From contig JAMYHL010000034.1 in NCBI GenBank assembly GCA_025531455.1, positions 370,037 to 434,036 on the forward strand: 64,000 nucleotides of DNA, read 5' to 3'. Source of the DNA: Apiotrichum sp. Y4204. Taxonomy: Eukaryota; Basidiomycota; Tremellomycetes; Trichosporonales; Trichosporonaceae. Made by a program: the position numbers and the translations under genes. Position 1 is the first letter of the stretch. Every line of letters begins with the position of its first letter. The notes below the pieces were generated by a model. It was not told the DNA's origin and did no database searches. It saw nothing but the letters and a program-made list of their open reading frames with translations. Below, piece by piece: positions 1 through 64,000 of this stretch.

Positions 1-1001
1 GACCAGTCTGACGCCCTCATCTTCCCAGAAGGGAGCTACGATGTGGTGCTGATTCTCGATACACGCGAGGTGGAGTCGCGGAAGAGTCGGGACAAGATTG
101 CGGAAAGCCTCACTGCACGGGGTATTACTGTCGAGACGCGCGCTCTGCGGCTGGGCGATATGTGCTGGGTCGCAAGAAGGAAAGATGGACTGGGAGATGA
201 GGAGGACGAGTGTGTGCTCGACTATGTGGTGGAAAGGAAGCGGCTGGATGACTTGTGCTCTAGTATCCGCGACGGACGATATCAGGAGCAGTGTGTGAGT
301 GTTCGAAAGATGAGTGCTGCTCGTCACCTCTCAGCAGTCTCACATGATGTTCGATTCGCTGACGACAGTTCCGTCTCTCACAGTCGTGCATCCGCAATGT
401 CTTCTATGTCGTCGAGGATTGGCAGACTGCTGCGCGAATGGAAGCGAACGGAAAGCAGATCATGACCGCCAAGTCTCAGATCCAGGTCATCAACGGCTTC
501 TTCCTCAAGGAGACACACAAGCTGAGCGACACGATCGACTTTCTCGCCACCATGACCCGCGTCATTGCGTCGACGCACAAAGACCTGCACGTCATTCCAA
601 GTCGGCACCTCTCACGCACATCCTACACATCTCTCCAGGCCGCGCTGCGCCGCAACTACCCGTCCACAAGCTATCTCACCTCTTTTGACGCGTACCAAGC
701 ACTAAACGACAAATCCGCCGCTCGCACACTGCGCGAATCCTTTGGCCGCATGCTCCTCTGCATCAGGGGTATGAGTCCCGAGCGCGTCGCCGCCCTCCTC
801 GACAAGTGGGACACGCCGCGCGCACTGTACGACGCCATGGTGGAGCGCCACGCGCTCGGGACGGTCGGGACCGGCGCGCGTGCCCGCCCACCGAGCCACT
901 TCTTCGCCGAGGAAATTGCGGGCGAAGGACGGCGCAAGATTGGCCCGGCGCTCAGCCGCGACCTGTGGAAGTGTCTCTGGGGAGAGGAGAGGGAGGAGTA
1001 A
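1..1001 (+). CDS. MUS81: MUS81 crossover-junction endonuclease, 3' part
   Basis: Catalytic subunit of the Mus81-Eme1 structure-selective nuclease, which cuts branched replication and recombination intermediates in the nucleus. Model: join(1..294, 369..1001). The 5' end lies outside the window, because the frame is open from base 1. The ERCC4 nuclease core is clear: LILDTREVESRKSR near the start, then the active-site motif VERKRLDDL followed by SIRDGRYQEQ, typical of Mus81. A 74-bp intron (gtgagt...gacag) joins YQEQC to FRLSQSCIRNVFYVVED, restoring the family sequence. The C-terminal helix-hairpin-helix region is seen as LLCIRGMSPERVAALLDKW. The gene ends with TAA and is convergent with SPT6. 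The visible 309 codons are nuclease plus tail; the N-terminal HhH part is not seen. Confidence is high. Confidence 0.93.
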
Positions 1002-1880
1002 ACGTAGTGGAACAGTGTAGCCTAGTCATAGACCATGTATTTTGGGGTGTCCCTTGTACTGTACTTGAGCTGTCTTGTGTCTTGTCCTGACGTTTTCCTC
1101 GACGTTGCAATGAGCTTGTAACACAGCTTGCGTCGTCATTGACAGCTTCACCACAACCTCAAAAAGGATTCAGTTTCACCGCTCCAGATCGATAAGTGCA
1201 ACTGGGACATGTGCAGTGGCAACGCATACCAGCACAACGCATCGCGCGTACCCATACCGAGTAACGGCATGACCACATGAATCGAGTACTCGCAAGTTGT
1301 GCGATGTGTTTGAACGCGCCTGACTTTTTTCTTCTTTTTTGCACTTTTTTCAGCTATCTTTTTTTTTTTTTCTTTTTTTTTTTTTGTGCCTGTGATCTTC
1401 TTATGGTCATGCTCATCTCACTACGTCGCGTCCGCGTCCGAGTCCGCGGTCCCGTTCCCCGACGCCCGTTCTTGTCTTGCAGTGATTGATGTACCCACAC
1501 TACAGTTCTTTGGTGTGTGCATGAAGATCTGTCTCTTATCTCACATTCCTTTTATTCTTGTTGATTTCTCCTTTGTTGTGACGGTGATTTTTGTCAGACA
1601 TACCAACTGCGCCGACGATCCCGACGATCTCCCACTACTAGTGTGACCAAAGACCCCCTGCCCCCCGGAGATCAGGACAGCTCTGTGCCTGTGCCCTATG
1701 ATCCGATGCTCAACCCATATCGGGCCATCCTGTTCCTGTCGATCGCAGCACAGGCTACACGCTTGCTCCTATACACATCCCCTCGTCCAGCGCTTCCTTG
1801 CTTGTTTCCGATACGCCTGCTCTAATGCTACTGTATGCATAATCACGATGATAGTGTACACCTAAAAGACTCCCTTTTCC
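1002..1880. other. Convergent intergenic region
   Basis: These 879 bp lie between the MUS81 and SPT6 stop codons. The stretch holds long T/pyrimidine runs at about 1326-1385. Its short ORFs lack homology, codon style or splice logic and look non-coding. It presumably carries both 3' UTRs and terminators. Confidence 0.6.
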
Positions 1881-4800
1881 TCAGTACCCGCCGTTGCCCC
1901 GTGCCGCCATGCCGCCACCACGTCCACCGCCGCCGTACCCATATCCGCCGGGCGTGTATCCGCCACCGCCGCCATAGCCGCTCGGCCCGCCGGGAGGACC
2001 GCCATAGCCGCCAGGCGGGCCGCCAGCTCCAGGAGGGGGGCCGTACCCCGGCCCAGGGGGAGGGCGCATCGGTGTGCGGCCGCCGTAGCCCATGGCGGGT
2101 GTTCGCCCGCCGGCTGCTGGTGTGCGGCCACCTGCGAGCGGTGTGCGGGCGGGCATGCGGACTGCTGGTGTCCGCCCGCCGCCCTGCTCTGCCAGTCGTG
2201 TCGAGTATTGCGCCTTGAACGCGTTGCACAATTCTGTAACTCCGGGGACCTCGGCGTTATTCAACTGGTACGCGCCTGGGAGTACACGGACGGGCCAGGT
2301 CTGGATCTGGCCACCGTCCTTTGTCGCCTTGTTCAGGAAGCAGAGCTTGAGCCATCCCGGATGGTCGCTGTCGATGCTGAAACCGTACATGCTGCGGCCG
2401 GGGTGCGCCTGTACGTAGTTCTTGAGATATGTTTCTGTCTGTCAGCAAAACTCTCGCACTTTGCTCATCATATCCACACTCACCCAGCTCCGCCTCTGAG
2501 CGGTACTTGTCCGACGCCTGCATCTCGTCAAACTTGCGCGCGATGGCGCGCACGTGGTTGATGATGAGGTCGTCAATGTCGGCGTACGAGTACTTGTTCG
2601 CGATGCGGAGAATCCTGCCGACGGCATACTCGTTGGGCTTGTCAATCTCCTTGACATCAATGTGCTGGAACACATCCTCGTCCACTTTCCACGTGACGGC
2701 AAGGTGGTCGACTCCCTTGGATGAGGGCCGGACGACGACGTCGCCCCGCTGCATGCCGGCGAGGTACTGCTCCGCCTGGCCCGAGTTGAAGACGTGCCAT
2801 GCCGGGTGGTTGACAACACGCTTCACGGAGCCGGCCTTGTGGCGACGCTTCGCGGCAGCAGCCGCCTCCGCAGCCTGCTTGCGGTCCTCATTGTTGAACG
2901 CCTCCTCGCGGAATGGCTGGATAAAGGGAACCGACTGTTCCAAATCACTCGGGCGCGTAGAGATGCGCACCTGGAACCGCTCCGGCTCGGGATGCAAGAT
3001 GACGGCCTTAATAGCGGAGTTGCGAGGGAAGATGTCCTCGAGCGGGCGATCCAGGTCGCGGTCGTCGACATACTCGCGCTCGAGAACAGCCTCAATACCG
3101 GACTCGAGAGTGCAGAAGACGCGGCTTGAGAGCGCACGACGCACGGTCGCAGTGACACGCAGACCCTGGCCGATGGTGCGCACCGTTTCGCCAGTCAACA
3201 TTGTCACCACCTCCCAAGCGGTCGGGACGTAGAATGCTGGGCGGCGGTCCGCATGCCACTGAATGAGCTCCTGCACGATGGCGTTCAGCGTATGGCGCTT
3301 GTTTCCCTCTCCCTGGCGCTGGAGGTTGAAGGCAAAGTCGTCCACATTCAGCTCCGACAGCTTCCTAGCGCGATCCTCGTCCTGCATGAGCTGCAGGACA
3401 ACGGCCGAGCGGTGCTGGTCGGCGACATCCTCCGCGTCGAGATCAAGCGAGTCTTGACACATCTTCTGCGCGTACTCATAGTCCTCCGGGTGGATGCGCG
3501 TCATGTCGAGCGGCTCCGGCTCCTCGTGCGGGTCGTCCGAGAGCATGATGTCCTTGATGTCATTCTTGATGATGAGGAAGCCAGCAACATTCTCAAAGAC
3601 AGTGGGACCGAATGTGCCGAGCTCGGAAAGCTGCATGCGGTTGATGAGGGTGCCTCCGAGCTTTGAGATGGCATTGTGGAGCTGGTCCGCCTTGCGAGGG
3701 CCGAGACCAGCGACATACGGCAGCATGGTGCGGGAATAGGCATCCGACACACACGCATTCACGTCCAGCCCGATAAAGCAGACGGAGTTTACCAGACCAC
3801 GCTCAAGCTGCGTGAGCAGACGCTCCTCGGGGACGAGCTTCTGGTGGTGCTCAAGGTACGACACGGCCGAAATCTGGCGACCGAGGCGGCAGTACTCGTT
3901 GAGGGGGTTCTGTGCGTATCTCGCGAGGCCGAGCGCGTAGCGGCCATTGACCGGCAGCTCGGGGTGCTCCTTGGCTGCCTCGTCCGAGTTCATGTAGAGG
4001 CGCGCCGTGGCGTCGTTGACAAAGATCAGCGGGATGAGAGGCAGGCGGTCGTCAAAGTCGGCCTGGGCGGCCATGAACTCTTCATGCGAGCCGTAGTTTT
4101 CCGAGACAGGTGGACGCAGGCCACTCTGGTCGATGGCGAGCTGGCGGAGCGCGCCCCGTGCGTCGTCCCGCAAACGACCAGTGTGGATGGACAGGCCTCC
4201 AATCACGACAACATCGGGGCGGCGCTTCTCCACCAGTTCCAAAAACGCGTTGCGCGGCTCCTGGTCCCGCAGGTTGTCGAACTTGTACGTCGCACGCACG
4301 TTTCCATCCGTGTCGAGCAGCACCGACATGACAGCATCCTGTACGGATCCCTGGCCGACCGTGATGGCCAACACCGTCGGCGTGCGGTCGATGGCGTTGG
4401 GACGCGAGAAGGGGCGGACGTTGACCCTCTGAGGGTTAGTATATCATCTGATACCCATAGACTCACAAATTCCAGCTCCATGCGGCAGCGCTCTGCAATG
4501 AACTCCTCACACTGCGAGCGCAAATGCTCCTTGACCCAGCGCGTCGCCATCGGGAGGTAGTGCTCGTTGATGACATCATCCACAATCTGCTCGCGCAGTC
4601 CGTTCCACATCATGGAAATCTCGCCATAGTCCTTTGACGTGCAGCACATCTTGAGCGTGGAGGCAAACGTGTCGACCTGCTCCTTCGGGACCGTAATGTC
4701 GATTGTGACGAGATCCTCCTCTTCCGCCTTGAGGATGTGGAGGAACTGCGGCGTGTCCTTGAACTGGTCAATCGGCTTGTTGGTCAGGAACTTGAAGGTG

Positions 4801-6592
4801 TAGTACGCGTGGTACTCGTCAATGACGGTCATGCCGCGGTCTGTCGGAGTGACAGTGACAACTCCGCATGCGTCGACAAACTCTCGTGCTTGCTGGCGGA
4901 AGGACGGGTCCTTGGCGAGGTCGTTGATGATCACCCGCTTCGCGTCGTCGATGGCATCCTGTGGCGTGGCGTACATCGTGCCCTCGCCGGAATACTCCGC
5001 AGCGACATCCTCTGGCCGGCGGTCGGGGTTCGTCGGCGGCGGGGGATCTCCGTTCGGGTCGTTGAACGCGACGGCCACAGTGGGGATGTCGATGCCAAAG
5101 TCATTGACAAACTTGAGAATCGGGCCCTCGCGGCCGTCCGTCGAGTGCCGCTCGGGGAGACGCTTCTGGCCGTCCTCGAGCGCCTGTTCCTCCTTGATCG
5201 CGCGAATGTCGGCCGCGTAGTGGTACGACAGCCAGTCGAGGCCTTCAGTAGCCGCCTCAATTGAGAGACTACAGGTCGACTCCAGCAGATGGCCCGTGAG
5301 GTACGCGTCCTCGATGCCCGGATGGCGCGCCTGGATCTTCTTCCACATGTCGCGTACACGCTCGCAGCGCTGCCAGATGGCGCGGAACTTGATTCCAAGG
5401 TCGTAGAGCGTCCACAACTCGTCTCGCTCAAGGAACTGGACCGAGCTTTGGCCGGCATTCTCGAGAATGCTGAAGGCGTCGCGCTTGTAGTGCCACAGAT
5501 GCGGCACCTCGAGATGCTGCACAAACATCATGTTCAACGCCTGCGCAACTGCCTTCGTGTACTCGTTTGCGAGATCGCTGCGCCGCGGTGCGCCGTGTGG
5601 GTTGTCGTATGTCGGCTCGGGCCACGAGCCGTCCGGATGCATGTCGCAGAAGAGGTACTGCGTGCGCTTTGAGATGCGGTTGAATGCCCAACCCGCGGCG
5701 TGCAGTGGCGGCGGGTAGAGCTCGTCCGGCGCGAGGATCGGGTTATCACTGAGAGTAGAGTTGACAAGCTGGTGACGCTCTGGCCTGTCCGTGTGCGCGA
5801 TTGCGCGGTCCTCGTCTTGCAGTCGACGGGCCTTGACTTCTCCCGGGTCAAACACATCCTCGAGACGCAGGTCCTTCCGCGCCTCGTAGTCGTCCTCATA
5901 CTCCATCCCTTCCTCGCCATCCAGCGCCCAGTCGTAGTCGTGCCCGTCACCGAACACGTCGAAGATTTCGTTCCACGAACTGGATAAGCACCTATCCTCT
6001 CACATTTAACTCACTCCTTGTCCACACCTGCGAGCTCTGGACGCTGCCGTGCCTGCGCCATACGGGCGCGCTTCTCCTCGAGCTTGCGCTGCTTGCGCTC
6101 CTCTTCCGTCTCATTGCGCGCGGTATCTTCCTCCTCGTCATCCTCGATGAAGTCGTCCAGGTCGTCGGAGTCGTATTCTCCCCTGCGGCGGTCCTCCTCA
6201 TCGTCGAACATGTGCTCTAGCCGGTCGGCCCCTTGGGAGTCGGAGCGGCGACGGAGGCGCTTCAGCGGGCGGGACGGCCCGTAGCCCGCGTTCTCATTCA
6301 GGAGATCAAGATCATCCTCCGAGAGCCCTTCCTCCTCTCGCCGCTGCCGCTCGCGCTCACGGCGCTTGCGCTTGCGCTCCTTTCTCCTCCTGCGGCGGCG
6401 CGCCTCGTCATCCTCCTCCTCCTCTTCCTCATCCTCCTCCTCATCCACAATGAAGCCGTCCGCGATCCGGCGAATCTCCTCCTCATCATCGTCGTCCTCC
6501 TCCTCTGACGAGTCGTGGTCCGGGTCGGGGTGGCGGTCGCCGTACGGGCGGATGTCGTCACCCTCTCCCTCAGAGGACGCGTCTGAGGCCAT
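1881..6592 (-). CDS. SPT6: SPT6 transcription elongation factor / histone chaperone
   Basis: Nuclear RNA polymerase II elongation factor and H3-H4 chaperone. Model: complement(join(1881..2434, 2484..4428, 4467..5979, 6015..6592)), 1529 aa, with introns of 49, 38 and 35 bp. Order seen: a very acidic and basic N-terminus; the spliced signature [12 protein letters not shown] (an Spt6 hallmark, created exactly by the 35-bp intron); helix-turn-helix region; YqgF-like domain ([20 protein letters not shown]); helix-hairpin-helix ([17 protein letters not shown]); S1-like region; then tandem SH2 domains with the phosphate-binding stretch [11 protein letters not shown]. The C-terminus is glycine-rich and carries several GGRTP repeats, more like an Spt5 CTR than a usual Spt6 tail. 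It is divergent from NUP85 across a short promoter. Confidence 0.95.
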
Positions 6593-6949
6593 CTCGCGAG
6601 TGAATCAAGTGGCGGAGGTCGGAAAAGTTCGAGGCGGTAGCGGGGAACGCGATGCTGCGCTCCGATTAATCGCCGTATCGACGACGGGGTGAATAAGAAT
6701 GGGAAGCGGAGGATAAGAATGTGAATGTAACAAGAGATGAAATGCATACAAAGGTGGTACTTCGAGTGTGTCACTTATCCGCCAGCACCTGGCTGGGTGG
6801 CGGCATTTCGGAATTATGACAGTGTGGCACTCCACTCTCTCCCAGCCAGCCCTGTGCTCGCCGCCTTTTGTGCCGTCGTCGCGATCATGACACCCAAGAT
6901 TTCGACCAAACAACAACAAAACAACCCACACTCCAGCCATTCACCAGCC
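6593..6949. promoter_or_regulatory. Divergent SPT6/NUP85 promoter region
   Basis: These 357 bp separate the SPT6 start (-) and the chosen NUP85 start (+), so both 5' regions lie here. No TATA box or known operator could be identified with confidence. An in-frame ATG at 6887 could add 21 residues to NUP85. Confidence 0.5.
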
Positions 6950-9465
6950 ATGGCCTTTGGCGACCCGCTGCCATTCTCGTTCTCCCAGCCGGGGGCAGTC
7001 AAGAACCCCTCTCCGCTCATCAACTCGTTTGGCGCGAGTGCAACCCCGAGTGCGAGCGCCAACGGCACCAGCTCCTTTACCGATGACGACTGCGACGTGC
7101 TCGACCTGCAGCCGGCGGCGTTTAGCCGCGCGGACAAGGCAAAGTGGAAGGCGAGCGGGCGGTCGTTCCTTGCGGCTGCGAGCCCCGTGAACGGCGAGAT
7201 TATGGGGTGGACCACGGGCGAGAAGAAGGACACATCAGATGTGCGCTCCACCGCACGCTTGCGCTGACTCCAGAAACTCAGTGTCGCCGATCGCGTCGTG
7301 TACGTCGCCACGTTGAACAACTTTGCTCCTGCGGAGCAGACGCTCTATGCCGAGACATACACGCTGTTCGTCTCGCTGCAGCAGATTGCGGCGTCGTCCA
7401 TGCGCCTCGACAACTGGGACGGGCCGCCGAGCGCCGAGACAATAGTCCACATGAATCGGCTCGTGTCGATGTATCTCGAGGAAGTGGCGAAGATGGGCAT
7501 TGAGGTAAGTGCTAGTCCTGCGTGCTCGTAGACTTGTGCTGAGCCGGACGCTGACTCCTTTCAGCGTTACGAGTCTGTCCTCCATGCGTTCAGCCTTGCC
7601 CAGATGCTGTACCTGCCACGGGACGGCCGCGGCGAGAGCCTGCTCGGCGAGGAGCTGCTAGACTGGGTGAATGCGGTGGACACTGGTAGGTAGACCTGGA
7701 CTTCTCGAGCTCACAACAGTTCACATCAACGCCCAGGGCAATGAGATCATGGCCGCAAAGGACCCGTGGGCGGAGGCCACCTTCTTCCCCTTGATCGCGC
7801 GGTGTCTGCTGCGCGGCTTCTTCCTTGCCGCTGGAGAGTTTCTGCGCACATTGGAGTCTCACCCGCACCCGCCGATAGCAAAACTCGGTGCCATCCTGGC
7901 GAAGAGCGTCGCATCCTTCCCGCGCTCCACAAATGTCAAACTGTACCCGCTCGACCACCAGTTCATCTCGGCCCACAAGCAGTGGCTGGCTCAGCTGCGC
8001 GCGGACATTGTCACCTTTGAGGGCGGGCGGGGTCGCGGAAACTGGTTCGATGGGGAGTGGTCGTCGTGGGAGGAGGACTTCCGGAGTGTGACCGAGCTGC
8101 TGGAGGGCAAGCCGGAGCGTCTCTTCCAGGAGGCAGCCGACTGGCGCGAGGCAGTCGGAGCATGGGGTGTGCTGGTGGATGTCGGCCTGCGGCGAGACGA
8201 CCTCCCACGTGTCGTCAAGCGTGTTCTGGACGAGCTTCCTATCGACTCCACCATTCTCGATGACAGCATCCAGGCGAGCCTCTGTTCCGGCGACATTGTC
8301 AAGGCGCTGATGGGCTGCCACGAGCTGGACCGCTGGCTGGCGGCCCATCTGGGCGACGTGTTTGACAAGCTTGCCCTTATTCCTGACGACGAGGAGCGCT
8401 TCGACACCTCACTCCGTGACTACTACCTTCTCGACTACGCCGACATGCTCCAGGAGAGCCCGAGCCAGGGCGACCTGTGGCGGGTGATTGCAGAGTACCT
8501 GGCCGCGGCAGGACCCGAGGGGCGGGGACGCTTGCGCGAGTACGTGCTGCACATCGCCGTGCGTCTTGGTCGCGAGAAGAAGGACAAAGGGCGCGAGACG
8601 ATGGATGTCGAGGACGGAGAGCAGGACGAGGAGACGGCATCCCCCGATTTCCAGCAGTTCACCGAGCTGCGCGAGCTGTGTGCCGAGTTCAAGCTTGAAG
8701 ACGAGTGGCGCACAATCAGCACTGCTGTCGCGGAGCAGCTTATCCGCCGGGGTGATCTCGGCATAGCGGCGTCGATCTGCCTCGCGAGTGAGGACGGCTT
8801 CCTGCTCTCGCGGATAGCAGAGAAAATCTTTGCGTCGTTTGTGACAGACGGCGACGATGCCTTCCTGGCACTAGTTAATTCGTTGCCCGAGAGCATGCTT
8901 CATGAGGCACCGCAAAAGTTTAGCGACCTGCGTGAGCTGCGTCTCGATGCACGCGAGTCGACAATGGTCATGTTCGCCTCCCGCCTCGCCTTCCTCTCGG
9001 AATTCCGCGACTACCTCCTCTACTTGGCACAAGGCTCGCGCTCGCTCGCTGCTAAGAAGCTCATCAGCGTGTTGACATCGGGAATCACGCCGGTGGAGTT
9101 CTGGGCTGTTCTCCTCGCTGAGAGTGTGGATCTTCTTGAGGGTGAGTGCTCTAGTTCTGAATCGCATACTCATCCCAGACCGCGACATCAACTTCTCCTC
9201 GGCCGAGACGTTTGAGCTCATGCGCGTGCTGGAGGAGGTGCTCGCAAACGCAAAGTTTGCGCCGGAAGAGTACCTCCGCCAGTTGTGCCGCTACCTGGCG
9301 CGGGAAGAGGGCGCGAAGGCGAACGGCGAGGTGAACGGCGCGACAGACAAGGAGGACAAGAAGGATGACAGTGTAGCGGCCGCGGAGCGCAAGCTCGAGG
9401 TTGTGCGGCTTGCGCTCGCGCGGAATCTCTCGCGTGCGCTTGTTGGCGGTGACGGTCCATTCTGA
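6950..9465 (+). CDS. NUP85: Nucleoporin Nup85 (Y-complex)
   Basis: Scaffold nucleoporin of the Nup84/Nup107 Y-complex at the nuclear envelope. Model: join(6950..7240, 7274..7504, 7565..7685, 7720..9141, 9179..9465), 783 aa; introns of 33, 60, 34 and 37 bp. All splices keep frame and restore family stretches, for example FFPLIARCLLRGFFLAAGEF and, at the end, EDRDINFSSAETFELMRVLE, the conserved Nup85 C-terminal block. The fold is expected to be all alpha-helical (ACE1 type). The length fits the family. The start was chosen at the MAFGDPLPFSF methionine because upstream sequence is low complexity; 6887 is the alternative. It is transcribed divergently from SPT6. Confidence 0.88.
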
Positions 9466-9926
9466 TAGCATATGCAGCACAGTATACATTCATGATTCCC
9501 ACAGAAACTGCAGTGGCAAACAGACTCTTGATAGGCGGCGAAGGCCGATGAGCGCCATTTACGCGTGTCTATTATACCTAAACTCTAATAAAAATTTGCA
9601 CCCGCTAATACTACAATTGTAATGTCCTAAAAATGGCGGTCGCGACGGGGCGACGCCATCAGGCCGACGAGCAGCACGACGACGAACAACGGAACAATGA
9701 ACATGCAGACCTGCAAGACCTGCATCTCTTAATCACCACCGTCGCATCCCTCACCACCACCGCTTATCCACTCACTCTGTCTCCATCGCGCATGTCACCG
9801 CCAGCGTAGGCGGACTCGCCATAGCACGAATCAGTGCGAGGACCGAGACCGAAAGCCCACCAGATCCACCTCCTTTCCCACTCTTCCCACCAACTCTTGC
9901 CGCCGCTACCCGCTCCCATCATCTCC
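9466..9926. other. NUP85-SOG2 intergenic region
   Basis: This 461-bp gap contains the NUP85 3' UTR, an AT-rich patch near 9555-9625 and the upstream region of SOG2. A small minus-strand ORF inside it is listed separately. Nothing else is recognised. Confidence 0.5.
9627..9725 (-). CDS. Candidate 32-aa single-pass membrane micropeptide
   Basis: A short minus-strand ORF in the NUP85-SOG2 gap encodes 32 residues: a short amphipathic lead, one strongly hydrophobic helix (CMFIVPLFVVVLLVGLMA) and a basic tail (SPRRDRHF), then TAG. This is the layout of tail-anchored or proteolipid-like micropeptides. No family was recognised; it does not match Ost4 or Pmp1 as I know them. It could also be one exon of a larger spliced gene, since GT dinucleotides follow its start, or chance. 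Conservation in related species would decide. Confidence 0.3.
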   Translation of the reverse strand: MQVLQVCMFIVPLFVVVLLVGLMASPRRDRHF

Positions 9927-12900
9927 ATGGCCGCCTCCCTCTCGCCCGTGCCAGCCGGCGACGTGGCGGGCGGCGGGCGGCTGCGCTCCAACTCTGCTGC
10001 GCGGCCCACGTCCCCCGACCCCGCGTCGCTCACCGTCCGCCCGATACAGACGCCCTCGCTCCCACTCCAGCAGCTGCACCACCCGCAGCCGGCCCCGGCG
10101 GAGAGTGCAACTCCCGGCGCAAGTGCTAATGGCGGAGGAAGCGCCAGTGCACCGTTATCGAGTCCGCGGGCGACGGACACGCCGCCGCCGCGTCCGGCTC
10201 GCGCGCCGTTACGCTCACCTGCTAGCCTCCCGCGCTCGCCCTCCGGCACGGCACTCGGAGACGGCGCGCTACGGCTGTTCCAGAAGGCGCTCGACCACAG
10301 CAAGGATAACGGGGAGACGCTCGACCTGAGTCGTATGCGGATTGAGCGCATCACCGATGCCGAGGTCGAGTTTCTCCGCACACGCGCAGGCAAGGATAAC
10401 AAGGGCGTGTGGCGGCTCGCGCTGAGCTACAATGCGCTGTACGACGGGTGTATCGCCGCGTCGTTTGCGAGCCTCAACCGTCTGAGATACTTGAATTTGA
10501 AAGGGAATCATTTGACTGTCATCCCGCCGGCGGTGAGTACAGAGTGGCTTGGCGACAGGTAGGGGCAGGGCCGTCACACGAGAGCAAGTCCCCGCATGAG
10601 ACGCTTCCGCGAGCGCGAGATGGGACTGTCTGGACTGCCTCGGAGTTTCAGTACATCAGAGTGGAGGTGTCCATCCCGAATCCGACACGCCGCTCGCACC
10701 TCTCTCCCATGCCCACGGCTCCGCTAACTCACAGCTCTGCGAGATGCAAGGTCTTGAGATTCTCGACGTCTCAAAGAACCAGATCAGCGCGCTACCGGAC
10801 CGCCCGGGCCGCCTCGAGTCGCTCAAGGTGCTCTCGCTATCTAACAACTCGCTTACCGCGCTGCCGACGTACCTCGCCAACTTTACGAGCCTGAAGGTGT
10901 TCAAGGTCGACCACAATCCGATTGAATGGCCGCCACATGAGATCCTCGGACCGCTCGTGGACGCCGAGCCCCGCCGCGACACCGGAGAAAAGCGCGGACG
11001 CGAGGAGGACCTCCGCCCGTGGATCGAGGGGATGAAGACGTGGTTGAGAGAACAAATGGAGCCGGAGATGTCAGCAACAGCGCCAACGGATGGAGACGCA
11101 GCCCAAGCAGCTGCACCAACACTGGAGCCAGCACTTCCCGTGGTGCCGACAACTACCGCACCAGCAACTCCTGCAGCACCTGTGGCTGCCGGAGTTCCTG
11201 CAGTTCCCGGTCCAGGATCATCACCGTGAGCAAGCCACCGACGCCACTCGTCACCTCCACTGACAATCAGAGAATCCGCCCGCCCCGGACGCGAGGCCTC
11301 GTGGGTGCCGGTCCATCCAGAACCCCACGCACAACACGACCAGGTGCAGTCTCCACGTGCAGACGACGCCAACGCATCAACACTGTCACTGCCGGCCCAA
11401 ACGCGACATGACCGTTCCATCTCTTCGTCGTCCTTGACTCCACCGATATCGGCGTCCACATCCTCTTCACACTCTGCGCCTCCATCCGCCGGTCTCTCAC
11501 TTCCTCCCAAGCCACCACCCGTCCCTGGCCACAACCGCGGCGGCAGCTACACCGTCCCCCACCGTCTCAACGCCCTGGCAGCGAAGAAGTCCCTGCCCGA
11601 CCTGCGCAAGAGTCACGCAAAGATCATCGAGGAGCGCAGGGGTGAGCGCAGAGAGTACAGGAGTGGCGAGCGGCCGCTGCCTCAGTTGCCTGTCGCTGCC
11701 ACTACCTCGGCCTCTGCATCCGCATCCGTCTCCGCATCAGCATCAGCATCTACATCAACCACATCAGTCGCCACCAGTGCATCCATTCCAACATCCGCAT
11801 CTGCATCTACCTCAATACCTGCGCAACCCCGGACGCTTAAACCCATGGCGTCAATGGAGCTCACCGAGGCGGCCCCGCCGCCGACGCCGTCTCTGGACGA
11901 GTCGCGCAACTCGTACTTTCGCCGCGTTAGCATGCTGCCACCGTCGACGATCAGCAAGGCGGTCTCACCAGCGATGCTGCTGTTTATCGACGCTGTCCGT
12001 GGGTTGCTCTTCGCGCTTACGCAGCTGCACACTGCGCTGCGTGAGTACGTCAACTTTGCTGTGAGCGACCGCGTAGCGGGGGTGTTTGCGCGCGTGCTAG
12101 AGCCCGCAGGGCGCTACCTGTCGAATTTGATCAACGCATTGGATAGATTCGACTCGACATCGCGCCGCTCATCGCCGCCGGTGGCCGCTGTGCGCGGCGT
12201 CGTGGATGCCGCCAAGGAGAGCATCGCAGTGTTTGGCAAGATCATGGCCGTCCTCCGCTTCCAGACTCCGGCGTTCAAGGACGCTGACGTGCGGTACACG
12301 CGGCAACTGCTGCTGAGCATCTACGGCGGCATGGCGGAGGTGGCTCAGTCGTGGCGCACCATGGCTCCGTTACTGAGCGAGATCAAACCGATTCTGCGGG
12401 AGAGGGAACGAGAGCGTGAGCGGGATCGAGACAGAGACAGAGATCGTATCGAGTCCTCGCGCATCGACCCGCGACTGGAATCCCGACTTGATTCCCGTCT
12501 CGACCGCCTCGGCCTTGCCCTCGCGCCGCCAATGTCAAAGTCCATGTCTGGCGGACGGACCCCGATCTCACCCATCCCTGAGAGCGGCGAGAACCCCACC
12601 CCGGAACGCGGCACCCGCCCGCTGCCAGGTCTTACTCCCGGCGCGATGCCCCCGGTCGGCACCTCACCGCGCGCCAAGAGCCGCCGGCACGCGGGCTCTT
12701 TCTCCACCGAGGACGTCGAGCGCGGCATGTTGATGGGTTATCCCGTTTCCACGCCGCGCACCGACTGGCCGGATCTGTCGCGGATCTTCGAGCACGAGGC
12801 AATGGCGGACACGGCGCCGCCGCCGTTCCCCCTGAGCAGTGAACCCGAGCCGATCAAGAAGGAGAAGGAGAAGGAACGCGAACTCCCGCCAATCGTCACG

Positions 12901-13641
12901 TCCTTCTCGCAGCCGCCGCGCAGCCGACACGCGGCGATGAGCTCGACCGGCTCGTCGTTCCTGTACGCGCCGAACGGGAGTCGAAGCTTATCGGTCGACA
13001 TCCGGCCGCCGACGCCGGCATCGGCGACACTGTACGACGAGGATCTGTTGGACCAGATTGAGACGGCCACCGATATCGCATTCACCGTGTGGCTCCGTCT
13101 GTCCGAGGACATTGGGTACGACGGGTACGAGCGCAAACCGTTTGCCGAGCTTGTGCGGAGCCTGCAGCGCGCAGAGCAGGTGACCACCACGCTGCGGGAG
13201 AGCCTTATGGGCCTGCGCGCGAATCCGTTTGCATACGCGCACCCCTCACTGCCGGACAATGCCGCCGCGTTCATCAAACAGGTCGTCAAGGTCCTCCAGC
13301 AGGTCAAGCAAATCAGCGAGACGCACGGTTTCTCGACGGCGGTGCGGCACGCGCTCTCGCAGCTGTCACAGGCGACGCGCGAGTGTGCGATCCTCATCCA
13401 GGTGTCCTCCCTCCAGCCGACTGACGGTATCGTCAATGGCCACGGGCACGCCCATGGGCACTCGCATGGGAACAGCGCACATAGTGGCAGCCAATACGGA
13501 CACGGACACGCCAACAGCCACGGACATGCGCATGGGAACAGCCATGGCACGAACGGGGGTAACGGCGCGATGAGCTCGAATGAGGAGCTGCCGGGTTTGC
13601 GTGGCTTGCACCTCCCGCGCACGCGGGAGCTGCGGCGGTAG
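9927..13641 (+). CDS. SOG2: SOG2-like leucine-rich-repeat protein, RAM pathway
   Basis: Component of the RAM (Cbk1/Orb6-type kinase) network controlling polarity and cell separation. Model: join(9927..10532, 10735..11225, 11271..13641), 1155 aa; introns of 202 and 45 bp. Residues 1-150 are Pro/Ser-rich and disordered. Leucine-rich repeats run across the first splice (LRYLNLKGNHLTVIP, then LEILDVSKNQISALP, LKVLSLSNNSLTALP). A long linker leads to the Sog2/RAM C-terminal domain, whose two helical parts lie at about 610-760 and 945-1085. A 12-bp-scale Arg/Glu/Asp repeat (RERERERDRDRDRDR) and, at about 1090-1130, a His/Gly-rich tract are unusual. The start was chosen at MAASLSP; an upstream in-frame ATG at 9834 is possible. 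Confidence 0.87.
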
Positions 13642-14236
13642 CCGTCGTGTGTAGTAGTGCACCGAGACAGAGAGACAGAGACAGTAGTGCAGCGGGCAGC
13701 GATATACAGTACAGAGATGCAGATTTTGGGCTAGTGCCAGCTACAGTACAAATACACGATCGGGTCCTGCATGTCAGCAAAGCTTCTAAGAAGAAGAAGA
13801 AAGGAGTGCCCTCAGTTGGCCGTTCTTAATGTACATTGAGACGTCATACCCGTAGGTCAGTCTTAGCATGGAAATGTAAATCATCTCTGGGCGTAGAATG
13901 GGGAGGAGCAAGAGCAACACTTACAGAGACTGGATCACATGTCACACGGTTTAAAGACTAGGCATCTGTTGTCAGCACTGTGATTAAAACAGTATTGGTT
14001 TTGACGGCGGCTCAGTGGGCACGTTGTTTGGCTGGTGCAGTCGAGTCCTCATTATCTCTAGGACTGGGGCGACATCTTAATCATCGTTGCCGCCGTCGAT
14101 GGTACTCACAATACAGGTATGTGGAGAAGAGAAAACACAAACGGGCGGGTTTATATGCCGTTTTTTTTTAGGAGTGCGAGAGGCTGGCTGGCTGGTGCGA
14201 GGGGGAATTTTATTTTTCGATTTTATCCGAACGGGA
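13642..14236. other. Convergent intergenic region
   Basis: Gap between the SOG2 stop and the transcription-factor stop. It starts with a short GAGACA repeat (about 13666-13685) and contains only short random ORFs. I see no RNA gene or promoter. It probably holds both 3' UTRs. Confidence 0.5.
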
Positions 14237-16169
14237 TCAGATAAGTAACGGCCCCCCCAGGGGCTCCGCGGCGAGGGTTGAGAGGGCGAGGGTGCGCTCG
14301 ATATCCGCAGCGAGTGCCCATACCTGCGGATAGGCGGTGGCGTACTGTCGCAGCCCAGCGATGCATGCGAGCGACTCGTCCTGTCCGCGGCGCGCGAGGA
14401 ACATGCCGGCGTCGTAGATGGGCCGGTAGAGCACGACGGGGTCGAGGCGGAGTAAGCCTTGTTCGGCCATTAGCGCGGTGAGCATCGTGATGCGCATCGC
14501 GCTGTGCAGCGCCTCCTGCGTGAGAAGCTCCTTGAGCTGCTGCAGCTCGAAAGGCTCGCCTTTGATCCCGAAGTCGCGCACGGCACGTTCGGCTACTAGC
14601 CACATACCGTGGAAGAGTATGTCGGTCGTGGCGGCTGTCATTGTCGCGCCAAAATCGAGATCCGTAAACGACGCCGGCATGCCGAGCTTGCCAAGATAGA
14701 GATCCCTCCACGCCGAGTGGTCGGCGACAAAGTCACTCAGGACATGGAGCGGAATGCCGTTTGCCTTGACTCTCGGAAGCCACAGCTCCGCGCTCAGCTT
14801 CTTGACAACGCTGGCGCCCATGCGCGCCGCCATGAGCCAGAGCTGGGATAAGTGTGAAAATACATAGCGACTCACATCATCGAGACCTGAGTCCACCATG
14901 TTCTCCACGCCGCCGCCGTCCCACTCTGGTCGGAACCGGAAGAGTGCAGATTCCGCACTCGAGAAAATGTAGAGCGCAAGCTGCGTCCGTGTCTTCTCGT
15001 CCGTTTCGGCCGTTACCTGCATGAACCCCTCGTCCCGCAGCTGATCGAGCTGCCGTGCGGCCATCCCGAGGTGACATGCCGAGTACCCTTTCGCGACGGA
15101 TTCTGGGGTTAGCAAGCCTCACGCAGCAAGCCTCACGCCGCCGTTACTCACGACACATCAACGCCTCGAGAAGGATCAGAGTCTGGGCATTTGCGAGGGA
15201 CGGGACGCGGAAAACCTTGTTCATCTCCGCCACTTCACGCGCACGAACGACGAGGAGCTGCACCAGACGGCTTCGTGGAGGACCATTGGCGTCTCTGGCT
15301 GTGCACTCCTCGCGGTCGGCGCGGAACACGGGGTGGTCGATAAATCGCGAGCCGAAGGCGAGCACCACTGCGAGGAGGCCGTGCGGGAGCGGTCCCCTGG
15401 GATCGGTTGTCGGCGCCTGGAACCGAGCAAGGAACTGGTGCCCGTCGAGGATCGGCAATCTTGGGTCCACGATGGTGAAGAACGAGTCTATCAACTCCAC
15501 ACCCACTGCGTCAAGCTCGCTCTCCGCCCAGAATGCCAGGTGAGCAGCACTTGGTGTCTCGTCCCACACTCCACCCTCCCATATATCCCCCGCATCCATC
15601 CCCCACACGTCGCTATACCGCCAGTCCTGGTGGAGGACCGGCACCGGGCAGAACAGATACCGCAGCAAGTCGGCCTGGAGTGCCGCCGCGTCGCGCTTCT
15701 TCGGGATCCAGATGGCACTCCCGTTGGCGCTGGCACTCACGCTGTTTGCACTGGTTCCACTTCCACTCGCAAGGCTCACAGTGCTTCCGCTCGCGCCAGC
15801 ACTCCCGGAAACGCTTCCCGGTGGTGACCCATCATCGCTCTTCCGCTCCTCCGCACTCTTGAACCGCCGCGGGCGCCGCGGCTTGCTCTGCAGTTGCTCG
15901 ATGTAGTTGGACGTGCATTCGAGGTCTTTGGCCGCACATTGCCCGCACTGTGGTCAGCGCCGACACGTGGTAGACACTTACGCGTTGAGCAGTGGTGACT
16001 CTCTGGCTGTCAGCGCTGGCCCTGCAGCTCTCCGCAGCTCTCGGCACCTGTTCTCGGCACCCACCTGGCATCGGATCTTCTTTGCCCGGCACGCATCACA
16101 CGCGACGTTCTGCTTGCGCGTCGACCCGCTAAAGAGCGAGGGCGGTGGCGGCGGCTCCATCCTGGTCAT
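14237..16169 (-). CDS. Zn(II)2Cys6 fungal transcription factor
   Basis: Nuclear DNA-binding regulator of the fungal binuclear-zinc family with a fungal-specific transcription-factor domain; its targets are unknown. Model: complement(join(14237..14842, 14876..15102, 15152..15947, 15982..16002, 16065..16169)), 584 aa. The first exon gives three cluster cysteines (CDACRAKKIRC). A 21-bp microexon adds RVTTAQR, and the third exon gives the other three (CGQCAAKDLEC). All six ligands therefore appear only after both flanking introns (62 and 34 bp) are removed. A Ser/Gly-rich linker leads to the middle homology region (LPILDGHQFLARFQ; GYSACHLGMAARQL). The last intron (14843..14875) is 33 bp, in frame and stop-free, so retention is possible. 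Two nearby start ATGs exist (MTRM). Confidence 0.85.
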
Positions 16170-17439
16170 CCCAGGGCGGGGAGTGGGGAGATAGCAAGGG
16201 AATAGAAAGGAGATAAGCTCTGATCAGTACGTGCTCTCTCCGGCAGGAGCTATTCTATGTCGTTTGGTATTGGGATTGGTACTGGAATCTTCTCCACGCT
16301 GTCGGTGGCGACGAGCAAGGTGACTATCAAAGAGCGATGATGACGCTGACGAGGGTGTTCCTCGGCTGTTTGGGCCAGGGGCTTTTTATTTTGTTCTGAA
16401 ATTCCTGGGTGGCAAGTGACAGTTTGTAGTGGTCTGTAGGGGGCGATGCGAGGAAATAGGGGACGAGACACGAGACACCGACACGCGTCGGTTATGAGTC
16501 ATCTGCAGTTGCGTCAAGTTGAGTGGACTGGAGAATAGGTTACGTAACTCCGCTGTGCCTGTCGGCTCCGAACTTCGACTCGGCACCGAGTCGGCGAGGA
16601 GTAGAGCGCACAAGGCCAGAGGCCCGGCCTACTACGCCCTACGGCCACTACCAAGATAAACAGTGGGCTAGTCGCCGAACGCCCCGAGGGCTCAAGCACC
16701 GCCTGCGCGAGCACGCGGTACACACCACTGCAATTCACGACGTCCGTCTCTGCATGCCTCATGTCGATCATCCGGTGTACGCTACTGCGGTACTTGCCCC
16801 CCCTCGATTCCCCCGAGCCCCTGATTCGTCGGATTTGCCGAAGAATGGGCGCTCCAACGGATCTAATTGCGGTATTGACGTATCATAACGACTCATCAAC
16901 GGCGGCATGTCGGACTGGACCTGACACGCCGAGATGGGGCGCCGGGGTGCGTGCCGTGCGTACGCGTGGCACTGCCACGCCGCCCGTTTTCCCCGTGGGC
17001 GTCGTGGCGTCGGACAGCGAGTGGCGAGACCACGCCTGGTGCACAGGTTTCACACCTTGCGAGGCTTTTTTTACCTGACTGAATGGAATGGAACCTACCT
17101 CAAGATAGGGCTGATAGGGCCTTGGATTGTTCTGCATCCTGACTATCTACAGGATCATTATCTCCAGCGCATCGCCTTGATGCCTTGTCGACGTCATCTG
17201 TCGCGGCCCGCTCGGTGCGCACGGACAATTCAGCGTGGTCGCTTGCGTGTCGACGATGGTATGTCGGTGACAACCGGGAGATATCGGGATAACAAAGGTA
17301 CGTTGCTGATCATATCTCTTCCGACATTCTCGCAAGTTAGTCATCCACCTGCTTTATCCCAGATCGATTCCTCACCGACCGCCGCTGCAGTGTTGCTCCA
17401 ACTCATAATATCATGCTATACTACAGTACCTCGAAGGGT
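16170..17439. other. Gene-free interval upstream of the transcription factor
   Basis: 1.27 kb with only short overlapping ORFs in all frames and no recognisable coding signal. It includes the presumed promoter of the Zn2Cys6 gene next to 16170. It lies on the 3' side of the F-box-like gene. Confidence 0.5.
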
Positions 17440-19068
17440 TTAGCTACCGAAGATTGCCAACATGAGTCCCACACCCATCATCGAGTTATTGGGGGACACA
17501 AGGACATGGGCAAAGTTTTGGTGACCACACCGGTCACAGAGCCCGCCGAGATCGCGCTCTGGCTTGGGGCCACTGTTGAGGATACCCTGTCCGGCAGGCC
17601 ACGTCTTCTCCTCGTCGGCAGCAGTGGCTAACCAGGTAGCCAGCGTCGTAAATTTGAGGCGGTCGGGGAACGTGATCATGTTACTCATAAGGTCGTGGGG
17701 ATTGATGAATCCCTCCACAATATCTTCATCGATCGCAGCGAGAAACTCGGGACAGCCGTGAAACATGGCTGCGACCAGTGACGCTTCGAAGTGCTCGACG
17801 AGCTGCCCAGGGCTCATATTCTCGATTCCAACGCTTGACAAGTCTGGATGCTCTTGACCTTGAGGCCGGTAGACCATGGTAGGCGGCAAGGACTCGATAC
17901 CGACCAACTCAATCGTCCCGCCACGCAGCCCAAACAACGCCAGTTGCTTGATAAGAGGTGAGAAGAGCATGCCGGGGACGGTGGCTAGAGAGGGCACAGA
18001 AAGGAGAGGTCCTAGGTCGGACATCTCTATGTCGGACATCTCTTCCACACGAGGAGCGAAGGGGAGATCCACGCTGGCAGGTCCTGTGTGCTCGGCGACA
18101 ACAATGACGACCTCCTTCACTGATTGACCCCAAAAGATGCGAGGAAAAACGGGAAACGCAAAGTCGGCGTAGTCTTTACTCCAGAGAATGTTGACGACAT
18201 GGCGCTCGGCACCGCGGACTTCGATCTCCAAGGGCATCGGATGCGACTCCATGAGAACAAAATCGACCACAGTATGAGGAGGATTGGGGATAAGGTCCCA
18301 GATCTCATGATGAAAAGAGGCCGCGCGACGAAGAATACGAGGCTGAAGGCACCTCTGTCGAATCTCGAGCGAATCAATCTGCGAGTCATTGACCATGATG
18401 ACCTTGTGCGGCATGTCGTAATAGTCGATCATGGTCACGAGCTTGAGCTGTCGGTCGCGCGACTTTTTGGCGGCTTGCTGAAAGCGTACGTCACGTCGCC
18501 AGTCGCAGGGCATGATATCGGGTAGCTCTGGGTCCTTGAGCGCCTCTATCTCAAGAGGGGCGTAGTACAAGATCGGCAGACGACGAAATGGCGGTTGGGG
18601 ACAGCGCAGCTCTTCAATCGGCAGATGCTGGATGGGCCCGAGAGCTGCCAGCCCCTTGTCCGTTCGAGTGTCGCCCTTTTTGCTCAGCACAGCGGCGACG
18701 TGTTTGAAAAGTTTCTTGTCGACCTCGTCGCGGAGGTGCTTGCAGGACGTGCGAAGTCGAAGAAGGGCCGCGTGCGGAGCGAAGCTAATAATGGCGCTGA
18801 TGATGTGTGGGAACGCACACATGTCGATCACACTGCGAGGCTGGTCGCGAGGACTGTTTGAAACATTCAAAGCGGTGGGTTTGCGAGAGGGCGTCGTTGT
18901 GTTCTTGCTATCGTTTCCCGACTTGTGTGGGGTACGAACGGAGTCCACGGGGCTGCTACCCGTAGCGATGGACGAGCCCTTACTGCCGACGTTAGATTTG
19001 TCGGGTACCTCAGTTTTGGCTGCAAGTGCGTACTTTTTGTTCTTCTTCTTGTTTGACTTTTTCGTCAT
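17440..19068 (-). CDS. Intronless F-box-like protein, hypothetical
   Basis: One uninterrupted ORF of 542 aa. It opens with a very basic Lys-rich segment (MTKKSNKKKNKKYALAAK, a possible nuclear signal) and a Ser/Thr-rich linker. At about residues 80-125 comes a hydrophobic helical segment whose pattern (ISFAPHAALLRLRTSCKHLR, then DEVDKKLFKHV) resembles an F-box used for Skp1 binding. The remaining 400 residues have regular hydrophobic blocks but no recognised domain. A CxxC pair (GLCDRCGHQN) lies near the C-terminus. Being intronless among intron-rich neighbours suggests a fast-evolving, possibly expanded lineage-specific family; that is inference. Coding reality is likely, function unknown. 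Confidence 0.7.
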   Translation of the reverse strand: MTKKSNKKKNKKYALAAKTEVPDKSNVGSKGSSIATGSSPVDSVRTPHKSGNDSKNTTTPSRKPTALNVSNSPRDQPRSVIDMCAFPHIISAIISFAPHAALLRLRTSCKHLRDEVDKKLFKHVAAVLSKKGDTRTDKGLAALGPIQHLPIEELRCPQPPFRRLPILYYAPLEIEALKDPELPDIMPCDWRRDVRFQQAAKKSRDRQLKLVTMIDYYDMPHKVIMVNDSQIDSLEIRQRCLQPRILRRAASFHHEIWDLIPNPPHTVVDFVLMESHPMPLEIEVRGAERHVVNILWSKDYADFAFPVFPRIFWGQSVKEVVIVVAEHTGPASVDLPFAPRVEEMSDIEMSDLGPLLSVPSLATVPGMLFSPLIKQLALFGLRGGTIELVGIESLPPTMVYRPQGQEHPDLSSVGIENMSPGQLVEHFEASLVAAMFHGCPEFLAAIDEDIVEGFINPHDLMSNMITFPDRLKFTTLATWLATAADEEKTWPAGQGILNSGPKPERDLGGLCDRCGHQNFAHVLVSPNNSMMGVGLMLAIFGS

Positions 19069-22000
19069 ACTGCAGAGAGTTAGTGACTCAACTCGTTGTG
19101 CGCGTAGTGCCCGATAGGCGACCCACCTGTGAGTGACTTGTTCTGTAGGAGATGCTCGGAATAGAGAGAAGAAGAAGCAGAGAAGGGAACTGAGGATTGA
19201 GAAGAAGAAATAGCGCGACAGAGGAAAAGAAAGAAAGGAGGAAAAGAAGGGGGAGCTGCTGTCCCAGTCGGTGACTGTGCTTTACCATACCTACACCTTA
19301 TAGTACGCTGGCCGCGCTGGCCGCAGGCCGCGGGCATGCTGGCGGGACGTGGGTGTGTATCAGGCTGCGAGCTAATGTGGAAGGCAAACACGGCTCATGG
19401 CCACTCAACCCACCGGGCACCGGGCGGGCGCGCGGGCGAAAGTACCCTGCGCCCCATCGTACGCTTTGTGGACGATGATCAAAGTCGAGATCGTCGAGAC
19501 GTCGAGAATCGCAGTTCAAAGATTTTCGCCTCGAGGATGTCGTGCGGTGACCACACCTCAGCCTCAGGCCTCTAGACTCTGGGCCTGAAGGGGACTTCAA
19601 GTTCTTGGTCACGTTGGCTTTGAGGGTTGCCGTGGGGGATTGGTGGGATGCGCGTGGCCCGGGTCTAGCGACCCCAAGCTCCTAAGGCAAAGCGAGGTGA
19701 CCTCGAGTCGGAGGTCTGCCAATGAATACCGGATGGCCTGATAAAGAGAGAACCGCCTCTTTCCTTATCATTTGTCGGGTCGACACCATGCGCTGTCAGC
19801 TTAAGTTTGCCTAAGCCTCTGACGCTCGATGTTCTACTGCGTTTTACCTCAGGCAAAACCTCTTGCGGCTCAAGACTCTCAAGATTGGACTACGCCCCAG
19901 CCATCAAAGAGACGATCCGCCCGGGCCCGAAGATCACCTCGCGGCCACCTCGCGACCACCTTGAGGCGGTGATCAAGATATAAGTATCGAGTAGTTGAGC
20001 CTCACTTGCCAGCAACTGCTGCAGCTTTGGCAGTTCGTGCCCCATCTCCGCACTGACGAAAGACCATTCTGCTTACCTCCATCGCGCAGACGAGTTTGCC
20101 TTTCTCGTAACTCGATGTGATGATATGAGAACATTGTCAAGCTTTAGAATCACACTTGCGACATGGGAGCTATGCACAAGTACTCGTGATTCCGGTACAA
20201 GAGCCTTCTGACGTGCCTGTACCATGCTCAGCAGGATCAAGATTTGTTCTGTTGAGCTTGGTATCGGGCATCCTTGGGACCAGGGGGTGGGACTTTAAAT
20301 CATCGTCAACCTACAACTTACCTGTAGATCCAAACCACACTCACGCAATCACGTCATTGACATTTTGCATGCATGTATCTGTATGCATGCTTGCGGACTT
20401 GCACAGCGTACAGCGGGGTCGTCAGCTTTTACAGACCGTCGAACGTTCAGCAATGCAGCAAACCCACGATTTCATTGCCGCGGCAGTGTGTGTTGCAGGG
20501 GGACCTTCATTTAGTAGTTCCAGGATCACAAGGCGGTACTGCCTTTGTTGCACCGCACAGGCAACTCCGACGCCAAGGTTGACGGGGACGGCGACAGTAG
20601 CTGCGGTACGCGGTACGATTGCCTCCTTGCGATCCTCGACACGTCGGTCACGTGACACATTCGCCATCTGCGTCATTGAAGTGGACGGATGCCGGAATTG
20701 ATACCAGCACACGAGTTAGAATTATGCATAACTAACTTATACTATTGAACGCAACGATAAGACCTCCGATTGGTTTTTGATGATGCTGCGGGTGGTTTGC
20801 ATTGGGGGACTGATTATTGAGAAATCAGGTTGCACCACAGGTCACAGACTACAAACGGATCGTAGCACTTGGACAATGACTCTTTTGCTGGAGAAAAGTG
20901 GGACTGACAGGCCTGACAGGTCCGCCGCTCGGCAGTGGTGTCCGACTTAGTTGCATGGTCGATCCCTTTAGCGTCTAGCTCTAGTCCGAACTAGTCTGTT
21001 TCAATAGTGAACTAGCGTTATCAAGGTCACTACTTGGTATACCTCTTGTTCCGCGTGTTTTGCCGAGTGAACTCTATTCTGGCAGGCCTAGAACAGCGCT
21101 ATCTTGCCCGTCGGCTGTCGGATGGGTTGCGGTCACCTGGCTACCAGCACCGCTCTTTCCAATAATGGCAAACGGTTTTGATGTCATCTGCAATTTGCTC
21201 GGGCAAGGGAAATTTCGGTGGCAGGTTTTCAGAAGCGGGATGACGTCTGAGGTCCAGCGCTGATAAAGCACACTAGCAGCTAGTGAACCGCAAGGCGGCA
21301 AGTCTCGTTCAAGATGGGGCCTGGAAAGGTCAGGCGAGCCAATAGCTGAGCTCGCTCTATGGCTAACCTGATCAGAGGACACACACTGGCTTAGGGGGCT
21401 GTATACCGCAGCCTACAATAGTGTTGGGCGTAACACTCGCGTACCACGAGGCAAGCGGCGCAGTGCAGTGTGCAGTGGAGGAGACCTTTGGGAGATGCCT
21501 GGCGAACGCACAATAGCTAAAGACGTCCAGACCCTGAGGTCGCTGCTGCGTTGAGTTGTAGCGCCCATGTTAGTTATTTAGATGCACTGCAGTTTCTCCG
21601 ACCTTGAGCAACGCCTGTAAGGTGGCTTGACAGCTTCCTAAACGTGGAGTACGTACGGCCGTCTTGGTGCAATGCGCAATGCCAGAGTCGGCCCACCTCA
21701 GGCGGCTGCTGAGGTTGTTGATTGTGGTGGTGATGATGAGGTGCTGCGCTATGGTCTCCCGGGCCGGCTGGTTCCCTGGGGTCCTTGCCCCTTGAAAGGC
21801 AATCTGACCATCTGTGCGTTTCAACTGGAAAGTAGGGTACGTAGGGTCGTGCGTGTGAACGGTTCTTTCTTGTCGCCACACCTGCACAGTAGATCATCTC
21901 TGCCTTCGCCCAGCTGCAGTTGTGGCTCGGTCCGATGTTATCGTGGAGTACGACTCACCCACCTTAACGGTGCGGCATACGGATGTTGTGTCCGAGCATG

Positions 22001-22352
22001 TCCGAACCAGAGTAGCGCAGTAGCCAGCTATAGCCACTTGGTCAACAGACAGTCGACGAATCAACGACGTGATACCTGAGCTCTGGTCCGCGGCAATAGC
22101 GCCACAGGGCCAGAGCATCCCTCACAAGTTTCACGAGGACTGTTCTGGGCCCCGTGAAGCGCAGCACGTACAGAACAAAAGAAAAACTAGCGTACGAAGC
22201 AAGATTGAAAGTCGCTTGGCTCTCATGCGCTCGCTTGTCGTGGTCCGAAAGTTTGTTGCGCGATTGCATAGCCACTGAACTAGTGTTGTCACACCAACTT
22301 ATGACGGTTTCAATAAAGGGAAAAAGAAGCAAGAAGCACAGTAGATTTACAT
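19069..22352. other. Gene-poor stretch, start of accessory region
   Basis: 3.3 kb in which all ORFs are short and overlap on both strands, with no splice-joined chain that I could recognise. Base composition becomes less GC-rich than in the flanking gene blocks. Purine-rich and CATG-rich patches occur (for example about 20365-20395). No transposase or reverse-transcriptase motif was seen. It contains the F-box-like gene's upstream region near 19069-19300. Confidence 0.45.
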
Positions 22353-22926
22353 TCAGACGATCAGACCGACAGAGCTCAGGAGCTCAGGAGGGGAATGAAG
22401 GCAACCGTTGGGTGCAGTAGCGTGCACCAGGCGATCCTCATCAATCGATGCCAACGCTGTCAGGCGCGACATGTACTTAGAAATGAGCATTGTCCAAGCA
22501 GATGACTTACCTCTGCGACGTCGGAGGCACCAAAGTCCGAGACAGGGCCGCGCGAGTAAATGGCGGCGCGGCCAGTGGCCCGAATGGCTTCTACAAGGAA
22601 CAGCATGGCCGCGTGCAGCATGATGGCCAGGTAGCTGAGGTGTTTCATCCCAAGGATGGCGCCCTTGTCTTCGAGTTTCACCGAATAGCCCTTCTCATAT
22701 TGCACACTGCGCATGTTGTTAGCGGTGCAGCACAGTTGGTGGTTGGGTCGTTCAACCAAGCTTACCCGGGGGGTGTCATCCACTGCGTCATAGCCTTATG
22801 GCGGCAGACGGGCTCGCCATAGTTATTGCCTTCGAGGTCGACAAACAATTGCGAGCCTCGCAGCAGTTGGACCGCCAATCGATGCATGAAATCGATGCCA
22901 TCGCTCGGGGTCCGTAGGCCGAACAT
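22353..22926 (-). CDS. Spo11-like copy A, N-terminal (tyrosine) module only
   Basis: Member of the local Spo11/topoisomerase VI-A-like family. Model: complement(join(22353..22475, 22511..22706, 22766..22926)), 159 aa; an upstream in-frame ATG at 22989 would add 21 residues. Residues GIDFMHRLAVQLLRGSQLFV with LEGNNYGEP align with copy B (GIRHVYGLIYAILRFTAPFV, LEGNYGEV). The second exon holds the candidate tyrosine motif TGRAAIYS, aligning with the yeast Spo11 pattern TVRDIFYS. Both introns sit where copy B has them, with the same phases (2, then 0); the second is 35 bp. The chain ends with TGA after a segment resembling the start of the next Spo11 block, so the TOPRIM domain is missing. It may be a truncated pseudogene or a single-module protein. 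Confidence 0.6.
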
Positions 22927-24357
22927 TGTCTTGAACAGTTGTAAACGGCGGAAGGGGACGGGAGAAGGTGAGAAGAAGACTGCGAGCAAAGTTCAGCACC
23001 GGACGCCGGAGGAAGGTGTTCACTGCGGTGAACATACTTACGAAGCCAGTTCTCACAGAGGTTCAAGCGACGGTCAACGTGTTGGAGGACGGCGACAAGA
23101 ATGGAAAGCTAGGATGACGGCGAGGAAATTAATGACGGTGAGTAGCTGAGTCCAAAAAGCATGAATGAGAACGGGTGTCGCAGATGGGACAGAAAAGAGA
23201 AAGGAAAATAAAAGAAACCAAACCTGCACTTTGGCCCACGCAACAATGAGCGAGTACAAGAACAAGGATTGCAGCTGGGAGCTGGGAGCTGAGAGCTGAG
23301 AGCTGAGGGCTAAGGGCTGCGACCTGCGGCCTGCCAAAGGCAGCTGAATTTCAGTAGGTTCTTATCGTCTGTCTTCCCTCTTGTTAGGAGAAGAGGGAAG
23401 ACACATTCAGCGAGGGAAGACAAGAAAAGAAGGAAGCAGAGGAAAAGCACGAAAGGCAGGAAGCTTTAGCGCTTTAGAGTTCTGATGCTGCTCAACTTGC
23501 AGGCCCTCGATCGTTGTCCTTCTTCTGATCTTCTGATCTGCACAGATTAGGGGCCTGATCTAGCTAATTTCTAACGCTCGACTGCGACTGGGCAAGGGAA
23601 GATTGGCGTTGAGCGCGAGATCCATTCCTCAATCCCTGTTGATCCACTAATCGATTGATTGACGAGAAGCACGTATGAGCCGTATGACTGGACAGCCGGC
23701 CAGCAGCTCAGCAGATCAGCAGGGGGCCGGGCACCTTGCGCGTTTTTAAGGGTGCCGCGCTTGCAATGGGCTACGTGGGAGCAACTGGAGATCGCGAGGG
23801 GCGCAAAACCCAAAAACAACTGCAATCTAGCCAGTAAGCTGGGACCCAAACGCTCAGACGTGAGCGCTTGCCACCCGAGGACGTACCGGACGCCAACGGG
23901 CCTGCCGCGCCTCCTGAGCATCCTACCCGACGGTCCGCACTGCACGAGCGTGCCGCCTGTGCACGCCTTGTGAAGCTTGTGCGAGCTTACAAGTTTACGA
24001 GGTCACGGGTCACAGAGTATAGGGTACGGCGGCTTACTGTAGCTGATGGGATCAGTGTGAATAATCGATTGGAACGTGCACCAGCCTGGCAGTAACATAA
24101 AAAAGACCAAAATCAAAAAAAAAAAAAAATCAGCCACGTTCTGGTGCGAGGTGCGACTACAGTCTGCGCTCGCAATACAGCTCTAGCACGATGCTGCGCG
24201 CTTACTGTAACTTGGAGCTCATTGCCTGTAGGTACATCTATGATCTATGAAGCTGAATGCACGGAATGAACTTTGTTTTTCATTTCCTAGCTCTCCTCGT
24301 CTTTTGTCCGACCGCAACTTCCTCGTCTCTTTTCATACGAGTCTCCTCACAACCAAA
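22927..24357. other. Gap between copies A and A'
   Basis: 1.4 kb holding the upstream regions of two oppositely oriented Spo11-like copies. A short GAGCTGA-type repeat occurs at about 23276-23316 and an A-rich run at about 24100-24130. Short ORFs on both strands show no recognisable features. Confidence 0.45.
24252..24271 (+). promoter_or_regulatory. Upstream element shared by Spo11-like copies (copy A')
   Basis: GCTGAATGCACGGAATGAAC lies 86 bp before the copy A' ATG. Close matches lie at 26083-26102 (copy B) and 34411-34430 (copy E), at 69 and 81 bp before their ATGs, each followed by a pyrimidine-rich tract. It may be a promoter element or simply a duplicated leader. Confidence 0.4.
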
Positions 24358-24797
24358 ATGGCCGGTTCTTCGTCAAGCCTACCCCTTCCCCCTCCCCTTC
24401 CCCCACGCCTACCCCAACCGTCGGAAAGTGTGGACCTTGAGCCCCACCTTGCACATCTTCCGAAGACCCCTGCCAACCGGGGCATTGGACACGTCCATGG
24501 TCTCGTCTATACTGCTCTGCGACTGTCGAGCCGGTTTGTCTCTCTTGAAGGCGACTATGGTCCCCTGATTCCACACACGGGGTTCCAAATGGTTGTTCCT
24601 CTCGTCAACGGGTAAGTTCATAAAGTTCGCGAAAGGAAAACAGCTGATCATGAAGCGACATCCGGAGGATTCCCTCCACCCATGTGTCCACAGCTTCTGC
24701 GCCAGGCCACATTTGTGCATTCCTGACCGTCCTATCGGAGCTCAGTGGCTGTATGGGTGAAGGCCTTGTCTTCAGTCGCAGAAGTGGTCAATACAAC

Positions 24798-25142
24798 TCA
24801 GACGACCATCAAGACCGCAGATGTTGTGGTCCGTGCACGAGCTGGAGGTCGTCCGGGGGCCATCTTTTCTTCTAGCGCGTACTGCACGTCGGCAGCCGTG
24901 GCCGTTCCACCTGGGCATGACCCGCTTAGAAGGTGATCTGTGATGTTTGGTGGGTTCTTCCTCGTACCACAGCGCACGCATTGGTAATAACCGCCAGAGG
25001 GCAACATGGAGGGACCCAGCTGTCGGCCAGAAGGTTGGCGCGGGGGAGGTCGGGGTTTTGTCGGAAGAAGAGGGGGTCCAAAGTATATGTAGCCTACATC
25101 GCTGGATTCCGGTACTTCGTCGTCGTCCTCAACAAGGGGCAC
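24798..25142 (-). CDS. Small ORF with C2HC-like motif inside copy A' insertion
   Basis: A 114-aa minus-strand ORF spans the stretch that interrupts copy A' exon 2. It has an acidic start, a Pro-rich segment and a possible zinc-binding pattern C-x2-C-x12-H-x6-C (CVRCGTRKNPPNITDHLL, then SGSC), loosely like BED or C2HC fingers. No family is assigned. Its 3' end overlaps remnants of copy A' exon 2, so it may be chance. Expression or relatives elsewhere in the genome would be needed to call it a gene. Confidence 0.25.
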   Translation of the reverse strand: MPLVEDDDEVPESSDVGYIYFGPPLLPTKPRPPPRQPSGRQLGPSMLPSGGYYQCVRCGTRKNPPNITDHLLSGSCPGGTATAADVQYALEEKMAPGRPPARARTTTSAVLMVV

Positions 25143-25432
25143 ATCTGGGTGTCAGCCCAAACATAGAAGTTGTCAGCTACAATACAGTATGGTACTGTAC
25201 ATTGCGATTTTCCAGTGGTTCTATTACGAATTACGAGATAACACCATGCGTTTTAGAACCTTGACTACTTGGTCGATGCAGGACACTCCCCCGTTAATCT
25301 TGACCCTTGGGGCTTAGAGTAAGCATGTTCACTAAAGGAAAATGGCGATGCCGTGGACAATTGCCACGATGTACGAGCAGATAAGAGGTAGGTACATATA
25401 TACGTATGTATATGATTTGACCATGACACTTA

Positions 25433-25920
25433 CAGTAGTCGAAAGGTATTTGGTTGTCTAGTGGCGCGTTCACACAGTACCACCCCTAATTTGAAACCTC
25501 ATATCTTCTTTCACAGATCTCCAACAATGATGCAGAGAGGTGGAAAACGTAGCCAAAAATCGGAACAAGAGCCCCTCAAAAAATCAGATACATGCATAGC
25601 TTCACAAGCCTGGGAGAGTAGAAACAACTTCAGAAAAATGCCCAAAAATGCCAAAAAATGCGAAAATACCTGATATGTCGCATCAGTAGGGTCAGAATTG
25701 TCAGTGTGGCACCTCCTTACTTTCTCATTATCTTCATATCTTCTGCAATGCATGTACAAACCGCACAAAACTTGCATAGAATGCTCTCTGGGTATGCCGG
25801 ATGCTGATGGTGCATTGAAAACTGCATGGTGTCATTCAAAATTTTGAGTGGAACTAGGTAGAAGATGGGTGTCCAGGGTGGGAAATGACGGAAAGGCAAC
25901 TGAATACCTTTCGACTACTG
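25433..25920. mobile_element. Tc1/mariner-type MITE in a pseudogene intron
   Basis: A 488-bp non-coding element with terminal inverted repeats. The left end is CAGTAGTCGAAAGGTATT; the right end is its reverse complement, AATACCTTTCGACTACTG. The pairing extends to about 27 bp with three mismatches. A TA dinucleotide flanks each side (25431-25432 and 25921-25922), matching the TA target duplication and CAGT start usual for Tc1/mariner elements. The inside is AT-rich with no long ORF, so it would be non-autonomous. It sits in the third intron of copy A', enlarging it to 545 bp against 50 bp in copy B. Confidence 0.75.
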
Positions 25921-26082
25921 TACGTTACTGACGTTTCACAGGCTCACAGGGCGAGACTGTCCATGGCGATGAGATCGAAAGTATCTCTTGTGTCCAGGCT
26001 CCACAGGTCGTTCTCGTGTTCGAGCAACAAGTCAGCCCGCTCGGTGCCCACTACAACGTGAAGTTCTTTGCCTCTGCGTAGA

Positions 26083-26102
26083 GATGAATGCACGAAATAA
26101 AC
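26083..26102 (+). promoter_or_regulatory. Upstream element shared by Spo11-like copies (copy B)
   Basis: GATGAATGCACGAAATAAAC lies 69 bp before the copy B ATG and is followed by a CT-rich run (TCTTTCTTTCTCTTCTC). It matches elements before copies A' and E. Its function is unknown. Confidence 0.4.
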
Positions 26103-26171
26103 GTCGTCTTTCTTTCTCTTCTCTTTCTTCTACCAGCGTTCTTCACTTTTTGCTTCCAACACTCAAGTAAC

Positions 26172-26251
26172 ATGTCAGCCTCATCACCTTCCTCCAGTAT
26201 ACCGCCTACATCAAACCCCCCCTTCTCCTCCAGCCCACCCCCCTCCTGCAG

Positions 26252-26287
<36 letters not shown>

Positions 26288-27599
26288 GTCCCTTACTGCA
26301 GCGCCACAAGCGGCGCAAAACCTCTGGCGACGAGCCCCGTAGAACCGTCGACGGCCCCCGGCAGGTCGTCGACTACGAGCCTCATCTAAACTTCCTGCCG
26401 ACGACGCCTGATGCCCAGGGCATCAGGCATGTATACGGGCTCATCTACGCGATCCTGCGCTTCACCGCGCCGTTTGTGGCACTGGAGGGGAATTATGGCG
26501 AGGTGAGCCCGCACACCGCTATTAACGTCCAAATCTCTCCCGTCACCGAGTAAGTTTGTGATGGAAGCCAAACTGATCATGAAGGGACGGTGAGACGAAG
26601 ATCATCCCTGCCGCAAACACCGCGAAGGATACAGCCTCCAAGCAGATCCTTGGTCTCCTTGTGCTCCTCTCGGAGCTCGGTGGTTGCATGGGTCTTGGGC
26701 ATTTGTTTAGCCGCAGAGCCGGCATGTACAATGGCAAAGAGTATTACAACTTGGCCGAAAATACGATCTACGATGTAAGTACTCTGTGACATGTGGGACT
26801 GGAAACTCATGCGCTTCAGAATTTGAACGCCTTGGTGGATGCCGGACACTCCCCCATTAATCTTGGAGTGAGCATGCTGGCTACTGGAAAGTGGAAATGC
26901 CACGGCCTCACGATTACCACCATGTTCGGCCAGACCATGTCTGATGAGGTAGGTACAGTACATATATGAGCCTGATGTACAGTACTGACTTCTCACAGGG
27001 CGACATGTGCCACGCCGACGAAATTAAGAGCATTCGATGTGCCAACGCTCCCCAAGTCATCATAGTCTTCGAACACCCAGTGAGTACGCCCTGACAAGTA
27101 ATGTTCTGTGGCTGACAAGCAGCAACTGGCCGAAGCAATCACGAGAGGGCTTAACTCTATCCTTCACGGCCTCAAAGACGGTGTTTCAGTCATGATTATC
27201 GGAACACGCGGAACCCCCGATTTTTCCACTCTTTCCTTCATGCGTTTTGTGGCCAAGACATTTCCTCGCGCCTCCTGGGGCGTCCTTGTGGACATGGACC
27301 CAAGCGGCCTCAAAATTCTTACCGACGTCAAGAAGATTGTTCCTGGTCGCGTGGAATGGTTGGGGCTTCGGCCCAGCCACTGTCGGGAGCTCGATGTCGA
27401 CCTTGTAGTCGGGCAACCCCTGTCCAAGTCGGAAATATCGCAAATTTCTCAAACAAAACGCGACTTCAAGGACCTCACGGAGGAGCTGGATCTCCTCAAG
27501 AAGCAGAAAAGAAAATTGCACCTGGCTTCGATCGACATGATGGACTCGACCGCTTTTTGGTTTCAGCGGTGCTCCCCGTCGGATGAGGAAACTGTTTGA
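26172..27599 (+). CDS. Spo11-like copy B, most complete member (one-base frame break near start)
   Basis: Divergent relative of Spo11 / topoisomerase VI subunit A. Model: join(26172..26549, 26585..26774, 26820..26948, 26999..27079, 27120..27599); introns of 35, 45, 50 and 40 bp. A Ser/Pro-rich start runs into a 34-C tract. Downstream come VVDYEPHLNFLPTTP; the tyrosine motif FSRRAGMYNG, aligned with the Spo11 (T/S)xRDIxY block; NLNALVDAGHSPINLGV; the TOPRIM glutamate block VIIVFEHP; VMIIGTRGTPDFSTL; the metal-binding pattern VDMDPSGLKIL; WLGLRPSHCREL; and a tail resembling Spo11's end (PLSKSEIS...EELDLLKKQKR). Candidate catalytic residues (Tyr, Glu, Asp-x-Asp) are present. Exons sum to 3n+1: the ATG frame and the domain frame differ by one base across the C tract. 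It may be polymorphic, a sequencing error, or a young pseudogene. Confidence 0.72.
26252..26285 (+). repeat. C34 homopolymer inside copy B
   Basis: Thirty-four consecutive C residues encode polyproline in the N-terminus of copy B. The tract is one base away from a length that would keep the start ATG in frame with the conserved domains. Such tracts slip readily in replication and are also prone to sequencing error. Confidence 0.9.
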
Positions 27600-27843
27600 C
27601 CCACCCAAGCTCCCACCAGCTGTCCCACTTCCTCCACAGGTCCGTCGCGACGTGAAGATAGCTCGCGAATATTGGTCGAGCATCGCCAACCTCCCGGACC
27701 TGACGATCGAGGATCAACACAACCCGGCGGCTCCAAAACTTCCGGGCCAGCCCTCACGTGTTGGAAAGGGAAAAATGAAAACAGGGAAGAAGACAGCCAA
27801 GGGCAGGAAAAGTCGTAGACGAACCAGCAATAGCTCTCCTTAA
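27583..27843 (+). other. Overlapping basic C-terminal ORF after copy B
   Basis: An 86-codon open frame, offset from the copy B TOPRIM exon, runs through its stop and encodes a plausible protein tail: Pro-rich, then VRRDVKIAREYWSSIANL, then a Lys/Arg-rich end. It looks like a real C-terminus separated by a frameshift or an unrecognised intron. No clean donor/acceptor pair was found to join it. Confidence 0.35.
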
Positions 27844-28778
27844 AAACAACGCGGCAGTGCGTAGCAGGGAGAGTGATGGTTAGGTGGGTCGGATCAAACA
27901 TAGACCAAGCGCCTAGCTGACCGCTTAGGTCGCGTGGTTTACTGCACTTCACTTCATGGTTGCCAGTTGTCATTGCCTGTCGGTCTTGTGTCCGTTTCCG
28001 TTCTGTACCACACTCTTTAAAGAGCCCTCCGCTTCTGTGCGCTCTGTGCGTAAACGTAAACGTGAGGCCGCGCGGCCGCGTGAGGGGCGCAGTGTTGTAG
28101 TTGCAAAATACAACGCGATGAGATTAGTAACGTCCGATGCATGTTATCTTTGCCTGAAAACCCAACAAACTTTATCTAGTGGAGGATCTGAGTACGGCAG
28201 TCAACTCAGCTGCTGCCAGCACGATGCAGATTGCTCGTATGGGAAGACACTGAGAGTAACAGCTTTAACAGGAACATTCTTTGCGTGTCCCAACTGCCTA
28301 GACCTCTCCACGTAGCGATACTGTGGCGCTGCAGGGGTGTGGGGCTGTCGACTGGCCCCATGGCCCCGAGCTCCTGCGTAATAGCCTCCCTCCCTCTCAC
28401 GCCCTCAGCCATCTTGCGCCATCAGCTTGACTTGGGTTGTAAAAGCCAGCATAGAACCATTAGCTGTAGTCTGGTCGTTTCGACTTACAGTAGACTTATC
28501 CTGACGCATGGGCCTCCTGGCCAGTTCTGGGGTAGAGATCGACCCTAAAGGAGCCATACTGAGCAGCTGCGATACAGATACGCTACAATCACGATGCAGG
28601 TGTATGCTACAATCTTGAGTGTGCTGGCTAGACATACAGGCCAGTCACCGAATGCTTTTAGGGCGCTGTCCTTCAGTACGCTGTCTTTCGGTACGAGATG
28701 CCAGCACTATGGAACCACGCACATCACAGTGAGCACACCCGTCACCCTCGATGCTTCAAGCTGATTCTCAAACCATTG
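27844..28778. other. Gene-free interval after copy B
   Basis: 935 bp without recognisable genes. Near 28580-28629 it has a stretch resembling 37478-37520 (a doubled GCTACRAT motif followed by TCTTG and GTGTGCT). Otherwise nothing was seen. Confidence 0.4.
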
Positions 28779-28945
28779 TGGTGCCTATGGTACAGCAGTT
28801 AATAGACCTACAGCATTTCTGGCGTCTTAGTACCAGCTGCCCGACGGCTCTGAGCCTGGAGGACCTGTGTTCAATTCCCGTGTCCGGACACGGTCGAGTT
28901 GATTTGCGTCTTCGGACGCCCAGGTTGCTGCAAAGCACACCACAA
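28779..28945 (+). repeat. tRNA-like dispersed repeat, copy 1 (SINE candidate)
   Basis: About 167 bp that aligns along its length with 29737-29893. It carries an exact pol III A-box match (TGGTACAGCAG, 28788-28798) and a B-box match (GTTCAATTC, 28869-28877), 70 bp apart, too far for an intronless tRNA. A perfect hairpin GCGTC-TTCG-GACGC follows near 28906-28919. No foldable mature tRNA could be drawn. The best reading is a tRNA-derived retroelement or structured pol III RNA remnant. Confidence 0.5.
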
Positions 28946-29160
28946 GTCGTATCAGACGAGGCTGGTCGACGGTAAAACACAAAAAATATTATTTTTCCTA
29001 TTCTGCTGAGATATAGCTATCTGGCTAGCTGGCTTGCCGCGCTGGCCGCGATTGACGCAAGAAGGCCTGGCACCGCAAATGAGTTGGACAAGAATGTTGA
29101 ACAAGCTTAGTCCCTCCAGCGTGAAACGGAGACCATGCGCCGCACAGATTCTTTTCTCTC

Positions 29161-29393
29161 CCCAGCCAATATCGTGACTTCGATGACTTCAAAGTCAGGA
29201 TACACACCAGCAAGGACCCGTCCAACGGTGATTGTCAGCATCTGCCAGCGAAACGAGGATCTCTCCCAGGAGGCCAGGAGATGGTCTTTCTTCTGGAGAG
29301 GCTGAGTCTGTCATTTGGCAGGTGTATCGGTGACGGGACCAGTCGGCGTTTGTTTTCGAAAATGTCAAGCCTTCATCAACGCTCAACCACGCC
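29161..29393 (+). pseudogene. Spo11-like 3' fragment F1
   Basis: Nucleotide-level similarity to the 3' end of copy C (31459-31690): the CCCAGCCAAT(A/G)TCGTGAC block, GAAACGAGGATCTC near the middle, and GGTGACGGGACC...TTTTCGAAAATGTCAAGCC at the end. Several indels break the frame. It corresponds to the C-terminal helical tail after the TOPRIM domain. Confidence 0.65.
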
Positions 29394-29736
29394 AATCGTC
29401 GACACGAATCAGAATCACCTAAGAAACGCCCGACTTGCCCCCAATGCTCGGCCCGCCCGAGACCTTGCGTTGGGACATTGTTACCGTGTTGGTCTCCGCG
29501 TCGGAGGTTCCGCCCAATCATTGTGGTGCACTGAATTTGTGTCCCAGAATAAACGTCGTGCCCCAGCAACCGACTATACACCTGGACCTCCTCGACCGGA
29601 CCCTCCTTAGTCCAGCATACGCCCTCCCTAACATTGTTCAAGTGTTTTATCTTGTATCTTTTAGACATTGGAGAGTCATAAACACACCCTGTCGACATTC
29701 TTACGTGAGCGCTTCAGCCCCAAGACAGGCATGCAG

Positions 29737-29893
29737 TGGTGCCCAAGGCACAATGGTTATCAGATGTATACGGACGTCTTTTGTACCATTTGCCCAAAGG
29801 CTTCAGCCGGGGAGGGGGACCTGCGTTTGATTCCCGAAGCCGGAATTGATTTGCGTCTGCGGACGCCGCGGGCTGCTGCACAGGACACCACAT
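29737..29893 (+). repeat. tRNA-like dispersed repeat, copy 2 (SINE candidate)
   Basis: Second copy of the element at 28779. Its A-box region AGGCACAATGGTTATC resembles a tRNA D-arm. The B-box is GTTTGATTC (29825-29833), one base from consensus. The hairpin GCGTC-TGCG-GACGC is retained. The shared end (CTGCTGCA...ACACCAC) marks the 3' boundary of both copies. It lies upstream of fragment F2, as copy 1 lies upstream of F1. Confidence 0.5.
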
Positions 29894-30012
29894 GTTTTTT
29901 AAACCTGTTGAGATAAGCCACAGACATGTACAGACAGCGGAGACGGCGGCGGCGGCGCGTTTTACTGCGTGGGAAACTACCCGTAACCCTCGCTGCCGCT
30001 GCCGCATGTACA

Positions 30013-30100
30013 GTAAGGCAAGCGTCTTGGTGACGGGATCTGTCGGCGTTTGCTTCGGGAGATGTCGAGCTTTTATCGTTGTTGCACCACGACAACCGTC
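30013..30100 (+). pseudogene. Spo11-like 3' fragment F2
   Basis: Short stretch matching copy C around 31607-31690: AAGCGTCTTGGTGACGGGAT, then TGTCGGCGTTTG and ATGTCGAGC. It is a remnant only, with no usable frame. Confidence 0.55.
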
Positions 30101-30401
30101 GAACCCCATCGAGATCAACTTTAAACAGTCCGAAGCTGTCGTCGTCGCAACAAGTAAGTTGCATAGAGTAGTCTACAACGACTGGCGGTACTCATACACG
30201 GTGGAGCAAGGGACGGCGCAGAGAGTGGCGGTACGAGCGGCGGCGGAGGGATCATCGTCAACAGGAGCTGCCACCTTGTACAGTAGCCTGAGGCCGTCTC
30301 TGCGGGTAGTGGTACAAACCGGACCTGACTTGTTTTCCTTTGGAACAAACTTCATTTGTCTTCCTCTTCTCATCTTTCTTCCAACCTTCCATACTTCCAC
30401 G

Positions 30402-31706
30402 ATGTCCACCCCTCCAAGCTCCCCTCAAACTACGCCACCCAGCAGCCCCCAGCCCCCTTTGGAGGCCTCGCCAAGCAGTGGACCCCGAGCCACACTTGCC
30501 TTATATCCCAAACAACCCCATGAACCGTGGCATTCGCCACGTTTACGGCATTGCTCATGGGATCGTTCGCCAATCTTCTCGGTTTGTGGAGTTAGAGGGC
30601 GGCTACGGGGACACCGTCCCCCACGCCCAGATCAATATCGTCATCCCGTCCGCTAATGGGTGAGTCTATCGTAAGGGGGAAACTAACCAGGGAGGGAGAG
30701 CCGGACGATCCCGGCGCAGAACTCCTCCGAGAACTCCGCCGCCTCACAAATCCTGAGTTTGCTGGTGATGGTCTCGGAGCTGAGCACCTGTATGGGACTC
30801 AGCCTTTCGTACGCCCGTCGCTACGGGGGCTACAATGGCCAAGACACTCACAAACTTGCTCAGAAGGCGGCGTACCAGGTGAGTACTTTGCATCAAACAA
30901 GGATTTATCTCACGCTCCTCAGAATGTCGACTACCTGCTTGAAGCAGGCCACTCACCCGTCAGCCTAGGGGTGATCACGACTACTGGGTTTGATGGAGGT
31001 GTGCAAACACCACCATTCACACTCTCTACAATCAGAGGCTGTATGAGGAGGTATGTTTTAGACTTAGATTCACCCCCACTGACCTTGCACAGGCGGAGAT
31101 CTGCCACGCCGACGAAATCACCTGCATTGAGTGCAGTGCGGCCCCTGAGGCCATTCTGGTCTTTGAGCATCAGGTGAGTGCCCCGGACAGCCTGATTTAC
31201 ATACATTACTGACCGGCAGCTCCTCTTAGACGCAATGATGAAGGGGCGAAATTCCCTCCTCACCGGCAACGCTCGCGTTATGTTCGTCGCGACCCGCGGA
31301 AGGGCCGACTCTACTACGCTGAGCTTTCTCGGTAAAATGGCTGGAGACTTTTCCCATGCGTCTTGGGGTGTTTTGTGCGACATGGATGCCAACGGTATCA
31401 GCCTCCTTATCGCCATTCGGAAAATCGCCCCCAACGCAGAATGGGTGGGACTACGGCCCAGCCAATGTCGTGACGTCAAAGTCAGGACCAAAACGGGCCA
31501 GAAACCTTCGAACGCCGATCGTCAGCAGCTTGAACGCGTCGGTCAGGAAAACGAGGATCTCCTCGAGGAGATGGAGCTACTGCTGAAGCGAGGTCGTGGC
31601 TTTCATCTAGCAAGCGTATCAGTGACGGGATCTGTCGGCATTTGGTTCGAAAATGTCGAGCCTTCATCGACGCTCCACCACGCCCGTGGGAAGGCGAGGA
31701 ACAGCC
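30402..31706 (+). pseudogene. Spo11-like copy C (full-length layout, frameshifted)
   Basis: Exons as in copy B: 30402-30659, 30695-30878, 30923-31050, 31093-31173, 31220 onward; the first intron is 35 bp and exon 4 is 81 bp, as in B. A Ser/Pro-rich start (MSTPPSSPQTTPPSS) is one base out of frame with VDPEPHLPYIPNNP and GIRHVYGIAHGIV. The tyrosine exon is intact (YARRYGGYNG). Exon 3 has a second frameshift. The TOPRIM exon is an intact 591-bp frame: LVFEHQ, VMFVATRGRADSTTL, CDMDANGISLL, WVGLRPSQCRDV. It keeps Glu and Asp-x-Asp but has lost the Pro after Asp. The 3' end runs straight into fragment D. It is probably a pseudogene, although the TOPRIM part could be expressed alone. Confidence 0.7.
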
Positions 31707-32012
31707 AACCATGGGACATCTCCCCCGCAATGACACCAATACTCACGGTCTCAGTGAGGAGTCGATTCAAAACGACGTGGAGGTCCTGCTCGACGAGGGA
31801 CATTCCCTGAAAACGTCACGAGAAAGGGGGGGAGGTGGGAATGCACGGATACGACGCTTAGCACCATGTGTGGTCAAGTCGCGGTGGAAGAGGTATGTAC
31901 AATGCATGTGAAGCTGACGTTGCTCAGGGGGAGGTTCCAAATGCGGACGAAGTCATCCACATCCAAAGCCGCAACGCCCATTAGGTTGTCATTGTATATA
32001 CAGCCTTGTAAA
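31707..32012 (+). pseudogene. Spo11-like fragment D fused to copy C
   Basis: Similar to copy B from the end of exon 2 to exon 4: TMGHLPRND, GLSEESIQNDVEVLLDEGHS (B: NLAENTIYDNLNALVDAGHS), then a W-rich block, a retained intron (about 31892-31927) and GEVPNADEVIHIQSRNAH. Stops follow. The tyrosine segment is deleted, and the intron that B has between TIYD and NLN is absent here. Confidence 0.6.
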
Positions 32013-32572
32013 CCGTCGAGCCGATCAGTGTTTTGTCGAGGAGCCACAAAAACCATCCTCCGAGATATCGCGGCCGCCGAGTTTTTATTCATCATGCATG
32101 CAATAGAGCACCTAGACCTCCCAAACTTGCCAGGACGATTCAAAGGACCCTTATGTACGTTTATAAAATGCTTGCAGCGCTCTTTGCACTCAATATGGGA
32201 AATAACCTCCGCCAGCCTTAATGACTGCCTCTAGCCCTCTATAGTCTTCGGGCACACCTTCACTGCACAGTGGCGACCATGGCAAACTCCCTGAATTTAA
32301 TCAATGGTCAACTTCTGGACATGCTCTGACACGCGTCAGAATAGCTCTGCTGTCAGTGTCTGCACAGGAGCAGGTGCTGCCCAAGAGCCAAAATTCCTCA
32401 AAGATGAGGAATTGTTTGATTTTTGTACATTAACAGCGGATTTATGAACATTGCGCTACGGTGTTCTTCCGTATGACGATCGACAATGGGTGGTGACGAC
32501 GTACTGTAGGCAGCGGGGCCTGTCGCTCCTGGCGGGTTAGCGAAAGAGAGCCTTCTTTCACCCACCTCAATC
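32013..32572. other. Gap after fragment D
   Basis: 560 bp with no recognisable gene. It probably includes the 3' UTR of the minus-strand gene starting at 33492. Confidence 0.4.
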
Positions 32573-33492
32573 TCAAGGAATGCCGCCTGACCTGTCTCGA
32601 CAGGATTCATACCTAGCGCCCATGCTGCGCCTTCGACGCGCCTTAAGGGGGTCGTCGGTATCGGTTTTGTGCAACTGCATCCGTTCGAGGAGTTGCAGTC
32701 CGATTGACCGTCCAATCATGCCCTCCGTCGTCTTGACTTCCACTCGTGTCAGCTGATGAAGGGCGACTGAGACATGGACGAGTTCGACGTGGGGCCAGAG
32801 CTTGGCACAGCTCGTCATGGACCGCGCTAGCCTCTTGAACCTCTCGCCGCTCGTGATGGAAGTGCCGTGCGCTTCGGGATCGGTGGCATGATGATTGAAA
32901 ACCACTACTGTGGCGGTGGCGCCCATGGCCTCTGCAATGCTGTTAAGAGTTGTGAGCTCTGTTCCGAGCGCCGTTGGGCCCTCGAGAATTACTGTTGCGT
33001 AACGTCCTTCGAGGAGCTGCTGGAGAGCGTCGGTAGCGTTGACGTGTCGCCCATGATTCAGAGGGTTGCCGCGGAACCACGCCCGGCTGTTTGCTGAGCC
33101 TTGTCGAACACAGATACGCTCGACATCAATCTCGTGTCCCAGTCGAACGGCTAGTTTCTTAACGTCTTGATGCAGACGCCTAGCCTCCTGCTTGATTTGG
33201 TCATCGCTCAAGACGGGCGAGGTGGCGGACATGACCCTGCCCACAATGATTGCCCCCTCGAGAACGGCGGGGAGCTTGACAGGCTTCGTGTCTTGAATCA
33301 GCTCAAGGTAGAGTGCTGTTGAGCTCACCAATGTCCAGGGTGGCGACCAGCTGTTGCTCCATTTCCCCGTCTTGTTCGAGAGCGCCGAGCAGCTGCAAGA
33401 GCTTGTTCTTGGGCGAAGCTGGAGCTGGCGTGGAGCTGAACTCAGCAAGTGATAGAAGTGAAGGGATTCCAGAACACTCACTCGGTCGACAT
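32573..33492 (-). CDS. Three-exon protein of unknown function within the Spo11-like cluster
   Basis: Model: complement(join(32573..33291, 33329..33435, 33482..33492)), 278 aa. An 11-bp first exon (MST plus a split codon) is followed by introns of 46 and 37 bp with good donors (gtgagt, gtgagc) and CTGA-type branch sites. The spliced start MSTDSTPAPASPKNKLLQLL looks far more protein-like than the unspliced frame. Later sequence has alternating hydrophobic strands and helices (AVLEGAIIVGRVMSATSPVL; YATVILEGPTALGTELTTL; TATVVVFNHHATDPEAHG) and a basic tail (KARRRRSMGARY). I recognise no family. The ILEG...DPEAHG spacing faintly recalls a TOPRIM fold, but that is too weak to assign. It is flanked by Spo11-like copies D and E, so a functional link is possible but unproven. 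Confidence 0.6.
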
Positions 33493-34511
33493 CGCCGTAC
33501 TTTTTGTCAAAATTTTGGATAGAGAAGTGGTGAAATCCGAGAGAGAAGAGGTGTTGACCTCAATCCAAAGTTGAGAACCAGAGCATCTGTGGCCCAGAGT
33601 TGCTGAACCTGCTGTCGGACTTTCGACTGGGGATGACTGGACCTGACCGGATCACTGTAAATGTGTCTTCCCTCCTGCTCTTTATCCACTTTGCAGCGTA
33701 GTTGGTCTCCTTCCTTCATCATCACAGTCAAAATACGGATATACGGAGGTCACAATAATGATGATCGGATAGACGAAGTTGAGTACATGAGCGATAAAGT
33801 AAATACTCGCAAAGGTCTAAATACTGCAAAATTGCTGTTCATATAGTAGCTAGAATGGCTTAGTTGCCAGGGCATAAGTGGCAGAGCCGTAAGGGCTTTC
33901 AGGAGATGTCTTTTCCGGGTTAGCATGCTTTGTCACCCGATTCCTTGCCACACATCGAGTTGTGCACCAATGCTTGCCAAACCCGGTAAACATGCATTCT
34001 CATTGGTTCAGTACATGCTCACGAAGTTTAAGCATGATCGGTGCAGTATTGACTGAATAGAAGCAAAGCGCTTTTGCCGTGTTAAACCGGAAAACGTTTC
34101 CGGGTTAGCCGCCGTCGCGACTTCGATTCTCCCGATCACCTGTGCGCATCGTTCCAGACGGCCGCAAGCTCGATGCGTTTCAGCGAGCAAGAACGCAGTC
34201 CCAAATGGCCGTAATGGCTGTGGTGGCCTTGACGGCGTCATTGCAGCAACTCAGAAGCTCAGAGATTAGAGAACAGATACAGTCGAAGTCGCGTGCCGTA
34301 GCGACTTGGCCATTCTAGCTACTACTGTATATAAACAGCAGTTTAGCGATATTCACTTTCTCTGTCGCTCATGTACTCAACTTCGTCTTCCAGTTGTCGA
34401 GGGACAACCCGATAGATGCAGGAAACAAACGTCGCCTTCCTTTCCCTTTTTTTCTTTCTTCTTCTCTCATCCCTTTTTCTACTTTACTCTTTGAACCTCT
34501 AAAGGAGTAAC
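33493..34511. other. Intergenic region before copy E
   Basis: About 1 kb with no coding signal. It contains a hairpin CCGGAAA-ACG-TTTCCGG at about 34087-34103 and the shared family element at 34411-34430 followed by a CT-rich run. Confidence 0.45.
34411..34430 (+). promoter_or_regulatory. Upstream element shared by Spo11-like copies (copy E)
   Basis: GATAGATGCAGGAAACAAAC, 81 bp before the copy E ATG, matches the elements before copies A' and B and is likewise followed by pyrimidines. Confidence 0.4.
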
Positions 34512-35152
34512 ATGTCGAGTCCACCACCTACCCCAAGTCCTTCAAACTCGAGTTCGCCAGCTACTCCCAGCCCGCCAGCTGCTTCAAACCCGCGGCTGAG
34601 CCCCTTTCTCAAGTCGCGACAAACCGAGTATGAGCCACACCTGAGCTACCTGCCAAAGACCCCATAAGAAGCGCAGGGAATCCATCACATGTACGGGCTC
34701 ATCTACACAATCTTGAGACATACCGCACCGTTCGTGAGGCTGCAAGGCTCTTACGGGGACGTAAGCCCAAACACCGCCATCAATGTTTTGATCTCTCTAG
34801 TGCAGCCCGCTAGCTGCTTCAAGCCCGCGCCCGAGCCCCTTTCTCAAGTCCCGACAGACCTAATATGAGCCCCACCTGCGCTTCCTGAGAAAGACTCCCG
34901 AAGCGCAGGGGATCCGCCATATGTACGGTCTCATCTATGAAATCTTGAGACTTCCGGCCCCGTTCGTCAAGCCGCAAGGCTCTTACGGGGACGTCATCCC
35001 CCATACAGTCATTAACATCCTAATCTCTCCCGTAAAAGAGTAAGTTTGTGATGGAGGCTAGACTGACCATGAAGGGGTGGTGTCAGCAAAATCATTCCCG
35101 CCAGCTACACCTCCGCAAAGTCCTGTGCCGAGCAAATTCTCGGCTTATTGGT
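34512..35152 (+). pseudogene. Spo11-like copy E, truncated with internal duplication
   Basis: Starts with ATG and a Ser/Pro-rich segment in frame with TEYEPHLSYLPKTP, then an in-frame TAA directly after that motif. The rest of exon 1 (GIHHMYGLIYTILRHTAPFV; GSYGDVSPNTAINVLIS) is recognisable. A second copy of the same stretch follows in tandem (34570-34804 and 34805-35039, about 235 bp each). Next comes the usual intron start GTAAGTTTGTGATGGA and a short exon 2 piece (KIIPASYTSAKSCAEQILGL). Homology ends near 35150; the tyrosine motif and TOPRIM domain are lacking. Confidence 0.7.
34570..35039 (+). repeat. Tandem duplication (2 x about 235 bp) in copy E
   Basis: Two adjacent diverged copies of exon 1 of a Spo11-like gene, both starting GCCCGCYAGCTGCTTCAARC and ending near ATCTCTC. 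The second copy keeps the exon 1 splice donor. Confidence 0.75.
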
Positions 35153-36071
35153 GAGTGAAATGAGCGTACATGCACGTGCTGCTCTTCCTGTCGATAGCTA
35201 AAGCTCTGTAACCTGTAGTCTGTGACCCTCTGTACCTTAGGCAATGCGAGCAGAATAACCAGTTTTCTTCTTGCGAACAAGGTCCCCACTGTCGAACACC
35301 CCATTCGCCTAAATGTTCTTGTGTATCAGACTGGCAATTTCGAGCCCTCGCTCGCAGCTGTCTTTGCGCATCCGCGCAATGTACTTAAACCTTTGCGCAT
35401 CCGCGCAATGTACTTAAACGCAGAGCGATGGGCACATAGAGTAACAAAAAGCCACAGATATTCGGACCAGGGCGATCGGTGCAGCGGACCAGGAAGGCAA
35501 ATACTCCGATGCACTGCTGCCGTCGTCCATGCCAGTGATATAGAGGCGCACTTCAGCAAGAAAAGACATCATCAGGTGCTCAACTAATGGCCATGCAATG
35601 TCTTAATGGAAGAAACAGCATTGCGGATGCACCGGCCAGCATGCGACACTGACTGGCGGCGGAGTCATGCCATGCTTGGCAGCCGAGATGGCAACGGTAT
35701 ACCGTAGCAACAGAGTTCTGGCAGCACTGTCCGGTCCCCTGTACCGCTCATCTTGGCCCACAGGAAATCGGCGCATAACGAGTAGTGATCAGATCACGAA
35801 CCCTGCAAAGAGGACAACGCGCCTCTCCGCGAGTTTGGAGCAGCGTGAGGCGCCCAAAGCAGCGGCGTGTGGTGCTTGCATCCAGACACCAGTCTTGGGC
35901 TTTCCCCAAACAACCCACCTGCGGCGTGAGCTCACCCGCAGTCGTCTTGTCAGTATAAAGAAGGGCCTTGTAGTCCCAAGCGGTCAGACCAGACGTTGAA
36001 GCATCTGTGTGAGTATCCCGGGGGGAGATGTCAAAGGGGCTCAGCCAATCGCCGTTGCATACCGACTCCGA
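35153..36071. other. Gap between copy E and the oxidoreductase
   Basis: 919 bp with no convincing gene; it contains the 29-bp tandem repeat listed separately. The region marks the right edge of the Spo11-like cluster. Confidence 0.45.
35362..35419 (+). repeat. Perfect 29-bp tandem repeat, two units
   Basis: Units 35362-35390 and 35391-35419 are identical (starting CTTTGCGCATCCGCGCAATG). The duplication is recent or maintained; its role is unknown. Confidence 0.9.
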
Positions 36072-37172
36072 CTAGTGCTCCTTCGGAGGGAGGAGCACGA
36101 GTTTCCCTGGGTACTTCTTCTCCATAAAGTCGCGCTGCGCCCTCCGAATCTCGCTGAGCGGGTACGTCTGGGAAACGAGGGGGCGAATCTCGTCGCGCTC
36201 GATGTACTGCACGAGATTGGCAAACACCTCGTCGTCTTGGAAGGTGCACCCGAAAAGACTCAGGTCGCGGAGGTAGATGGTGCGGAGATCGATCTCGGTG
36301 ATGGGTCCGCCGATTGCGCCCGCGACGGCGTATCGTCCTCCACGCCGCAATGAACCCAGAAGGGCGGGGACGGCGGGACCGCCGACAACGTCGAGCACCA
36401 CGTCTACTGCATCCTTCCCTAGCTCGATGGCGAGATCCGCGTTCCGATCGATGACGCGCCCCGCGCCCGCCGCACGTACCGCGTCCGCTTTACTCTCCGC
36501 CGCGATGGCGATGACCTCCGCGCCGCGCCGCTGCGCAAGCTGCACCGCCGCCAGACCTACACCGCCCGAAGCGCCAGTTACGAGCACGGTCTCCCGAGAC
36601 TTGACGTGAGCTCGATGAAGCATATTCTCCGCGGTGGAATATGCGCACGGCACGGCGGCCAGCTGCGCGTCCGTCCACGCACACTTGTCGGATATGGTGT
36701 GTGTCTCCTCGTCCGGTGCGACGACATATTGCGCGAACCCGCCATCGCACTCGCTCCCGAGGGTCCAGCACTCGAACGGCCGGTGATCGACATAGTGTCG
36801 TAGCATGTTGCGCACAACGGCGCGCTGACCCACACGGGCAGGGGAAACGCCGTCGCCGACAGCGACGATGCGCCCAGCAACGTCCGCGCCCTGTATTCTG
36901 GGGAAGGTGAGCGGCGTGCCCGACCAAGATGCGTCTGCGTCGTCCGTCTCCCCGCTGGCCCCGTCGGTACCCGTCTCAATGCGCTTCGAGTACCATCCCA
37001 GCCGTGTGTTGATGTCCGTATTGTTCACGCCCGCGGCACCGACCGCAATGAGCACCTCGCCCCGACCGGGTTCCGGGACGGGCACGTCGGTGCGGTACTC
37101 GAGCTTGTCCACATCGCCGTGCCCGGTGAGCACTGCCGCCGCCATCGCCGAGGGCACCATTGGGGTCGTCAT
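36072..37172 (-). CDS. Zinc-type/quinone-reductase-like MDR oxidoreductase
   Basis: NAD(P)H-dependent medium-chain dehydrogenase/reductase, probably a cytosolic enone or quinone reductase; the substrate is unknown. One exon, 366 aa, starting at MTTPMVPSAMAAAVLTGHG; an upstream in-frame ATG at 37280 adds 36 low-quality residues. The catalytic GroES-like part shows PGRGEVLIAVGAAGVNNTD and FPRIQGADVAGRIVAVGDG. The Rossmann motif is VLVTGASGGVGLAAVQLAQ. The structural-zinc cysteine cluster of classic alcohol dehydrogenases is not seen. Segments such as TRLGWYSKRIETGT and GTPLTFPRIQGADV recall bacterial members. The lack of introns and its position at the edge of the accessory region make horizontal acquisition plausible. 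Confidence 0.88.
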   Translation of the reverse strand: MTTPMVPSAMAAAVLTGHGDVDKLEYRTDVPVPEPGRGEVLIAVGAAGVNNTDINTRLGWYSKRIETGTDGASGETDDADASWSGTPLTFPRIQGADVAGRIVAVGDGVSPARVGQRAVVRNMLRHYVDHRPFECWTLGSECDGGFAQYVVAPDEETHTISDKCAWTDAQLAAVPCAYSTAENMLHRAHVKSRETVLVTGASGGVGLAAVQLAQRRGAEVIAIAAESKADAVRAAGAGRVIDRNADLAIELGKDAVDVVLDVVGGPAVPALLGSLRRGGRYAVAGAIGGPITEIDLRTIYLRDLSLFGCTFQDDEVFANLVQYIERDEIRPLVSQTYPLSEIRRAQRDFMEKKYPGKLVLLPPKEH

Positions 37173-38480
37173 CGTTTGAGGGATATTGTCAGGTTGTGAG
37201 TGGTCGGTTGAGGTTTTGGTGCAATGGTGGCTGGTACAGTACGTCCGTATCGTGTCCGTTATGTCAGCGCTGTCTAACATGATGACGTCACACCTGCAAT
37301 TCGGGGGCCAAACTTAAACTGCAGGCCTGCAGGTTGAGGATGATGCGTGCAATTGAAGTGCGACCTCCCGAGGGGGGTCACAGCTTCCGGAGCTGCTGAG
37401 CTATGAAGCCATGTGCACCCCATTTGTTGAGATCGTTGAGAATGCGACTGGGGATTGCATGGGTATCATATTGTAAAGCTACGATATATACAGTATACGC
37501 TACGATCTTGCAGTGTGCTACCGTACGGTACATAAACATGTGTGCTCGCTATCGTATCCTTCTTGCGAACTGGCCTTTGGTGCGAGCACACTATGATATG
37601 AAGGAGCCAAGGGCGGAGTGACCTCATGGCTTGGATTCCCCCCAAGGCCGCGTAGTAAAACCAGTAATGCCCCGATGGCCTCAAGGTAGCACAACGAACG
37701 AGTCTTGAGCGGTATATAATGCTGCACAGGAACGATTCTGTGCTTAGAGCGCGGTCCTTTTTGCTGTAGAGTCACTGCGCCCATCGACGTGAAAACGTGG
37801 CATATGTGAGAAAGGGAATCGACCCACGCGGACATAGAGCTGCAAGATGCCTGATCTTCAAAGCGGGCTTATCGCATCGTTGGCCCCCGCGCACAAGAAC
37901 CTCCGTTTCGGCCTTGATCAGCCTTGACGTCAGCCACAAGTTCGATGGCGTCGTGGTGATAGTCTGATTCGACCCCCCAAGACCTCAGCGTGTTCGTCTT
38001 TTCCGATAGGCAGCGCACATCTATCTTGACACTGTCACCGTCCCGAATCGCCAGTGTGGTCCGCATACTGCCTACGATCCGTGAACCGATTGCCCGACGG
38101 GTGCTTCTTGCATAATCCCGACATGCATGCTTCACGCTACTTTTGTGCAACTGGGAGGTCGTTAGTGGGTCAGTCACGTGCCATTAAAGTTAGTGAAGAG
38201 TGGCCGTGGTGGGCGCGGCGGAGTTGAGATCTCTTATCCCGCCCCCTACTTCATCCGCATTCCTCGGCCTCGGCCTCGGCTCTCGGCTTCAGCCTCCGCT
38301 CCGCTCCGCTGTCTCCCCTCGCCACTCGTCCCACTACTCTTGGGACAAGAGCCCACTCTCAATTCTCGCCACTCGGCCTCGCCACTTCCCCCGGGGGCGC
38401 CAGCTACTCTCTTCCCCGCGTGTCCATTTCCCACTAGTGCATGTCTCGTCCTGCTGTGATTGCTGCTGCAGATTTTCCGA
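37173..38480. other. Gap between oxidoreductase and NDUFS7
   Basis: 1.3 kb containing the oxidoreductase promoter side (near 37173-37300) and the NDUFS7 3' UTR. The 37478-37520 stretch resembles 28580-28629. No further gene was recognised. Confidence 0.45.
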
Positions 38481-39549
38481 TTACGAGCGGTACCAGCGGA
38501 CACCGGTGCGGCTGCGGCGCATCTTGCGCTGAAGCTGGAGCATGCCGTAGAGCAAGGCCTCGGCGGTTGGTGGGCTGGTGTCAGTGGGAGCGGCAGGGGA
38601 AGCGAGGGACACGGAGCGCGGTGGGGAGAGGGAACAGTCGTGAGGGAGAGCCTCAGAGTCGCAGTGCCCTCCGGACGTTGCGCTCCGCGCTGGGGCTGCA
38701 ACTCACCATCCGGGAACGTAGATGTCAACGGGAACGATACGGTCGCAACCACGGACGACCGAGTACGAGTAGTGGTAGTAGCCACCACCGTTGGCACAGG
38801 ATCCCATGGAGATGACCCAGCGGGGCTCGGGCATCTGGTCGTAGACCTTGCGGAGGGCGGGCGCCATCTTGTTGGTGAGGGTACCGGCGACGATCATGAC
38901 ATCCGACTGACGAGGCGAGGCACGGAACACGACACCGAGACGGTCCTGGTCGTAACGGGCGGCAGCCATGTGCATCATCTCGACGGCGCAGCATGCGAGA
39001 CCGAAGGTCATGGGCCACATCGAGCCCTGACGCGCCCAGTTGACGACCTTGTCCATTGTGGAAAGGACGTACTCTGTTTGTCAGCGGCGTTGCGGATCTG
39101 ACGAGGGGAACAGGAGACAGAGAGGGGAGGGTAGTCACCGGAGGCGGCTGGCATACGGATCTCGGGGACACCAGAACGGCGCAGGAGATCGGCCATTCCA
39201 AGCCTCGTCCTCGTCAGTGCCGACCACCAACTCCGATCTCATCTCCGATGACATCCTGCTCCCTCCCTGCTCTCTCCTCAAGCTACCCACCGGCGCCGTT
39301 ACGCGGGGTCTCGAGGCTCTGCTGGTTAGAGCCGCGGTTCGCGATGGTGGTGATGGGGACGGGCTCGGCAGCGGGTGCGGGTGCGGACGAGTGGATCGGC
39401 CTCGCTGCAAACGGTCAGCATCATTCAGTCGACAGCTTACACACCCATCATGGCGAGGGGCCGGAGGGACGCGCGCGAGCCTGTGGGTCAGCGGGGTCGA
39501 TACAAAGCTGCGTACCGGTCCTGAGGCCGGTGGTGAGCATCGCGGACAT
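38481..39549 (-). CDS. NDUFS7: Complex I 20-kDa (PSST/NDUFS7) iron-sulfur subunit
   Basis: Mitochondrial NADH:ubiquinone oxidoreductase core subunit carrying cluster N2, next to the quinone site. Model: complement(join(38481..38574, 38707..39073, 39291..39404, 39445..39480, 39516..39549)), 214 aa; introns of 132, 217, 40 and 35 bp. The first three exons give a mitochondrial presequence ([11 protein letters not shown]...[10 protein letters not shown]). The core is nearly invariant: [55 protein letters not shown], then [19 protein letters not shown]. The last cluster cysteine codon is split by the 132-bp intron. The N-terminal splicing is less certain: the 217-bp intron contains a stop-free stretch (39113-39197) that might be an alternative exon, but it does not keep frame. 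Confidence 0.88.
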
Positions 39550-39955
39550 GGTGGGTGGTGCGGAGATGGAGATGGTGAACTCGAGGTGAATGGCAGCGAG
39601 CAAGTGACTGTTGGCACCGAAACAAGCATCTGCAGTGCCGGTAAGGTGTCCATTCCTCGCGCTTCAATTCGACGCCGCAAAGCCCAGCTTGCGCCAGCTG
39701 CCCAGCAGGGTGGGGTGACACTCTGTATTTCGTCCCCCCCCCTCCTCTGACCTCCACCTCCCAACTGTCCACTCCAGCCAGGAGTGTAACCCCGCAAAGT
39801 GGCACAATTTTGCCTCCGCGCCCCACCATCCATCAGTTACTCCGGCCGTCGCCGGCCGACAGCCCGAGCTCGCCGTCTCCGAGATTTCTAAAAAGTCGAG
39901 AACGCCAACGATATCGGGACAGTTCCACACCACCTCAGCTCTCCACCCGACCACA
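39550..39955. promoter_or_regulatory. Divergent NDUFS7/OXA1 promoter region
   Basis: 406 bp between the start codons of two mitochondrial biogenesis genes on opposite strands, suggesting shared regulation (inference). No specific motif was identified. Confidence 0.5.
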
Positions 39956-41754
39956 ATGCTTCGGTCCATCAACGCCAGGGCGATCGCTCAGAGCCGGTGC
40001 GTGCACCCCGAACCGCGCGGAACATACTAATCTCTCAGGTTGCAGCTCGGCGCCGTCCGCCGCATCTCCATGGCTCGGGTGCGTGATGATATTTAGACAT
40101 GTCTGACAGCAGCCGACGAGCGTACTGGCCAAGCGCCCCGAGCTCCCGCGCGCCCTGCCCCGTGCCGGACCCAGCGTGCTTGGTATGATGCCCGTGCGCC
40201 ACATCTCGTTCTTCGGCGGCAGCGAGGCCGCTGCGCCTGCTTCCCCTGCACCGGCACCTGTGGCTCCTGTGGCACCTGTTGAGGCCGAGGCAGCTAGCGC
40301 GAGTGCTACGAGCACTGCGGGCACCGCGCCGGCGATTGCCACCCCGGAGGCACCTCTCTCTACCCCCGTTCCCGCGTCCGACATCCCCGCCGTGCCCGCC
40401 GAGACTCCGTTGCCCGGCGCGGACCACCTCACGAGCGCCGCGCCCGACCACCACCTGGCCGGCCAGCAGTCGCTGCACGACCTGATCGCCAACTCGAACC
40501 TTCCCCTCGAGGCGGTACTCAACTCGCCGGAAGCGATGCACACGACGGCGAGCATCGCAGACCTCAAGCTCATGGGCCTCGACCACGGCGTACTCAACAT
40601 TGCCGGTTGGTTCCGCGACGCGCTTGTCGGCCTGCACGGCATCAGCGGCCTCCCGTGGTGGGCGACAATCGCGGTCTTCACTCTCGGCCTCCGCACGTGT
40701 CTCTTGCCGATTATTGTCAAGAACCTGCGGCACAACGTCCGCCTTGCTGCCGTTTCCCCGCAGATGCAGGCGCTCATGAAGCGCGTCAATGAGGCCAAGG
40801 CGGCGGGCGACTCTGGAGCCATGGCGGTTGCCTCGACCAACCTCCAGAAGCTGTTCAAGGAGCACAGCGTTAACCCGTTTGCCCCGCTCATTGTCCCCCT
40901 CTTCCAGATGCCCGTCTTCCTCGGCATGTTCTACGCCCTCCGCGGCCTCGCCAAGGCGCCCCTCCCGGAACTCAAGCTCGGCGGCCTTGCCTGGGTCCAT
41001 GACCTCACTGTCCCCGACCCCCTCTTCATCCTCCCCCTCACCTCTATCCTCCTCCAGCTCACCGTCTTCAAGGTCGGTGTTGACGGCACCGGACCGAATG
41101 GCGCGCGTAACGCCCGCACAATGGCCCACTTCCGCAACGGCATGCTCGTCATGTCCCCTCTGCTTGCCCTCATGGTCTCGCAGTTCCCAGCGGTGAGTGC
41201 AGCCGCCTTGCCCCAGCAAGACGGCATTCAGAGACCTTCACACCGCATGTGATTTATGAAGCCACATTGCACCTGAGCCACAGCTCTAACCCCAGGCCGT
41301 CCTCTTCTACTGGACGACGACCAACGCGTTCACGCTCATGCAGGCGTTCCTCCTCCGCCAGCCGTTTGTGAAGAAGCTGCTGCGCATCCCCGAGCCGCCA
41401 AAGGTTGAGGCGCCGCCTGCCGACCTCGAGCTCGACCCCAACCCGTCAATCAAGGACACGTGGAAGGCGTTCACGGGTATGCGCGACAACTTTGCCAACA
41501 AAGTGATCAACGCCAAGGCCGCCGCCGACCAAGCCTCCGCCGACGCCGCCGCCGAGCGCGCGTCCCGCCGGCCGGTGGGTTCCGCCCAGCTCGTCGAAAA
41601 GGTCAGCGAGCCGCGCGCGAGCAGCGCAACGGTCGAGACCACCCCAGCCCCGTCGCGCCTCTTTGAGGGCGAGGACGGCGCGCCCCAGTCCCGCGAGGAC
41701 GCCAGGCGCGCACGCGTCGAGGCCGCGCGCGCAAAGCGCGCAAACCGCAGCTAG
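39956..41754 (+). CDS. OXA1: Oxa1 mitochondrial inner-membrane insertase
   Basis: YidC/Oxa1/Alb3 insertase that integrates mitochondrially made and conservatively sorted proteins into the inner membrane. Model: join(39956..39996, 40039..40078, 40113..41192, 41296..41754), 539 aa; introns of 42, 34 and 103 bp. The first contains a perfect TACTAAT branch site. The two tiny first exons encode an Arg-rich presequence (MLRSINARAIAQSRLQLGAV). An Ala/Pro-rich linker follows. The insertase core then shows LPWWATIAVFTLGLRTCLLP, NPFAPLIVPLFQMPVFLGMF, DPLFILPLTSILLQL and FPAAVLFYWTTTNAFTLMQA, matching the Oxa1 transmembrane segments. The matrix C-terminus is charged and probably coiled (AAAERASRRP...RARVEAARAKRA), as expected for ribosome binding. 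A second possible acceptor 3 bp upstream would add one Gln to exon 3. Confidence 0.93.
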
Positions 41755-44700
41755 AGATGTAGTATTGCATGGCACCATTCATGACATAGGACCAGCGAGC
41801 GGGAGTATGACGGGTGGAGTGCACATCGGTGTAGCAGCTGGAGTGGCCGCTGCAGTGTCAGTGGGAGTGTGGAGAGTAAAAGAATGTGTATTCTGGTTTG
41901 AGGCTCGGTGACCAGGTGCATGACAAACTTTGGGGCTTTGGAGTACGATACTGTCTTTGACTGTCGCTTCCATCCGTAGAGATGACCGACAGCACACCGT
42001 AGTACCGTAGTCTCAGTATGCCAATGGAAGCGACAGTGGAGTGGAGAAGCAACTAGACAAGTAACCCGCGCAAGCCCCACTCCGAACATCGAATCCATAC
42101 TGCAACATTCAAGGTTAATGCTCCGAGTCCGGTAAGCGCGTTACGAGAAAATCACGGCGTGACGCTGAGCCGAAGTCTGGGACCCATGGTCCGTAGGTCC
42201 ATAGGGAAAGACGAAACGCACTGCAGGGCTAGGAGGGTGCACGGAACGAAGTCCCTTCCAAGGGCATGTGTACATGTGTCGAGTTCATCGCCTTCAACAG
42301 TTGGACTGGATGACAGGGATGATTCGTTTGTTTGTTTGTCCAGACACGAGATACACACACTTTCGTAGCTCCTAGCTCTCTTCCGATCTTGCTCCGATAT
42401 GTCCTACACAGCTCGGTCGCAAGCTGGGTGCTACGTGCTGCGTTTCGTCGTTCCCGCGTTTCGCAGTCCTACACCCTCGTCCCTCGTCGTCGATCCCATT
42501 TCCCTATATCCCGGTTCTAATTCTCCTACATAGCTCCCAGTCCCCAGACTCCATCGTTTCGATGCCGGCATGCGAGGAACCCGGCGGACGTCGGATGGCG
42601 CGTGGTGGAAATGTATTTGGAAGTTGGGTGGACGGGGGCTGTGGATGGAAAAAGGGTTGGAGACAGTGGTTTTCGGGACGATAACGAGGGGCAAGGTGAT
42701 GGACATGGGGGTGTTGTCTGTCAGCATCCATCTCAATTGTCTCAAACATCTCAAACATTCAGTAGAGCTCCCGGATCCCAATGGTTTCGACGGCCCAATC
42801 TCGCAACTCTCGCGTGGTCTCGTATCTCGGCATATCATACTGATGATCCCCGACATCGGTCCCTCGGGATCAGTGCCTGCGGCCTGCGGGCCCGATCTCG
42901 TTCCTGCCTGCCACCAGAGATGCGATAATGAAATAAACAAACATGAATGCAAACAAACACTCGAGGCCAAACAAAATGAGCATGTGAACATGACGACAGG
43001 AGAGGCTTGAAATCTTGAGGAGAGACTAAACACGCGGACATGAGCAGAGGAAAAATCATTGAAGCCGGGGCCGGTGGAGCCTGCGGGCGTGCCTCGTGTA
43101 ATCTATCTGCGGGAGTGGCATGTTGTAATGATAATGACAGAGTTCAAGTGATGCTTGAGCTTGCTGTGATCGAGCGTGTGAACGGCTCGGGTGGAACCTT
43201 CCAATGGAGCCATCCGAGAGTCGCGAGGCGCACGGCGGGCAGCATCGTGAAAGGCTTCGATGTACAGAGGTCATCTCTGCCTTGCGGCATTCTGTCTCCC
43301 ATGCTCCCACCCATACCACCCATATCGCGACACCCCCCAAACCGAGGCCTTTGACCTCCCCCCAAAGGCCCAGAGTACACCACTGCCCACAAGGTGCCTC
43401 CTCGCGGCTCGCACGCTCGGTTCTCCGCCACGTCGCGCTGCGGCCCTCAGCGGCGCTCCCACGCACGAGCATTCGGAGATCCCTTCTCGTGCGCCTCAAG
43501 CGGCGGCCGGCGGCCACCTTCCCCTTCGAGTGGGGTGCACGCCCCGACCTGGAAACCCCATATTCTCAATGAACAATGGTCATCAGTTGCTCATGTCGCT
43601 AGCTCCGGCAGTGGGAAGTGGGCGCGAGACCTTTTGAATGTCGAGCCTCGGACGCAGCTTTGATACTTTCCGTCGGCCGTAATGTAGACATGAGAGGCTA
43701 GCTCCTCGCAGCTAGCCCGCTCATGTCCATCCCCATCAACGCGTCCTGATCCTGGACTTGCCATCTCACTAACCACCAGCCCTGCATTTCGCATACGTTT
43801 GCATGCGCTGTCTGGCCCTGCGTGCCCTGCGCACCGCGCGCGCACCAGGAAAGCAGCAGGATACGCGCAGTCTTCTAGCTTCAAGCTTCGCGCTTCTCCC
43901 TCGTATCGCCTGCTCATTGGGTGCTGGGAGCTATGAAGTTGCTCGGAATCCAGTATTGCCAGCCACACCCCGAGCGGCGCGAGCTGGGCAGTGGGCGCGC
44001 GCCGTATCTTGACCCAGCTCCACCGCGGATTGGTCGCGCTGTAGACGCCTTCACGACGCGATCGCGTTCCTGCAGTTCCTGGAAGCCACACAGATGCAGC
44101 TCAGAAGATCAGAGGTGCCTATCCGGGTCGCACCGCGAGGGCATCGCATCTCCGACGGGTCCAGCTTTCATGCTCCATGCTCGGCCCTCGGCCCTCGGGC
44201 GACGCGTCCAACGCCACAGCGCCACAGGTCTCACTGGCTGAACGCCACAAGATGCAATTGAGTCCTTGAGTCCACGCGCTCGAGGGCGCCAGAAGCCCAG
44301 AAGCATGAATAGCACGGAGAAGCCCGGAGAGGCGACTGGGATCAGAGGGATCAATGAGCTAGTCCTCCGTTCTTGGCCTATTAGACTCTCAGATTGCCAG
44401 CTGTTGGCTGTTAGCGCGTATTCCCGGCAATTAGAAGCCAAAGAAGCACCATTCAGTCGCATTGATCCCCGAGGTGCACGACGCGCTCGGACCCTGTAAG
44501 ATCCTGTGGATCCTGTGGATCCTGCAATCCTCTCTGATTCCTGTATCCCCAATATCTGCTATTCATGTGCTCGGCACAAGGGCACTGCGCCCCGCGGATG
44601 CCCGTGCACGTCTGTGCGCTGGAAATTTTTATCGGGGTGCGTGATGATCGTGACTAGACTTGATGCGTTATCGCTGTAGTCACTACTGGATACTATAGTT

Positions 44701-46198
44701 CCGTATTCATGCATCCGCGGTTCGTGCTCCACCATGATGCCACGCCGTGCTCGTTTCAGAGCTGCCGAAGTGCCGTCAACGACCCGAGACTCTGACGCGT
44801 ACCCATGCCGAGAGAGAGCGGCAGGGGAGCCAGAGGGAGTGGACCCGAGGATGGACAAAGTACGAGAGACGCGTAGGGCGCCACGGCCAGGCACGGCGCA
44901 GGAAAAGGGTTTGGGCAGGGACGCTTTTTGATTAGCAGCAGCAGCAGCCAGCAAGGCAGCATTTCGAAAAAGCGAGAGCACCCGCGCAGTCCTCTTGGCC
45001 TCTTATAGCGCATAGCTTCCTAGCTCCTGGACACGCGACGTCCTCCCCTCCCCCTCTCTCCCTCCTCTCCCCTCTCGCAGCGCGGCAAGGGGGAGCCAAA
45101 GTCGGGGAAGGGAGCGAGTGCCGGCCATTTGGGCCATTTGGAGTTCTCGGCTCGGGCGCTAATTTATGGTGCAGCGCCCATCAACTGTATTAGAGCAGGG
45201 ATCCCGGAGTACCGGAGGATCTGCGGGGTGTATAATGAGGATTTACTGCAACCACAGGAGACAGGAAGAGACACAAGAGATCAGGTCCCTTTGGGCCCTT
45301 TGGGCCCTTTGGCTTTTGCTGCTCGCCCTGGAATGGAGACAATGTCGCTCTGATGAAGATGAAGAGAGAGGGATTGAGGGAGGAAGAGGAGAGGATGATA
45401 GCAAAAAATGATGGGACAAAGGAGGGCACCCGTTCCAGACCAGCCCAAGGAGAGAGGCTACCGCGGCTACACGCGCTACATGAGCTACTCAGTACGATCA
45501 GTACTACTTTCCAGTGACAGCGAGCATCGAGAAGCACGTCGAGGGCGAGCAGCTCACTTTTCATATCCCCCTCGCCATCTCTTCTTCTCTCTTCCCCATC
45601 AACCCATTTTCTCTGCTTGTCCATACCTCGTCTCTTGTCGCCAGGGGTGACTTCTCAAACTCCCGATCTCCTTACTCCCTCTCCCTCTCGCTCATTCTCG
45701 TTATCTGCCGGTCAGCTGTTCCTTGTTCACCCGCATCTCCACCCCTGCCGTACACCTCCCTCCTAACCTTTCCCTCCCCCTCCGTCTCCTGGAGCCCATT
45801 CCGCACCGTTCCTCTACCAGTTCCTCGACCAGTACACTCTCTTACCCACCCACCCTCGTTCCTCTAGATTCTCGCTTCCACTCGCCCAGTCGCTTGTACC
45901 TCGCTCGCGCTCGCGGTCGAGCTCGCACTCGCGCTGTTTGCGATCAGTCGCTTGTCAACACACTCATTCACTGTCAAATACGCAAAATACGGACTCTCTT
46001 TCCTGTCGGTCTCGGTTCTCGGTCAACTGTTCCAGTCGCCAGCTAGTCTCTTATCCGTCTCGTGTCCGTCATCGTTCCGTGTCGTCTCGGTCCCTTGTCT
46101 GTCCCGGTCCTCTTCTCGGTCCCCTCACTTGCCTTTTCAACATTACTACTCTCAACTAAGGTGTGTATTCCAAACCCCTCACGCTCACGCCAGACGCC
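41755..46198. other. 4.4-kb gene-poor interval upstream of the Axl2-like gene
   Basis: No ORF here shows a recognisable domain or splice chain. The best-looking one (minus, 44559-44981, 140 aa, mitochondrial-presequence-like start) has no family match and is left as doubtful. Small repeats occur: GATCCTGTG x3 near 44503 and CCCTTTGGG x3 near 45290. From about 45560 to 46150 the + strand is strikingly CT-rich, as expected for a long promoter or 5' leader of the next gene. A possible 33-bp leader intron (46161-46193, gtgtgt...gccag) ends five bases before the ATG. Confidence 0.5.
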
Positions 46199-48901
46199 AT
46201 GCGCGTCCTCTTCGCGCTCGCCGCGGCCGGCCTCACAGCGGCGGCCCCGAGCATCGTCATTCCGCTCGCCGATCAGCACCCACCTGTGGCCCGCGTCGGC
46301 ACGCCGTATGTGTTCGACCTCCTGCCAGATACCTTTCGCGGCGAGAACATGACGTACACCGCGGCCGACCTTCCATCATGGCTGCACTTTTCCGCCGCAC
46401 AGACAGCATTTACCGGCACCCCACTCCCGGCTGATGTCGGCTCTGTGAATGTCACCGTGTCCGCCCACGACGCAAGTGGCACCACCAACGCGAGTGTCAC
46501 GCTGGTGGTCTCTAGCAATCCTGCGCCAGTGGTGGACCTCAGCTTCGCACAGCAGATAGCGGATCCCGACGTGCGTCAGTTCTCGAGCGTAGAGCCGACT
46601 CCGAACGGGCAAGCAATAGCGGTCCCCCCCGGGTGGTCCTTTTCTCTAGGCTGGAGCAGCGACACCTTTAGCTCCGACTCGCGACTCTACCTTTCGTCGT
46701 ACGTGCGCGGTAGCACGGCCCTCCCCCGGTGGCTCTCCTTTTCGAACACGACCTTTACCTTCAACGGCATCGCACCGGCTTCCCCGGGGTTGTACCCCAT
46801 CGTGGTATCTGCGAGCGACATCTGGGGGTATTCCGCGGCGCAGACCAGCTTTGTGCTGTCTGTCGGCAATGGCGACGCCGTGGAACTGAACCAAGAGCTG
46901 CCGACCCTCAACACCATGGCCTTCACCAAGGTCAACTACAAGATTGACACCTCAAATGTGACCATCGGCGGTCGCCCCGCAAGAACGACTGATTTTGTCG
47001 TCGGGGCTGACCTCGCCGATACCCCGTGGCTCTCCTTTAACAACAATACGGATACTATCACTGGCACCGTCCCCACATCGTGGGAGAACGGCACCGTTGC
47101 CCCGCTCACCATTCCGGTGGTTCTCGCCTCCACCAACACCTCGGACACTATCATCACATCCACCCTTCTCAACCTCAACATTGTACCATACTACTTTACT
47201 ACCAACCATTTGCCGAACGGCACAACCACGCAGCTTGAAACCTTTGCTTACACCATCGAGCCCTACCTGCGCAACAAAGGGGCGTCCATCAACGCCACCG
47301 TCGTCCCGCCAGAGGCGGCGGCGTGGCTTGTGTATTACCCGGAGAATTATACCCTCGTTGGCACACCCCCCGCCAATATCTCCTACAACAGCATCCACGT
47401 CGCCTTCATGGGCACCCAGAATGGTGTCAGCGGGGAGGCCACGATGGACATGGCTATCGCCGGAGCCGTGGAGCCACCAAAAGGGGAACCAACGCCTGTT
47501 CCGCAAGGCTCCCTCGAAGGGGGGAAGAAGGACAACAAGAAGAAGATCATTATCGGCGTTTGCGTCGGTGTTGGCGGCTTTTTGCTGCTGCTGCTTCTCC
47601 TTCTTATCCTCTGCTGCTGCCGCCGCCGCCACGTCAAGCACTCCAAGCCGGTGAACGAGAACATGGAGGAGACGCCCACTCCGCGGAACAGCATAACCGG
47701 CTTTGAGGGCCGCCGCAATGGCCGTCCTGCGACACTCAAGCGCGCGGACACAAGGTCACCCTGCAAGTCCACCGCCTCGGAGACCGTTGCCGGCACTCCA
47801 AACACATTGAAGTCGAATCTCAAGGCCTCTGTTGCCGATGACTCCTCCCCGCAGCGCTTTAATACCATCAAGGGCCTCTTTGGCAATGTCGACGATGCGG
47901 CGAACACAAAGGAGGACCTCATGTCGTGGAGCAACCTGCAGCGCGCACAGAACGGGGCCCGCGCTGTGAGCGTCAACTCTGCGTCCACTGTCGTCCCTGA
48001 GGCGCCCAAGACCCCCGTGACCCCGGTCGACCCCGTCCAGCCGGCCGACCCCGGCATGAGCCGCTCTCCCGCAAGCGGCGACTCGCTTGGCGTTGACTCA
48101 CTTGAATCATGGGAGTCGCCGCGGTCATTCCACTGGTCGGACGAGGACCAGTACCTCCCGCCGCTGATGCCCTCCACGACTACCTTCCAGTCCCTCGGCT
48201 CTCCGCTCACCGACGAGCCCCGCCGTCGTGGCGGTTCCACCCCGCGTGATGGCGCCACGACCCCCACGCCGGTCGGTAGCAGCCCGACTCGCCCCCAGCC
48301 CCTCGGGTTCCCAGGAAACCGTCCAGAGGAGCGCCACGAGGATCAGGATTCCGAGCCGCTCAGCCGTGATGTCTCCACCTACTCGGAATTCTCCGAACTC
48401 GGCCAGACGCGCAACGTCGACAACAGCTTCTGCGACTCGGGATCGCTGCTCGGCCCTGGAACCGGCAAGCGGCGCTTCACCGACCGCCACAGGTCGGACC
48501 CGATGGCCTCCCATGTTGAGCAGGACACCGACTCTGACTCGTCAGAGTCTGGTTCGTCATTCCACGGCCCCGCTGGCCTGAGTCGCTTCGCTGTGACTCT
48601 CTCCCCGCCTAGCATTGTCTCTGCCAGCGAGCCGTCCATTTCAACTCCCCGCGATACCACCCCGCCTCGTAACCCCGTGCGCTACGAGCCCGTGTCTGCG
48701 CCGCTTCCCGTCCTTGCTGGTCCCATCATGCCCTCTGGCCGGCAGCCTGTGCACCGCCGCCGGGCTTCCTCGTCCCGTCGCACAACGGCGCGCATCCATG
48801 CCACGCGCGAGCACATTGTCGGGCCCACCACCGCGGTCCAGCCCGCAGAGGAGCAGCTCGCGGTGGTCCACACCATGGACGACCCATACGTGCGGCACTA
48901 A
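46199..48901 (+). CDS. AXL2: Axl2-like cadherin-fold plasma-membrane protein
   Basis: Type I membrane protein resembling yeast Axl2/Bud10, an axial-budding and septin/Cdc42 landmark. Single exon, 900 aa. The start was chosen because MRVLFALAAAGLTAAAPS is a signal peptide; an upstream in-frame ATG at 46163 would mask it. The extracellular part (about 20-445) holds several dystroglycan-type cadherin-like (CADG) repeats, each with the pattern PxWLxFxxxxxxxxGTP (DLPSWLHFSAAQTAFTGTP, ALPRWLSFSNTTFTFNGIAP, TPWLSFNNNTDTITGTVP), and many NxT/S sites. One transmembrane helix (IIIGVCVGVGGFLLLLLLLL) at about 450-475 is followed by a CCC and basic stop-transfer. The long Ser/Pro-rich cytoplasmic tail is disordered. 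Its orthology to Axl2 is inferred from architecture. Confidence 0.8.
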   Translation: MRVLFALAAAGLTAAAPSIVIPLADQHPPVARVGTPYVFDLLPDTFRGENMTYTAADLPSWLHFSAAQTAFTGTPLPADVGSVNVTVSAHDASGTTNASVTLVVSSNPAPVVDLSFAQQIADPDVRQFSSVEPTPNGQAIAVPPGWSFSLGWSSDTFSSDSRLYLSSYVRGSTALPRWLSFSNTTFTFNGIAPASPGLYPIVVSASDIWGYSAAQTSFVLSVGNGDAVELNQELPTLNTMAFTKVNYKIDTSNVTIGGRPARTTDFVVGADLADTPWLSFNNNTDTITGTVPTSWENGTVAPLTIPVVLASTNTSDTIITSTLLNLNIVPYYFTTNHLPNGTTTQLETFAYTIEPYLRNKGASINATVVPPEAAAWLVYYPENYTLVGTPPANISYNSIHVAFMGTQNGVSGEATMDMAIAGAVEPPKGEPTPVPQGSLEGGKKDNKKKIIIGVCVGVGGFLLLLLLLLILCCCRRRHVKHSKPVNENMEETPTPRNSITGFEGRRNGRPATLKRADTRSPCKSTASETVAGTPNTLKSNLKASVADDSSPQRFNTIKGLFGNVDDAANTKEDLMSWSNLQRAQNGARAVSVNSASTVVPEAPKTPVTPVDPVQPADPGMSRSPASGDSLGVDSLESWESPRSFHWSDEDQYLPPLMPSTTTFQSLGSPLTDEPRRRGGSTPRDGATTPTPVGSSPTRPQPLGFPGNRPEERHEDQDSEPLSRDVSTYSEFSELGQTRNVDNSFCDSGSLLGPGTGKRRFTDRHRSDPMASHVEQDTDSDSSESGSSFHGPAGLSRFAVTLSPPSIVSASEPSISTPRDTTPPRNPVRYEPVSAPLPVLAGPIMPSGRQPVHRRRASSSRRTTARIHATREHIVGPTTAVQPAEEQLAVVHTMDDPYVRH

Positions 48902-49155
48902 AAAGTACCCAACTCACTCACGATCATCACGACCCGCGACACCCCCGAGAACATTACAGCAGCTTCCCGCCTAGATAGATCCTGCGGATAATGTCACACT
49001 CTTAGAAAGGCAAATAGTACAGGTAGTATATGTAGCAATAGTGTATAATGAATTGTGGTGCATGGAGAAACCTGGGCGGCGGGGATTGTGGACACGAATG
49101 GATGCGCAACGCGTCAAGGGACGGCTGGGTGGAGGCGGCGCCCCAGCCATCGGCC

Positions 49156-51155
49156 ATGTCCGGCAGCACGTCAAGCGACAGCAGCCATGCCGTTGATCGC
49201 GCAAGAGATAAAGCCTCAACACAAACACGAAGAGACCCCGTTCCCCACTTACAGCTTTACCAGATGCCTGGCGCCATAGCCTCCGAACACCACCTCGCCT
49301 CAGCGCTCGGCGCGCGCGTCCTCCAAGCAGGCGGCAACGCCGTCGACGCATGCATCGCGACCGCCCTGGCAGTCGGCACGCTGAACCCATACCACAGCTG
49401 CATCGGCGGCGGCGGCTTTGCTGTCGTGCGAACAAACGATACCGTGGAGACGCTAGATTTCCGCGTGACCGCTCCAGTGAGAAGAAAACCAACACAAGTA
49501 CTAAACTGCAGGCCGCGTCTACCGCCGAATTCTACTTGACGGCGGACACGTCGCACGGGGGCGCGGCCGTCGGTGTCCCCGGGGAAATCCGGGGGTTTGC
49601 CGCCCTCCATAAAAAGCACGGAAAATTGCCGTGGCGCGCGCTCTTTGGAGAGGTTATTGCGTTGGCGGAGGGTATGCCGATGGGCAAGGATCTCTATGAT
49701 GTGAGAATACAGATCTACTGAAAAGCTGATAGCAGTATCTCTCCCTCGAGTGTCCTCACGCGCCGGAGATCCGGGGATCGTGGCTCGCCTCAGATCCCGA
49801 GTTTGTGGCTACCTTCTCTCGAGACGGCGTGCTTATTCCCATTGGCGAGGAATGGAGTCGGAGGGGGTATGCCGCGACGCTGCGCGCGATCGCGGCTGAT
49901 CCCGAGGCATTTTATGGCGGTGATATCGCGGAGGAAATGGTGCGCGTCGTACGGCAAAAAGGGGGGTTGATGACGATGGAGGATGTTGCTGGTGAGTGTA
50001 GAAAATCACTTGCTTTGCTGATGGCAGGATATCAGCCGATCTGGAGGGAGCCGCTGGTTGGGAAGTATGGGGATTACGAGGTGTACGCCCCGCCTGCGCC
50101 TGCTAGCGGTGGGATCCTGCTCAGTGCGCTCGGGACGCTTGATGCCATTGAGAAGAACGGGGACGGGACAGTGAATGGCACCGCAAATGGCACCGCGGAT
50201 GGGACCGACGGCGCCAGCACTGACAGCGACCGCGCCACGCACAACCTCATCGAAGCGCTGCGCCTCGCGTACGGCCAGCGCGTGCTCCTCGGCGACCCGG
50301 CGTACGTCCCCGGCCTGGAGGGTGTGCAGGCCCCATGGCTTGCCCCCGGAGCGGCAAAGGAGCGCGCCGCCAAGATAAGAGAGACGACCCGCGAACCGGC
50401 ATTTTACCTCGCGTACGTGGTGGAGTACTATCTCAATCTGACCTCAGGATTCCGGCCGCTCCCCCAGAAGACAGCGGTACATCGCACATTACGGCGGCAG
50501 ACGCGGACGGCGGGGTGTGCAGCATTACGACCACCATTGGGCAGCTGTTTGCCGCGCGCATCATGCTCCCGTGCGGGGTCATGCTGAATGACAGCATGGA
50601 CGACTTTAGTGTCGCGGGAAAGAGTAATCATTTCGGTTACGCGCCAAGTGTGGCGAATTACGGTACGTGCAAAGTCACTTACATACTTGGATCTGCTTAC
50701 TCATCTCAGTGTGTGGTGGGAAACGCCCGCAGTCGTCGCAGTGTCCGTACATTGCCGTGCGCGATGGCAAATCGGCGTTTGCGGGCGGGAGCGCGGGCGG
50801 CGCGACGATCATCAGCGCCAACGTCCAGGTTATCCGGCACTTGGTCTCTGGGTCCAGTGCGTTGGGGGCGCTCGCTGCGCCGCGGCTGCACGACATGGTG
50901 CTTCCCGACGTTACTGTGCTCGAGCGGGGGTCGGAGCGCGGCGCGCGCGTCGAGGGGTGGAGCGAGGCGCAGGCCGAGGGGATCAAGAAGAGGGGCCACA
51001 ACGTGCAGTGGATCGAGAGTGAGTTTGTTTTGAGAGTGCAGCTGATATTAGAATCCATGTCTACGCCGTCGTGTATCCGCTTCTTTCCCCACATGGACGC
51101 GGCGGGGGATCCGCGCAAGTACGATGGGGCCGGCGCTGGAGGTGTCGTGGTGTAG
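49156..51155 (+). CDS. Gamma-glutamyltranspeptidase (GGT, N-terminal nucleophile hydrolase)
   Basis: Cleaves or transfers gamma-glutamyl groups of glutathione; a secreted, vacuolar or membrane enzyme that self-processes. Model: join(49156..49476, 49512..49700, 49736..49991, 50028..50412, 50448..50662, 50710..51018, 51052..51155), 592 aa; introns of 33-47 bp. Large-subunit signatures: [38 protein letters not shown] and [20 protein letters not shown]. The processing site and nucleophile is Thr at about residue 395 in DSGTSH. The small subunit shows [12 protein letters not shown] and [11 protein letters not shown]. The introns at 49992..50027 (36 bp) and 51019..51051 (33 bp) are in frame without stops. 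The start is uncertain: no signal peptide is visible, and 49048 or 49264 are alternatives. It is convergent with BCP1. Confidence 0.85.
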
Positions 51156-51330
51156 AAGCAATAAGAGTAGAGTCAATAAGTAGAATGAATGGATCATGTG
51201 TCAGTGTAGATGGCCCCATGACCTTGTCAGGCATGCTTGTCAAGGCAGTCCATTGGTCCATGGTCCACGGCTCCTCGCAGATCTACAGATCTACATCCGC
51301 AGTACAGTGACTACACTCCTCTCCCTCGGC

Positions 51331-52420
51331 TTACGGCTTACACGCCTCGATCATGGCGCCGACCGCCTCGGCAAGCTTGTCCGTCTCGATGAGCACAAGG
51401 CGGCCAAACTGCTCGACGCCAAAGCTCTCTTCGTCGCGCGGCGGCGCAGTCTTGAGCGGGTACGTGTGGACTGCAGCGGCGCGGGAATCAATAAGTTCCT
51501 CTTCGGGGTGGTACGCAAACGAGCCGGCCGCGAGCTGCGCCGCCCCCGACTTTTGCTTCTTGGTGTTGGTGTTGGATTTCGCACTTTGATCAGCAAACTC
51601 CACAAAAGTGTTTCTGCTTCTCACCTGTTCATCTCGAGACCGGTCAGGCCCTCACCCCCCTCAAGCTTGTACCCGCGCCCCCAGAGGAGGTAGTGGGAAA
51701 AGTCGGCGCCGGCGAGCTCAGTGCCGAGCATCTTGTACAGCGGCGGGACGAGGGGTACTGGGAGGTTGAGGAGACGGAGGGAGAAGAGGAGGGCGGGGCG
51801 AGAAGTGCTGGATGCGTCGAGGACCGAGGCGATGGCGGAAGGAGGGGCCGTGCTCAGAAAGTAGTCGAGCAGCGGCTTGAGGGCCGGGTTGGTCTGTCGT
51901 CAGAGACTGATCAAAGTCTTTGGCGTCCGCGGATGACCACGCTCCAGGACGCTTCTGCTCCGCGCCCTGTTTCTCTCGCGCACCCGACTCACCTGGCACC
52001 TCCGGATATCCACGGCCGCAAGGAGCCCCCACGGATCGCTCTCCTCGCCGTCCGTCTTGATCGTCGTGCCTGCGCCGAGCCGCTTGCCCTCGGCAAGGAT
52101 CAGGTCTGCGAGTGGGTGTACATCGATGAGGTTGTCGTCGTGCGACAGCGTCTGCCGCAAGAGGCGCTTGAGCGCGATCCTAGCGAAGAGTGAGTATAAT
52201 TTGTTGCAATTCAGAGAGTAATATTCCAGACGCACTGGTCAACATCGTCGTTGAGGTTGTAAAAGTCGAAATCGACATTGATCATCGACTGGCGTCAGGG
52301 AAGTACAGTATAGGTGTTACGCACGACATCGGAGCCGGAATCGGACGCGGCATCGTCGTCGTCGGCTTTCCGCTTCGCGGCAGAGGCGGCGGGTACGGCG
52401 GAGAGACTGGGGTTCGGCAT
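51331..52420 (-). CDS. BCP1: Bcp1/BCCIP family protein
   Basis: Nuclear chaperone and export factor (Rpl23 chaperone and Mss4 export in yeast; BCCIP in animals). Model: complement(join(51331..51583, 51625..51893, 51993..52179, 52236..52288, 52325..52420)), 285 aa; introns of 41, 99, 56 and 36 bp. Signatures: an acidic/basic start (KRKADDDDAASDSGSDV), the beta-strand block SMINVDFDFYNLNDDVDQ, VGTTIKT-like GAGTTIKTDGEESDPWG, the family hallmark LLNLPVPLVPPLYKMLGTEL, and the C-terminal FAYHPEEELIDSRA followed by GRLVLIETDKLAEAV. The length matches the family. It is divergent from DDB1 (371 bp between starts). Confidence 0.9.
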
Positions 52421-52791
52421 CGTGGGATGGGGGCCGGGAGTGTGGATGGTGTTGTCGATGCCGTCTTAATTCTTGCATTCTCGGATGTCGGTGGCCAAAA
52501 TGGTCAAAGCACTCGATACCGACTTTTGTGAAGATTGAGTCACGTGATGCTCTCGCGGGAGGCACGCGGCCTCCACCTGTACGTAAGCGCGTAAGCGGGG
52601 TAAGGGAAGTTGCGGATTGCAATGACGCAGGTGGGAACAGAGGGAAGCGGAGAGTGCTCTACGACAGCAGGTGATGCCAGCCAGTCTGCCGGCGATGGGC
52701 TCGAAGAGGATTATTGCAGCGGCAACTCTACAGCAACCCCCATTCTCTCGACTCTCCATCTCCTCCACATTCACATTTCTGTACAGACACA
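52421..52791. promoter_or_regulatory. Divergent BCP1/DDB1 promoter region
   Basis: 371 bp between opposed start codons, so both promoters lie here. No clear TATA box or known factor site was identified. Confidence 0.5.
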
Positions 52792-55700
52792 ATGCTGTAC
52801 ATTGCGTCGGTGCGTGCTGAGATAACACGAGTATGAAGCACGGCTGACAACAGGCACTCACGCCGACACCCATATCGCACTCACTCAAGGTCGACGGCCT
52901 CACCGCGCCAGACACGACTTCGCTCGTCGTCGCCAAACCGGATCGTATCCAGGTGTGGGATGTGACTGCGTCAGGGCTGGGCCTCACCGCCGAGCTCCCC
53001 GTGTGGGGAACCGTGGTCGGGCTGGCGGCAACTCGCATCGAGGTAGGTCTCACGGGAAGTGCACCAACTCTCCTCTCTGCGTATTCTGTTCTGACTCCAG
53101 GGTGCCCGCCCACACCTCCTAGTCCTCGTCTCCCCGCCACACGCGTTCCTCCACCTCGTGGGATTCGAGGACGGTGCACTGGTGATCACTGCGTCGCAGG
53201 CGCTGCGCCCGCCAATGCCGCTCCTCCGCCTTCAGGAGTTCTTCACCGGCGTGGTCTGCAACGGGACGCGCGCGGTCGTCTCCCTCTGGACTGGAATCCT
53301 CACGCGTCTCGAGATGGAGCTCGAAAAAGTCAAGGACATGAAGCGCCGGCAAGGGGAGCGCGGCGAGCGCCGCCTCGTCTTCCGCTCGTCCATGAATCTC
53401 AAGTGGGTAGAGTGTCATTTCGACTTCTGACGGCAGTATCCGGGAACACAACCTGCTCCACCTCGCGTTCCTCCCCGGCGATCCTGAGGTGCTCCTCTTC
53501 CTCTGGATGAGTGAATACAACAAGATTTCCGTGCAGGCGCGCGCACAGCCGCGCGGCGACGACAGGGAGTGGGACGGCCTCGCGCCTCCAGTGGACGTCG
53601 TGAATCCGATGGATGAGCCGATGCCGAAGAAAGACGTCGATTTCGAGTGGACTCCGTTCTCGTGTCCGGCGGGACGAAACCTGCTCCCTGTCGGTGCCGG
53701 ACCGGGGGACACGCGCCTGTTCCTGGTGATTGGCGACGAGCATGCTGTGATGTACGCGCTCTCCCCTTCGTCCGGGGACAAGCACCGCTCTCCCAGGGCA
53801 TCCGCCGCCCGCAGGAGCCCGCAGGTCGAAACTGGTGGGGTCGGGAAGAAACGCAAGTCGAGCGCATCTGGCCGCAGTGTCGCCACCGACGCGAGCGAGT
53901 ACCAACTGCGCCCGGTCTGGCGTGTCCGCCAGGGCTTTGGCACCGTGCTTGCGTGAGTGGTGCTGTTTGATAAATGTCACCCCTCGCTCACCCCAGATCG
54001 ACGCTCATTGAGAACCACACGACCGGCGGCAGTGTCCTCGTCGGCGACGAGTGCGGGCGGCTCACCGCCATCGGGTGGGAGTTTGACGGAGATAACGTGA
54101 CTGTCGGCAAGACTGATCTCAATGCCGTGTCGCCCCCGACATCTCTCACATATATCGACAATGGCTATGTGTTTGTGTCTTCTGCGTGTGGCGACTCGCT
54201 CTTGATTTCTCTCGACATGGCGCCAGAAGACGCCGCTCTCGCCTCCCTCTCAAAGGGCAAGGGCAAGGGCCGCGTCACTGCCGATGTCGGCGCGTGGGGC
54301 ATCACCCTCCTTCCCGACGCACATCGCAAGGCGACCGTACAGGAGCGGTGGATGAACATTGCGCCAGTCAAGGACTTTGCCGTAGTGGAGGAGGAGGACG
54401 GCCGTGTGGTGAGTGGAGTTGTATGCGCCTCATGTGAACTCGTGCTCACAGCAGTCTCATCTCGTGGTCGCGTCTGGGGCGGGAAATTCCAATTCTCTAC
54501 GCATTGTGCGCAGCGGCGCGGGTCTCGAGGACCTGCTTGCCGTTGAGGGGATCACGGGGGTGGAGCGCATGTGGTCGTTGCCAGCTAGGTGCGTGCCTTT
54601 GGAGACAGGACCTAACAACAGCGAGCCGACGATTCTCCTCTCGTTTGGATCGTCGACTGCTATTTTGCGTCTCGAGCCAGTGGAGTTTGTTCCGGCCGCA
54701 GAGGCGGTCACGAGCGCACCAACGCTTGCGGCCGGTCTGGTTGGCAGCGGCGATGTGCTTGCACAGGTGACGCCGGCGGGCGTCTTCCTCTGGTCGGATC
54801 CTGTCGCGGGAACCACCGTGTCCTCCTTCCCCGCCGGGGAGAATGAGATTGTCGCCGCGAGTGTCAAGAGAGACAGCATCATCGCCGCATTCCGCGACGG
54901 CACCGTCACGGCGTGGACGGCAACACTAGAGCCGCTGGCTAGCACAAAACTTGCCCGTGAGGCCGCCACAGTCGACATCGACGCGTCTGGCACCCTCGCC
55001 GCCGTCGCCGACTGGACTGGCAGCGTGGATGTGCTCCGCCTTCCCGACTTTGAGCCTGTCCTCTCCGTTCAGGAACCATCATACGCGTGGTCGCTCCTCC
55101 TCACTTCGACTGTCCTGCATGCTGGCCTATCTGACGGGACATATGTGGGTCACGACCTGGACACCAAGGCGCGCACACAGTCATCCCTCGGCTCCCGCCC
55201 GTTGGCTCTCGCACCTGTCACGGTGTCATCAGGCGACGACACCGTCTTCGCCGCGGGTGTCAGCGAGCGCCTATCGCTTCTCTTCGAGTCCCGGGGACAC
55301 ACCGAGGTGTCGACAAGTGGCATGAAGGGCGTGCTTGCCGCAACGTCTATCACGACCCCCGGCCTGGGCACATGCCTCGTCCTCGCCACGGCTGACGGGA
55401 TCCGCTTCGCCCGCCTCACGAGTCTCAAGAAGCTCCAGGTACAGACGCTGGACATGGACTTTGCGTCGCCCACGCGCCTCGCTGTCCTCCCGGATCGCAC
55501 CATCGCGGTTGGAACCGTCACACAGACTCTCTCCCCCGAGACAGGCGATATCATTCAATCCTCGAGCGTGGAGCTGCGGGATGCAACGACGCTAGAGTGT
55601 GAGTGTCAACGAGAGGCTATCTCTGATGGCAGTTATTGGAAGTCACGACCTCGATGAGCTCGAGGCAGTGACCTCGGTGAACACCCTGCGTATCAAGGGC

Positions 55701-56792
55701 GAGGACTTTATCGCTGTCGGCAAGGCCATTTTCGAGTCGAGCGACGAGGCCGTGGAGGCGCGGCTGGACGAGATGTCGTCGTTCATCCACGCCCATGAAG
55801 GCGGATTGACGATCTATGAGCACAAGGGCGGAAAGTTTGAAGAGCTCCAGTTTATGCTCACCGAGGCGCCGCCGCTGGACTGCGTCGCGATCCACGACTT
55901 TATCGCATTCGCGCACGGGTCAAAGGTAGAGATCTGGCGCTTTACAGACGACGACGAGGAGGAAACCGCCGACAACCTCGGGTTTACGAAACTGAGCTCG
56001 TGCTCGTTTGCCTTTGAGGCGCACTTTCTCGCGGTATCCCGTGGACCCGAGGGCGACCGACTTGTCGTTGGCGATGCGATGCGTAGCATTCTAGTGCTCG
56101 ACGTCGATAAGAAGGACGGGAGCATTACACGGAATCAACGCGATATGAGCAGCCACGCGGTCCGCGCGCTCGCTGCCGTACGCGACGACGGCCCAGGGGC
56201 GATAGTCACCGACGTAAGTGAAGCTTTGCCTTGCCGGCTGTACACAACATCTGACTCCACAGGACCACGCAAACGTGCTCACGTTCCGGCTCAAGGACGA
56301 GATTGAGCAGGCGGCGACATTCGGCCTGCACGAGGAGATTGCACGGCTGCGGCCAGGGGCGCTCGCGAACACTGCGCCGGACATGCTGCGGCCAGACCTC
56401 GTGTTCGCCACATCCAACGGACGGCTGGGCATCATCGGCGAGCTCGGCGCGGGCGCGACGCGCACGCTCGACGATCTACAGCGGAATCTCAACCGTATCC
56501 AAAAGGGTCCAGGCGACCTGACATGGAAAGAGTGGGTGATATAAACCCAGTACATCCAGCTGACAGCAGGTTCCGGCGCGGCGGGTCGCTCGCGATACCG
56601 CGCGAGACGCTGGGGTTCGTGGACGGCGACTATGTGCAGAGTTTCCTGCACCTCGGGCTGGACGATGCGGCTGCGGCGCTCGAGGGGCAGTCGGCGCCGG
56701 AACGCGTGCAGCGGCTCGGGGAGCGGGGCCGCGAGGCGGCGTCGCGCGCAGACGTCGTGCGCGTGCTCGAGGCCGTTGCGGGCATGCACTAG
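52792..56792 (+). CDS. DDB1: DDB1, DNA-damage-binding / Cul4 adaptor protein
   Basis: Triple-beta-propeller adaptor linking Cul4 ubiquitin ligase to substrate receptors; nuclear. Model: join(52792..52809, 52854..53042, 53101..53402, 53437..53952, 53997..54408, 54452..55598, 55633..56213, 56263..56531, 56570..56792), 1218 aa (human DDB1 has 1140); eight introns of 34-58 bp. An 18-bp first exon encodes MLYIAS. The MMS1_N region shows SLVVAKPDRIQVWDVTASGL, TSLTYIDNGYVFVSSACGDS and LVVASGAGNSNSLRIVRSG. The CPSF_A C-terminal part shows VSVNTLRIKGEDFIAVG-type sequence, CVAIHDFIAFAHGSKVEIWR, the DDB1-like GDAMRSILVLD, and ETLGFVDGDYVQSFL near the end. GDxMRS and the length favour DDB1 over CPSF160 or Rse1. 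Confidence 0.92.
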
Positions 56793-57764
56793 AAAAAGTA
56801 TCACAAGTATCCGATCGTCCCGATGCAATGTTGTACAGGATACAGGATTGTGTGACGCTGCTTGCTGCGCAGTGTCCCTGCTGCGTGTCTTGATAGGACT
56901 GGATAAGATTTCTGATACGCTGATACGACGGGTAAGTAAGTAAGTATACGACTGGCACTCTGGAACAGCCAGGGAGAACGAGCAGCAGATACAAGACAGA
57001 TACACGGGGGGAGGAGCGGAAGACGGACGACGAGGGGATCAACATGATCCAGGATGCACAGGATCACGAGGGGGGGGCCGAGGCACGCGAAAGGAAATGA
57101 CGTGTATATCCTCACACTGCGAAACCCAGGGATCCAGGGGAGGGGGGGGCAAAGGGCCCAAGGGGGGGCTAGCCAGCGCGCTAGAGCAGGGCGAGGGCGC
57201 AGGAGGGGGCGCAGGGAAAGAGGAGGGGGAGGAGGGCATGGGAGGAGAGATGCTGCTGGCGCGGTTCCTGTAACTCTCCTTCTCTCGTTTCTCTCGTCCT
57301 CTTCGTGTCCTCCTTCTTCGTCGTCGTCGTCCTGGGTCCACATCTTGGTGTCCTCGTCTCGTCTCGTCGTCTCCTCGTCTTTCACTACCACCTTCCCATC
57401 TCTCTCGTCTCCATCCGTTTTCGTCAGTCACTTGTCCCCCACATCCGCATCGACACCCATCCACCTATTCAGCGACACCCACCCACCCAGCGCAATCAAC
57501 CCCGCCCACACCGCCCACCGTTCCACATCAGCGACCCCCCGATCCGCTGGGCATCGTGAGTCCCGCCTCTGGGGAACGCGTCCGAGTACAGTTTGCGTTC
57601 TTGTGTTCTTACCGCGCGTTCGTACCCGCACTCGCACATTTCGAGTCGCATTCCGATCCCAATATCTGTCCCCCCGATCGCGTCACTTTGTTCTTATCGC
57701 CCACTCCCTCGCCGGCCCCCCTCCCCGCGGCCTCCCGCCCACGTCTTCAGCGAGCTCACACCAG
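56793..57764. other. G-run cluster and CT-rich leader upstream of KNR4
   Basis: 972 bp. From about 57070 to 57245 the + strand has many G runs (up to eight Gs), a possible G-quadruplex zone. From about 57280 to 57760 it turns strongly pyrimidine-rich, as upstream of the Axl2-like gene. No gene was recognised. Confidence 0.5.
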
Positions 57765-60211
57765 ATGCCCTTCCTCTCGTCCATCACGTCGCTCTTTACG
57801 CGCCCGCCGCGCGAGGACGCGTTCTCTCTCCCCCGTACCCAGTATGAGACTTCTGTAAGTACGATGTGGAGGCGGTATCAAGGGAAACAGAACGGCTTGT
57901 TCGCATGTTCGCGCGTTCAATTGACGCGTGGGGGGACCGATATTTCTCACATTTCCTTCCGCGCAGCGCCGCTGCGTGCTGTACCCACCGCGCAGCCAAA
58001 GCCAAAGCCCGCGGCCCTCCGTCCGCAGCTTTCCGAGCGGCCTTCTGACACCAGAACGCCGACGGATCCCCCGGTCCCAGCAGGAGGGGCAGCTACCAGC
58101 CCCCACGCGCCGCCGGCGCACAGGCATCATTGTGCGTGCCGCTCACTAATCCCACCCCACTGACGGCAGCCCCGCAGGCTCGAACGCCCCCGGGCGGTAC
58201 CCGCCGCTCTCGCACACATTTCACCGGTTGCGGGCCGCGCTGGCGGACACGTTTCCCGAGATGATTGACGGCCTCAACCACCCCGCGACGCCCGAGGCGC
58301 TCGCAGAATTCGAGCAGCAGCTCGGGTCCCCGTTGCCCCCGTCTGTGCGCGAGTCCTTCCTCGAGGCGGACGGGCAGGACCTCGAGACGGGTCCGAATGG
58401 CGGGCTGTTTTACGGCCTCTACCTCCTCCCGCTTGAGGAGGTCCTCAACGAGTGGCTCTTCTGGCGCCAGGTCGAGACGGACCCGCGCGCAGGCGCAAAC
58501 CCCGCCGTCCTCGCCACCATGGCGAGTATACCGCCGCAGTGGGTCAAGTCGCAGTATTCCTGTGCCGGCTGGATTCCGCTCATCTCGGACCGCACCGGCA
58601 ACTACATTGGCGTCGACCTCGACCCTGGGCCCAACGGCGTGTGGGGCCAGACCATCATCTTTGGTCGCGACTTTGACCGCAAGTGTGTTCTCTGGCGCGG
58701 CGAGGGCGAGGCAGGCTGGGCAAAGTGGTTTGCCGGGTTTGTCGACGAGGTCGAGTCGGGCGAGGGCTGGGAGGGCCAGGACAAGGTGTCGGACGAAGAG
58801 GACGAGGTCGGATACACGAGCTACTGCGCGGCGGACCAGTATGGCGAGGGCGGGCAGGGCCTGCGGCTGGCGGGCGAGTACAAGGGGTGGAACGTGCTCG
58901 AGGCGTGGTGGGACAAGAGCGTCCGCAAGTGGGAGGGTCTTGGGCTCGGCATGGACGTGGCGGAGATTGAGCGCGGCCTGAGCGAGGCACGCCGTCTGAC
59001 GAGCGTCAAGGGCAAGGAAAAGGCGGTGGAGCCGCAGCTGCCAGAGGAGGTCCGCGAGTCGATCGAGCTCCGCCCAGAGCAGCGCACCCCGGAGATGCCA
59101 GGTGGGTAGAGTGTGACGGGGTTTTGTGCTGACTGTAGCTTCCGCCGAAGGAGAGGCGCTTCTTCCCCCAGCGTCGCCGGCCATGTCCCCCATGTCATCG
59201 CCTGTCCCGCGTATCCTCCATCCCCCATCGATGGCCCCGCCGCTGCGCTCAACGCCTGCATCCGACCACCCGCTCCAGGACTCGGAGTTGCTGCACCCTC
59301 CGGCCCGCAAGAAACCGACGGCAGGCCCAAGTGGTCCTAGTGGTCCAAGTGGCTCTGCCCGCCGACGTCCCCCTCCGCCCGCACCAGCCATGCTCGACCT
59401 CCCGACGCGCGCAGACGTGCAGGCCGCCGAGGCGGTGCACCAGGCCGAGCAGAGCGGGCTGCGCGGCGGCTGGGTGATGAACCTCGACACGTCGGCTGCT
59501 GCTGCCCAGCGCCGCCCGCACGACTCGATGGTGAACATTGACCTCGAGGACGGGCGCCAGGAGGACTTTGGCGCCGCGCAGATGCGCTCTGAGGACGTTG
59601 CGCGGCAGCGCATAGAGGACCGTCTCGCATATGCGGGTATCGAACACCGCCGCTCCGCAGGCAGCACACCTGTTGCCGGCACGCCTGTTGACGCCTCCGC
59701 CCCCCTCTCGCGTGGAAGTACTGGAAACACGACGCCCCGCGAGTCGGCATACGCAACACCAAGCGGGACCCCGCCGCTCAGCTCGCTCACCGGCGTGGCA
59801 TCCGCGATACGGCGCCCCCCGCCAATCGCCGACCAGCCCCGAGCCCACTCCCCCGTCACGGGCGACAGCCTGACAGGCGAGGTCCTCCGGGGGATGGCTG
59901 CACGCCGCCCATCGGCACAGAGCAACTCGTCGCACCGCCGCGAGTCGCTCACGCCCAGCCCGATCCTCGCGCAGCGCGAAAACTCTATCATGTCCGTCGA
60001 CTCGGCCGAGGGCCTCCTTGCCGGCGGCGGCCCCGCGACGCCGACGACCAAGCGCACGAGCTCAACGACCGCGAGCATGAGCACTAGCACGAGCGCAAAC
60101 GGCACCGGAACCGGGAACGGAAATGGGGCGCTGGCGCTCGCGCCCGTCGTGTCCGACGAACCGGGTGGCATTGACGACGTCGCGGGCGAACTCGAGGAGA
60201 TCCACCTGTGA
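57765..60211 (+). CDS. KNR4: Knr4/Smi1 cell-wall assembly regulator homologue
   Basis: Intrinsically flexible hub protein that coordinates cell-wall synthesis with the PKC/Slt2 MAP-kinase pathway. Model: join(57765..57854, 57996..58131, 58178..59101, 59139..60211), 740 aa; introns of 141, 46 and 37 bp. The short start MPFLSSITSLFTRP is followed by a Pro-rich linker. The globular SUKH/Smi1 domain covers about 80-290: ATPEALAEFEQQLGSPLPPS, GLFYGLYLLPLEEVLNEW, GWIPLISDRTGNYIGVDLDP, VLWRGEGEAGWAKWFAGFV. The long Ser/Pro-rich C-terminus contains a GPSGPSGPSG repeat and ends GGIDDVAGELEEIHL. The acceptor of the first intron is the least certain splice (57966 or 57995); the latter keeps a Pro/Lys-rich frame. 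Confidence 0.88.
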
Positions 60212-60651
60212 TTGCATTATTGATGCACGTTATGATTATGAGCCGAGACGAGACGGAGACGGAGACGGAGACGGAGAACGTTAAGCGAGGGGTCGAGGGG
60301 GTCGAGGGTGTCTAGCGCGCAGAGGATGCGGATTGTGCCCAAGGCCAGGGTTGACTGACGGTGCAATTAACTAGTCTCCATTTATGAAGGAATGTCACGC
60401 CTCGCAGGATTCTTATTCCTGTGATTCCAGGATCCAGAAAAGAGGCTACGTCCTACTCGCTACGCGCCGCGCAGGGATGAAAAATGCGTACATGCCAAAA
60501 GGTCACAGTATAGGGTCCCTCTATCTATGGGTATGGGGGAATTGGTGGTGGTACAGGCTACGAGTCTAGCCCAGCGTGAGCTGGGCCTGAGACCGGCTAG
60601 TGGGAGGGAAGGGCGTAGGCCACGTTCATTGTTCGCCGCTCTCGGTGGGGG
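60212..60651. other. Convergent gap with GAGACG microsatellite
   Basis: 440 bp between KNR4 and the next minus-strand model. A GAGACG/GGAGAC repeat lies at about 60247-60276. Nothing else is recognised. Confidence 0.5.
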
Positions 60652-61528
60652 TTAGCGGCGCACGCGGGCGCCGCATCGCCGGCACTCGTGGGATCTGTTG
60701 TCAGATTCCACACAAACACAAAGAAATCAACAATTAATGAATGGTCAATGCAGAGGGGTCGGGAGGCTGGACGTGCTCGGCGATGGGCTCGCGGCGGGAG
60801 TCACACCACGAGACCACGAGCCCGGCACTGCGAGCCCGAGAGAGCAACACGTGTAGAGGTGCGGAGCGCGGAAGCGCGGAGCGGCCGGAGCGGAGCACTT
60901 GTCAGTCCACCCCCGGTCTCCCGATCTCCCAACCTCCAACCCTGACTATCCTCTACACCCAGCATATAGCACCTCGCACCTCGCGCCTTGCGGCGCCTCG
61001 CGACTCACAGGAATCCACGGCGCAGCACGTGTCCCTCTGCGGCGCAGGTCTCGGCCTTGGTCGGGATGGTGATGTCGATGGCGGGCGCGGGGGGCGGGGG
61101 GAGGACTGTGTGTGAGTGAATGAAAGAGGGGGGATTGCGGGGAATGATTGTCGAGTGTCGAGGTGCGGCATGAGTTGCGGGCTGAGAGCTCCGAACTTCG
61201 CGCTCCGCGCTCCGCGCTCGAAGTGAGGCTCCCCCGCCTCATCGCGTTACTCACATGGGTTATACGCCACCGTCACCGGACTCGGGGCCGCACTGGGCGA
61301 ACTGGCCCCACTCCCAAACGTCGAGCCGGCACGAGAACTCGAGACCGAGCTCATGCTGTCCTTACTCCGAGCACTCCCGCTGCTCCCGCTGCTCCCGTTG
61401 CTGGCGGTACTCGCTCCGCGCCGCCGCTCGAGGTCCGGCTGCGGCGGGAGGGGCACGTATCCCGAACTGCTGCTGGGCTCGTCGGGGAGAGAAGCGTAGT
61501 TTTTGGTCGGGAAGAGCTTGAGGCGCAT
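60652..61528 (-). CDS. Small Ser-rich protein with possible Cys/His C-terminus, tentative model
   Basis: Model: complement(join(60652..60694, 61009..61105, 61255..61528)), 137 aa. Exon 1 is a clear ORF: MRLKLFPTKNYASLPDEPSS, then YVPLPPQPDLERRR and a long Ser/Gly/Ala-rich part. Exon 2 continues with LPPPPAPAIDITIPTKAET. Exon 3 would end the protein with Cys and His residues (CAAEGHVLRRGFLSHECRRC, then GARVRR), which could bind zinc. Introns of 149 and 314 bp are long for this genome, so exon 3 is uncertain. I recognise no family. Its first ORF may instead end within intron 1. Confidence 0.42.
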
Positions 61529-64000
61529 GGTGATGTGGGATGGTGGTGAGTACTGAGTAGAGTACTCGAGGTTCGAGCTTCAATGTTATATTATCTAGTC
61601 ATCCAATGTTTGCGGCTCCTCTGGTGGTGTTAGTCCCCGGTGGCTAGCAACTATCCGAGAGGACCCCAATTTTCTGCTCGCTAACAGATCCAGCGCCGGC
61701 GGCGGCGCCAGCACGCAAAGCAAGCAAAGCGACGCATCCTCATTTCTATTTCTCCCTTTTGATGTCCCTGAGGTCCACCCGGCCACCAGCCCACCGCACC
61801 ATCCGGTCTATCCGAGCCTCGATTTCCCTCGAAATCGCGCCGCGTCCCGGGGGTGCGTGCGTGAATAGTGCAGAGTGCAGCCAAAGGAGGTACAATACGC
61901 GGCGCGGACCACGGGGCTGGGCTACGACGCGCCACGCCTCCACGCCGCAAGGCCAGGGAACGGAGACCTGGAGGCCTGGAGGCACTAGTCTCCGGGTCTC
62001 CAGCTTCCAAGCCGGCAAGGCGCCAGTCTCCGCTCCGCGCTCTGCCATCTTTGTCAGTCTGCCCGTACCCCCCGGGCAAAGAACACAAGACCCGACTCCC
62101 AGAGATCCAGCCAGGTCCCGACTCCGAGGCGCTGACGCAGCACGCGGCCGCCACCGCCACCGACATCACTGCCGCATATCCCTCGGCCCTGTCGATCCGG
62201 CCGGGCGGAGCAAGGTTCCAGAGATCTGAAAGAGATTGAATAAAGTAGATGGAAGCACGGAAGAGATGCAAGGTGATGTGAGGCGGAACGCGTCGCGGTG
62301 GGTTCGACAGGACATTTGCTTCTTTCGAATTTCGCGTCGGTTGCTCCTTTTGGTACCCCCCGACGTAAAGTCCGTAATGCGCTGCCCAGCCCGACGCGCG
62401 CCGCGGGTGGCGATCGCGCGGGTCATGATCGCGTGGTCGCCTACGTAGACCGCCCCACTGCCGTCTGCTGCGCGCTGCGCGCTGTGCTCCTCACCGTCAT
62501 CGCGGAGAATCCAATACAGACCCGATAATCCGACCCAGAATCCCCGGCGATCCGGCGATCCGGCGATGCGCCGTCATCTCAGAATCATCTTCAATCTACC
62601 CCTTCCCTACCCCTTTTGCGCTTCGATGCGTTTGATCTCCATGAGTGATCGTCCAATCTACTAGGTAACTAGGTACTAGCGCTGGAGTTTCAGTTTCACC
62701 TCCGCATGGTTCGCTCCGTCGATCAATGCAGAGCAGTATACCACGCGCACGCCGCTTGTGGCCAGTGGTCAGTGGCCCAGCCTCGGCCCTCCCCGGCCGG
62801 CGGCACCCGCTGCCTGTCAGCGCGGTGCGTCGCCGATCGGCGGGCCGGCGATCGCTCTGGAATGACCGGCCCCTGGGGGATCAGGGAGGCCGGCGCCAAA
62901 CTGCGAAACTGTATACCTAGAGAGAAGAACGGAAAATGGCATCCAGAAATGGAGATTTATCGTGTTGTTCATCGTGCGCCGGAATGCATACTCTTGGGCG
63001 GCGAGGCGATGAAAGAATACATGCATGCATGCATGTGCATGTGTTGCGGACGAGCCCATCTGGTATCAACTACTGGCACCAAGAGCTGGTAATTAGAGTT
63101 TGCCGCCTGCCTGAAACCCTTGACTATGAGCTCTTAGAGCTGAGAGCAAAGCCGCATATTGCCTCACTCCCTACATCTTCGTTGCCGCTTTCCTTGTCTA
63201 CCCCTCTCATATTGTGCCTTGCGTGCCTTGTTCCGACTGTCAGCTGCTCGCCGGCCCCCGCCGGCCGCTCGCTCCTACGATCCTACGCTCCATGGTCCTC
63301 AAGCTGCAAGCGCAACATTCTAGCCAACCTCTCGGCCTCTTTGCCTCTCGGTCTGTCGGCTGATCGCCTGGCACTCACTCTTGTGCGCCACGAACGGCAC
63401 TCCAAAAATGCACCAGATCCTCCGACACGATACGCTTGTGCACCCTGTGTCCATCCGTCCTCTGGGCCAATCAGAACGCACTCACGCCCTCCGTGGCACG
63501 CCAGCGTCGCGCCCGCCTGGCACACCGCGGCAGGTGCAGGATCGTAGGAACGCGCTGCTGCAGCATGCAGCTCATTGTTCACCAAGCTCAGCTCCTAGCT
63601 CCTAGCTCCTGGCTCCTGACTGCTGGTCTCTTGTTCTGGCCCAAGCCGCGCACGCCGATCACATCCCATTCGGGCAGGAGCTTCTCTTCTCGTTTTCTGT
63701 TCATTGACGACGCGCCTCGCCTTCTCCTCCCCTGTGGTCTCCGTGTCTGCCAACCCGACACTCCCACAATCCGCCAATCCTTCCCCTGCCAATCCCCAAC
63801 CATCTCCCCTCGCCTAGCAGGATACTCGGACTAGCGCGCCCGAGAATCGAAAATCCTTTTTACCTTTTATTTTTTCGAGCTTTTTCATCTCCTTTTTTTT
63901 TTTTGTGTTTTTCTTTTTTTCTTTTTTTTTGTCCAGCCCGTGCCCAGCCCACACCGCCCTGCGCGCCCTGGCCCACTCCCCGCAATCTGCCCTCCACGTC
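61529..64000. other. Right-end non-coding stretch
   Basis: 2.5 kb with only random short ORFs. It has a CATG repeat at about 63021-63045 and CTCCTAG repeats at about 63590-63618. From about 63710 to the window end it is CT-rich with T runs, resembling the leader regions of the Axl2-like and KNR4 genes, so a + strand gene may start just beyond the window. Confidence 0.45.

Follow-up and report, generated by a model that had tools for sequence, protein, structure and literature searches.

A haplotype-variable cluster of putative SPO11-derived genes in Apiotrichum sp. Y4204

Fungi carry a single SPO11 according to the excerpt of PMC4071758, and the gene is held to be constrained because the breaks it makes are dangerous. 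A first-pass annotation of a 64,000-nucleotide stretch of the Apiotrichum sp. Y4204 genome (the window, C111:370037-434036) proposed that at least eight divergent Spo11-like genes and fragments lie together within 13 kb. Among the literature matches listed, no fungal SPO11 gene cluster was found in the text available. The cluster itself proved real, and with a probability of about 0.68 it represents highly divergent SPO11 paralogues that form a family restricted to this lineage and undergo local birth and death.

Genome-wide searches covered 48.9 Mb in 182 contigs, with the best candidates scored. The Pfam profile PF21180 (TOP6A-Spo11_Toprim) matched at three places, namely SPO11 on C10, SPO11 on C161 and copy B of the cluster. 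Of 9 kb compared between C10 and C161, 6.8 kb align at ~92% and another 1.6 kb at 80-88%, and the canonical gene is thus read as one locus in two haplotypes, separate from the cluster. Among the matches listed, those nearest to the core of this host SPO11 come from Vanrija albida (62%) and Cutaneotrichosporon spelunceum (58%), which points to a host in the Trichosporonales. Members of the cluster family were detected only at the C111 locus and at the allelic place on C120 (20 protein, 4 DNA and 3 subfamily-2 matches among the best candidates scored).

The copies, placed by tblastn or by DNA repeats, fall into two subfamilies and are listed in Table 1. The first-pass list of copies stands in part: the cluster is present, and all five exons were found within it only in B and E. 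Copies A and A' are most simply a single copy (exons 1-4) split by two inserted segments, as A runs from 24358 to 25357, resumes with exon 4 at 25950-26030 and is broken at about 24810-25256 and 25428-25925; its exon 5 was not found. A repeat with inverted ends interrupts copy A, and another, at 33765-34395 and with relatives on other contigs, adjoins F. F1 has an in-frame stop in its exon-1 block. The tyrosine-region block of the subfamily-2 fragment shares 46% identity (tblastn) with the C120:58246 copy, and no adjoining Toprim part was found. A 328-aa ORF on the reverse strand (32573-33559) belongs to no Pfam family and gave a structure prediction with a mean pLDDT of 36; its NYN-like look was judged by eye alone and is not claimed. 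Rfam had no match at 20-38 kb of the window. A homeobox search bearing on whether this is a mating-type locus was unmatched everywhere, controls included, and hence uninformative. A text search of the available part of PMC6730849 returned neither SPO11 nor five flanking-gene names, AXL2 among them.

Table 1. Predicted cluster members and haplotype-specific features, in window coordinates.
Feature	Position	Strand	Description
6,875 bp haplotype-specific segment	21585..28459	.	Missing from C120; bounded by TTAG on either side; contains A, B and the subfamily-2 fragment
Subfamily-2 fragment	22505..22914	-	Block resembling exon 1 (LEGNNYG, by eye) and block resembling the tyrosine region
Copy A	24358..26030	+	Exons 1, 2 (Tyr in SRRSGQYN) and 4, and the beginning of exon 3
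Copy B	26172..27599	+	Five exons, of which 2-5 are open; has the Tyr, the Toprim Glu and DMD
34-C run	26252..26285	+	Inside exon 1 of copy B
Exon-5 3' fragment	29161..29393	+	tblastn pieces, 37-69% identity to E exon 5
Second exon-5 3' fragment	30018..30102	+	DNA-level match only (repeat families D6, D7); not found by tblastn
Copy E	30402..31810	+	Five exons; frameshifts in exons 1 and 3; DMD in the open exon 5; allele C120:63596-62356
Copies F1/F2	34512..35168	+	Tandem duplicate of exon-1 block, then start of exon 2; allele C120:49326-48933
Insertion site	37593..37594	.	Other haplotype has 983 bp here with a subfamily-2 Toprim copy

The gene model of copy B includes four predicted GT-AG introns at 26550-26584, 26775-26819, 26949-26998 and 27080-27122 (35, 45, 50 and 43 bases). 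The frame of exon 1 is unsure because reading from the ATG through the run of 34 C does not lead into the conserved frame of this exon. Exon 5 of copy B scores 38.4 bits against PF21180 (E 1.6e-9) and spliced copy B 35.1 bits; exon 5 of copy E, the other cluster copy scored with Pfam, reaches 26.8 bits (E 5.9e-6), and all exceed the curated cut-off of 24.1 bits. The metal-binding residues of the Toprim domain are found in both copy B and the window copy of E, the Glu as FEH and the DxD as DMD. A Spo11 HMM, built from 118 sequences (host SPO11 and 117 of its 120 listed matches, 250-450 aa), gives copy B 38.8 bits, against a maximum of 5.3 for 200 full-length and 200 tyrosine-half shuffles. BLASTP of copy B against host SPO11 gives 4e-10 with 27% identity over 126 columns, and a whole-family profile of seven rows aligns locally with Spo11 in hhalign (98.0% probability, E 2e-13, columns 151-325). 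The first-pass assignment of the Toprim region to Spo11/Top6A is supported. At the level of sequence, the C-terminal half of copy B is homologous to the Toprim region of Topo VI-A/Spo11. The structure model of exon 5 was poor (pLDDT 44) and had no PDB match at E 0.001, with small Toprim proteins (2fcj) among the weak rows, and a phmmer search of PDB sequences had no relevant match.

The motif series read in copy B by the first-pass annotation holds for the Toprim residues and for the order of the motifs, and less firmly for the tyrosine block, which is placed by alignment and has no domain match. In Pfam, the tyrosine half left the winged-helix domain PF04406 unmatched, and it scores about -3 bits with the Spo11 HMM. 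Global hhalign places the Tyr of SRRAGMY on the second Tyr of Spo11 DVYY, which is the catalytic Tyr. When columns were shuffled, the real global score was reached in 0 of 100 shuffles over columns 60-150, 1 of 100 over columns 0-150 and 9 of 100 over columns 72-125; Tyr fell on Tyr by chance in 2, 1 and 4 of 100 shuffles over the same ranges. A two-row profile of the tyrosine part aligned locally in the linker only, with a score of 18.4 that was reached by 2 of 100 column shuffles under like settings (0 of 60 in an earlier null run without one switch). The Tyr is kept in all four subfamily-1 copies whose exon 2 extends that far (A, B and both E alleles), with variable neighbouring residues, and by eye subfamily 2 has no Tyr at the aligned place. 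The aligned position gives modest support to the copy B Tyr as the counterpart of the Spo11 catalytic Tyr, and profile alignment points weakly to a winged-helix identity for this half.

The core of host SPO11 (C161) contains six introns, the first before the catalytic Tyr in phase 2 and the other five in phase 0, located 14, 32, 61 and 89 codons past the Tyr and one further on. Copy B has introns 15, 58 and 85 codons past its Tyr, all in phase 0, and in both genes the last matching intron follows the Toprim Glu at a distance of two residues. Of the four copy B introns, three have counterparts among the six core introns of host SPO11, and the other three of the host are missing from copy B; intron 1 of copy B was left out of the comparison since the N-terminal intron of the canonical gene could not be fixed. 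A simple simulation with the Tyr and Glu anchors fixed in advance puts the probability of such agreement by chance at 5e-5 to 2e-4. All intron calls are predictions from sequence. Introns 2-4 are at the same places in copies B and E, in line with the shared introns noted in the first-pass annotation. In the excerpt of PMC4071758, SPO11 intron positions are partly ancient and common to plants, animals and fungi. The matching introns would accordingly indicate descent from a eukaryotic SPO11 and leave the duplication undated, because these introns are ancient in SPO11. The three common phase-0 introns support a eukaryotic SPO11 gene, rather than an archaeal Topo VI, as the source of the cluster.

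Relatives were sought in a database of 5.8 billion proteins, prokaryotes included, in which host SPO11 as the query finds 540 matches at E 1e-5 (120 listed). Copy B had none at E 0.01 (1,916 candidates) and the family alignment none at E 10 (7,631 candidates), in a search of annotated proteins that leaves unannotated genome copies outside its scope. The cluster family could not be placed in a tree of 29 Toprim sequences, of which 26 are SPO11; its stem of ~5 changes per column is ~10 times the median end branch. Extreme divergence and the failure to find fungal relatives could also be explained if a Topo VI-A-type gene had been acquired horizontally, from archaea, bacteria or a virus. Against this stand the three introns at SPO11 positions and in SPO11 phase, and prokaryotes were part of the database that returned no match. 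We regard this origin as highly improbable.

The closest known system is fungal SPO11 (Rec12), including the host gene, with which the cluster shares the Toprim Glu and DxD, the motif order and a Tyr at the aligned place, as well as the intron positions and phases described above for the host. It differs in its long stem, its low identity, the unmatched PF04406 and the three absent core introns, and in forming several copies at one locus, which are haplotype-variable and mostly broken. The SPO11-1/SPO11-2 sets of plants, protists and amoebozoans resemble the cluster in that SPO11 was duplicated inside one genome. Lineage-specific Spo11-1 duplicates in Entamoeba, and amoebae with SPO11 duplicates, are described in the available part of PMC9198077, and SPO11-2 is restricted to plants and protists in that of PMC11302465; the SPO11 passages seen in PMC6652019 are about the alga. 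These sets are whole genes in known clades, whereas the cluster is local, fast-evolving and mostly broken. Plant SPO11-2 shows a DxN variant (PMC11302465, same excerpt). Two C120 copies, the allele of E and a piece at C120:60033-60218, have it here as well, with DMN in place of DMD; decay is a simpler cause than a change like that of plant SPO11-2. Topo VI-A and Mini-A enzymes have the same domain plan, a likeness drawn from description (PMC11302465, in part) and not from sequence, and by those descriptions they are set apart from the cluster as prokaryotic genes (with plant SPO11-3).

The two haplotypes were compared using matches of at least 250 bases and >85% identity. Window positions 1-21584 and 42474-64000 each align with C120 as one block (21.6 and 21.5 kb, 93.9% and 91.7%), and the 21.6-42.5 kb between them is shuffled relative to C120. 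Seven gaps separate the flanks, measuring, in window/C120 bases, 6,875/-7, -11/372, 3,005/13,107, 376/1, 5/411, 2/983 and 10/3,848. Copies A and B were found in one haplotype only. The other haplotype has its own set (C120:45546-65273), comprising a subfamily-2 gene at 58246-59340 (+) whose Toprim frame (C120:58621-59340) is uninterrupted, in an open stretch of 321 aa, a second subfamily-2 gene at 46239-45546 and fragments. With the Spo11 HMM, the C120 subfamily-2 Toprim scores 19.7 (best of 100 shuffles, 0.4) and exon 5 of the window allele of E 9.0 (shuffle best, 1.1); exon 5 of the C120 allele of E (-1.4) and the C120:60033 piece (-3.7) score no better than their shuffles. Either a diploid or dikaryon with two haplotypes or a hybrid with two subgenomes could account for the two sets; for hybrids in this family, the excerpt of PMC7026411 gives an average of 40.5 Mb.

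Haplotype-specific segments of 6,875, 983 and 3,848 bp with sharp ends, together with the two repeats with inverted ends, would fit a mobile or selfish element that inserts at this locus and has a Spo11-like gene as cargo or coding part. However, the 6,875 bp segment does not have its ends linked by any of the four inverted repeats found, no Spo11-like copy was seen at E 0.01 in the segment of 3,848 bp, and the family was not found elsewhere in the genome among the candidates scored. Two junctions, examined by eye, have 4-6 bp of common sequence, which fits microhomology-mediated deletion better than transposition. The first-pass suggestion of a selfish family is therefore not borne out, and a mobile element is considered unlikely. 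Local birth and decay, which the same annotation proposed, agrees with the different sets of the two haplotypes and with their broken or partial copies. Under the preferred reading of a local SPO11 paralogue family, two subfamilies at one locus would descend from eukaryotic SPO11, and tandem duplication, insertion and deletion would drive turnover, with the result, shown for this pair, that haplotypes hold different sets.

Most copies seen are now broken or partial, and in subfamily 1 only B is near-intact, being the sole copy with exons 2-5 open and with Tyr, Glu and DxD. The window allele of E is shifted in exons 1 and 3 and its C120 allele is broken in exon 5; the two cease to align at the DNA level beyond window position 31444, which suggests that one has a paralogue-derived end. 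The cluster may accordingly be dead, an old SPO11 duplicate that expanded locally and now consists of pseudogenes only, which shares its origin with the preferred reading and differs in present function. Stops, frameshifts or gaps in A, both E alleles, F1 and the fragments, and the annotated relatives sought in vain, would fit this, as would the omega of 0.42 between E alleles (dN 0.066, dS 0.157), compared with 0.11, 0.08 and 0.02 for three flanking genes. Against it, exons 2-5 of B and the C120 subfamily-2 Toprim frame remain open, non-synonymous changes between E alleles are below expectation (Fisher p 0.002, from rounded counts), and omega for B versus E is about 0.26 in exons 5 and 2, where dS is near saturation (2.2 and 1.75; exon 1 is saturated). 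These values point to a constrained past and a relaxed present, and we rate a wholly dead cluster at somewhat below an even chance. For the paralogue family as we read it, purifying selection would have acted through much of its history, as the B versus E comparison suggests.

What an intact protein would do can be proposed only tentatively. It would most likely form a DNA-bound dimer of the Spo11 type, which could possibly cleave using the exon-2 Tyr, with the Toprim acids binding Mg2+. The next possibility is that it does not cleave and acts as a partner or regulator of Spo11. That copy B and its relatives form an active, haplotype-restricted second fungal Spo11, cutting or marking its own neighbourhood and possibly switched on and off by the 34-C run, is a long shot. 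If it were true, the locus would both encode a break-making enzyme and be a focus of rearrangement.

As judged from sequence, the locus varies between haplotypes and carries a real, unusual family of SPO11 derivatives restricted to this lineage. If the reading holds, a local, fast-evolving and haplotype-variable SPO11 set would provide a natural test of how paralogues originate and how catalysis is lost or changed, and would show what a catalytically altered Spo11 can do.

The repeat beside copy F, a SPO11-like gene or fragment, has relatives on six contigs of the assembly, C142, C7, C145, C110, C97 and C120, the last carrying the second haplotype at the allelic place. Matches elsewhere to the segment that interrupts copy A are weak. 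In copy B, coding exon 1 includes a run of 34 C (window 26252-26285), which is liable to slippage or assembly error.

The 328-aa open frame matched no family in a Pfam search, and a genome search placed its relatives only at C120:36459-38846, partly within the 3,848 bp segment missing from the window and partly at its edge. A match to window 24817-25152 lies beside these relatives.

Features in the window and on L027, the stretch carrying C120-E and the C120:60033-60218 piece
Feature	Coordinates	Strand	Detail
Segment separating exon 3 from exon 4 in copy A	window 25428-25925		inverted ends, 32-base
Open frame	window 32573-33559	-	328 aa
Repeat with inverted ends, beside copy F	window 33765-34395		ends ~100 bases, 71% alike
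Perfect tandem repeat	window 35362-35419		29-base unit, 2 copies
Toprim DxN in place of DxD, C120-E and C120:60033-60218 piece	L027:6512-6859, L027:3895-4218	-	

The likeness of the two E alleles, window copy E and C120-E, ends inside exon 5, at window 31444 and C120:62611, as if the end of one allele had come from a paralogue.
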